A stretch of DNA of 64,000 bases, taken from NCBI GenBank assembly GCA_963681505.1, contig OY811986.1:858140-922139 (forward strand), given 5' to 3'. Source of the stretch: Eunapius fragilis. Taxonomy: Eukaryota > Porifera > Demospongiae > Spongillida > Spongillidae. The notes under the pieces were generated by a model. That model ran no database searches. It had not been told where the DNA came from and saw only the letters and a list, made by a program, of their open reading frames with translations. The translations under genes were made by a program, and so were the position numbers. Positions 1 through 64,000 of the stretch are shown here, piece by piece. Positions within the stretch are counted from its first letter, which is position 1. Every line of letters starts with the position of its first letter.

Positions 1-53
1 ACCCGAGTGGTGATCTGTGAAAGCACAGTAGATTTACCGACAAAGCATCGAAG

Positions 54-11870
<11,817 letters not shown>

Positions 11871-12149
11871 TGGCCAGACCCCACTTTTTCTCATTCACAT
11901 GCCAAGATATTTTATTGTTAGCTGATGTCTGTGTGTGTGTGTGTGTGTGTGAGTGTGTGTGTGTGTGTGCAATGTTTATTCCTTGTTCTTCATGTTCATG
12001 ACTTGAAATGGGAAATACCTTCGCTCTGTCTTCAGTTCCTTTCCTAATAGTGTATTCATGTAACGTATGATATCAATCTCACTCATTGCATTGATCAATG
12101 TTGCTTTGAATTTTATTGTGTGTGCACGTGTGCATGTGCCAGTTAAATG

Positions 12150-12772
12150 GGCTGGGGAAGAGGCACAGGTTAGGGGGAAGGCTGTTGAGAGTGGTTCTAA
12201 GTACGGATGGGCTGGGGAGGAGGGACAGGTTTGGGAGAAGGCGGTCTAAGTACGGATGGGCTGGGGAGGAGGGACAGGTTAGGGGGAAGGCTGTTGAGAG
12301 TGGTTCTAAGTACAGATGGGCTGGGGAGGAGGGACAGGTTAGGGGGAAGGCTGGTTCTAAGTACGGATGGGCTGGGGAGGAGGGACAGGTTAGGGGAAGG
12401 CTGTTGACAGTGGTTCTAAGTACGGATGGGCTGGGGAGGAGGGACAGGTTAGGGGAAGGCTAGTTCTAAGTACGGATGGGCTGGGGAGGAGGGACAGGTT
12501 AGGGGAAGGCTGGTTCTAAGTACGGATGGGCTGAGTAGGAGGGACAGGTTAGGGAGAAGGCTGTTGAGAGTGGTTCTAAGTACGGATGGGCTGGGGAGGA
12601 GGGACAGGTTAGGGAGAAGGCTGTTGAGAGTGGTTCTAAGTACGGATGGGCTGGGGAGGAGGGACAGGTTAGGGAGAAGGCTGTTGAGAGTGGTTCTAAG
12701 TATGGATGGGCTGGGGAGGAGGGACAGGTTAGGGAGAAGGCTGTTGAGAGTAGTTCAAAGTACGGATGGTAA
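12150..12772. repeat. 58-60-bp minisatellite downstream of GRK
   Basis: About 11 copies of a unit with GTTCTAAGTACGGATGGGCT and GGGGAGGAGGGACAGGTTAG, several shortened by loss of the GCTGTTGAGAGT part. The rest of 11,871-13,080 holds a short GT microsatellite (11,930-11,968) and no gene. Confidence 0.93.
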
Positions 12773-12931
12773 CACAACAGGATCGTAGCGTAGGACTACA
12801 CTCTGTGGTGGTCATCATGCACTGGGACAGGACACGTTGATATTTCACTTGTATCTTACTTAGGGCCATGTAACTATATATATGTGACCTCCTCTATCAT
12901 CTTGCCTCCATGGCCAGTACCTGCAAGTGCT

Positions 12932-12937
12932 TTTATT
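12932..12937 (-). terminator. Poly(A) signal AATAAA, minus strand
   Basis: CCAAATAAAAGC on the minus strand, about 145 bp beyond the stop of the proposed last exon of the Ubl gene at 13.1-13.65 kb. It supports that gene ending near 12.9 kb. Confidence 0.45.
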
Positions 12938-13080
12938 TGGCAAATGGACAAGACTTTCACACATATAGCCAGTTTAGACAACTACAACCTATACTCCCCC
13001 TCCCTGTGTGTGTTGGTTACTGTGATCACTGTCATGTGACGCGCTACTAACTCCGGAAGCTGTTGGGACCAGAAATAATA

Positions 13081-13653
13081 TTATTTCTGTTGGAACATAA
13101 TAACAGCGATGCCTTCAATTGCACGGGAGATGTTTGAAGAGGCTGTATTTAACATTTAAAAAGTCTTCTAAACGTTCTCCCCACCCCAGCGTACCAAGTA
13201 CACAAACATAAAATGGTTATGCACACAAAGATCACACTGACTGGACCACGTCACAACACCACACAACAGCAGCGGCCTCCTTCCTCTGCCTTCACTTTTC
13301 TCCTCTGTTCGCCTGCCTGCCCGTTCAAAAGGGGTGCTCTTTCCGCTGATTAGTAAGAACGTGCACCGTATGTTAAACGTACACATTTCCTTTAGAACGC
13401 CATATTGCTTACGGTTGGCAACGTCTTTGAGCACAATGTGAAGTGTGTTGTCCCTCTCGATATTGTAGTCATTGAGAGTTTTATCGTCTTCCAGTTGCTT
13501 ATTGTCAAAGACAAGTCTCTGCTGGTAGGATGGAATATTCTCCTTATCCTGGATCTTCACTTTGACATTGGCTATGGTGTCGCTTGGGGACACCTCCAGC
13601 GCTATGGTCTTCCCCGTCAGAGTCCGTACGAATATCTGCATCGCTCGTGGCAA
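13081..13653 (-). CDS. Ubiquitin-like protein without diglycine (Ubl-C)
   Basis: The minus-strand exon encodes one ubiquitin fold starting [20 protein letters not shown] (ATG at 13,641; an in-frame ATG at 13,653 adds MPRA). Relative to ubiquitin it keeps Leu8, Lys11, Lys27, Lys29, Lys33, Lys48 and Val70. Ile44 is Val, Lys63 is Arg, and the end LRLRGG is replaced by LKDVAN. The open frame runs on to 13,168, but a good donor (CCAACC|GTAAGC) follows residue 76 in phase 1. A phase-matched acceptor (AATACAG) opens a 62-nt last exon at 13,142-13,081 encoding a mildly hydrophobic end, [13 protein letters not shown]. It probably acts as a non-conjugated ubiquitin mimic. Family and Ubl exon are certain; the terminal exon is tentative. 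Convergent with GRK. Confidence 0.75.
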
Positions 13654-14164
13654 AACACCCTAACTGAGGCACACTATATCATGTAAACCGTATAAGGCAG
13701 ACGGCCCAGCCCTTCTTGACTTGTTTATTGCTATTCTGGCCGTGAATATCATTACAAACGCAGCGTAGATTACGAGGAGTTAAAAAAATAAAATTAAAAA
13801 ATAAATATAGCTCTTATGGTAGAGCGGTGCCCCATCATTGAACCCAAGTCCACTTCTCCACTTCACCCGTGAGCCCCTCAAACACAAACTGGATGGCCTT
13901 ATGATGTCAAAGGCTAGTCGTGCCCTAACATAGCCACATGTTTGAGGGTATATAGAGCTTACCCCATTTGTGGGCCAAGTTTGCTGCTAGTCTCTTCAAA
14001 AAATGTCCAGCCTCTCTGTGGAGAGTCCATCAATTGACATCACTAGTGGTGTAAAGGTACCCCTCCGGCAGATATGGTCTGTTCATAAATCCTTTTCTTC
14101 TCTTTTTCAGATTCCACTCGGGTGAATGGTTTCGATGAGATGGAGCATCAGTGTCAATGACCTT

Positions 14165-14765
14165 GATGTCAAATAATGCCTCCACCTGAGGTTGCCATGT
14201 ACCTCTTATCCCCAAATAATGCCCTGCACCTGAGGTTGCTATGCACCACTTATCCCCCTCCACCTTAGGTTGCCATGCACCTCTTATCCCCAAATAATGC
14301 CTCCACCTGAGGTTGCCATGTACCTCTTATCCCCAAATACTGCCCTACACCTGATGTTGCCATGCATCTCTTATCCCCCTCCACCTGAGGTTGCCATGCA
14401 CCTCTTATCCCCAAATAATGCCTCCACCTGAGGTTGCCATGCACCTCTTATCCCCAAATAGTGCCCTCCACCTGAGGTTGCCATGCACCTCTTATCCCCA
14501 AATAGTGCTATGCACCTCTTATGCACCTCTTATCCCCAAATAGTGCCCTCCACCTGAGGTTGCTATGCACCTCTTATCCCCAAATAGTGCCCTCCACCTG
14601 AGGTTGCTATGCACCTCTTATCCCCAAATAGTGCCCTCCACCTGAGGTTGCTATGCACCTCTTATCCCCAAATAGTGCCCTCCACCTGAGGTTGCTATGC
14701 ACCTCTTATCCCCAAATAGTGCCCTCCACCTGAGGTTGCTATGCACCTCTTATCCCCAAATCAAG
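14165..14765. repeat. 44-bp minisatellite
   Basis: About 13 copies of a unit containing CCACCTGAGGTTGCTATGCA and CTCTTATCCCCAAATAGTGC. The flanks 13,690-14,160 and 14,935-15,190 show no gene. Confidence 0.93.
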
Positions 14766-14769
14766 TTGC

Positions 14770-14910
14770 AGCCCATCATCTCCTGTGCTAACCTCAGCCT
14801 CTCTGACAACTGGCTCCACACCTGTGCTGCCATATCTCCTATGCAGCGTCTGATTTCATGAATGATGAGTCTTTCCTTCTTGCAATCCGGGGCATGCTGA
14901 AGAGACACGG
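14770..14910 (-). pseudogene. Retroelement fragment (RT C-terminal region)
   Basis: On the minus strand it reads HAPDCKKERL then HEIRRCIGDMAAQVWSQ. The same peptide is encoded on the plus strand at about 28,315-28,405, so it is a dispersed repeat. I recall similar HNEIRD peptides in the C-terminal part of non-LTR reverse transcriptases of marine invertebrates. No intact frame. Confidence 0.5.
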
Positions 14911-15191
14911 TCCATCACATCTGGGAGGTAGGTAAGGAGGATCCTGCAAATAATGTATGGTTTTAGTACGAGTAGCTCACCTCATGATCACGCCCTGATC
15001 TTATCATTCTCCATGTTTAGCTTCTCCTAGCTCCTCCCTGATGCTATATAACTTGCAATAAACTTCAATTTCAAATGAAGCCATTTCTACCATAAGACGT
15101 TAATGATTCCACATTTTATCTTCACTGGTCAGCAGTGCATGGCGTTGAACTGACATGCGAAATGGCTTACAGCAAGATTAAAAAAAAAAAA

Positions 15192-15362
15192 AGAAATGAG
15201 AAAGTTGGTGGGATATAGGAATTGAAGGCAAAGGTGGTGGGTGTAAAAAAGAAGGTTTTTGAGAAAGGTAAATGGGACAAAAATGCACCGGCGGTATATG
15301 TAAATAAATCATGTCATTATCCCCTTCCTTTTTACACCACCCTTCAATTCCTACTTTCTCAT
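15192..15362. mobile_element. Imperfect foldback element
   Basis: Arms GAGAAAGTTGGTGGGATATA/GGAATTGAAGG (left) and CCCTTCAATTCCTACTTTCTC (right) with GGTGTAAAAA/TTTTTACACC inside. It resembles the foldback at 20,316-20,585 and the half copy at 61,783-61,860. Confidence 0.6.
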
Positions 15363-15494
15363 GTTTTCTTTATTTGTACCACGTAAAAGGCTGACATGCA
15401 CATGTCAACATTCGCGACTAGCCTCGTTCCCAGGCCGTTTGTTCAATAATAAAGGTATATAGTGAAGACCAGCCAACATCTGTTCCGGTAAGCC

Positions 15495-16260
15495 GCTGGA
15501 ATGTGGCAGGTGCATTACTTTACCCAAATGGCATAACACGAAACTGATGCAGCCCAAATAAGGTTACAAATGCTGTCTTTTTCCAATCTAAGGGGTCCAG
15601 AGTATCATCAATGCGAGGTAATGGCTGGGCATCTTTTATGGTGACTGCATTAAAATCAATGCAAAACCTTGTACCGCCATCTCTTTTTTTTTTTTTTTTA
15701 CCAGCACAACAGGTGATGACCATGCTCTAGTGCTAGTTTCAATAATACCCTTACTCAACATATCTCCAATCATCTTACGCACTTCCTCTCTTTGGAAGTA
15801 GGAAGCCTTCTGGCAGGTTGGCAAATAGGTGCAAATGTAGGTCTGCGCTGTGGGCAGTCCTCTTGTTTCCCACATCCCCAACATACAGGGCCAGCAGTTC
15901 GTTTCTGTTCTGGGCTGCTATCCTTTGTACTGACTGGCCGCCCAGTACTCCTTGCTGACTCCTTAAGCAGTTGCTGAACCTGTGCAGAGAGTTGTTGAAC
16001 AATTTCTTCGGTCTGTTTCTCTCTCATGGGTACATCTGTGATCAGATGCCGCATTCGATGTACATGAACCATCGTCTACATCCTCAGCCAGTGCAAGTGA
16101 CTTCGTCTGACATCTGTCCTTTTGTAGCCGTTTCTGTGTTTCTTCAACGGCTTCGAGTTGGCACGCTAATTTAAGCACATCCTCCAGCGTAGGCGGCATT
16201 TCTTTCATCAATCACAGCTGAACCGACGATGACTGCACCCCTTGCATGAACTGGTTCCTT
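15495..16260 (-). pseudogene. Ty3/gypsy-type retroelement remnant (gag and RT pieces)
   Basis: Minus-strand frames, broken against each other, hold a gag-like segment (EDVLKLACQLEAVEE), a damaged zinc knuckle (CWGCGKQ...DCPQRR) and reverse transcriptase motifs ([20 protein letters not shown], then FCIDFNAVT and HQFRVMPFG). A T-run at 15,685-15,700 marks a frameshift. Knuckle and RT lie only about 100 codons apart, so the protease region seems deleted. Decayed and non-functional. Confidence 0.8.
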
Positions 16261-17875
16261 AATACTTCCTTTTTGTTCTGCCGACCACTTGGGGTATGCA
16301 CGCAAACATGTCACAGTATTATCATAACTGGGGGAATCAACAATCAAACCTCAGTGCCGACTGAGAAGTGTGGCGATGGTCTCTGGCTCATCATCAGCAG
16401 CTTGTCCATCCCACTCCTGACACCAGTGTAGCACCCGCACCGAGAGATTGACCAGGTAACCGAGAGATTGACCAGGTAAGGTAATGCAGCGAAGTAGTAA
16501 TCTGACTCACATACACAATGTGCACTTAAATACATAAAAAGTACATATGTCACAGATGGTCAAAGTTCAAACATGACATATACATGGTGCCTCTTGTAGT
16601 CAGGTGAGTTGGAAGGTTGCATTTCCCATGTTACGCACCTATTAACGTTGAAATCAAAATAAATCATCACAATTTATCATCACCATACATTTATATGCAT
16701 GTAACTTGATTCATATTTAAACAGTCGCATACAATACAATGTGATTTAAGCAAGCGGTGTACATTTAAATAGATGATGTAATTAAAGTTCAGCAGAGTTG
16801 GCAATTTGTGCCAGGCCATTTAACAGTTCATCTGCCATATACTGAGCCAGTGAATCTATAATTATAATCCCTCATGTACATGTTTTATACTCTTGAGTGT
16901 TTTATAACGGGTTCTAGGACAATATTTGGGGTCGAGGGAAAAGACTCTCTTAGGGCGCATGCGCTAAGCATTGCGTAATCGTTTGTGGAATCCATCCGTA
17001 CACTCACGAGCGAAACTAGCTTGGTCCCAGGCTTTTCTCCCCCGCTTGACCGATGGTGGACACAGACAGGTTTCATGAAGCGTTGGGCATGAGTGGGAAG
17101 AGAACATCACACTCAGCCCAAGCTCGCGTGATGCAATTTACCATAATGATTAACACAAACGATGTTGATTGTGTTTTGTACATACGCACATGAACGAACA
17201 TGTAACACACACGTAATTTAGTTTGTGAAATGCCTGTCTAAGCTGTCTACCAACTAGTTCGGTTATTATTGTTATACTCGCTGCCGGGTGCACAATACCG
17301 GCATGACAGTCGAAAACTTCAGGTATTGAATGCTTATATTTAGTTCGGATGTGAACAACTCACGCGACTAAGTTGGTCTAAACGAAGTCAGTCTCTTTTT
17401 TCCTGACCATGGAGAAAACCAGTCCTGCATGCCCATTGGAATGAGTAAAACCAGTTTGGCAATCTTGCGAAGTCGGTGGTCGATGGTAGCATCGTAACAC
17501 GTGTAGTTACCAATCAGTGAAGAACCGCGTCTATACACCTTCCAAAGAACTGCTGCAGAAACATATTCTGCAACATGAATGTATCACGCGGGAAAAAACA
17601 GTGTTGTATAATTACTGTTTGAAACAATCAGTCAGCGAATATCTGAACCTGCGGCAGCAGGTTCAATATAGGATTGATTGAGGGTTGATGAAGTCATTAT
17701 AAAACGTAACTCGCGTCTAGAGGAGCAACGGTGAAACGGATCGCTTATCTCTTTGTCGTGGCGGAATGAGAGCACAACGATCTACAGTTCTACGTTGGTT
17801 CCGTGTCATAAAACGGTGTGGTTATAGAGAAACTAACAATTTCCTGTTTCTCGTGCCCAGTCCAAAAATAATTCT
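16261..17875. other. No recognised gene
   Basis: Unique-looking AT-rich sequence. Short open frames here (60-70 codons) have no recognisable motif. I see no RNA gene. Confidence 0.5.
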
Positions 17876-17877
17876 TG

Positions 17878-18176
17878 GTCTTCTTCTTCTTCTTCTTCTT
17901 CTTCTTCTTCTTCTTCTTCTTCTTCTTCTTCTTCTTCTTCTTCCTCTCTTCCTCTTCCTCTTCCTCTTCCTCCTCCTCCTCCTCCTCCTCCTCCTCCTCC
18001 TCCTCCTCCTCCTCCTCCTCCTCCTCCTCCTCCTCCTCCTCCTCCTCCTCCTCCTCCTCCTCCTCCTCCTCCTCCTCCTCCTCCTCCTCCTCCTCCTCCT
18101 CCTCCTCCTCCTCCTCCTCCTCCTCCTCCTCCTCCTCTTCTTCTTCTTTGTCTTCTTCTTCTTCTTCTTGTCATAT
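17878..18176. repeat. (TTC)n/(TCC)n microsatellite
   Basis: About 65 bp of TTC, a CTCTTCC transition, about 160 bp of pure TCC, then TTC again. This polypyrimidine/polypurine mirror tract could form triplex DNA. The poly-Leu, poly-Arg and poly-Ser frames are artefacts. Confidence 0.97.
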
Positions 18177-18299
18177 AAACGCATATCACATCTAGAAAGA
18201 AACTACAGCGAAAAAGACCCTTATGCGGTAGTATGTTCTATATAGGATTGGTATCTAGCAAGTTATTAACGTTTTATAAAATTTACTTTAATTAATAAT

Positions 18300-18690
18300 G
18301 TTTAATCGATCCAACCAACGAGCGAAATATCTAAAGGAGCAAGACGAGAACAAAGCTATACATGTAGCCCGAGTGCGCTATCAAGAGTCCCGAAAAGAAG
18401 AAGGCATCTGTACGTGACAGCTACAAGGCCAATCCCGAAAAGAAGAGGCCTCTGTACACAAGGCCGACCCTAAAATAAAGGCCTCTGTACTCGACAGCTA
18501 CAACGCAGGAATTGATCTGCTGAGAGGCAAAAAACCACGATGAGAACCGCGCTACTAAAAAGCAGAAATATGAGGACAATTCAGCTGCCATTAAGGCATC
18601 TGAAAGGACCCCACTGTCCGATTGGCTAAACGTGCTGCCGAGAGATGGTGGTACCGCAGAGGTCACAGAACTACCACTACCATCCAAAGG
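18300..18690 (+). pseudogene. Degenerate coding fragment with KANPEKK-type repeats
   Basis: Plus-strand frames, broken by stops and shifts, encode short repeats such as DSYKANPEKKRP. These resemble the Lys-rich repeats found before helicase/transposase-like proteins in sponges and cnidarians (from memory). Followed by a more complex stretch ending LNVLPRDGGTAEVTELPLPS. Confidence 0.4.
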
Positions 18691-19099
18691 TATGTTATGG
18701 GCGCATGTTGTATTGTACGATGTGTATGCAAACAGCACGCATGCATGTATGTAAGGGATCTTGTACCACTTCGCATGTAAAGCATGCATGGTGACCCAAC
18801 TGTGTGTACAGTAGTCCTTTCTCCTTGTGATCTGTCTTTTGAATATTGGGGTGACATCATGATAGGGCTTGCCTGCAACTGTATGAATTTAATTGCAAGG
18901 GCTGAGTAGGTGAATGATAATTACTGCAACCATATCCTTCACCCATATAGCTACTCCTTGTATGAACCCAAATCTCATGGCACTAATGGACTATAATGGT
19001 GGTCTTGAAAAAGCTATTCTTAGGGATAGTGAGTTTCTAAGTGAAGTAAATGATGCCTTTTGTAATTGCTAGCTCAAAAGGTTGTTACAAGATCTGTCC

Positions 19100-20290
19100 C
19101 CCACCGCCAGCTGCAACACTGCCCCCACCACTACCACCACTAGCTGCACTGCCCCCACCACCAGCAGAAGCAGCACTGCCCCACCCCCCAGCTGCTTCTC
19201 TAGCTACACTGCCCCCTACCCCCACCACCAGCAGAAGCAGCACCCCCACCAGCAGAAGCAGCACTACTTCCACCACCAGCACTAGCTGCACTGCCCCCTA
19301 CCCCACCACCAGCAGAAGCAGCAACCCCCCCCCACCAGCAGAAGGATCTGCACAAAACCATTCTCTTCACATGTAAAGCATGCATGTCCTTTGTGACCTG
19401 TCTATTGGTGCCATATTTATCTGATTACAAAAAGGCTTCCTTATCTGATGTACCAAAGGCTGTACATGCAGTCTACATGTTAGGGTCTGCCTGCCTGTGC
19501 ATGCAACTGTGTATGAATTTAATTGCAGTTGCAAGGGCTGAGTACTAGGTGAAATGAAATTTACTGCAACCATATCCTTCTCCCATATAACTACTCCTTG
19601 TACATGAACCTTGTAATTGCTAGCTCAAAAGGCTGTTACAAGTCCCCCACCGCCAGCAGCAGCAACATTGCCACCGGCGCTAGCTGCACTGCCCCTACCC
19701 CCCACCACCAGCAGAAATAGCAGCACTGACCCCGTCACTACCACCACTAGCTGCGCTGCCCCCTACCACCAGTAGAAGCAGCAGCAGAAGTACTGCCACC
19801 CTTGCACACCACATGGTCAGAACCTGGCAGGAGAGGAGGCTCGAGAACAAGAACAATTTGTACACTATATAAAAATAGTTATAATTATCATTTAAGTTAT
19901 TTAGTTATTTAGTTTATTGCACTAAGAGATAAAGTCAGGGGTGGACATGGATCGTCCTATAATTCTTGACCTTTCCAAAGTTTGATTATTCACTACGATA
20001 CTGATATGACAGTCTGAGGAGAAAAAAACTTTGAAACAAGTAAATAAAAACATTCTACCACCACTAGCTGCACTGCTCCCACCACCAGCACTAGCTGCAC
20101 TGCCCCCTACCCCCACCACCAGCAGTAGCAGCACCTCCCCCACCAGCAGAAGCAGCACTACTCCCACCACCACCACTAGCTGCACTGCCCATTACCCCCA
20201 CCACCAGCAGAAGCAGCACTGCCCCCCCACCAGCAGAAGCTGTACCCCCCCCCCCCCCCCCCCCCCCCCAACAGCAGAAGCAGCACTACT
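19100..20290. repeat. CAGCAGAAGCAGCACTGCCC-type repeats, three blocks
   Basis: Degenerate tandem repeats rich in CCACCACCAGCAGAAGCAGC at 19,100-19,345, 19,640-19,800 and 20,050-20,290. The stretches around the first two blocks (for example 18,895-18,985 and 19,510-19,605, both with CAACCATATCCTTC and CCATAT-CTACTCCTTG) are duplicated, so the unit of duplication is about 600 bp. A C-run lies at 20,247-20,269. Confidence 0.85.
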
Positions 20291-20315
20291 ACAAAAACTT
20301 ATGAAACAAGTAAAT

Positions 20316-20585
20316 AAAAACATTCTCTAACAAGAAAGTTGTTGGTATATAGGATTGACCAATGCTGGTGTAAAAAGCACGGAAACAAGAGAGACAGAAA
20401 TTTGACTGGAAAATTGAAATAGGCCTATATTTAGCACACTCACATTATAACAGTGCATGTCTGAGCTAAATATAGGCCTATTTCAATTTTCCAGTCAAAT
20501 TTCTGTCACTCTTGTTTCCGTGCTTTTTACATCAGCATTGGTCAATCCTATATACCAACAACTTTCTTGTTAGAGAATGTTTTTA
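20316..20585. mobile_element. 270-bp foldback MITE
   Basis: Almost the whole element is two inverted arms of about 120 bp (left begins AAAAACATTCTCTAACAAG, right ends with its complement) around a loop of about 25 bp near 20,440. No coding capacity. A single related arm lies at 61,783-61,860. Confidence 0.9.
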
Positions 20586-20869
20586 ATATAGGAGCGCACA
20601 GGCGAGATTAGCGCTATTTTTAGTGAGATAATGAGCCATATTCCATTCGTTTCGGCCATATACCTTGAAATGGCAGTGATTACCATAACTATGAAATAAT
20701 TGGAAACCCTCCCTATAAAATCCTGGATACTGGCCTGAGGGGGCACATGCACGTAACGTGCATACATGTACATGCAGCATACCAACCGGTCCCCGTCTCG
20801 TACCCAGGCCCAAATGTACATAACGTATGATACGTGACGTCATACTGTAACGTACACGAAACTATAGTT

Positions 20870-22193
20870 ATAGACCTTATTCGACCGCAATTATGAATAA
20901 ACTAGCGTGTCCCCGTGAAAAATCACGGGCTGATTATCCGTCTCGCTATTCATTTGCCAGAAGAACAGTTGGTCTACCTCCTAGCTCCTCTTTTTTTTTT
21001 ACCCGCTGTTTTACCAAATGTTGCATATATAATCTATCACCTGTTCTAACATACGGTTACTACGCAACCTCTATAACATGCCCGCGCAATTTCAGATAGT
21101 AACTACATGTTCTCGGCCTGTACGATGAGACTTGAGAGTGAACCACAATAGCGTTGCATTTATTCTTTCGGCACTTATGCAGTTCCCCCCTCCCCCCACT
21201 TTGAATTCAAGAAATATTGAAAAAATTTAGATATTAAATGTGAAGTGGAAACCAGCTGTCATTGCGACCGCCTTTTGTGTGGGAGGTGGTCGTTTCTATT
21301 GGTAGCTAGGTACGCGTACATACCTAGCAACCAATAGGCGCTAGGCCGAGTATATAAATGAGTTACGCGGACGTACGTACGTACGATGGAAATTATAGTA
21401 TTAGATTATTGCGTGACTTGCATGTGACATGATTGATTGTTTATTGAGAAAGGCGTCGCCGTTATTGAGTATGGCTGAACAATCGGGATGCGTTTAAGCA
21501 GCTTGATGCAGTCTGGAAGTCACGCTATAATGAAAAACTTGGTATGCTAGGCATAACAACAGATCCGTACATGACTCCAAAAGATGCTTGGGACTACAAC
21601 CCCTCTCGTTGGCCTGACGTGTCGTTTCCCGACATTTGTGTATTTGATTCATACTCCTTCTCTAAGACGGGTATACGAAGGGTTCGAAACATAATCTCCC
21701 AGTGCAGAAACCGTCGTAGAATACACCGAGCGAATTTAAAAAACATACATGTCTAAAGGAATGAAGCTAGCCTTACACAAACCATACTATATTAAATTAA
21801 GTGTTTTGAACGATAAGTCACTAAGTTCTTACAGGCCATTCAGAAAAAAAAACACATCTCCCAGTGCGTAGTGGTGCGCTACGTACAAATTCAGTAACAT
21901 AGTACCTCTAATGTGTACACGAAGCAACGTAGCCTTACACAAAGCCTTTGTGCGCCATTTATAATAATTTTTCCCGCGTAACAGAGTTCAAAAGTCAAAC
22001 AACATCGACTACTGGGAATTTTGTAATGGTTACAACCATTTTTATGACATAAAGGCATAGCAAAAAAATACAGCTTTACTTACAACAAAAACTGTCGCAC
22101 AAACTAGTCGATGTCACGTGACTTAATTGGTCAATATTGTTACAAGCGCGTGACATTTATATATATTCATATTGTTGGTCGAATAAGGTCTAT
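20870..22193. mobile_element. 1.32-kb DNA transposon with 17-bp terminal inverted repeats
   Basis: Perfect 17-bp termini ATAGACCTTATTCGACC (20,870-20,886) and complement (22,177-22,193). The only coding-like content is a plus-strand stretch at about 21,475-21,756, so it is non-autonomous or has captured a host or other element fragment. A 20-bp palindromic pair around TACCTAGC lies at 21,296-21,341. I could not define a target-site duplication. Confidence 0.75.
21475..21756 (+). pseudogene. Exon-like fragment inside the 1.3-kb transposon
   Basis: The open frame begins upstream of any good ATG (NNRDAFKQLDAVWKS) and includes DPYMTPKDAWDYNPSRWPDV and SFPDICVFDS. The pattern DPY-x-PKDAW-WP-PDI recalls the N-terminus of SWIM/YqaJ-domain proteins common in invertebrate repeats (from memory, unverified). 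It ends after about 90 codons with no catalytic domain in the window. Confidence 0.4.
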
Positions 22194-22209
22194 TGTTCAA
22201 TTGACTAGG

Positions 22210-22219
22210 TATAAAAATA
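22210..22219 (+). promoter_or_regulatory. TATA-like box upstream of the Ig-domain gene
   Basis: TATAAAAATA about 160 bp before the signal-peptide ATG, just outside the right end of the 1.3-kb transposon. Confidence 0.4.
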
Positions 22220-22371
22220 GCGGATGGGAGTAACCCTTTTGTTGTGCATACAGGATACGGGTGTGGGCCTTTAATATAGTTAATCAATGCTTTAGTAATA
22301 ATAATGTGGCAGAACGGTGGAGGCAGCTGTACTCCTCACTAAACACCGCGGCGCTATATCAAAGTGGGAGT

Positions 22372-25321
22372 ATGGAGCTACAGTTCGGTGCGTATGCAAT
22401 GGTCATGATGGCATCCGTGTCCCTACTAAACCAAGTATCAGGTCTGTGCACAAACAATTCAGTTACTTGTGTATCTATTGCGACTGTTAATTAACTAAGG
22501 AGGCTCAGTTTGTACTTGAATCCAGTTGAGGTATAGTAATGAATAGCTATAAGCCGGTATGTTTGCGCTGTGCATACGAATTCTTCGTACTGATTCTCTC
22601 AGACAATTGCACTCGACCTCGTTTTTACTTAGTTTTATGTACGACAGTTACATGGTGTAGCGGGGAGTTTTTGTGAGGGGGGGGGGGGTTCCCATCCTGC
22701 AAGTGGATACTGATGGGGTAAGCACTTCCACAGCAAAAAAAGGCGCAAATCATATTTTGATTTCACAAGTGATCTGTTTTTTTTTTTTTTTTTTTCATAT
22801 CTGTACCAAAATGATAATAGTTTTGATACAGATATGAAAAAACAGATCACACTTGTGAAATCAAAATATGATTTGCGTCTTTTATTTGCTGTGTTCCCAT
22901 TGGGGTCTGCACAGCAGCAACACATTGATGCATGTCACTCGAAATTGTGGATGGGGCACTTGCTTTCTGAGACGTCGAGTGCCCCTATCCACAATTTCTA
23001 CTGACATGCATCAATCAGTTTTTTGTTGTGTGGCGGGGCCCGGGGATGAGCTCCCGGCAGAAGTTTGGTGGCTTAACACGCGACTGACAATAAAGCCGGA
23101 CACAAGCAACTGACGTGATATGCATATGATAATAACTAGTAAGCAATAGGCAGTATGTGAGTACACTTCTTGTGCCTATTCATGTAGGAGTTTACGTGTT
23201 CAATGAATTACTGAACTCAAAGTATATATAACTCGGCTATGCCCTAATCTCGGCCCTAATACGTCGCAGCGCGAATGGATTACGTTCTATGAAATTAACG
23301 AGACGACGACAACTACTGGAGTCTCAGCCAGTCGGTGCACCATGGAGTTTAGATAACTGGTCGTCTATCGGCTTTGACGCATTGCAGTTTCCAATTGGGG
23401 GGGGGATCCTTCAAGTCACAATCGCGCATGCGCATCATACGTAATTGCAAGTTAGGGGTACGCCCCTTCCCCCATATAACGTCCGTCAGTTAATACTTCT
23501 GCTGCCGCGCGTTCGATCCTTCTCGAATAACATTAGGAGTAATGTGATAGCAAGGCTGAACTTAATTTGATGCATATCCATTGCTTCGTTGTGGTTGCCT
23601 CCGAATGTGCTATCAAATATTCCTCATAAGGGGTCTGTTATCTTTCTGAGAACTGAAGTAGATGCAGGCCCCTGGCGAGAATGCCAAGAAATTAATTGTA
23701 ATTTTTTTAAACTTGGTGGTTTTATAACAAAATTTACCTGAAGGAAATTAAATGGCCACCTGTTTTTTATTTTGATAAATAAATTAAACTGCAAGCTACC
23801 ATTAGTTAACTATTCTTTTTGCAACCAAATTAATTAATTTGACAAATTAAATTGCAGAATCTGTTTAACCTTAGAAAATAGAGTATTATCTATGGTTTAA
23901 CCGTTGAAGATTCCATTCATCTGCTTCAAACAAAATTTGGGATTGTTGCCACAAAAAGATATCAACACATAAGATGAAGCTTATGGCAATTAAAATTTGA
24001 TAGAAGTCTGCTTCAAAGTGTAGGGGTGTAAAAAAAAGCACACCAGGCTCCCATTTGTGGCAAGGACCCCATAAATTTTGGTGTATACATACTTCAAAAT
24101 GTTTTTGTATGTTAATGTACATGGAAAATGTGCGTTGTATTATCAACTTCCATGAACCAATTTCTGCATAGGTCTGAGCCCAACAATATTGTGGTCCACT
24201 AAGACAGTCACCAACAACAGCTTGGTATCTTATGCAGTGGTTAGACCTAGGGTGACTGCTACAAATGCTGGCCAATACCCTCTGGTGTGCAATATATTAG
24301 GGGCACAGTGGTATAACCCAGCCGGAATGGTTCTGCAAACGTCCAATGTTAACACTGCTGGCGGTTATGGGCAGTTAATAAGAATGGGAGCAGCTGAACT
24401 CTACGCTGGGATCTTATCCCTTGCATCTGTGGGTGTGCACTGCTGCGCTAATTCAACCTTTGCACTCTGTGTCACGCTCTTCGCTGATCCAAGCTCTGCC
24501 GATGGTAGCCTGGCTGCATCAAACCCCACCTCCTATGCCCTCTCTGTTGCAGCAGCTAGTAAGAAATGGCTTTTATTAAATTGATTGTATTAAGGTGATA
24601 CTCCCACAGATGGTCCTAACATCACAGGGAGTGTCCAGTTTCAGCGGTTGACACCTACAAATGTTGATCCACCAGTGTTCCAGTTGACCTGCACCAGCAC
24701 TAGTTCTCCTCCTACAACTGTGCTGTGGACAACCATTGGGACATCATCTAATGCAACATCTTCCACCACTCAGATAGTGACAGGCCGACCAACATCTACC
24801 TATGACAACACCCTGACTGTGAATGGGTTAGCACCGGGAAAGTACACATGCACTGTTACTACTACCTGTTCACCGGTATGTGGAAGTTTCATCACCCTAA
24901 ACCCAAGGTCCGCNNNNNNNNNNNNNNNNNNNNNNNNNNNNNNNNNNNNNNNNNNNNNNNNNNNNNNNNNNNNNNNNNNNNNNNNNNNNNNNNNNNNNNN
25001 NNNNNNNNNNNNNNNNNNNNNNNNNNNNNNNNNNNNNNNNNNNNNNNNNNNNNNNNNNNNNNNNNNNNNNNNNNNNNNNNNNNNNNNNNNNNNNNNNNNN
25101 NNNNNNNNNNNNNTGCTTTAATCACCTGTACCAAATAAATGTGACTTGTGCATGTTTTTAATCCACCACCAGCCACAGTACCAGAGTCTTACTTTTTACA
25201 AGTACTGATAAGCTGTATTACAAGTGAGTTTTTTGGGTTTGCTATCATCGTGGTGATCATCATAGTGGCATTTGCTTTCAAGAGAAAGAAAAGGCAAGCC
25301 GCTCTCAAAGCATTGTTGTAA
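22372..25321 (+). CDS. Ig-domain type I membrane protein (gapped)
   Basis: Proposed exons, all in phase 1: 22,372-22,441 (signal peptide, hydrophobic YAMVMMASVSLL), 24,172-24,558, 24,610 to within the N gap, and 25,173-25,321. Exon 2 is a divergent Ig-like domain (LVCNILGAQW ... HCCANST). Exon 3 is a clearer Ig domain with Cys-Trp-Cys core (FQLTC, VLWTT, GKYTCTV). Sequons NNS, NST, NIT and NAT suit an extracellular protein. The last exon encodes a single membrane span (FFGFAIIVVIIIVAFAF), a KRKKR stop-transfer sequence and a cytoplasmic tail of only about 15 residues, with no signalling motif. More Ig exons may be hidden in the gap. Phase-1 modular exons are typical of Ig receptors; ligand and role unknown. 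The exon 1 donor (GTCTGT) is weak, so exon 1 is the least certain. Confidence 0.75.
22743..22880. mobile_element. Foldback element in the Ig gene's first intron
   Basis: Inverted arms AAATCATATTTTGATTTCAC / GTGAAATCAAAATATGATTT with a T-run and CATATCTGTA inside; about 138 bp, non-coding. Confidence 0.8.
22925..23014. repeat. Long imperfect palindrome
   Basis: Arms of 36 bp starting TTGATGCATGTCA and containing GAAATTGTGGAT and GGGCACT, with a loop of about 17 bp. The rest of the intron (23,015-24,171) shows nothing recognisable. Confidence 0.8.
24914..25113. other. Assembly gap (200 N)
   Basis: Exactly 200 N, directly after the second Ig domain of the membrane protein. The round number suggests a gap of unknown size. 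Confidence 1.
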
Positions 25322-26660
25322 CACAAAACACATACTGACTCTGTCATGTCAATGTTTCAGCCATTCATCCACTACTAAGTCAAAATTAGCCACCCCATTC
25401 TTAAGTGGTGTAGCTGCCCCTGATGTAAACAGGTAACCATTTGTGCCTAATGCCAGGGCTAACCTGCCCATCAAATACACATGCACTGATTGATCACATG
25501 TACACACATGGACTTGCAGTGCCATCACCATGGGTACCTGCGTTGCCTACAGCTGCCCTTACACTGAAGGAAGACTTGAACAAGATGAAAGCTACGAACC
25601 TGTTTCTGTCGATTAAGCCACTGTTCCAATACAATGGATACACTTTGGGTGTCAGCAGAAGTGTCCATACACCACACATATCTACATCATGTCCATAGTA
25701 TTCATGCCTTGTTTTAATAGATAGTGTAGTGAATTTTTTAAATGTTGGGGCGATCACTGAAATATTTTAAAGTGTAGGTGATTGCTGACAGCTTTAACTG
25801 CTCGTATACAACACAATACCACAAGGACAACAAACACCTCAATAAAGTTCTTGTGGTAGTCTGATGGAAAGCCTAATGCTTTTTTGGTGGTAGTTTTGAC
25901 CTTGAGGGGCACTGCTTGAGGATAATTACATATGCACACAAGGCTGCTTTTGGATCAGGTTCATCTTTATCCTTACCTCTTCCCTTCTGTGTAGAAGGAT
26001 GAGTTCTGGAAATCTAGTGCCAGGTCCTGTTTTACAAAGAACATCCTAATATTGCAGGTGCTGACTACTGAAGGGTGTTTGGGTATGCAAACAAAAACCC
26101 TAAGTCGACAGTAACTACAAGTGCTTCCAAGGATAAAAATTTCCAAAGGAAGTGAGGTCATTTGGCATTAATCTGCAAAGGAAGTGAGGTCATTTTACAG
26201 AGATGAGTTATTCCCAACAAGGAAGGATCATAGATATTAAGTAGTTTACTTTAATATCTATGGAAGGTTTGAGGGCGCAACCGCCTACCCGGTTCCATGT
26301 TGTCAGAAGGAATTGGGGATAGTAGCTCTGTAAGTATGTAGTGCCTTATTACAATGGTTAATGTGAGTGGAGGTTTTGAATAAATTCCCCATTCACAATA
26401 ATAAGCATGTAATGTTATTGTTCAGTTCCATAAACATTTCCATTAAATGTATGTAAACAGCTGTAAGATGGTTTCTTCCTATATTGTTGAACTGCTTTGT
26501 TTGCTCTGCTTTCCTGGTACTGAATCCTAGGCCTAACGGATGTTTTTTCCACCCAAGTCCTCAAATGATTAAATTTCTAAGAGATCCGCTACGACTTAAA
26601 ATTGGTTTGCTCATTAATCGTATACACTTTTTATGCTTCTTCCTAGAAAATTATTGTGTA
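25322..26660. other. Intergenic, retroelement-like scraps
   Basis: No gene recognised. GGAAGTGAGGTCATTT occurs twice (near 26,148 and 26,178) and again at about 29,243. The stretch 26,040-26,140 is similar to 27,905-28,010, so pieces of one dispersed element seem present. Confidence 0.5.
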
Positions 26661-26839
26661 AGGGGGCGTCTCCAAACTATGATAACGTCATTGTGACGTT
26701 TCATTACCCCCCCCTCATAACGCCATTAATATACAAGTCCGGACACCATTTTTTTTGTTCAGTACATCTGAAAACGTCACGAGCCCCCCTAACGTCAAAA
26801 CGACGTTATCTTTTCCAAAATAGTTTGGAGACGCCCCCT
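26661..26839. mobile_element. 179-bp MITE with 19-bp inverted termini
   Basis: Termini AGGGGGCGTCTCCAAACTA (26,661-26,679) and exact complement (26,821-26,839), with a subterminal GATAACGTC/GACGTTATC pair. Non-coding. Confidence 0.9.
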
Positions 26840-27368
26840 AATAGGTCCCTTCGATCTTCCACATGATATATCAATTCCTCCGTTATACCGGCCGGGCCTT
26901 GCAGAACACACTCATCATGAAAGCTATAATAATGGTACCCCGCGGTATGCCCTGGTGAGCTAGCCAGGAATGAGTCTGGCTATATGAAAGGAGGGCAAGT
27001 AGAGCATTTCGATTTTTATTCTCTGTCGTCAAAGCAGTGTACATGCATGCATGCACTTCCTCAATCTATCGAAATCATGCCACATAATCTGCATGGTGTT
27101 GTACAATAATATTTATTTACGATTGCCTTTGCTGCGCAATTAGGATTCATTTACTATAGCCATAATTATACGTACATATTTGCACAATATTTGAATGATA
27201 GTATATACAATGTAAATATTATGCAGTGGTGTATCCTATGTGCTTTCCAACTTTCAACAACCAGGGTCCACAGTATACATAATCTCCGTTGTCGCTGTGG
27301 GGAATACCTTCCATCCAAGAGGGGTGTGGTCTCAATATCAGGTATCAAATAGCCTACTAGCCCACCTG

Positions 27369-27695
27369 GGGGAGGGGGGAGGGGGAGGGGGGAGGGGGAG
27401 GGGGAGGGGGAGGGGGAGGGGGAGGGGGAGGGGGAGGGGGAGGGGAGGGGGAGGGGAGGGGGAGGGGGAGGGGGAGGGGGAGGGGGAGGGGGAGGGGGAG
27501 GGGGGAGGGGGAGGGGGAGGGGGAGGGGGAGGGGGAGGGGGAGGGGGAGGGGGAGGGGAGGGGGAGGGGGAGGGGGAGGGGGAGGGGGAGGGGGAGGGGG
27601 AGGGGGAGGGGGAGGGGGAGGGGGAGGGGGAGGGGGAGGGGGAGGGGGAGGGGGAGGGGGAGGGGAGGGGGAGGGGGAGGGAAGGGGAGGGAAGT
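27369..27695. repeat. (GGGGGA)n microsatellite
   Basis: About 325 bp of G-runs of four to six separated by single A, on the plus strand. Very strong G-quadruplex potential. Gly/Glu and Pro frames across it are artefacts. Confidence 0.97.
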
Positions 27696-28314
27696 GGAGG
27701 GGAGGGGGGAGTGGTGGAGGGGAAGATATCACATATGTTGTGTCTTTTAGTAAATGGTTATGTAGGTGGACTACAAGCCTTCAACAGTACTTGCTACCTC
27801 CTCCTACCCCCATCGGGGTGATCATTATGTATCAGGTGACCTACTCCACCAATGAAGTAGTGAACACATTCAACTTAAATTTTTATGACAACCTTTACCG
27901 ATAAATCACATCCCAATATTACAGGTCCTGACAGATATCAACTACTGCAGGAGTGTGTGTAACAGACAAAACTCATAAGTCGAGTAACTATAATTGATGA
28001 AAATTTCCTACCATCTCTATTTGTCAATGTGACTTTTTGAGTCAATTGTTTTCTGATGTCGATGCCTTTGAGATGTACAACTTATCATTTACTGACCAAG
28101 ATTCCTGAATCCAAATGTATGTCAAGGGGCCTATTTTTTATTGTGCCTTGTGTACATGCAGCTGCTGAGTTACAGGGTAATTGTGTGAGTGTAGGTACAT
28201 GGTGTGTCTGTCAAGCATTTATTGCAAATTAGGAACTCCCTTAGCTCTACATACTTGGAGAGCCCATTTGCTAGTTCAGACAATGCTTTGTAGTGTGTCC
28301 CCAAGTCTCACAAG

Positions 28315-28405
28315 AGGCATAATGAAATCAGACGCTGCATAGGAGATATGGCAGCACAGGTGTGGAGCCAAGTCACCAAGGAGCCAGTCAGGAGATGACG
28401 AGCTA
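28315..28405 (+). pseudogene. Retroelement fragment (second copy)
   Basis: Encodes HNEIRRCIGDMAAQVWSQV followed by TKEPVRR and a stop; same peptide as the minus-strand copy at 14,770-14,910. No intact frame around it. Confidence 0.55.
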
Positions 28406-28675
28406 TCATAGCTATATTTTTAATGCTATCTCCAACAAGTTACACCTCTAGATCAGCAGGTTCTGGCAACTTGTCAAACACATAAATTTAAAGCACTAAT
28501 TGGTACAAAGCTCTCTTCTAACAGGAATTAGGTTGTGCCTGTATTACAGAGCATTTCCTAGACATACCACCTGCAAAAGTACCTGCTTGGTCCAGATTCC
28601 TTCCAATTATACACAGACCCATTCCACAGCCAGCTTCTAGAGATGGCAGAATAAGGCTTATAGACCGAGCTGTAC

Positions 28676-28885
28676 CAGCAGGGTATGTCCTGTACCAGCA
28701 GGGTATGTCCTGTACCAGCAGGGTATGTCCTGTACCAGCAGGGTATGTCCTGTACCAGCAGGGTATGTCCTGTACCAGCAGGGTATGTCCTGTACCAGCA
28801 GGGTATGTCCTGTACCAGCAGGGCATGTCCTGTACCTGCAAGGGTATGTCCTGTACCAGCAGGGGTATGTCCTGTACCAGCAAGG
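28676..28885. repeat. 20-bp minisatellite, ten copies
   Basis: Near-perfect tandem GGGTATGTCCTGTACCAGCA. Confidence 0.96.
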
Positions 28886-29279
28886 GTATGAATCCAAAAC
28901 TAATAGTGAAATATATGACTTTATGTAGATTTTGTCCAGCTCAATAAGGTAACTAGAAAGAACCTAGTCCCTTGAGTTCAATGATCACAACAATGTCTAG
29001 TTAACAACAGGTTCTCAAATCTCAGCTTTGAAAAGTGCACATCAGCAGAATCCCATGTGTAAAACCTTAATTGAGAAAACTGCACTTTGTCCTGGTCTGG
29101 GTTATGGGAATGGTTTCAAGTGTTCATGAAGTGTTAAAAAGATGGCATAACTCAGATTTTCAGTACTCATCCTCAGGTGTCACACCCTGAAAGGACAGCT
29201 ACAGTTTAAGCAATAGAGAACTGCCCAACACTCAAATCTGCAAAGGAAGTGAGGTCATATTTGGTGTTAATCAACAAGG

Positions 29280-29760
29280 ACACTATTTTGTGTGGAGACA
29301 AGGAACACAGAGCCTTCGAAGAACTCAAATGTCCCCCACCAATATTTGACTACCCTCATCATAACCACTGATAATTTAAATCTTGGTGCAGTCCTCCATA
29401 CCATGTTAGGAAGAATCAGTAATAGAATTGCCAGTGGAAATTATGAGTTACCCAAATTATGGCAATGAATTCCTTTTCTGTAGCCTACACACCCTTTGTA
29501 CCACCATTCTGGGAATAAAAATAGCAATGATCACTCAGGCCACCGAGTTATGAACCATGCAATATCAAGGTTGAAAGAATTTGTTGAAATGGAAGAAGGT
29601 ACAAAATTTTACTGTAGCCATGGCATTGTGTTAGGTGTCAAAAAACAGCAAACCTCCCCCCTCGTCAACCAGTCATAACAACTAGGCCATGGGAATTTGT
29701 GGCGATGGATATTCTTAAAGTCCCCATGACAAATAATTGCCCGCCAATAAAGCTCCATTC
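29280..29760 (+). pseudogene. Ty3/gypsy remnant (RNase H and integrase pieces)
   Basis: Plus-strand scraps DKEHRAFEELK and TTDNLNLGAVL fit the RT/RNase H connection. At about 29,655-29,755 the frame TTRPWEFVAMDILKVPMTN fits the start of an integrase core. Multiple stops and shifts; dead. Confidence 0.65.
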
Positions 29761-29879
29761 AGACCAAGATATTTTGAGAGCTGTATTTTCCAAGCAAGAT
29801 TTATTTTAAGCTTTTGGAAATTTCAAGTCCTGCTTACTAGTTCTGTAGAGAAGTTGTAGGGTATATCTTCCATTCCTTG

Positions 29880-29975
29880 CTATCAACAGTGCAAAAAGAT
29901 TCTAGAGAGATCTCCTCATTCTTTCAACAAATCCACCCCCATTGGGTGGTATGGAGTGGGGATTAACCATATAAA
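29880..29975 (-). pseudogene. Gypsy integrase scrap, opposite orientation
   Basis: On the minus strand TPYHPMG and, one frame over, GFVERMRRSLESF match the end of the integrase catalytic core (TPYHP...VER). It points opposite to the piece at 29,280-29,760, so the two are separate insertions or an inverted one. Confidence 0.55.
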
Positions 29976-31225
29976 GTCCTCTTTGGATGCAATCCTTCAC
30001 CACTGCCATTTCCCACCATACGGAAAATAGCTGAGGTTGAAATGATCATTCATGCACTCGTTCTGCCAGGGAGCTCCTCCCTTCCTACTAACTGCCTTTG
30101 ATTTTGTTTTAGTGTGTGTTTGTGTGCTTATTCCTGTTCAGAAAAACCTAATAATACTCACAGAACTTAATATTTGTACTCCTTGGCCAATTTTTAATTA
30201 GATCAAATAATTTCGGAAATGGTATCAGTTGACGCGGCGTATCGTTTACGTTCCGTTAAATCACCGTGCATGTTTCCATAGAACTGTATGTAAATATTTC
30301 TTTTTCTAATCCTTATAAATTAGGGAAGGCATATTATAAATTTGTCTGAATAAAGGACACGGTGATACATCATTCTGCACCCCTATCCAATTTTTTTCTA
30401 TCTCATTCAGTATAGTGTCCAGGATTAAGTACATGGGAACTGAATGGTTTTTACCCATTCTCTAAGACACGATACACTGTGATGAAATAGTATTCGAAAT
30501 TATTATTATTCACGGCAGGCACCCTCCTTCCTGAATTCCCGTATCCGCCCCTGATTATCCAATGCGAACTAGACCAAACTTCGATGTAACAATTAACATT
30601 CTAGAGCTATAGGCATTCCCCGCTCTGTCGTTTTGTCAATCTGAGAGTGCACACGTCATTAACCTTTGAAAACTGGATGGAGCAGTGGTCAGACCAAAAG
30701 GCATACATTGAACTCAAAATGTTGTTTTCTCCTTATCAGCTTCTACCACGCAACTCCAATAAGCTATACGTCATATTAAATGGTTGGACGAGGACTGAAA
30801 AGTATTGCGCCTCCTTTCCTCCATCGTTCCACACGTCCGCTCATTTTTTCTCGTCTGCACCGTTCGCCTGATTCGAAAGTCGGTACCTCGCTGGTTTGCT
30901 TTTCGTGACTGCAGCCTTGAATGCAATGCATAGATAAGTTTACCCGGTTCACGGAGCTTTTCAGGTTCAAGCGACTCGAACCAACACTTGTGTACGCTTT
31001 CCATGCATACCCAGCTTCCAAATTTAGTGCTTAATTTAATATGTAGTAGACGCGTCAGATACGGAATCAGAAAATGTTTTTTTTAATTTTAAAGTTATTA
31101 TTTTATATATTTTTATATTATTATTTAAATTTAATAATTATTGATATACTCCATATACAACATTTACAGTTTTAAGTTACACAATGTTACTAAACAAAAA
31201 ACAATACACTGGAACGGAGAAGGTG
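29976..31225. other. No recognised gene
   Basis: AT-rich unique sequence. Two overlapping minus-strand frames near 30,771-31,021 (about 80 codons) show no known motif. Confidence 0.45.
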
Positions 31226-31231
31226 AGGAGA

Positions 31232-31615
31232 CTAACATCCAGTTGCCATTGAACGGGACAGCAGAGCTCTGGCATTCGCTCTAACTAGAACCAGGTTTAA
31301 CCTGCCATATAGAGCCAAAGTGGCCTGGGACTTGCAACAATTTAATCTAATTGCCAGGCGCGCTGCAAGTCGAGAAAGGTTTGTCTGTGCTTCAGGACCC
31401 CAACATCCATATACCTCAACTGCCAAAGGTACACACACACATCCAAGCTCTGAGCACTTGGTGTCATTGCTGGCATGTTTTCTGTTCTCAGCCACCTGAG
31501 CAGTTGACCCACTTGTCACACTCGCTTCATGTAGAGTAATTGGAGTAAGCGGTGATGTGACAGTTATGTCAAAAGCTGCAGGTTTTCCCAGAACCCAATT
31601 AGGAACAAGCACGTC
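31232..31615 (-). pseudogene. Retroelement C-terminal domain fragment
   Basis: A 126-codon minus-strand frame with DITVTSPLTP, RKHASNDTKCSELG, CVPLAVEVYGCWGPEA and LVRANARALLSR. The pattern FD-x-T...(P)LVVE-x-YG-W is that of a conserved domain downstream of reverse transcriptase in many invertebrate retroelements (from memory). A second diverged copy lies at 55,170-55,470. Confidence 0.65.
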
Positions 31616-32452
31616 AGCTGGCCTTGTTTTATATTAATAGTAATCAAATTACCTGTTACCAGCTGCTAGTGCGCCGGCATATAGCAGTTCCATTTTTCTA
31701 CGGGCATAGAACCGTCCTCGGCGTACGTGCATGCGTGATGTACATCCGTCCTCTGCATGCATGCATGCATACACTTTCCGTAACTAAACAATTACAGCAG
31801 GAGCGTGGGCGTGGTCTAAATACCTACTCCCCCCCACCGGACCCCTCCCTTCCCGTCAGCCTGTAAACACAGACCTGCCTGTAAGGGTCATCGGGGGACC
31901 AGTTGCTGGAGCGAAGTGAAGCTTAAACTACATCGTAGTTTAATAAAAACTACATTGCGATGCAGAAAACATTATAGGAAGTATTATATGTACTTATTTA
32001 TGCTGTGGGGGTTCTGAACCGATCCCTCCACCCTTCCAGGTCTTCACTGAAGAGGGCCCGATGTATTTAAAACAGCGCGTGGCATGGGGCATGCGCGCGA
32101 TCGTATTCTTTAATTATGTCCCGTCTATAAGCGTGTGCAATCACATGCATCACCTTAAAAATCAATTATCGGTTGAACACACACATCCTGTGTAAACATT
32201 CTGATACAGACTGTAAACAATCTTTTTCATGCATATTATATATATATATATAATTTAGGTGTTCAATCACTTGTATAATCAATTCTTGCTTTGTATGCGG
32301 GATTCTTTTTTTTTTGTTGCTTGTATACCTAGCACAGTTGTACCCCATGCTGCTGGGTTCTACGGCCCGTGTACTAAATGTGGCCTATAGAAGGCCACCA
32401 GTATACTGTGCTGATAATCATTACACCTGCATGCACTGTATTTCATTTGCAT

Positions 32453-32833
32453 TTAAAGTATATAGTAAATGTACGTGCATGCATGCATGAATGGCGCAGA
32501 TAGGGGAAACGCATGTACATCGATAGTCGCGGATTCGTCAGTGCATGCAGCTCGCACTGTGATGTAAAGCGCTCGGGTCTGTTGAATTAAGGGTAGAAAG
32601 AAAACTGACGCCAGTTTCGTTTCCTCCTGTTCTGCATTTAAATCATGATGCGGCGGGTGATATGCAGTTAAGTCGTCAAGTATTCCGTGCAAGATTTCCG
32701 GCGTACTGCTGTAGACGACACACGGGACTGCCTGGCGCCATCCATTCAACCCATCATTAATATATACATGCACAACAAGGCGGGTCACACTATATAATAA
32801 GTTATCACTGACTGCAAGCGTAAACTGTGGCAC
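32453..32833 (-). CDS. Unrecognised 126-codon open frame upstream of TIGAR
   Basis: Divergent from TIGAR, whose likely TATA box lies inside it. Composition is protein-like (DGLNGWRQAVPCVVYSS) but no motif is recognised. It may be chance; the TIGAR promoter overlap counts against it. Confidence 0.2.
   Translation of the reverse strand: MPQFTLAVSDNLLYSVTRLVVHVYINDGLNGWRQAVPCVVYSSTPEILHGILDDLTAYHPPHHDLNAEQEETKLASVFFLPLIQQTRALYITVRAACTDESATIDVHAFPLSAPFMHACTYIYYIL
32791..32799 (+). promoter_or_regulatory. TATA-like box of TIGAR
   Basis: TATATAATA, 63 bp before the TIGAR ATG; a start about 30 bp downstream would leave a short 5' UTR. Confidence 0.5.
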
Positions 32834-32853
32834 TGCAGTACATTCGTGTGGAG

Positions 32854-34702
32854 ATGATTATGTTTCAGCTGACCCTTATCCGACAGTAAGTCACACTTTT
32901 TGAGTGTATAAATGAAATCACCGCTTTCATTCTTTTGGGGGGAACAGCGGTGAAACGGAAGCAAACAAGTTAGGCTTGTTGCAAGGTACGTTGCTTACTC
33001 GGCCGTATAGATCCCTCGCCGCCATGGTCTCACCACCGTACGTCAAACTGGTTGCAGGACAGCTGAACGTTCCTCTGTCGAAGCACGGGAAGGAGCAGGC
33101 CCGTCGGCTGGGAGAGAGGCTATCGGCGGAAAGGCTCTTTAAAGTGTACACCAGTGACCTGTCTCGCTGCATGGAGGCGAGTGTAGCCCCCCCCCCCCTT
33201 CCCCCACGCATCCTCAAACGTATGCATGACCACCGCCTGCACTTCCCCGTTTAGACCACGGAGAGGATAGCGGCGTATCACGGGTACGCCGAAATTGTCA
33301 CCGACAATCGGCTTCGAGAACGGGTAAGCAAAACCGTCGGTCTAGCTTAATCGTTCTAGGAAGGGGGGGGGGGGGTTGTTTTTAATCGAACATGTCTGTC
33401 TTATGTCGCAACTCACTCAGCCGTACAAAACGAAACGGTCTTGTCATTACGCGCGTCACCATCTGTATCTGTTACCATATGTATGCATGGATTTTTCGTT
33501 CATGAGGGGGCTCACTTCAAACGTGCGTGTGACGCAGGAATGCTGAAGGCACACAGATCTTAGGACCGCCTCTCTGTGTGCAAGCCCAATCGACTGCGCA
33601 TGTATGATTTCATCACACAGGCACATTCGGAATTCTTTGTAACCTCAAACGAACCAGCCTGTATACAATGCCCCCCTTCTATACAGCAAGAGCCTTCAAT
33701 GCCAAGGGGGAAAAAATAACAATCTGTTAGCGTAGGCAGCGGCACAAAAGGATCGTAATTAATTCACTATACAAATGAATCGTGCCCGTTCGTCTGAAGA
33801 AGTTGCTATTATTATCAAAATTGCTGGTCTTTAAATTTCTCAACCAATGGGGAATGCTATGTTAATTCAAGGAACTCCAACGTAGCCTTTGTCATGACTT
33901 TTCTGTACTCACGTGACCCTATAGTGCTACGGACGTCTGGAGGGGCGCCCGCACTGTGTGGTGAACGAAGCCATAAGGAGGGCAGGGGTCCCCAGCAGAG
34001 ACTACACTGCCCCAGGTGGTGAGAGTCTCGAACAGCTTCAAAGACGGGTGGTGGACTTCTTCAACAGCATCTGCAGGTCTGGGGCCGAGGGGGAGGGTAC
34101 ACCCGCGCGCGCGCACACACACACCCTTGTGACTCTGAAGTGTAGCTTATCTGTGCTATCATGTTGCAGTGATTACTGTGAGCTTGTGGATGACAGTGTA
34201 ACGTTTTCGCCATGCTCCTCGGTAAGTGACCTAGCTTAAGAGAGATGAACACCCGAGTATACCAAGTATAGGAGTATGACCCCCTCCAAAACAATCCCCC
34301 CCACCCGGTGACAGATCTCCCTCTGGGTGATATAGTCCTCCCTCCCCCCCCCCCCCCCCATAGCAAAAGGCAACTGCAAGAAATGCTGTGACTATTACAT
34401 GCCCCTCCCCCAATTCCTTCTTGCAGCCGGAAGACCAATCAAATTTGTCGCAGCAAACGAGCGGTTCCCAAGGTGAAGAAGCCATGGGAAGTCACATTGT
34501 GGTGGTGTCCCATGGCGGAACGATCAGCTGTCTCATGAGACACTTCCAGGAGTATGGCTGTGAGCCAATGGTGATGGGTCTGACGCCAAACACTGCCCTC
34601 AACTCTTTCATTGTTAGTGTGGAACGTTACCCACAACCTCGGTGTGTGTCAGTGAGAACACTTGTGTCACATGACCTTGCACACTTAGAGACGAAGAGTT
34701 AA
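32854..34702 (+). CDS. TIGAR: Fructose-2,6-bisphosphatase TIGAR orthologue (7 exons)
   Basis: Histidine phosphatase-family enzyme; in vertebrates TIGAR lowers fructose-2,6-bisphosphate and shifts glucose flux to the pentose phosphate pathway. Exons: 32,854-32,885, 32,948-32,985, 33,058-33,176, 33,255-33,323, 33,925-34,076, 34,170-34,221, 34,427-34,702; 738 nt, 245 residues. The phospho-acceptor motif LIRHGET is split across exons 1 and 2 and puts the catalytic histidine at residue 11, as in human TIGAR. Other marks are YTSDLSRC, RERCYG (Glu85), PGGESLEQ and VVSHGGT (His183). VMGLTPNTALNSF near the end is specific to TIGAR rather than PGAM. The exon 3 donor is GC (GAG|GCGAGT); this choice gives the family spacing RCMETTERI. 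A GT donor six bases later would insert two residues. The second in-frame ATG (32,860) is an alternative start. Confidence 0.95.
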
Positions 34703-34764
34703 TGCTGAACCCACACACAAGATGCATGAATTTGAAAAAAAAAATGATGATGGGAATGAAGTAA

Positions 34765-34985
34765 CAGGGTATGGATGAGGTGATAGGGTATGGATGAGGT
34801 GACAGGGTATGGATGAGGTGACAGGGTATGGATGAGGTGATGGGGTATAGATGAGGTGACAGGGTATGGATGAGGTGACAGGGTATGGATGAGGTGACAG
34901 GGTATGAATGAGGTGACAGGGTATGGATGAGGTGACAGGGTATGGATGAGGTGACAGGGTATGAAGTGACAGGGTATGGATGAGG
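34765..34985. repeat. 19-bp minisatellite
   Basis: About 12 copies of GAGGTGACAGGGTATGGAT just after the TIGAR stop. Confidence 0.93.
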
Positions 34986-35638
34986 AGCGATGTCATATTT
35001 GAAAGCACATTTGAGGGTAATGTGGCAGATAATTGTCTCAACAATCTTTGGTGTACACATGGTATTGCAGTTGTATCATTCCATGAGGGGGAGGAGGGGG
35101 ACTCTGTGGCTCAGTCCTGACATAGGATTGCAGCTGTGTCATCCCATGAGGGGAGGGGGACTCTGTGGCTCAATCCTACTACACAACATGTGTTTAACAG
35201 GTCTGTGTCTGGGTGTTGAACAATATGTCATTCATGAAAAGCTGACAAGAAACATAAGCCACAGACAAAAAAACGGACAAGGGTGTGTCCCTCCCACCAC
35301 TGCCCACTACACACTCCCTACCCTCCAAGAACATGGTCAAGGCTGTGTAGTTACACAACAAGTTGTGTAACTACACAGCCATTACATCTGATAACCAACA
35401 GCCCACTGATTAATACTCCAGACAGTGGGGCTCCATTCTCTACCCTCCAGACACGGTGGCACCACCTCTGGTCATGCCACATTGCTCAGACTGGGAGGCA
35501 CTTTTTTTTTTTTTTTTTTTTTTTTTTGCATTGCCATGGCAACAGACTGATTGGCTCCAATTTCATAACACCATTAAATTTTAGTTCAGCTTACAGTAGA
35601 GAGGTAGAATAAAAGGGGCTACAAGAATTATAACTACA

Positions 35639-35674
<36 letters not shown>

Positions 35675-36252
35675 GCACTAGTTAGTACCAATAGCCCAGC
35701 GGGTATCATCTCAGATGTAGGAGGGGTTATGGAATCCCCAGAAATGTGAAGGAACTGCGGCTTTTATGGCAGGCTTGCCTACCACAGACGTAACATCAGG
35801 TAACATAATTTGGGTTTCATGTTCTCCGTGCAAACCAGCCATTGTATGGCTTGCCCAATCACCATAACTCTCTCAGACCACACCCTATCACGTACTCTCA
35901 AGATGGCCACTCTCTAATACCTCTTCCCCAGCTTCATCTCCTTGTTGGGGTACAACTGCAGACGCTCTGAGAACTATTCCCCAGACCCAACTCTCGTCAC
36001 TCCTCTCCAGACCCAGCTCAATGCGCATTACAATAGGCCACTCCCTCCACAGACAAACACACACTCTCCCTCTCTTCTCTCTCTCAAAACCTCTTCCCCA
36101 GACCCAGCTCAATGTCAGACCATACTTACATAGGCAAAATCATATTACACAGGTATTTACACAGGGGTACGATACACAACATAGTATAAGGCAAGGGCTG
36201 TGGGGGTACTGTGGGGGTACTGTGGGGGGTACTGTGGTGGGGGTACTGCGTG
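34986..36252. other. Intergenic, no gene recognised
   Basis: Contains a 45-bp near-duplicate (35,065-35,125 and 35,126-35,180), the palindrome GTGTAGTTACACAACAAGTTGTGTAACTACAC (two 16-bp halves, 35,345-35,376), a T-run at 35,502-35,527, a CA microsatellite at 35,640-35,670 and short GGGGGTACTGT repeats at 36,200-36,250. Confidence 0.6.
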
Positions 36253-36386
36253 TCAGAAAAAAAGAAGGAAAAACACGAGGGCCGCGATGGCAGTGACCGC
36301 ACCTCCCGCTGCAGCATACCGAATGAGGCGAGCTCTCCGCTTGTTCTTACTGATGATACCAAGGGGGCGTCGGCTGCTCATACCAT
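36253..36386 (-). CDS. Tail-anchor terminal exon T4 (partial gene)
   Basis: Minus-strand acceptor ATGGCAG opens a 134-nt exon in phase 1, ending in TGA. It encodes a basic stretch (SSRRPLG, KNKRRARLIRY), then the membrane span AAAGGAVTAIAALVFFLLFF right up to the stop. This is the layout of a C-terminal tail anchor. No Ubl exon lies between it and 43.4 kb, but the phase fits the Ubl-A exon (43,471-43,687), giving a 116-residue protein. It could be an alternative last exon of Ubl-A or an orphan. Confidence 0.6.
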
Positions 36387-36439
36387 CTGCCATATAAGGG
36401 AAAACCGATGTGTGACCTTCACTCTTCTATTTTTGCCCT

Positions 36440-36755
36440 CCCCCTCACTCTCCCCCCTCCTCCACTCCCTCCCTCCCCCTCCTCCACTCCCTCCCCCCTC
36501 CCTCTCCCCTCCCTCCCTCCCTCCTCCACTCCCTCCCTCTCCCCCTCCTCCACTCCCTCCCTCTCCCCCGTCCTCCACTCCCTCCCTCACTCCCCCTCCC
36601 TCTCCCCCTCCTCCACTCCCTCCCTCTCCCCCCTCCTCCACTCCCTCCCTCCCTCTCCTCCACTCCCTCCCTCCCTCTCCTCCACTCCCTCCCTCCCTCT
36701 CCCCCTCCCTCTCCCCCCTCCTCCACTCCCTCCCTCCCTCACTCCCCCTCCATTC
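36440..36755. repeat. (CTCCCTCC)n polypyrimidine repeat
   Basis: Degenerate CTCCACTCCCTCCCTCTCCC units. Confidence 0.93.
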
Positions 36756-36989
36756 ATGCCTCTTGCCTCCCAATGGGTTACAGAAAAGTGAATACCTTTG
36801 TAGGAACACCACAATGGATTGCATGGGGGTGTGCATGTGACCAAAATAGCTCAATCATGTTATGTGTTGAAAATCAAGGAAACGAATTAGGTTAATCTTT
36901 AGACATGTGAGTGTCCCCAGGGTGGTAAGAGGCCGTATGAAATCATGGGCCAAGGTAAGTTATGGAGCCATAGAAGGGGAAAAGGAAGC

Positions 36990-39045
36990 ACACGTTAGCA
37001 GGCTGGCTCTCCTCACACATGTTAGCAGGCTGGCTCTCCTCACACCTGTTAGCAGGCTGGCTCCCCTCACATCTGTTAGCAGGCTGGCTCTCCTCACACC
37101 TGTTAGCAGGCTGGCTCTCAGCACACCTGTTAGCAGGCTGGCTCTCCTCACACCTGTTAGCAGGCTGGCTCTCCTCACACTTGTTAGCAGGCTGGCTCCT
37201 CTCACACATGTTAGCAGGCTGGTTCTCCTCACACTTGTTAGCAGGCTGGCTCTCCTCACACATGTTAGCAGGCTGGCTCTCCTCACACCTGTTAGCAGGC
37301 TGGTTCTCCTCACACCTGTTAGCAGGCTGGCTCCCCTCACACCTGTTAGCAGGCTGGTTCTCCTCACACCTGTTAGCAGGCTGGCTCCCCTCACACCTGT
37401 TAGCAGGCTGGCTCTCCTCACACCTGTTAGCAGGCTGGCTCCCCTCACACCTGTTAGCAGGCTGGCTCTCCTCACACCTGTTAGCAGGCTGGCTCTCCTC
37501 ACAACTGTTAGCAGGCTGGCTCCCCTCACACCTGTTAGCAGGCTGGTTCCCCTCACACCTGTTAGCAGGCTGGCTCTCCTCACACCTGTTAGCAGGCTGG
37601 CTCCCCTCACACCTGTTAGCAGGCTGGCTCTCCTCACACCTGTTAGCAGGCTGGTTCTCCTCACACCTGTTAGCAGGCTGGCTCCCTTCACACCTGTTAG
37701 CAGGCTGGCTCCCCTCACACCTGTTAGCAGGCTGGCTCCCCTCACACCTGTTAGCAGGCTGGCTCTCCTCACACCTGTTAGCAGGCTGGCTCTCCTCACA
37801 CCTGTTAGCAGGCTGGCTCTCCTCACACCTGTTAGCAGGCTGGCTCCCCTCACACCTGTTAGCAGGCTGGCTCCCCTCACACCTGTTAGCAGGCTGGTTC
37901 CCCTCACACCTGTTAGCAGGCTGGCTCCCCTCACACCTGTTAGCAGGCTGGTTCCCCTCACAACTGTTAGCAGGCTGGCTCTCCTCACACTTGCTAGCAG
38001 GCTGGCTCTCCTCACACCTGTTAGCAGGCTGGCTCCCCTCACACCTGTTAGCAGGCTGGCTCCCCTCACACCTGTTAGCAGGCTGGCTCTCCTCACACCT
38101 GTTAGCAGGCTGGCTCCCCTCACACCTGTTAGCAGGCTGGCTCTCCTCACACCTGTTAGCAGGCTGGCTCTCCTCACACCTGTTAGCAGGCTGGCTCTCC
38201 TCACACCTGTTAGCAGGCTGGCTCTCCTCACACCTGTTAGCAGGCTGGCTCTCCTCACACTTGTTAGCAGGCTGGTTCCCCTCACAACTGTTAGCAGGCT
38301 GGCTCTCCTCACACCTGTTAGCAGGCTGGTTGCCCTCACACTTGTTAGCAGGCTGGTTCCCCTCACACTTGCTAGCAGGCTGGCTCTCCTCACACCTGTT
38401 AGCAGGCTGGCTCCCCTCACACCTGTTAGCAGGCTGGCTCTCCTCACACCTGTTAGCAGGCTGGTTCCCCTCACACTTGTTAGCAGGCTGGTTCCCCTCA
38501 CAACTGTTAGCAGGCTGGCTCTCCTCACACCTGTTAGCAGGCTGGCTCCCCTCACACCTGTTAGCAGGCTGGCTCTCCTCACACCTGTTAGCAGGCTGGC
38601 TCTCCTCACACCTGTTAGCAGGCTGGTTCCCCTCACACCTGTTAGCAGGCTGGTTCCCCTCACACCTGTTAGCAGGCTGGCTCCCCTCACACCTGTTAGC
38701 AGGCTGGCTCCCCTCACACCTGTTAGCAGGCTGGCTCCCCTCACACCTGTTAGCAGGCTGGCTCCCCTCACACCTGTTAGCAGGCTGGCTCCCCTCACAC
38801 CTGTTAGCAGGCTGGCTCCCCTCACACCTGTTAGCAGGCTGGCTCTCCTCACACATGTTAGCAGGCTGGCTCCTATCACACCTGTTAGCAGGCTGGCTCT
38901 CCTCACACCTGTTAGCAGGCTGGCTCTCCTCACACTTGTTAGCAGGCTGGCTCTCCTCACACCTGTTAGCAGGCTGGCTCCTCTCACACCTGTTAGCAGG
39001 CTGGCTCCTCTCACACCTGTTAGCAGGCTGGTTCTCAGCACAGCA
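36990..39045. repeat. 27-bp minisatellite, about 76 copies
   Basis: Tandem GTTAGCAGGCTGGCTCTCCT-CACACCT with few variants (GGCTCC, GGTTCC, GGTTCT). As 27 is divisible by three, two frames on each strand stay open for about 700 codons, including a minus-strand PANRCEESQ nonamer. I treat these as artefacts; the array lies in the putative Ubl-A to T4 intron. Confidence 0.97.
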
Positions 39046-39172
39046 CACACCAGTCAATGATCTAATGATCTAAATAATCTGTGATCTAATTAATGCACAG
39101 CATATTATTGCTATGCAATGGCTGCCAGAGCTCTGGTGCAATAATGCCTCCAGCAGGGACTACCACAGCAAG

Positions 39173-39176
<4 letters not shown>

Positions 39177-39220
<44 letters not shown>
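39177..39220. repeat. Poly-G run, 44 bases
   Basis: Uninterrupted G44; the real length is likely uncertain in the assembly. Confidence 0.9.
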
Positions 39221-39221
<1 letters not shown>

Positions 39222-39574
39222 TTAGCCCACAGTAAGGTGTAACCATGGAGAAGATGGAGGGTACTGAGTATTCTGATGTGGTTCAGGATTTAATTTTTTT
39301 AAATTCCTACCTCATATGAAAAATTATTTAGATTTTGATCCACACAATACAAGAATTTGGAGAGAGGGCGGGGGTGCAAAAGATATTTGGGAAAGTGACC
39401 CCTTCTGTGTAGATTTTGAAGTTTTTTTTCTCCATCAACTGCAAAAAGCCTCCACATGACCACTACATACTCAAAATTGGACTATCCATCATAAAGTTAT
39501 AAGGTATAATTAGCCATACATTTCAATGCAAGTGGTGCATTTGATTTGGTTGTCCTGAAAAATGTGAAAACATA

Positions 39575-40250
39575 TCACAAGGGCGACACCATCACAAGGG
39601 CGACACCATCACAAGGATGACACCATCACAAGGTGGCACCATCACAAAGGTGGCACCATCACAAAGGTGACACCATCACAAGGGTGACACCATCACAAGG
39701 GTGACACCATCACAAAGGTGACACCATCACAAGGGTGACACCATCACAAAGGTGACACCATCACAAGGGCGACACCATCACAAGGGTGACACCATCACAA
39801 AGGTGGCACCATCACAAAGGTGACACCATCACAAGGGCGACACCATCACAAGGGTGACACCATCACAAGGGCGACACCATCACAAGGGTGACACCATCAC
39901 AAGGTGGCACCATCACAAGGGTGACACCATCACAAGGTGGCACCATCACAAAGGTGGCACCATCACAAAGGTGACACCATCACAAGGGTGACACCATCAC
40001 AAGGGTGACACCATCACAAGGGTGACACCATCACAAGGATGACACCATCACAAGGTGACACCATCACAAGGGTGACACCATCACAAGGGTGACACCATCA
40101 CAAGGGTGACACCATCACAAGGGTGACACCATCACAAGGGTGACACCATCACAAGGGCGACACCATCACAAGGGTGACACCATCACAAGGGTGACACCAT
40201 CACAAGGATGACACCATTACAAGGCGACACCATCGCAAGGGTGACATCAT
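39575..40250. repeat. 15-16-bp minisatellite
   Basis: About 44 copies of GGGTGACACCATCACAA with AAGGTGG variants. Confidence 0.96.
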
Positions 40251-40695
40251 CGAGGAAGTAAAAATTATATTAATTTAAACGTGTCTTAGGGGTCTAAATA
40301 ATAGTTTGATAAATTCTTTTCCGCAGCCCATCTCATTTTAATAAAAATTCAGTGAATTAAATAACTGTCCCATTTTTTGACAGGAATTCTTGAGAGGAAT
40401 ATTAATCAGATTACCTCCTGTAATCCAACAGTAGTCAGAGTACTGTGCCATCTCTACGATGTGAACCCAAATAATATTGCCCCCCCCCCCCCCCCCCCTC
40501 CCCCCATTGTGACCTCTTACTTTGTAGGATTACACAACTAATCCTTGCATAACCTGACCCCACCCACTTTGTTACTAGACTCTTAACCAGTGCACACTTA
40601 TATCTGCCCACTGACAGAGCTCTGATACAACACTCTAACTACACTGGCAGCTGATACAACAACATGCAATAACAAAAACATAAAAAAAAGCTATG

Positions 40696-40790
40696 TCATT
40701 TTCTCCACTTTATGTAGACCACTAGGCCCACAGCTAGAGTGGCTGCTATGCCAAGGCATAAGTAGAAGTACTTGTATTCCCTCTTGCAAC
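40696..40790 (-). CDS. Tail-anchor terminal exon T3 (last exon of Ubl-A)
   Basis: Minus-strand acceptor CACATCAG opens a 95-nt exon in phase 1 that encodes CKREYKYFYL then the membrane span CLGIAATLAVGLVVYI and the end KWRK, followed by TGA. It joins in frame to the Ubl-A exon directly (103 residues) or through the 24-nt microexon (111 residues). Confidence 0.7.
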
Positions 40791-40869
40791 CTGATGTGTG
40801 GTGTGCGTGAATGTGATGTGACATGTGTGGTTGAGTGGGTGTGAAGTGATGCCAAATGAACATTCACAC

Positions 40870-41875
40870 AACGCCAACACTTCCCTCCTGCCTAACTTCA
40901 ACCCAACACTTCCCTCCTGCCTAACTTTAACCCAACACTTCCCTACTGCCTAACTTCAACCCAACACTTCCCTCCTGCCTAACTTCAACCCAACACTTCC
41001 CTCCTGCCTAACTTCAACCCAACACTTCCCTCCTGCCTAACTTCAACCCAACACTTCCCTCCTGCCTAACTTCAACCCAACACTTCCCTCCTGCCTCACT
41101 TCAACCCAACACTTCCCTCCTGCCTAACTTCAACCCAACACTTCCCTCCTGCCTAACTTCAACCCAACACTTCCCTCCTGCCTAACTTCAACCCAACACT
41201 TCCCCCTGCCTAACTTCAACCCACCACTTCCCTCCTGTCTAACTTCAACCCAACACTTCCCTCCTGCCTAACTTCAACCCAACACTTCCCCCTGCCTAAC
41301 TTCAACCCAACACTTCCCTCCTGCCTAACTTCAACCCAACACTTCCCCCTGCCTAACTTCAACCCAACACTTCCCCCTGCCTAACTTCAACCCAACACTT
41401 CCCCCTGCCTAACTTCAACCCAACACTTCCCTCCTGCCTAACTTCAACCCAACACTTCCCCCTGCCTAACTTCAACCCAACACTTCCCTACTGCCTAACT
41501 TCAACCCAACACATCCCTCCTGCCTAACTTCAACCCAACACTTCCCTCCTGTCTAACTTCAACCCAACACTTCCCTACTGCCTAACTTTAACGCAACACT
41601 TCCCCCCTGCCTAACTTCAACCCAACACTTCCCCCTGCCCAACTTCAACACAACACTTCCCTCCTGTCTAACTTCAACCCAACACTTCCCTCCTGCCTAA
41701 CTTCAACCCAACACTTCCCCCTGCCTAACTTCAACCCAACACTTCCCTCCTGTCTAACTTCAACCCAACACTTCCCTACTGCCTAACTTTAACGCAACAC
41801 TTCCCTCCTGCCTAACTTCAACCCAACACTTCCCTACTGCCTAACTTCAACTCAACACTTCCCTACTGCCTCACG
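40870..41875. repeat. 29-bp minisatellite
   Basis: About 35 copies of CTTCAACCCAACACTTCCCT-CCTGCCTAA, some 26-28 bp. On the minus strand it lies in the intron between the microexon and T3. Confidence 0.96.
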
Positions 41876-41894
41876 CTGTTCCCTACACACTCAC

Positions 41895-41918
41895 CTTCAG
41901 GGTCTTCTGTCATTGCAA
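41895..41918 (-). CDS. 24-nt microexon of Ubl-A
   Basis: Minus strand: acceptor CATTAG, 24 nt, donor GTGAGT. Joined to the flanking exons it reads AMTEDPEG, an acidic linker between the Ubl domain and the T3 membrane span. It keeps phase 1 at both ends, so it can be included or skipped. Confidence 0.6.
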
Positions 41919-42750
41919 CTAATGGAAAGAATAGCATGAGGATAAGGACAAATTAAAGAGTGTGTGAAGGTGTAGGAAGAAATAGAAGAGGAGTGGGTGT
42001 GTAGGAAGGGAAGGGAGAGGTGGGAGGAGTATGTCAAAAGGGGGAGAAGTGGAGAAGGAGAGTAGGAAGAAAAAGGGAAGGGTTAGCTGGGGGAAGAGGG
42101 TGTAAGAGCATTGAAAGATTCATTCAATCTTTTTTGATGGGATTATCAAACAGATATATACCAGGGCCATTAGCAGCACATATATAAACCACAGTACAAT
42201 AAATACACGCATCACAGGACAATTATCCAAACAAATTAAGTTCGCTTTCAGTAGTGTTCGTTAACGCAATTGGTCTTTCGGCATGCCACGTCACCTATAC
42301 TTACGCACTGTGCGTAACACTAGAACGTGCACTGCCACTATCCAGCTATGTGTGTAACTATTGCTGTATGCATGATGCAGCACACTGCAAGCACATGTAC
42401 ATGATGATGATGTACAGCTAGTACCTTTCAAAAACAGATAATATAAATGCATGAAATTAGCACAACATGAATTTGAATCATGTTGTGGCATAACCAGTTT
42501 AATTCAATCACAATCAATTCTTTCAGCGGAATATATATATATATATAAATTCGCTGCATGTCCTCGACCTAGGAATCAGAACACAAACTACAACAAGTAT
42601 TCTGCCATGAAGGAAAACAAGTCTTATTATCAATAGGAAAGATCGAGAAGCTTTAATCTTGCAATTTTTAAGCCCTGAAGGAAGTGTAATATGACACTAC
42701 TGGTGTAGTCGCCATATTCCCTAGCAGTTACTACTCAGTAGCTGTAATGA

Positions 42751-43020
42751 GCTATACCATTATTTAACCATACACCCCTACGGATGGCAATCATTCCAAA
42801 CGTAAACCCCCCAGGACAGTATATAATACCACCCCTGGACAAGCTTTTGTTATATCTACACCCCCCGGCTTTTAAATACCTCCTATTTCTATCCTGGACA
42901 AGTTATATGATACCTGCTAACCCCCCCTGGGACAGGCATTTATATTACCGGGACTTAAACCCCCCCCCCCCCCCCGTACACCTCATCTGTAGGGGTGTAG
43001 GGTTAAATAATGGAATAGTC
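42751..43020. mobile_element. MITE, GGGCTATTCCATT family, copy 2
   Basis: Inverted ends GCTATACCATTATTTAACCA (left) and its near complement GGTTAAATAATGGAATAGTC (right), with CACCCCTACGGATG inside. About 270 bp, no coding capacity, C-run at 42,960-42,975. Closest to copy 3 at 61,972. Confidence 0.85.
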
Positions 43021-43470
43021 CTGCCCCAATTGACACAAGGTGTGTTCGGCAACCACCTAAACTCCCAGTTTTGTAGAAAATGAAATGAATACGTTCTACA
43101 GGATTGAACTGTACTTTCTAGTAACACCCCTTCAAGCGGATCGTCATCATAGGCACTGACTTGCTGCTGTGCACCAATTTACGTTTCTAGCGATTGGGCC
43201 GCGCAAATAATTGAGGTAAGCCTAGCTATGCCTACGTCATTATTTTGCAGCAACCTGCGCTTGCACGGTACGCTGAAAACAGAAACTCTATGTATGAATT
43301 TTATAACCATTGTGTGTCGAGAGATCCAAACGCCCGGTAAGCCTTGGCGCCACATTTGAAGTGCTGGGTGCCAAACACTTCATACCTCAACCGTTAGTAC
43401 CCTAAATTTTTTTTTTTGTAGGCGCACACGTACGTATTCGCGTACAGCCACCCACGCTATCCACACATAC

Positions 43471-43687
43471 TTTTCTTCTTGAGGTGCAGAGTGCTCTCGT
43501 TCTTTATGTCGTAGTCGTTAAGAGTTCGCCCCTCCTCCACCTCTTTTCTGTTGTACTGAAGCGTATAGGAGTCGGGAGAGAGTCCTTCTTTGTCCTGGAT
43601 CTTCATCTTAATATTATCAATCGTGTCCATTGGAGAAACCTCCAGAGCTATCGTCTTGCCATCGTCGATCTTCACGAATATCTGCAT
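43471..43687 (-). CDS. Ubiquitin-like exon Ubl-A
   Basis: A 217-nt exon, start ATG at 43,687 (upstream in-frame ATG at 43,729 would add a 14-residue leader), encoding [20 protein letters not shown] and ending TLHLKKK. Versus ubiquitin it keeps Lys6, Lys11, Lys27, Lys29, Lys33 and Lys48. The whole binding patch is lost (Leu8 to Asp, Ile44 to Gln, Val70 to Lys), Lys63 is Asn, and there is no diglycine. The donor AAAA|GTATGT follows residue 72 in phase 1; reading through it gives a stop after four more codons. The full gene runs from here leftward to T3 at 40,696 or T4 at 36,253. Predicted cytosol-facing Ubl on a membrane tail anchor; function unknown. Confidence 0.85.
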
Positions 43688-43739
43688 CGTACACGGTCTA
43701 ACAGCTCGGCTAACAGCAAAGCGCCACAACTAATATTTT

Positions 43740-43792
43740 AAAACGGCCTGGAGACGAGGCTATGGTTTAGCTACTAGTCTCCAGGCCGTTTT
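43740..43792. repeat. Hairpin with 16-bp perfect arms
   Basis: AAAACGGCCTGGAGAC (43,740-43,755) and its exact complement (43,777-43,792) with a 21-base loop, between Ubl-A and Ubl-B. Perhaps the remains of a MITE. Confidence 0.85.
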
Positions 43793-44049
43793 TAGATCAG
43801 GGTCGAAGGTGGAGCCCACAAGATGTATCCCACAACACATTAGGATGCCAGACTGCCCTACAACATGATAATGTGTGTAAGGGACAAAGGCGCAAAGGTG
43901 CAGTACTTAAAAGAAGTGTTATTTTAGAAGCAAGAAGATTCCACAGGTTTATAGAACACCGAAAACAGCTTTTGCCAGCAACACACCACAACAGGCTATC
44001 CATTCTTATCTCAGCTACTAGCTAGAAGAGAGCTCTCCTTCCTCCCGCC

Positions 44050-44453
44050 CTATCTCAGCAGGTCCGAAGGTCCCTCGCACGTCATGGCCTCCCTCAGGAA
44101 GTACAGGGCACACAGGATGGCGATCAGCACAGCAAACAGCCCGTAGAAGGCATAATCAGACATCCACAGGAACAGCAGCACGATGGCCACGCCCACCACC
44201 ATGGCGCATGCCGAGTATCGCATAGCTTCCTTCCTGGTCAACTTCACACCTCTGCCACTGCTGCTGCCACTGAGCACATGGTGATGGCTTTCCACATAGC
44301 TGGCTGTAAGGAACATTGAGGTGGTTATGATAAGTTGAGTGGTACACGGATGGACTACAGCTAGACGATGTTGACACAATCATTATTATGATTACTAGCA
44401 ATAAAAATTTCACCTCCTAAATTGTGCATATGTATGTAAGCAGGCATGCATGA

Positions 44454-44509
<56 letters not shown>

Positions 44510-44823
44510 GTGTGCGTGCGTGCAGCAATAACTATTCAATGTAAAAAAAGGCCTTGCGATAGAATTACATGCAATTTGTAATTAGAGCCCACCCTCTCAC
44601 ATTGCACGATCTTCTTCAGGTACAGCGTGCTCTCATTTTTTATGTCGTAGTCGGTAAGAGTTCGTCCCTCCTCGACCTCCCTGTTGCCATATTCAAGAAA
44701 GAAGGACTCCGTAGAGAGTCCTTCTTTGTCGCGGATCTTTGTTTTAATATTGTCGATCGTGTCCATAGGGGAAACCTCTATGGCAATCGTCCTCCCGCCT
44801 TCGATTCTCACGAATATCTGCAT
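44050..44823 (-). CDS. Ubiquitin-like protein with two membrane spans (Ubl-B)
   Basis: Two exons: 44,601-44,823 (Ubl) and 44,050-44,303 (T2), joined in phase 1 through donor CAAT|GTGAGA and acceptor CTTACAG; 158 residues. The Ubl starts [20 protein letters not shown]; Leu8 is Glu, Ile44 is Glu, Lys48 is Arg, and there is no diglycine. T2 encodes a Ser/His/Gly linker, a basic [10 protein letters not shown], two hydrophobic segments ([15 protein letters not shown] and [15 protein letters not shown]) and a 15-residue end. The Ubl shares [17 protein letters not shown] and YDIKNESTL with Ubl-A, so the two are tandem duplicates, yet T2 is unrelated to T3. Known membrane Ubl proteins (TMUB1/2, HERPUD) act in ER quality control; a similar role here is only a guess. 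Divergent from CCDC186, ATGs 474 bp apart. Confidence 0.8.
44459..44515. repeat. (TG)n microsatellite
   Basis: About 50 bp of TG in the Ubl-B intron. Confidence 0.95.
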
Positions 44824-45296
44824 TTTGAAAATGTATTTGTAAGCTACAATTCCAATTCCGTAGGTACTAGGTCCAAGTCAGAGATGACTTGTTTCAGCTC
44901 AAGTTGAATTGCCAGCACTATAATACAATAATATGAATATATAACCACGCCCTTATTGGTGGCGGGTGTTCTTATTTACTACGTAAGGCGCCTTCTGTTG
45001 ATACTACACCATACCCGCACACAAGACTAATAGTATTAGTAACCAGTCCCGCGCTTCCGTACTGTGATACGGAATCGGGATGGTTTGAATACGAACTGTC
45101 TAGCGTAAATGTACTCCCTAAAAAGATAATTCGTACAGGGCGGGCCACATATCGATTCAAACTTGAATTCTCTTCTTAAGCCAGCTATCTCACTATTATT
45201 TGCAACTGCTATGCGAACCATGCAGGCCATTTTTAAAAAAATTTTATAATTACTCGCCAAAAGGGTTAAATCAGCCGTAACGACTGGGGAAGAGGG

Positions 45297-48200
45297 ATGG
45301 ACGAAAGACAAACTCCGCTGTGGTCGGGCCGAGACGATAACGGGGGTGGGGAAGATAGTACTGCTTCCTCAAACAGTAGTGCGTCTGCCGCGCACGCTAA
45401 CGGTAATGGTAATTGTACCCTGGACGGCAATGGTGTGGGTCAGAGTGGACCTGGTGCAAAAGTAAGGCTAATGTCAACAAATAGACAGGAAGAAAGGCAG
45501 GCGCAGTGCGAGTCGCACCCTGAAGACTCGCTTTCAAGGTGTGTTAAAATATTCTATTATGTACAAGCTTAATTCAGCTATTTCTTTGTCGTTTGTTAAA
45601 TTGACGTGCCTACGACATTATAAGTAGTTTAGCTGCACACATGCACCACACACGTAAGCATACGTGCATACGCGCCCGCACAACACACAACACATGCACA
45701 AACCACGTCATGGCGGTACACCACATCATTCATCGCTTAGGTACAGCAAACCCGCACGACGCACACACACACGCACACACACACACACACACATCCACGC
45801 ATCCAAATGCGTGTATCACACCCACCACATGCAGCCGCACATTGTACAGTAATCCTAATCTACACCACGTGTTCACAGCATGTAACATATGTATGTGAAT
45901 ATCTCCCATCCTTTATCCCATAGAACCATAGCTGCTTGTGGCCTGCCTGGAACCTCACCTGACCTGCATACGTCACTTGTCCCTGTGTGCCAGCATAGCT
46001 GTGAGCCAAACCAGCCAACCACAAATGGCACACTAGCACAAGACGAGGCTATTGCACTCAATAACACTTATGCCAATCGGGTGATGGGAGGCCTGGCTGA
46101 CCCAGCGATAGTGGACCCTTCAAACCCAGCGGTGGGGGACCCTGCTAGTCCAGTAGTGGCGAAAGGTCCCGTTAAGGGTGATGTCACAGAGGGCCCCAGC
46201 AGTGTGTGCACGGAGGAGGAGGAGGAGGGAGGCATAACCACAGCGTGTAACAAGGAGGGGACGGGGGTCGGTCATAACCCTTCCCAAGGCGGCATGGATG
46301 GTCCAACAGGTGGAATAGTGGACGCTGGGAAGTGTGGTGAAGATGGTGCTGCTGACCTTGAGGGAGGGGTGAGGCCTGTTGTGGAGGTGAGATGTGAGAC
46401 AAGTAATGGTGGTGATGTTGGTCAGGATCAGGTGACGATGTGTAGTGATCAGGTGATGAGGCGTGATGATCAGGTGACGAGGTGTGATGATCAGGTAATG
46501 AGGTGTGGTGATGGTGACATGGAAGCGGACCAGGAATACAATACCCATCATGGTGGGCACCAGATCAGCAGCACCCTGGTGAAGGCTGGCTCGCAGATAG
46601 CAGACCTGCAGGTTCTGGTGTGCAGTGATGATGCAGTGGCTTCAGGAGAAAAAGCATTGTACGTTTGATGATGGATTATGATATTAGCCTAAGGGCAGGA
46701 AAGGGTTAAAGGGTGGGAATGAGTTAAGGGCAGGAAAGGGTTAAGGGGCAGTAGAGGGTTAAGGGCAGGAGAGGGTTAAGGGCAGGAGAGGATTAAGGGC
46801 AGGAGAGGTTTAAGAGCAGGAGAGGGTTAAGGGCAGGAGAGGGTTAAGGGCAGGAGAGGGTTAAGGGCAGGAGAGGGTTAAGAGCAGGAGAGGATTAAGA
46901 GCAGGAGAGGGTTAAGGGCAGGAGAGGATTAAGGGCAGTAGAGGGTTAAGGGCAGGAGAGGATTAAGAGCAGGAGAGGGTTAAGGGCAGGAGAGGATTAA
47001 GGGCAGGAGAGGGTTAAGGGCAGGGGAGGGTTAAGGGCAGGAGAAGGTTAAGGGCAGGAGAGGGTTAAGAGCAGGAAAGGGTTAAGGGCAGGAGAGGGTT
47101 AAGGGCAGGAGAGGGTTGAGGGCAGGAGAGGATTAAGGGCAGGAGAGGGTTAAGGGCAGGAGAGGGTTAAGAGCAGGAGAGGGTTAAGGGCAGGAGAGGG
47201 TTAAGGGCAGGAGAGGGTTAAGAGCAGGAGAGGGTTAAGGGCAGGAGAGGGTTGAGGGCAGGAGAGGATTAAGGGCAGGAGAGGGTTAAGGGCAGGAGAG
47301 GGTTAAGAGCAGGAGAAGGTTAAGGGCAGGAGAGGATTAAAAGCAGGGGAGGTTAAGGGCAGTAGAGGTTTAAAGGTAGGGGTTAAGGAGAGGAGAGGGT
47401 AGATAGTTTAGAACAAAGGAAGTTATGTCATGAGTGCTGTGTAGCATTAGGTACGTGTACTTATGTGTATGTATGGTTTATTGCACCACCGCACGCACCA
47501 CACCACTGCACACACCACACCACTGCACACACGCCACACCACTGCACACACCACACCACTGCACACACCACACCATTGACACACCACACCAATGACACAC
47601 CACACCACTGCACACACCACACCACTGCACACACCACACCACTGCACACACCACACCACTGCACACACCACACCACTGCACACACCACACCATTGACACA
47701 CCACACCAATGACACACCACACCACTACACACACACACCACTGCACACACATACCATTACACACCACAATTCTGCACACACACATCACACTTCACACACA
47801 CACACACACCGCTGCACACTCATGTAACCCACTATGTACAGGGCTGCACTGGAGTATCTCAAAGTGGAGAACAACCAACTGCTCAAACGTTTATCTGAGT
47901 CATGCAAACTTCACGAAGAGAAGGCAAGAACATGGAGGTGGTGGTGATGGGGTGATGGTGGTGGTGATGGGCGATGGTGGAGGTGGTAGTGATGGGTGAT
48001 GGGATGATGGTGGAGGTGGTTGTGATGGGGTGATGGTGGTGGTGATGGGGTGATGGTGGAGGTGGTAGTGATGGGATGATGGTGGAGGTGGTGGTGATGG
48101 GATGATGTGGAGGTGGTGATGGGTGATGGTGGAGGTGGTAGTGATGGGATGATGGTGGAGGTGATGATGGGGTGATGGTGGAGGTGGTAGTGATGGGATG

Positions 48201-48606
48201 ATGGTGGAGGTGATGATGGGGTGATGGTGGAGGTGGTAGTGATGGGATGATGGTGGAGGTGGTGGTGATGGGATGATGGTGGAGGTGGTAGTCATAAGAT
48301 TGTGAGGCTGTTAGGATTACACATTGTTTATACTGTGCACAGGGCATATGTTTGTGCATGTACTAACTGCCGGGTGTTATGTGTGTACATGTGTAAGTGG
48401 TAGGTACAGTTATAGCTTGTTCTGCTTTTGTAAGAGTGTTTATTAAACCTCCTTCTGTACACAGGCAAATGCATTCCAAGAGGCAATTGCAAGTGTAAGT
48501 AGTCATAGCATTCTATTCTAGTGTTTGTGACAGATATCCCTAAAGTGCATTACCCATGTGTATTGTGTGACGTGCATGTTGTGTGTGTTTGTGTGTGTGT
48601 GTTTGT

Positions 48607-48678
<72 letters not shown>

Positions 48679-51177
48679 ACAACTTTATACATAGCTGTGT
48701 ATTAACCAACAGTGGGAATCAAAGTGCTTTGGGCATCAGGAGATGGTGACATCATTGGAACACCAGCTGAAAGAAGAGGGGGATAGAAGCCTAAGACACC
48801 AGGAGATGGTGACATCATTGGAACACCAGCTGAAGGAAGAGAGAGATAGAAGCCTAAGGCACCAGGAGATGGTGACATCATTGGAACACCAGCTGAAAGA
48901 AGAGGGGGACAAAAGCCTAAGACACCAGGAGATGGTGACATCATTGGAACACCAGCTGAAGGAAGAGAGAGATAGAAGCCTAAGGCACCAGGAGATGGTG
49001 ACATCATTGGAACACCAGCTGAAAGAAGAGGGGGACAAAAGCCTAAGACACCAAGAGATGGTGACATCATTGGAACACCAGCTGAAGGAAGAGAGAGATA
49101 GAAGCCTAAGACACCAGGAGATGGTGACATCATTGGAACACCAGCTGAAGGAAGAGAGAGATAGAAGCCTAAGACACCAGGAGATGGTGACATCATTGGA
49201 ACACCAGCTGAAGGAAGAGAGAGATAGAAGCCTAAGACACCAGGAGATGGTGAAGTCCAAGGACCAGCTGCTGGAGAATGAGAGGACTAAGGCACTGAGC
49301 AAGATAGCTGAGCTGGAGAAGGCCCTTGCTGCTAAGACAGATAAGGTAGGTGTGGGGAGTATGGGATGGGAAGGGCACAAGGTTTTGGGGAGGGCACAAG
49401 GTATTGAGGAGGGGGGGGGGGGGGGGGCATGAGGTATTGGGAGGAATTGTACAACTTGTGTAAAAATGGCACACATGGTAGTGGATAAAGCACTATACTT
49501 TGCAATTTAGAAATGATTGTAAACATATCAACCCCCCCCCCCCCCCCCCCCCCCTTTCTAACTTTCCGCTTTTCCTCCCTTTCTCCCTTTCTGCTTGCTT
49601 CCCTCCACCCCTCCATCTCCTCCCTGCCCCCTACCCCCCTACATCTCCTCCCTGCCCCCTCCCCCCCTCCATCTCCTCCCTGCCCCCTCCCCTCTTCTCT
49701 CTTCACACTTCAGATAGCCAAGGCACAGTTGGAGGCTCAGAGTGAGAAAGAAGACCTGACCAGCAAGCTGGTGGTGGTTGAACACGAGAAGAAGAGGGCT
49801 GATGATGAACTGGCCATCTCAGAGAGGAAACTGAAGGAAGCCATGAAGGTTGGACTGTCACTATCACAACCACTTGTCATAACCATCACCATAACACCCT
49901 ACCATCTAGGAACAAGAGAAGTTCCAGACTGCTGTTAAGAACTTGAACAGGGACATCGCCAAAGCTCAGTCTAGCCTTGAAAAGAGTGTGAGTAACCATG
50001 GTCCACCTCCTGATAACCCCATCTCTCTGGTTGTAGTGTGTATGTGCGTGAGTGCTGTCCAAATAATCATGTTTAGTGTTAGCCGATAGACTAATTAAAT
50101 ATGGTCACTTGCGCGGTGATACAAACGCGTTTCCAATGGAGCTCCGTAAACTTGCTATATAGGAGACAGCGAGTACGCGTCCTTATCATAACTTCGACGC
50201 GCTGAGTAGCACCCCGGCATGGGCAATAGCAGCAGCCGTAGAAAGAAGGGCAGCGATAAAGAGGACACACCGGTAAGTACAGGAACGTGTGTTATCGCAT
50301 TGTATCGCGAAGATAACCGTACACGAGTGGATCGTGCCGACCGTAATCTCGAGCAGCCTAGATGTGTACGCACATTGCGTGCAGCATAACATTGTAGAAT
50401 ACATGCAAGTGCACGGCAAATAAATAAATAGATAGTTATCCGTCCGTTACTATTTCTATAGCGACGGATGTCTGCGGGTTATATAGTGCCTATGTGTAAC
50501 GAGCGGGCGAAGCTCTTTTCTACACCGTCGTGCGCTAGTTTTCGAGCACAACAATAGTAGTCCAATATTTCACTAAGCCATCTAGAAATACTACTCTCGT
50601 GTATCTTAAAAGGTGACCTGCCAGGCCAAGAATTGAATGGGATGGTTCAAGCTTGAATTTAGGCTGTGACGTTGCATTCTACAATCAGTTGTCTTGCAAT
50701 TAAGTCTGATTTGCCAGTCTGTTCACAAAGCAAGTTTCTTCGCTTCTTTGTGATACCATATGGTGATACTCTCTAACTTAAGTGACATAGGTTTAGTTCA
50801 TCTATTTACGTGTATGTGTGTTGCACGATTTATTCAATTATCTACACATTTGCAAGTGATGCATTTAAGCCCATTATTGAACTGCAAGGAAAATGAAGGG
50901 CTGTTTTCGAATTCTCAAACCACACGCCCAGGACTGCAAGCAATTAAAGACGGGGGATCTAGTTACTAGTAAATAGATTAGGACTTCACTGCTGTGTTTG
51001 ACAAACACAAATTGTCAGATTCTCTGAAGGTGCTGTATAGATAATCATTTAATTAGTGTACATACGCTTTTGAGACCAATGAATCAGATCAGTGTAATAT
51101 ACATGTAACGTTAATCTATGCACATCACACATCCATGTACATACCTACACACACACACACACGCACACGCATGCACA

Positions 51178-51241
<64 letters not shown>

Positions 51242-51432
51242 AGGCATCAGAGCACCAGAAGCAGCTAACGCAGGTGAAAGAAGAGGTGAACTCTTTAAAC
51301 ATAAAGCTGAAATGGGCTCAGGGCAAACTGAAAACGGAAACTGAAGCCCACAATGTGAGCTTGTAGCCTAGCAACAGTTCCTTTTGCTCCTCTACACACT
51401 ATTACTATCTCTCTCCCTCCCTCCCTCACACA

Positions 51433-51501
<69 letters not shown>

Positions 51502-53476
51502 CAGGAGTGCAAAGCTCAGCTGGGTGCCATGACCAAGAAGTACCAGTCAGCCAAGGAGGAGGGGGAACAGATAAGAGCAGACCTCAAGGCTATGATCAAA
51601 CAGTACCAGGTGAGGGGCAGCAGCTGCTGTATAGAGTTACTGGCACTGCTTCAGCATGGGTACATCTGACACTGTTTACCATGGTTACATTGCATCTATT
51701 CTGCTTAGTGCATATTGTACGTGGCCTGCTGGTTACCATGGAAGGCTGAAACCTTAGTTCCATGTCCTTCATCGTCATAATCACATCCATCCCGCTCCAG
51801 TTCACCTCTCCTCCTCCCCACCCCTACAGTTCACCCTTGCTCCTTCTCCCCACCCCCTACAGTTCACCTCTCCTCCTCCCCAGCCCCTACAGTTCACCTC
51901 TCCTCCTCCCCACCCCTACAGTTCACCTCTCCTCCTCCCCACCCCCTACAGTTCACCTCTCCTCCTCCCCACCCCGTACAGTTCACCCATGCTCTTCCTT
52001 GCTTACTCTCCCTTTCCTCCAAACCCCCTCCCTCCTCCCTCTTCCCTCCCTCCTTTCCTTCAGGAGTCAGAAGAAATGCGGTCCAACTCTCTCGGGATGA
52101 AGCTGAAGAAGACAGAGGATGAGCTAAAACAGCAGGAGCAAGAGATTGCAGACCAGCATCAGCTGCACCAGTTAACCCTTAAGGAGCTGGAGCTTATCAA
52201 GTCCGCCCACCAGATCACCCAGCAGGAGTGCCAGCAGCTCAGAGCCAGGGTATATTGGGGGGTGGGGGGTGGGGCTAAATACCATAGTGATATGGGCTGT
52301 GGTTGGGGTGGCTATGGTGGAGGGGCAGTGAGGGGGCTATGGTGGAGGGGACAATGGGGCTTAGCAGAGGGGACTATGGGGCTATGGTGGAGGGGGCAGT
52401 GAGGGGCTATGGTAGAGGGGGCAGTGGGGGGCTAAGCGGACGGGGTAGTGAGGGAGTGGAGTGGGAAACTAGATGGCATCGCATGCATGGAACGTGTCTG
52501 CCCTCCATTATAATTCAGTTGAAGGGAAGGGAGGGAGGGAGTGGAGGGGATTACAGGGGTCATTGACCTCCTCAGATAGCAGATCTTACCACAAAGATGG
52601 CGGAGCAGAAAGCAGAGATGGACGATCACATCATCTCTGTCACCAAGCTGAAGCTTGAGAACAAGAGGTTGACCACTAAGGCTTCGGGGATGGATGAGCT
52701 GAACCAGCAACTTGAGAGGTGAGGTGGGGGAGTGGGGGAGGATTGGGGGTGTTGGGAAGGGGATGGGATGGAGGGGATGGAGGGTGAGGTGAGAGGTACT
52801 TTGGGTGGGAATGTTGGGGGTTGATGGGTGGGGAAGGTGGGAGGATTGGGGGTGAATGGGTGGGGAAGGTGGGAGGGTAAGGATGGATAGTAAGCATATG
52901 CAGCGGCCTCTCCCTTCATGTACTCTGATATCCAGGTACTGTGAGAGCTGGGCAGATGTGTAGATATGGGCCTTTGGGGGGAGGGAGGAGGAGGAGGGGG
53001 TGGAGGCAGGGTGAGGGGGTGGTATCATGGGGAAGGAGGGGGAGGTTGGTACCAGGGGGAGGTTGGTATCAGGGGGAGGGAGGGGGAGGGAGGAGGAGGG
53101 AGGGGGAGGGAGGGGAGGGAGGGGGAGGTTGGTATCAGGGAGGGAGGGGGGGGTCTGTCACGTGTTGTTTGAGAGCAGCACAGCTTGGATCGGGTCCTAC
53201 CTATGGCTGCCCCCCTCCCCTCCTCACACACAAACATGCACCTGTCTTATAGTTGTCATCTTAAAATGTCTCTCCCCTCCCCTGGCTGCTATTTCAGTGA
53301 GCGTTCCAAGGTGGCAGCTGTAGGTGTTTCCCTCAGTGAGTTCCAGCAGTCGTATGAGCTCCTTGAGAAGGAGGTGACCTTGAACAAGGAGAGGGAGAGG
53401 GAACTGTTGGCCTTTTCTGAGAAGCTGTCTTCGGCCAATGCACAGCTCTTGGCTGAGAAGTCTGGCACTGAAGCCA

Positions 53477-53513
<37 letters not shown>

Positions 53514-56500
53514 GATGTGTGTGTGAGTGTGTGAGTGTGTGTGTGTGAGTGTGTGAGTGTGTGTGTGTGGATGTGTGTGTGTGAGTGTGTGTGTGAGTGT
53601 GTGAGTGTGTGTGTGAGTGTGTGTGTGTGTATGGATGTGTGTGTATGTGTGAGGGGAAGATCAAACAAAGGGTGTGTTTATTGAAAGATATAGAGATATA
53701 AATGTAGATAAGCATCACCTTCCACACCCACCACCCCCCCCCTAGTGCTAAGACCACCCCATTCTGCCATACAATTCACATCCTGCTTACCCTAGGATTA
53801 TCAGACCCATCTCCATGCACCTGTAACCATCCTTTTCTTGTAATTCCCTCTTCCCTAGGCCCCTAGCCACTCTAATAAATAACTCTTCCCTAGGCCCTTG
53901 CCCATAACTTCCTCTTCCCCAGGCCCTCCTTTACAACTTACTCATCCCCAGGCCCTCCTTTATAACTTACTCATCCCCAGGCCCCCCATAATTTCCTCAT
54001 CCCAGGCCCCTCCTCCATAACCTCCCTCGTCTTTCTACTAACCGCAGTTGTCCTCACTAATGGAAGAGAGGCAGAGTCTGTCCGTATCACTGGAAGAGGC
54101 TCAGAAGGATAGAGACGCACTGGTACATGCCACACACATCCTCCCTTGCACAACATACATGTACCAAATACAAGTACATGTTTGCTTTTGGAGGCACACA
54201 TACACAGATACACATACATGTACGCCCACACACACATGCACACATATACGCACAATAGTAGATGCTTTTTTCCCTCTGTCCTAGCGAACAGAGTTGAACA
54301 CCCTGACTGAGCAGAGTCAAGCCACCATATCTGACATCTCACAGCAGCTGGCCAGCAAGTCTGAAGCGGGTGAGTGGAGAGGGGAGGAGAAGGGGAGGGG
54401 TAAGGTGGAGAGGGATAATATGAGGCAGGAGGCTTGTTGTTGAGATGTATCTCCTCAGTGGAGCAGTTGACGTTATCGCTGGACGATGAGAGGGAACAGA
54501 ACAATGCTCTAAAGAAGAAAAGTGCCAGCAACCTTAAGGTAGGTGTGGTTACGCATGGGTAGGTGTGGTTACACATAGGTAGGTGTGGTTAGACATGGGT
54601 AGGTGTGGTTACACATGGGTAGGTGTGGTTACACATGGGTAGGTGTGGTTACACATGGGTAGGTGTGGTTACACATGGGTAGGTGTGGTTACACATGGGT
54701 AGGTGTGGTTACACATAGGTAGGTGTGGTTAGACATGGGTAGGTGTGGTTACACATGGGTAGGTGTGGTTACACATGGGTAGGTGTGGTTACACATGGGT
54801 AGGTGTGGTTACACATGGGTAGGTGTGGTTACACATGGGTAGGTGTGGTTTACACATAGGTAGGTGTGGTTACACATAGGTGTCTTCACTTTGTCTTGCA
54901 GGATCTGCAGAAGCAGTTACAGCAGTGTCAGAAGTGAGTTCTTTATAACCCACATGCCATCGTAGCACGATGCACACAATATTACATGTAGCCGTTTGAT
55001 ATTGATATTAATTTGTTGCTTCTGGACTTTATCTGAAATGGAGATTATGTGAAAGGAGATGATTTTAATTGTTATGAAGGACTTTTTAAAAAATTTTATT
55101 TTTTAATTTTTTTAGAACTGTACATTAATAATTATTCATAACCACACACAATACAAACAATTACACACAAAGTTCATCCACCTGCTGCACCAGGTGGGAG
55201 TAGGAACGACTCAGAATGGCACGAGCATTAGCTCTAATTAGTGAGTGACTGAGGCGACCAAAGAGGTCAGTCAATGCCATAGATATTCCCACGAATGGCT
55301 AAACGAGTGGCTACTTGTGAGAAGGCCTTTAAAGCCCCTGGACCCCATGCACCATAACACTCTACCACCAGTGGAATACATTTCCAACTTAGTTCAGCAC
55401 ATTTATAGTCATTTTGAGTGTGCTTTCTGAGCTCAGCTGCTCTTGCCACAGCACCTGAGTACATGCCCACTTAGGACCAAACACTTAAATCTCACTAAAC
55501 CGTTAAAATCACTGTTTTATTCTAATGACCAGGCCTCTTCATATCTTTGTCTATACTCTGAGAATGGACCATACCTTTACCATGTTGATTAGCCACTGTT
55601 GCTATGGTTTCCTCCTCCCCAGGAGAATCGAACAGCTTGAGGCCAGCACTGGAGGGGAGGCACCCGCCACAATCCCCGTTTCCTTGGTATCCAGGACCTC
55701 CTCCCACGAGTCCCTAGACGATGGTGTGGTGGTGCTATCCAGCCAGCCCTCAGCGGCCAACGTGCAGCACGATGACGATGTGCAGGTGGGTGTGGTCTGG
55801 TGGGTGTGTCGGTGGTGATATTTGATTTGGTGGGAGTGGTGGACATGTGTAGATGTGTGGTTGTGCGTTGTTCTGCATTGCCACTTACCCATTGGCGTTG
55901 TAATGTTGGATGTCCACATATGGATTAACCCTTATCCTTATATGGATTAACCCTTGTCCTTATATGGATTAACCCTTGTCCTTATGTGGTAGGTGCATGT
56001 AACGCAGAATAGTGGTGAGTTGTTCAGACATCTGGACCATGAGAAGGAGGTGCTGGTGGAGAGGCTGTGTGTGCTCAAGAGAGAGGCAGCCAAGAAGCAG
56101 GAGAAGTTAGACTTCTTTGAAGAGCATATAGCGCAACTAACAGACGAGGTCAAAAAGAAGTCCAAGTGAGCTCATGAAATCCCCTGTGTGTGTCCCCACC
56201 CCACCCCACCACACCCAGGCCGATCACCTCTGGTTGTGTCTGGCCACACCCCCAACCACACCTACCTGGGCTGATCACCTCTGGCTGTGTTAGGCCACAC
56301 CCCACCACACCCACCCAGGCCCACTGAGTTTAATTACCTCTCACAATCCCCATGATAGTAGAATTTTAGCAACAATAATATTTAACGTGTGGGTATGCCA
56401 TTATATCACAGAGTGTTGCATCCTAATGTTTGCGAGATTATTCTTTCTTACACACTTGGAAATTGGTCTCTCCATCATGGAGTTAGAATGGACTGATTTT

Positions 56501-57308
56501 TTAAATATGCGTACATTTCAATTGCATGCATCAACTTTTTTTGCTGACCAGTACAGGTAATGGTTCGTGGCAATGATTATTCATATGTGTAGAAACATAC
56601 CCTCCCTCACCTTATGATGTACCTCACCTTATATGGCTATGCCTCTTGTCCCTCACCTTATATGGCTATGCCTCTTGTCCCTCACCTTATATGGCTATGC
56701 TCTTGTTCCTCACCTTATATGGCATGCTAGAATGTCACAATGGGCCCATCCTTCTTGCAGGATCATCCAGGACTTTGTTGTGAGGGAGCAGACAGGAGCC
56801 GTCACCTCCCCATCACATGACAATCACAAGGCGAGGAGGGCCCAGAAGGGTGGAGTTATGGCTTCTGTGTTTACCGGAAAGTCACATCATAATGAGATGA
56901 CCTTTGAACTTTCACTGGAAATAAATCGCAAGATGCAGTCAGTCCTAGAGGATGCTCTGTTGAAGAATATCATGCTCAAGGTATCGTGTGTGTGCTGGAT
57001 GGTTGTGAGCTCAAGGTATCATGTGTGTGCTGGATGATGGGTGGGTCAAAGAGCTAGTGAGCTATACACAGAACAAAATCATTCAGTTGTTTTAAAAAAA
57101 CAGCATACATTCATTTCCCTATGAATTATTAACTTCAAATGATGTGCATTGCTGTTGCAGCTGGCACAGCTGATTTGGTTAGCAGTTGTGATCAGTACAA
57201 CCATTGTGATTGGTGTTGTTAACTGCCCTTTAGGAGAACATTGACACACTGGGCAATGAGATAGCAAGGCTCTCTGCACTGCAGCAAAGTCAGGCCCTGA
57301 GCAGATGA
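45297..57308 (+). CDS. CCDC186: CCDC186 orthologue, long isoform (20 exons)
   Basis: Long coiled-coil protein; the animal family (C. elegans CCCP-1) binds RAB2 and works in trans-Golgi/dense-core vesicle sorting. Exons: 45,297-45,538, 45,924-46,658, 47,842-47,923, 48,465-48,494, 48,713-49,345, 49,714-49,848, 49,910-49,988, 51,244-51,354, 51,505-51,609, 52,064-52,249, 52,576-52,718, 53,298-53,478, 54,048-54,122, 54,285-54,369, 54,459-54,538, 54,902-54,933, 55,623-55,785, 55,993-56,165, 56,761-56,980, 57,234-57,308. About 1,187 residues (human about 900). Residues 1-325 are acidic and low-complexity; coiled coil follows, including 21-residue repeats (about 371-550). Family marks: LNIKLKWAQGKLK (about 663), GGVMAS, FELSLEINRKMQSVLEDALL and ENIDTLGNEI at the end. 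Exon 3 has a GC donor (AAG|GCAAGA). Exon 7 ends one base out of phase with exon 8. Confidence 0.92.
46690..47395. repeat. 17-bp minisatellite
   Basis: About 40 copies of GGGCAGGAGAGGGTTAA in CCDC186 intron 2. Confidence 0.96.
47487..47745. repeat. CACACCACACCACTGCA repeat
   Basis: Degenerate tandem repeat with a higher-order unit of about 120 bp (both copies contain CACCATTGACACACC-ACACCAATGACACACC). Confidence 0.92.
47935..48295. repeat. GATGGTGGAGGTGGTAGTGA minisatellite
   Basis: Degenerate repeat starting 12 bp after the GC donor of CCDC186 exon 3. Confidence 0.92.
48592..48676. repeat. (TG)n microsatellite
   Basis: TG/TTTG tract in CCDC186 intron 4. Confidence 0.95.
48740..49249 (+). 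repeat. Coding 63-bp repeat in CCDC186 exon 5, eight copies
   Basis: Eight near-identical units encode HQEMVTSLEHQLKEE plus a variable end: GDRSLR, RDRSLR or GDKSLR. A ninth, diverged start (HQEMVKSKDQLLE) closes the array. Twenty-one residues are exactly three heptads, so the coiled coil is preserved however many copies are present. The G/R variants alternate over the first six units, showing growth by 126-bp doublets. Confidence 0.95.
49411..49554. repeat. Poly-G (49,411-49,428) and poly-C (49,531-49,554) runs
   Basis: Homopolymers in CCDC186 intron 5, lengths likely unreliable. Confidence 0.85.
50156..50161 (+). promoter_or_regulatory. TATA-like box of an internal CCDC186 promoter
   Basis: TATATA in GCTATATAGGAG, 63 bp before the ATG of the alternative first exon. 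Confidence 0.45.
50219..50272 (+). CDS. CCDC186: Alternative first exon of CCDC186 (myristoylated short isoform)
   Basis: An ATG-initiated 54-nt open stretch, MGNSSSRRKKGSDKEDTP, ends exactly at a strong donor (CCG|GTAAGT) in phase 0. That matches the phase-0 start of the next CCDC186 exon (51,244). MGNSSS is a classical N-myristoylation site (Gly2, Ser6), followed by a basic RRKK cluster that would strengthen membrane binding. A TATA-like box precedes it. The product would be 560 residues, lacking the acidic N-terminus and the 21-residue repeats but keeping the conserved coiled coil and C-terminus. Transcript evidence is lacking. Confidence 0.7.
51140..51242. repeat. (CA)n microsatellite abutting an acceptor
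   Basis: CA tract running straight into the acceptor ACACCAG of CCDC186 exon 8. A similar tract (51,427-51,500) abuts the acceptor ACAACAG of exon 9. Confidence 0.95.
51800..51985. repeat. 29-32-bp minisatellite
   Basis: Six copies of a unit with CCCTACAGTTCACCTCTCCT. Each copy carries a potential acceptor (CTACAG) in CCDC186 intron 9. Confidence 0.9.
52310..52460. repeat. GGGGCTATGGTGGAGGGG repeat
   Basis: Degenerate tandem repeat in CCDC186 intron 10. Confidence 0.85.
52720..53165. repeat. G-rich degenerate repeats
   Basis: GGGTGGGGAAGGTGGGAGGA-type (52,720-52,885) and GGGGGAGGTTGGTATCAG-type (52,975-53,155) repeats in CCDC186 intron 11. Confidence 0.85.
53479..53652. repeat. (GT)n microsatellite starting at a splice donor
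   Basis: The donor of CCDC186 exon 12 (GCCAAG|GTGTGT) is the first unit of the repeat. Confidence 0.95.
54539..54880. repeat. 20-bp minisatellite starting at a splice donor
   Basis: About 17 copies of GTAGGTGTGGTTACACATGG. The first copy supplies the donor of CCDC186 exon 15, and every unit repeats the same GTAGGT donor-like sequence. Confidence 0.95.
55170..55470 (-). pseudogene. Retroelement C-terminal domain fragment, second copy
   Basis: Minus-strand pieces RKHTQNDYKCAELSWKCIPL, VVECYGAWGPGALK and, further on, LIRANARAILSRSYS match the fragment at 31,232-31,615. It sits antisense in CCDC186 intron 16 and is broken by a deletion near 55,270. Confidence 0.65.
55920..55985. repeat. 22-bp repeat, three copies
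   Basis: Tandem TATGGATTAACCCTTGTCCT units, the last running into the acceptor of CCDC186 exon 18. Confidence 0.85.
56615..56725. repeat. 29-bp repeat, four copies
   Basis: CCTCACCTTATATGGCTATG-containing units in CCDC186 intron 18. Confidence 0.88.
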
Positions 57309-57484
57309 TGATGGAGGAGCCGTCATGCACAGTTGTTGTACGCTGTGTTCAATCTGACATATAGACTATTTCCTTCACACATGTATGTGCCAGCTCTTTT
57401 TATCCCCACATAGAACCAATTATTCAGCACAGGTCTACGTGTATTCATTGTTTTTAAACAGACCGAGTTAATTACTTGAAGGGT

Positions 57485-57790
57485 TGTGTGGAGAGGAGAG
57501 GTGTGGAGGTGACATGGTGTGGAGGGGACATGGTGTGGATGGTGTGGAGGGACAGATGTGGAGGTGACATGGTGTGGAAGTGACATGGTGCGGAGACGAT
57601 GTGGAGGGGACATGGTCTGGAGGGACAGATGTGGAGGGGACATGGTCTGGAGGGACAGATGTGGAGGTGACATGGTGTGGAGGGACAGATGTGGAGGTGA
57701 CATGGTGTGAAGGACATGGTCTGGAGGGACAGGTGTGGAGGTGACATGGTGTGGAAGGGATCTGGTGTAAAGGGGACAGATTTGGAGGGG
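57485..57790. repeat. GTGGAGGTGACATGGTGTGG minisatellite downstream of CCDC186
   Basis: Degenerate 12-30-bp units, beginning about 175 bp after the stop codon. Confidence 0.9.
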
Positions 57791-57799
57791 GTACGGTGG

Positions 57800-59262
57800 G
57801 ACAACCAAACATGATCAGAACTTGATTTAGTATAATTAATCCTTGGACATTTGTTGTCAAATTACATTTATTTCATAAGTGTATGACAAATATGGTATGT
57901 GTAGGTTACAGATCATTATGATCTCATGTGACATCTAAACTTTATTGGTACTTGGACAGTTCAATTAAAACTGCAGATAAAATGGTGAGATACAAAAACA
58001 GAAAGCCAACAGCATGAAAAAATGCGGTATAATTTATTATATGGATCATATTGTTGCTGTTTGAGGGCCTCATTATTATTTGCACTCTTAGTCAGTGTAG
58101 TAACCATGGTGATGCAACTCTTTCATTTCACATTTTGTAGTCATGTGCTTGAGAGGCATTATATATAGATGATTTCGGCGAATTATTAAAAGGGGGCGAG
58201 CCCACCATATAAGGACATTTTTGCCAACCAATTACCATATTTTGCCCTCCAATTACAATATTCAAACTAATTACTGTATGGTAAAATTATGGTACAGCAA
58301 CGGTATAGCTAGCAAGCCCCCGTTTAATAATTCGCCGAAATCATCTATAGAGTTCAGTTTATGCTGACATTCAGATGACTGAACATGGCTCAATCCCCTT
58401 GTTACACTGCTGGCTCTACCAGATTCAGTCCATTGGTGTGTTACAATCCGATGTTCTAAGTGTGGCAGGTGAATCTGACGACAAGGAAGGGTCCAAAGGA
58501 GCATTTTGAACGTACACAAAAGCAGACTTAGTTGAATGCAAAAGTCAAGCATTGTCCTGCATACATACTAGAATGGTCAGATCAAATGTGTAACTCTAGG
58601 TAAATTATTAATATTATAATATAAATTTAGTTATGTTTTTGTTTCCTTGCTTGTTACACCATGCCTTGAATATTGCCTTCCAATCCAATATACTTTTTCA
58701 TAGAGAATGTTTTTAGCTTCAGGTATATTCATTTTAATAATCATTGAATGCTATATGTGAATGGAAACTAATTACAGTTTGTATTCCTAGCCTAACCTGA
58801 AGAATGTTATGTTCCACATAAAGTGGTAGTGATGACACTGTTCCAGATGAATGCTATGGTTGTATTGGTATGCATGATGGTAGAGTTTAGTACCAATACA
58901 AACCCACCAGGTATTATTTTAGATGTCTTGTTTAAGGCTCTGCATAGTATTGCAGACCACACTACCCTTACAGTCCTTCAAACTGGATACTGATGGTTAC
59001 CAATGGCCCAGCTTAAATTTCTTTCAAATCTGTGCCAATCTCTCAGTTGAAAAGGACTTGACACTACTAAGGCGTGGTTATGACTATCAGTTGGGTAAAG
59101 GATGCATTATAAATTCTTCTATTAAAAGGTTATTCATTGCAAGTGCAAATTAAATGTAACCTTTGATTAAAACTATGCATGCCTTGTTTTTTTAGTTGTA
59201 TATTCATGTTATTATAATGTGTACAGGAAAATAATAATAATGATCAATGATAAATATTATTA
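57800..59262. other. Intergenic, no gene recognised
   Basis: AT-rich sequence with one MITE (58,164-58,349). GAGAATGTTTTTA at 58,702 resembles the end of the foldback at 20,316-20,585. Confidence 0.5.
58164..58349. mobile_element. 186-bp MITE with 27-bp inverted termini
   Basis: Perfect 27-bp arms (58,164-58,190 and 58,323-58,349) containing GATGATTTCGGCGAATTATT, followed inward by GGGGGC/GCCCCC. The ends are TATA; a TA target-site duplication would fit a Tc1/mariner-type origin. Confidence 0.9.
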
Positions 59263-62200
59263 TTACTTAGAATTATAACCTGAACCACTACTATGCAAGC
59301 ATACTACCGGCATAAGCTTTGCTTGCTTAAGTTTTGCTTTGTTCAGATCAGGAAAATCAGACTTCCGCTTTTGTGTGCTGCATTTAGCTTCAACATCTGA
59401 CTGCAGTGAGTCCAGAGGTATGTGAACCTTCACTCCTTTACACTTGGTCCAAGTATCCAGTGTGCCCCCCTCTTTGGGGGTATCCCCTCTGCCCCATGTG
59501 AATGCCATAAGATATTCACTCTCTGCAACAAAACAATTTCTTTTCAAGAAGCCATTGTGCACACGTACGGCTGCACCAAGCTGGATGGCATTATCAATTT
59601 GTTTGAAGGAATCCTCTTGTATCTCCCTGGAGAACAGCTCATGGTATTTGTTTGAAATGGCGCCTGGTGAACGTTGACTGCTTTCAAAGTACTTTGAACC
59701 ATCCCAATGACAGGGGAGGTGCAAAGTTAAAGAACCAACATCCTCAAGCAGGTAAAGTTGAACAGCAAGATGATCTGTGTAACAGAGATATCATTAACTC
59801 ATGTACAGCTTCAAGGCTGTCAGCTGTGCGTCTATTGGTATGTGCTAATTAATTTTCCTTTACAACATCGACCATAGATGTACACCAATTAAAAGCAATG
59901 AGGCCATGTTAAAAGTAAGCATTGTTTTCAACTGTGGCCTTGAATACAAGGCACATGGCAGTACAACTTTTTAAAATAGATAGCACATCCAGACATAGAA
60001 CACAAACATACAAGCGATGCTTTCACTCCGGGAGCATTATCCAGCTTCCATGACCTCTTTAGGAGATAAAATGGTTCTCCAACATGGTTTTGGACAAACG
60101 TGCACAGAAGCTTTCGTGGTTATAGAGATAAGCACGTTTAAGCATGAGTCGTTTCCCCTCCGACGGGGATGGAGGGAGGGAGTGGGGGGTGGGGATTATA
60201 TGCAATATTGTACGGGATTTTCATCACACAAGAGAAGAAACATAAACAAACATAACTTCTTAAGATGCTCCAATAGCCTTCGTAAGTAGTAGGTATTAAA
60301 CTACTTAATTGATGTGAACATTTGAGGTAGCAGTAAAGATTTTCTCAAAGAAAGTGGCAAAAAAAAGCTTGATCAGAATATCCAGGCTAATGCATTTTAA
60401 ATTTATGTTTTTCATTATCTTTCAAAATGAACAAGGCAAGGAGAGCAAATATACGTTTGTCAAACAGCTATCTGCACTATGTCCAATAACATGGAGAGTA
60501 CAAAACCATAAGGAACACTCAAACGTCTTCAACTTTGGTATGTTAAGTCCTGTCCCTATAGGTTTGTTCAGATCATTGGTTTTTACCATATCCATTATAT
60601 GGAGGCATTGTTGAGCAAAGTAAGGTCACATTTCTCAGTCAATTTTAATCTACGTCTATACCCAAATACCTGATACTGGATACCCCAGATAGCCTAGCAC
60701 ACAGCCAATACACCATCTGGATATAAAGCTCATGTCCAGAGGACAACAGGACCATATTAGGCATTTCTAGTTGGGGAAAATGAGGCAAAGAACGAGACAG
60801 TAGATTTGTTGTCACTGGATGGATCTCATCCCATGACACAGAAAGAAAGCTACATGTATAGAGCAACTCTGTGTACTATGAAGCTAAAGGTAGTATTTAC
60901 TATATTGTCTTCAGGGTTGGTTGTAACTTAGTGGTTACACCAATGCCTTGACTGTATTCATGTGGATATACACACTGGTTGTGCATACATTGACATGTTT
61001 TTTACTTCTACCCTCTAACTCACAGCTCAATTGAAAGATTCATCCCGTTCCATTATACACACTGGCAATCATCACTCAAAATCACTCTTCACTCAGCACA
61101 CCCACACCCATCATTCATTCAAACCACTCACCCCACCTTACTCCAATAACTCTCCCACTTCTTCACTCCCTCACCCACCACTCACTCTCCCACTCATACA
61201 CTCACCACCCACTCACTCCTTCTTACACTCACTCACTCATACACTCACCCACCCACTCACTCAGTCACTCACTCATACACACCCATCCACTCACTCAACA
61301 TTTACTCAAACCACTCACCACACCTTACTCCAATAATAACTCTCCCACTTCTTCACTCATTCACTCACTTCTTCACTCATTCACTCACCCACTCACTCAC
61401 TCATTCACTCTGGAACCCTATCCAGCCATCTTCAACATGCTTTGTTTTTCTATCTGATAAAAATTATCAATCCATAACCTTATGTTAATATGCATGACAC
61501 CCACAAATTCATCATGCCTCATCAGTAAGAACTGTTCATAATGCAGGCTATTAATAATGATTGTTGTGCATGCAAGCCTCACTTCATTGCACATTACAAC
61601 AACTGATGCTACAAACATCTATACTCTCAATAGTCATATCGTTGTCCCCCCCCCCCCCCCCCCCCCCCTCCTCCCTGTTCATAAATTTTCACTTGCCATA
61701 CACTGGATGGACACCAACTTATGCGAGTGATGCGAGTGTACAAATGGTGTAGCAAAGAGTGTTAGGACATAGATTTGTACAAGTGAAGAAAAACATTCTC
61801 CAATGAGAAAGTTGGTAGGGTTGGAGGCGAATGTAGTGTTAAAAAGGACGGGAACAAGGCATAAACCTATATTTTGCTTTTTTTTTTTTTTTGGTTTTGT
61901 TACATTTCAAGTACTAAATATTAAATAATGCAATTAAACGCCGCGGCGTTTTATTGTGGTATAACAAATTTGGGCTATTCCATTATTTAATTATACACCC
62001 CCTACAGATGACAATAAAGGGGGTATAGGGAATATGTCTCGGGGGGTGGTTATTTAAATGCCTGTCCCTAGGGGTTAGAAGGCATAATAGAAGCTTGTCC
62101 CAGGGGGGAGGGGAACAACATAGAGCTTGTCCAAGGTCCAAGGGGGGGGGGGGGGGGGGGGGGGGACAAAACAGATGTTTGTCCAGGGGGCATTTACTAG

Positions 62201-62758
62201 TCTGTCTCGGGGAGGTGTAGATATAATACAAGCTTGTTCAGGGGTGCTTTTATACATTGTCCGGGGGGTATGTTTGCAATTATTGTCATCTGTAGAGGTG
62301 AACGGTTAAATAATGGAATAGCCCAATCGAGGGCATAGACCAGTTTTTTAGGGTGGGGGGGCTAATTGTGGTTGGGGGTTTAGACTCGCGATACGAAAGG
62401 GAGGGGCAGGGGGGGCTAAAGCCCCCGCTGCCCCTCCGCCCTCCCCCCTTGTCTACGCCCTTGCCAATGTCGGTGAACTGCACTCGAGTCTGCACTGCAA
62501 TGAGTCAAGGACCAGCAGGCCACAATATACTATGTAGAAGGGTCGTACGGGCCCAAGAACCTACTAAGTGATAAGTGAAGTCAACTTACCAGCCCAAGCC
62601 GCTCCACCGCTTACAAGCTCGATGTTTTCCGGTTTTAACATAAACTCATTTTTGATGACGTCTCTTGCTTTTTCCAGCATTTTACGATAGATGACTTTAC
62701 TCATCTTTAGGAAGTCGGGTCCTCGACCAGCCGTCCCCACTATGCTGACGCGTGTCAT
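59263..62758 (-). CDS. SLOG/Rossmann-like protein, two exons
   Basis: Exon 1 62,590-62,758 (ATG at 62,758) and exon 2 59,263-59,774, joined in phase 1 by donor GGCTG|GTAAGT and acceptor TTACACAG; 226 residues. The join restores the continuous motif VSGGAAWADHLAVQLYL. The start MTRVSIVGTAGRG is a glycine-rich nucleotide-binding-like turn. SGGA-x-W-x-D resembles the SLOG (LOG/DprA/YpsA-type) core, and later come LHLPCHWDG, GFLKRN and AFTWGRGDTPKEGGTLDTW. I recall uncharacterised fungal, algal and phage-related proteins with the same series of motifs (IVGTAGRG, SGGAAWADH, FTWG, KDGGT-DTW), so this family may have moved by horizontal transfer. Substrate unknown. The 2.8-kb intron holds a MITE, a half foldback and CACTCACTCA repeats. 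The last 40 residues are Lys-rich and family-unlike. Confidence 0.85.
61080..61405. repeat. CACTCACTCATACACTCACC repeat
   Basis: Degenerate 4-bp-based repeat in the SLOG gene intron. A C-run lies at 61,646-61,668. Confidence 0.88.
61783..61860. mobile_element. Half copy of the foldback family
   Basis: GAAAAACATTCTCCAATGAG, AAAGTTGGTAGGG and TTAAAAAGGACGGGAACAAG follow the order of the left arm at 20,316-20,400, with no facing right arm. Confidence 0.65.
61972..62325. mobile_element. MITE, GGGCTATTCCATT family, copy 3
   Basis: About 44-bp inverted ends: GGGCTATTCCATTATTTAAT at left and its complement at 62,282-62,325, with CTACAGATGACAAT at the inner edge. 354 bp, containing a G-run at 62,140-62,165. 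Non-coding. Confidence 0.92.
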
Positions 62759-63709
62759 TCTGCATCACGTGCGCAAAAGCCTAACTACCGTACTGACAAG
62801 ACGTTTTGGCGGCGACTATTTGGCGGAAGGCTCCGCCAACTGTGCCGCCATGAACATAATATTAAATTTTTTCCGCCAACATGTTATCAGCGGATCCAAG
62901 GCTTCGCTGAAGGGGGCGGGGGGAGGGACATTACGCACATAATAGTATAAGTATCCGTAGACCTATGGCTCTTAATCTTGCCCTGCTAAATGATTACCGT
63001 ACATGTAAATGTACAATGCACAGACATACGGCGCCTGCAGTGTTCATACCGGTACTACTACATACCCGGTAGCGGGTCGGCCATACGAAGTAATTCCTTT
63101 CTCCCCGCTATACAACTGATACTGTTCAATTCATGGAAGGCTGACCCGACGGCTGAGCCGTGCACCCAGTCGATTCAATGACGGTGCATCTGAATCAGAA
63201 TCCGATTCAGATCTTTCTGATGCTGAGGTTGACGACAAACTTCACTCCAATGTTCTATGGAATGACGAGCGACCATTTCCCTCCAGGCCTTGCCTCCACC
63301 CCCTTCGTATGGACATACTACGAAACAGATTACGCGATGCATTTTTATGCCGGGTTCATGGCCGTAAGCCAAGACCCCATAACGCTCGCTCTTCGACCCG
63401 AAATAGGATGGGCGGTCGCTGACGACAGCGAGAATCAGCAGAGTATTAAGGGTTTACGTAAACGTTAGAACTAATACAGCAAATTAGGGTAGTGTGTACT
63501 TTGTGTCCATAACGGCTGGGTTCTTAGAATTGCATAGGATCGTGAATTTTTGTACACTTGTTGCATTGCATGTTAGTACTTGTGCAAAAATTATTGCGCG
63601 TTGAAAACAGTAACACCAAACACTGCGTTTTCCCATCACCCCTGTGAAGTAACTTGAACCAATAGATGTTTAAGATGATGCATTTAGCAATGGATGTGAA
63701 AGTTTAGAT
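62759..63709. other. Mostly unassigned; possible exon-like open frame
   Basis: A plus-strand frame without a start (about 63,130-63,417) contains an acidic run ASESESDSDLSDAEVDD followed by basic sequence. An overlapping frame (63,160-63,468) has an ATG but less protein-like composition. Neither is recognised. Confidence 0.3.
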
Positions 63710-63807
63710 TCAATGTTTCCGTAGCAACCCCGCGGCAAAGACGGCAGCTGCTCCCATGGCAACAGCTGCTCCAGCCACTGCGGCTCCTCCAAGGATTCGC
63801 AGGCTAT
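63710..63807 (-). CDS. Tail-anchor terminal exon T1 (partial gene)
   Basis: Minus-strand acceptor CTTTTAG opens a 98-nt exon in phase 1 encoding SLRILG then a Gly/Ala-rich span (GAAVAGAAVAMGAAAVFAAG) and the end LLRKH before TGA. Length, phase and layout (short linker, one span, basic end) match T3 and T4. Its upstream exon would lie past the window end. By analogy it may be another Ubl exon, but any gene with a tail anchor is possible. Confidence 0.55.
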
Positions 63808-64000
63808 CTAAAAGTGAAAGGGGAACAACGGTTATGTAATGGCTTGCCTCTTTCATAAGGCTATCATGTATTACTTTGACATCACCACCTTATAAGGTCA
63901 TGCTTCTGACATACACCCACGCAAAAAGGGAGAGGGGCAAGGCCATCACATTCCACTGTCAACAAACAGCCATATCAGGGACACTGCAACCTCAAGTACT

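Follow-up and report, generated by a model that had tools for sequence, protein, structure and literature searches.

A proposed ubiquitin-derived gene family in the sponge Eunapius fragilis with predicted lipid or transmembrane anchors

We show, at the level of predicted gene structure, that at least four genes on one chromosome of Eunapius fragilis (A, B, C1 and D) combine a ubiquitin-like (Ubl) exon lacking the C-terminal GG with a predicted phase-1 intron and a short terminal exon. The predicted terminal exon encodes a CAAX end in C1 and D, two membrane spans in B and one C-terminal span in A. The joined gene models translate cleanly across their phase-1 junctions. We favor, with moderate confidence, a model in which these genes form a ubiquitin-derived family that is not conjugated through a C-terminal GG and is held at the membrane by whatever the last exon encodes.

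Results

Positions (Table 1) refer to the window, the whole 64,000-nucleotide stretch of contig OY811986.1 that was analyzed. As an earlier note on this DNA had described, two minus-strand exons, Ubl-A and Ubl-B, start with MQIFV and end with one base left over, never reaching a GG; their coordinates agree with that description, and both keep an open frame. Each matches the Pfam ubiquitin family (1.2e-18 for Ubl-A, with the Ubl-A/M/T3 model as query; 1.8e-14 for Ubl-B, with the Ubl-B/T2 model), and a structure prediction, which the note had proposed as a check, gives Ubl-B a ubiquitin-like fold (mean pLDDT 91.4). A profile search for Ubl exons across 114 kb (20 kb to the left, the window and 30 kb to the right) returned only those near 43.6, 13.5 and 44.7 kb. 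Upstream of MQIFV the Ubl frames are open for just 14-18 codons, and a further upstream exon is possible.

Table 1. Exons and candidate exons of the four genes
Feature	Position	Strand	Description
Gene C1, terminal exon	13251..13345	-	tail with ERAPLL; CAAX end CCCVVL
Gene C1, exon 1 (Ubl)	13413..13641	-	Leu8/Val44/Val70; no GG; donor ACC/GTAAGC (weak, 0.6); phase 1 out
Gene A, terminal exon T4	36253..36386	-	basic stretch and one predicted span that runs up to the stop, as in a tail anchor
T3, doubtful alternative terminal exon for gene A	40696..40790	-	acceptor -1.24; codon score matched by 19/70 background tails
Gene A, micro-exon M	41895..41918	-	24 bases; phase 1 at both ends; donor AAG/GTGAGT (5.7)
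Gene A, exon 1 (Ubl-A)	43471..43687	-	no GG; donor AAA/GTATGT; phase 1 out
Gene B, terminal exon T2	44050..44303	-	two hydrophobic spans, stop; preceded by a 297-base intron
Gene B, exon 1 (Ubl-B)	44601..44823	-	no GG; donor AAT/GTGAGA; phase 1 out
Gene D, second paralogue	C16:1606970-1606591		tail end CCCCKLI (CAAX CKLI)

The closest genomic relative of A is B (76% identity, versus 65% between A and ubiquitin). Because dN between the two exons lies well below dS by all three estimators (0.15 and 0.91 by NG86; 0.17 and 0.74 by YN00; 0.14 and 0.61 by LWL85), Ubl-A and Ubl-B look to be under purifying selection. These values, the intact frames and the confident fold predicted for Ubl-B argue against the two exons being ubiquitin duplicates in decay. 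The loss of both the GG and the binding face is what decay might leave behind, in a genome where Ubl repeats are numerous, a few of them with stops, but we regard this explanation as highly improbable.

The tails T2, T3 and T4 each open in phase 1 and carry a hydrophobic span close to the stop, as the earlier note had it, with T3 the weaker case: its acceptor is the poorest, against 2.78 for T2 and 3.57 for T4, and its synonymous-codon score is often equaled in the background, whereas 1 of 70 background tails scores as high as T2 and 0 of 70 as high as T4. T3 was demoted as the main tail of Ubl-A on these two measures and remains a weaker candidate. Failing the codon test is weak counter-evidence, because the C1 and D tails also score near zero though relatives support both. 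The C1 splice sites are weak as well (acceptor 1.06), so the weakness of T3 is less telling. A possible relative of T3 at C4:9753367 (E 0.43) was rejected: 12 of 28 residues are alike, but by eye its frame has no hydrophobic span.

Gene B, in which Ubl-B is joined to T2, is well supported as a sequence model, and its two predicted spans have 19-residue hydrophobicity means of 2.49 and 2.33. For gene A, which has one span, the best model runs from Ubl-A through M to T4 and would place the span at the C-terminus. An exon search of the 114 kb on both strands drew 35 clusters, including exons of a kinase-like gene; on the minus strand from 33.2 to 46.3 kb the only exon-like clusters were Ubl-A, M and T4, which are phase-compatible. 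The M cluster scored barely above threshold (9.1, threshold 9), and T4 was drawn as 36386-36303 with an internal donor. Neither tail has a second copy in the genome (T2 at E<=1, T4 at E<=5), and a protein set containing Ephydatia muelleri proteins gave three candidate relatives of T2, none at E<=1. A match of T2 to SecE (E 0.002; 18.5 bits, below the cut-off of 22.7) was taken as chance. Because T2 is without a relative in that protein set, the transmembrane branch may be specific to this lineage or may reflect wrong gene models.

Ubl-A and Ubl-B might instead read through or end early, yielding small soluble Ubls, with T2, M and T4 unrelated or belonging to other genes. Unspliced Ubl-A runs into a stop four codons past the end of its Ubl part, the splicing of both tails is predicted from sequence, and the missing T2 relative also suits this explanation. 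Membrane-like tails behind acceptors are, moreover, common: we counted 28 in 114 kb, or 0.41 per 10 kb per strand and phase, on both strands and in all phases (acceptor at least 1.5, hydrophobicity at least 2.2), a figure that includes the T tails themselves. Yet T2 lies 297 bases past the Ubl-B donor in matching phase and with coding-like codons, M and T4 are the sole other exon-like clusters in their minus-strand stretch and match in phase, and annotated relatives of C1 and D include spliced tails. We therefore consider soluble products unlikely and retain the spliced, membrane-held models.

Related exons at 13.6 and 63.7 kb had been taken as signs of a larger local expansion. The 13.6-kb exon, here gene C1, is indeed related, but its tail ends in a CAAX box and has no membrane span; the 63.7-kb tail has no Ubl exon nearby in the 114 kb searched and was set aside. 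In C1 the Ubl exon and tail are separated by a 67-base phase-1 intron. Within the genome, D is closest to C1 (69%; D and ubiquitin share 63% by the same comparison). Residues 73-76 of C1 and D hold no conjugating GG. Their CAAX boxes are CVVL and CKLI, respectively; A and B have none. All 3 C1-type tails carry an acidic di-leucine motif, ExxxLL, and neither of the 2 D-type tails does.

C1 and D share with UBL3/MUB a layout of ubiquitin fold, no GG, short charged tail and CAAX, and could be read as diverged orthologues. The profiles point elsewhere: the C1 exon (77 aa) scores 90 bits against Pfam ubiquitin and 14.1 bits (cut-off 23) against PF13881, which we take to be the MUB/UBL3 family, and identity to ubiquitin over 72 positions is 72% for C1 and 62% for D (one inserted D residue left out). 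Orthology is thus very unlikely. PF13881 was also absent among families at E<=1 for the B/T2 and A/M/T3 models. A PF13881 search of this genome for a UBL3 gene yielded no match at E 0.001 or 10, in a setting where no positive control responded.

Relatives of C1 and D were sought among 242 matched proteins, of which the best 120 were listed and 20 examined in full; the corresponding search with the A/B alignment was dominated by polyubiquitin among the best 120 of 6394 matches. Of these 240 proteins, six have a loose CAAX end. Three (P0060, P0089 and P0171) were judged by eye to be chance matches to the pattern. The others are P0046 and P0070, both from Ephydatia muelleri, and P0053, which ends in CVVL. 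P0046, a predicted protein annotated with 45 extra residues ahead of MQIFV, is 83% identical over its full cover and ends in CCVVL; the end of the other Ephydatia muelleri relative is CCTLL. Because of these two ends, the predicted prenyl-signal branch is, as sequence, conserved.

Nine further C1/D-type proteins among the 20 examined have no CAAX end (P0058, P0063, P0064, P0066, P0075, P0078, P0079, P0085 and P0088), and we infer that they are single-exon read-throughs; P0055 is a read-through of D and P0057 one of C1. P0085, a D-type frame, carries a GG that falls precisely on positions 75-76 of ubiquitin, and for this reason the C1/D clade may not lack the GG throughout. In the tree this clade has support of 96/91 and comprises 11 rows, with the CAAX tail in hand for 5 and the others placed via the Ubl part alone. 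A and B group with C1 and D with weak support (72/86).

The binding face separates the two pairs. Positions 8, 44 and 70 are invariantly L, V and V in C1, D, P0046, P0053 and P0070; they are D8/Q44/K70 in A and E8/E44/K70 in B, in line with the earlier report of a lost hydrophobic face. By sequence, the CAAX pair keeps the ubiquitin face (Leu8, Val for Ile44, Val70), whereas the transmembrane pair has charged or polar replacements. A and B probably bind other partners than C1 and D.

Discussion

The earlier note saw here a family of tail-anchored proteins with an altered face. A wider family does exist, and A and B are indeed altered, but two of the four members carry CAAX ends and keep the face. 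One could still hold that the transmembrane pair is the core, acting as tail-anchored decoys or adaptors, and that the CAAX genes are side branches. Codon support for T4 and T2 and the rewritten face of A and B speak for such a core. Cross-species support, however, was found for the CAAX members only, the A/B search being swamped by polyubiquitin among the best 120 of 6394 matches, and a decoy for ubiquitin receptors needs exactly the face that A and B are missing. We judge a transmembrane core to be improbable; for the conserved members, a MUB-like role is a better fit than a decoy role.

Within the favored family model, C1 and D would be geranylgeranylated, as their CAAX boxes and the CTLL of the Ephydatia relative suggest, and adjacent cysteines, potentially palmitoylated, may assist anchoring. 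A would insert as a tail-anchored protein and B as a hairpin, with the ubiquitin fold on the cytosolic side. C1 and D could then present, as MUB/UBL3 do, a mono-ubiquitin-like face held in place at the membrane (Leu8/Val44/Val70, Arg42, Lys48). This face might bind UBE2D-type E2s on their backside, or sorting adaptors that recognize ubiquitin, and thereby regulate how membrane cargo is ubiquitinated or endocytosed. The ExxxLL motif of C1-type tails hints at a link to AP clathrin adaptors.

No similarity is evident among the tails of A, B and C1/D, and the case for a shared origin of the junction therefore depends on its phase and position. We tentatively propose, at somewhat less than even chances, that a copy of ubiquitin escaped conjugation and became anchored at the membrane, that its terminal exon was then exchanged between prenyl and one- or two-span types at one phase-1 junction while the face went from hydrophobic to charged, and that the outcome converged with MUB/UBL3. 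The GG of P0085 and the lack of codon bias in the C1 and D tails weigh slightly against both this exchange and the family model. If true, ubiquitin itself can be converted to a permanent membrane fixture, independently of MUB/UBL3, with an anchor exchangeable as a module. The family would also offer natural pairs to ask whether tethering suffices for MUB/UBL3 action or an Ile44-type face is required: C1 and D keep the face and have a lipid signal, A and B lack the face and have spans, and the two ideas would become separable.

The earlier note knew of no described family with this architecture. MUB/UBL3 is a described class of ubiquitin-fold proteins with a prenyl anchor (PMC4996978, PMC9001657), though by profile the C1 exon falls outside it. 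Prenylated MUBs tether UBE2D-type E2s via backside binding and MARCH1 action requires UBL3 prenylation (PMC4996978, PMC9001657); the lap-bar loop is involved in the backside binding (PMC4996978). Nothing on point for sponge proteins of this type appeared among the literature matches listed.

The paralogues resemble ubiquitin and polyubiquitin in their MQIFV start, fold and several lysines, with Leu8 and Val70 also kept in C1 and D. Unlike ubiquitin, all four lack LRGG and consist of a single unit with a predicted anchoring terminal exon, and C1 and D have Val for Ile44. TMUB1 and TMUB2 have an N-terminal span before the Ubl and two C-terminal spans. They share with our models the joining of a Ubl to spans, two of them C-terminal in gene B, but in A and B the Ubl comes first, is ubiquitin-derived and has no N-terminal span visible before it, allowing for an upstream exon. 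By sequence, gene A with T4 resembles tail-anchored proteins in its single span near the C-terminus; the two spans of gene B do not fit that class. Some ubiquitins of bacterial look (P0100, P0105 and others) also have a hydrophobic span after the ubiquitin unit in place of a free GG end. They differ in showing no tail similarity to our genes, and they would face outward, because P0100 passes the IPTL-CTERM cut-off and some have, by eye, a signal peptide.

The nearest parallel is MUB/UBL3. C1 and D share with it the ubiquitin fold, absence of a conjugating GG, C-terminal CAAX and predicted prenyl anchor, and possibly a role with E2/E3 machinery at membranes; they differ in the ubiquitin-family profile of the C1 exon, which stays below the PF13881 cut-off, in their 62-72% identity to ubiquitin and their paralogues A and B, anchored by predicted spans. 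The family would work most like MUB/UBL3, apparently with a separate origin.

A probable ubiquitin-derived family with predicted lipid and transmembrane anchors

The sequences point to a real feature: a ubiquitin-derived, GG-less family with two kinds of predicted membrane anchor. The cluster of transmembrane-tailed proteins described in the earlier note was part of something real, but larger and different. Genes A and B represent the predicted transmembrane branch, and C1 and its paralogue D the predicted lipid-anchored branch. The window spans C16:858140-922139 of a genome comprising 219 Mb in 24 contigs. Two of the genes discussed have close relatives among the predicted proteins of Ephydatia muelleri, which suggests a freshwater sponge or a near relative.

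Positions of the features discussed (within the window unless another location is given)
Feature	Position	Strand
Ubl-A, exon of gene A	43471-43687	minus
M, 24-base micro-exon of gene A	41895-41918	minus
T4, tail of gene A (one span)	36253-36386	minus
T3, doubtful alternative tail of gene A	40696-40790	minus
Ubl-B, exon of gene B	44601-44823	minus
T2, tail of gene B (two spans)	44050-44303	minus
C1 exons	13413-13641, 13251-13345	
D	C16:1606970-1606591	
Several minisatellite arrays	about 36480-41890	
Hydrophobic terminal frame	63710-63807	minus
Kinase-like gene, two tandem copies	about 5051-9182; roughly 14.2-10.2 kb ahead of the window	plus (copy at 5051-9182)
Tandem ubiquitin-like repeats	C21 near 2.13, 5.00-5.03, 5.09, 5.24-5.28 Mb; C4 near 8.66, 8.80 Mb; C16:5332315	

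A tree built from 22 chosen rows over 74 columns has one clade of A and B (support 100/100) and another of the C1/D rows (96/91), while support for the union of the two clades is weak (72/86). In A, B, C1 and D alike, residue 18 is Ser where ubiquitin has Glu, and a phase-1 intron is predicted shortly after the fold, at 72, 74, 76 and 85 codons. On sequence, their common descent is likely.

C21, C4 and C16 also carry long frames in which diverged ubiquitin-like repeats stand in tandem; these frames reach 864 codons, and many of the repeat units lack GG.

The predicted lipid-anchored branch

This branch is well supported. The earlier note had suggested a larger local expansion, and its 13.6-kb exon does belong to a relative, but one with a CAAX end: the first exon of C1 ends in a phase-1 donor, the next begins after 67 bases, and together they would encode 107 residues ending in CCCVVL. 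D has an 83-base intron and ends in CCCCKLI. A profile search of proteins with C1 and D gave 242 matches; the 120 listed include many ubiquitins besides three proteins with CAAX ends: P0046 (EMCRGX_G028873 of E. muelleri; 83% along the whole query; CCVVL), which is annotated with a 45-residue extension ahead of MQIFV, P0053 (80%; CVVL), and P0070 (EMCRGX_G028979, also of E. muelleri; 63% against C1, adjoining D in the tree; CCTLL). The ends of P0046 and P0070 mean that a CAAX terminus is predicted independently in another species. All three C1-type tails share an ExxxLL motif, and C1, D and the three proteins all have Leu8, Val44 and Val70. A further D-type frame, P0085, carries GG at positions 75-76 and is an exception to the loss of GG.

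The matches listed also include bacterial-looking ubiquitins with a C-terminal hydrophobic span (P0096, P0100, P0102, P0103, P0105, P0107, P0112 and P0119; P0105 by eye), and P0100, P0112 and P0119 appear by eye to have a signal peptide. Against NCBIfam IPTL-CTERM (cut-off 20.5), P0100 passes (29.4) and P0105, at 19.0, falls just short; the remaining five of the seven tested gave no match. Surface-sorted ubiquitin is a subject worth separate study.

The proposed transmembrane branch

The Ubl exons of A and B are, as the earlier note held, open phase-1 frames without GG, at the coordinates it gave. Ubl-B is the closest genomic relative of Ubl-A (76%), with ubiquitin next (65%), and dN of 0.15 against dS of 0.91 (NG86) argues for purifying selection on the pair. 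For Ubl-B, a prediction that used three exons of the window as its alignment gives a confident fold.

AG-led reading frames scored over 114 kb (both strands, all phases, counted per acceptor) include 84 hydrophobic terminal frames with acceptor score at least 0 and hydrophobicity at least 2.0, so a span close to the stop is weak evidence. Seven long frames picked as likely coding (2197 codons) served to train a score of synonymous-codon use, by which T4 beats 70 of 70 background tails and T2 69, and 19 do at least as well as T3 (-0.02). A weakness of this score is that the relative-supported tails of C1 (-0.04) and D (0.00) do no better than T3. Genome searches found no second copy of T2 at E≤1 or of T4 at E≤5, and a protein search with T2 found no relative.

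An exon search requiring both splice sites, with hand-made site scores, covered 228 kb of strand and found 35 clusters. From 33.2 to 46.3 kb, its minus-strand clusters were only Ubl-A (acceptor at 43709), M and T4 (placed at 36386-36303), which agree in phase. Gene A is therefore best read as these three exons, with a predicted protein of 124 residues; judged by eye, several minisatellite arrays fill its presumed introns. The search missed the exons of Ubl-B, T2 and C1, whose recovery its design hardly allowed, one site being absent or the sites weak. The model of gene B joins Ubl-B to T2 across a 297-base intron (158 residues). The transmembrane branch is plausible and can be tested.

The exon search also recovered exons of a tandemly duplicated gene, called kinase-like by inspection. 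The 63.7-kb tail, the other part of the proposed expansion, was set aside, no Ubl exon being found near it in the 114 kb searched; it consists of a strong acceptor (5.44) and, behind it, a hydrophobic terminal frame rich in Gly and Ala (SLRILGGAAVAG...LLRKH stop), whose codon score is equalled or exceeded by 5 of 70 background tails.

Comparison with MUB/UBL3

MUBs are described as binding the backside of group VI (UBE2D-like) E2s, which keeps these enzymes at the plasma membrane, and as inhibiting their charging (in passages of PMC4996978); ubiquitination of MHC II and CD86 by MARCH1 is described as needing UBL3 with its prenylation site (in passages of PMC9001657). C1 and D have what such a role requires: the fold, no GG, an anchor signal and a preserved ubiquitin face. 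They may bind E2s or ubiquitin-binding adaptors. In A and B, fold and anchor would be kept and the face rewritten (positions 8, 44 and 70 are L/I/V in ubiquitin, D/Q/K in A and E/E/K in B), and the natural guess is that they have changed partners. Profile scores place the C1 exon with ubiquitin (90 bits) and below the PF13881 cut-off (14.1 against 23 bits); we therefore do not file C1 as MUB/UBL3, and the likeness would lie in the way of working.
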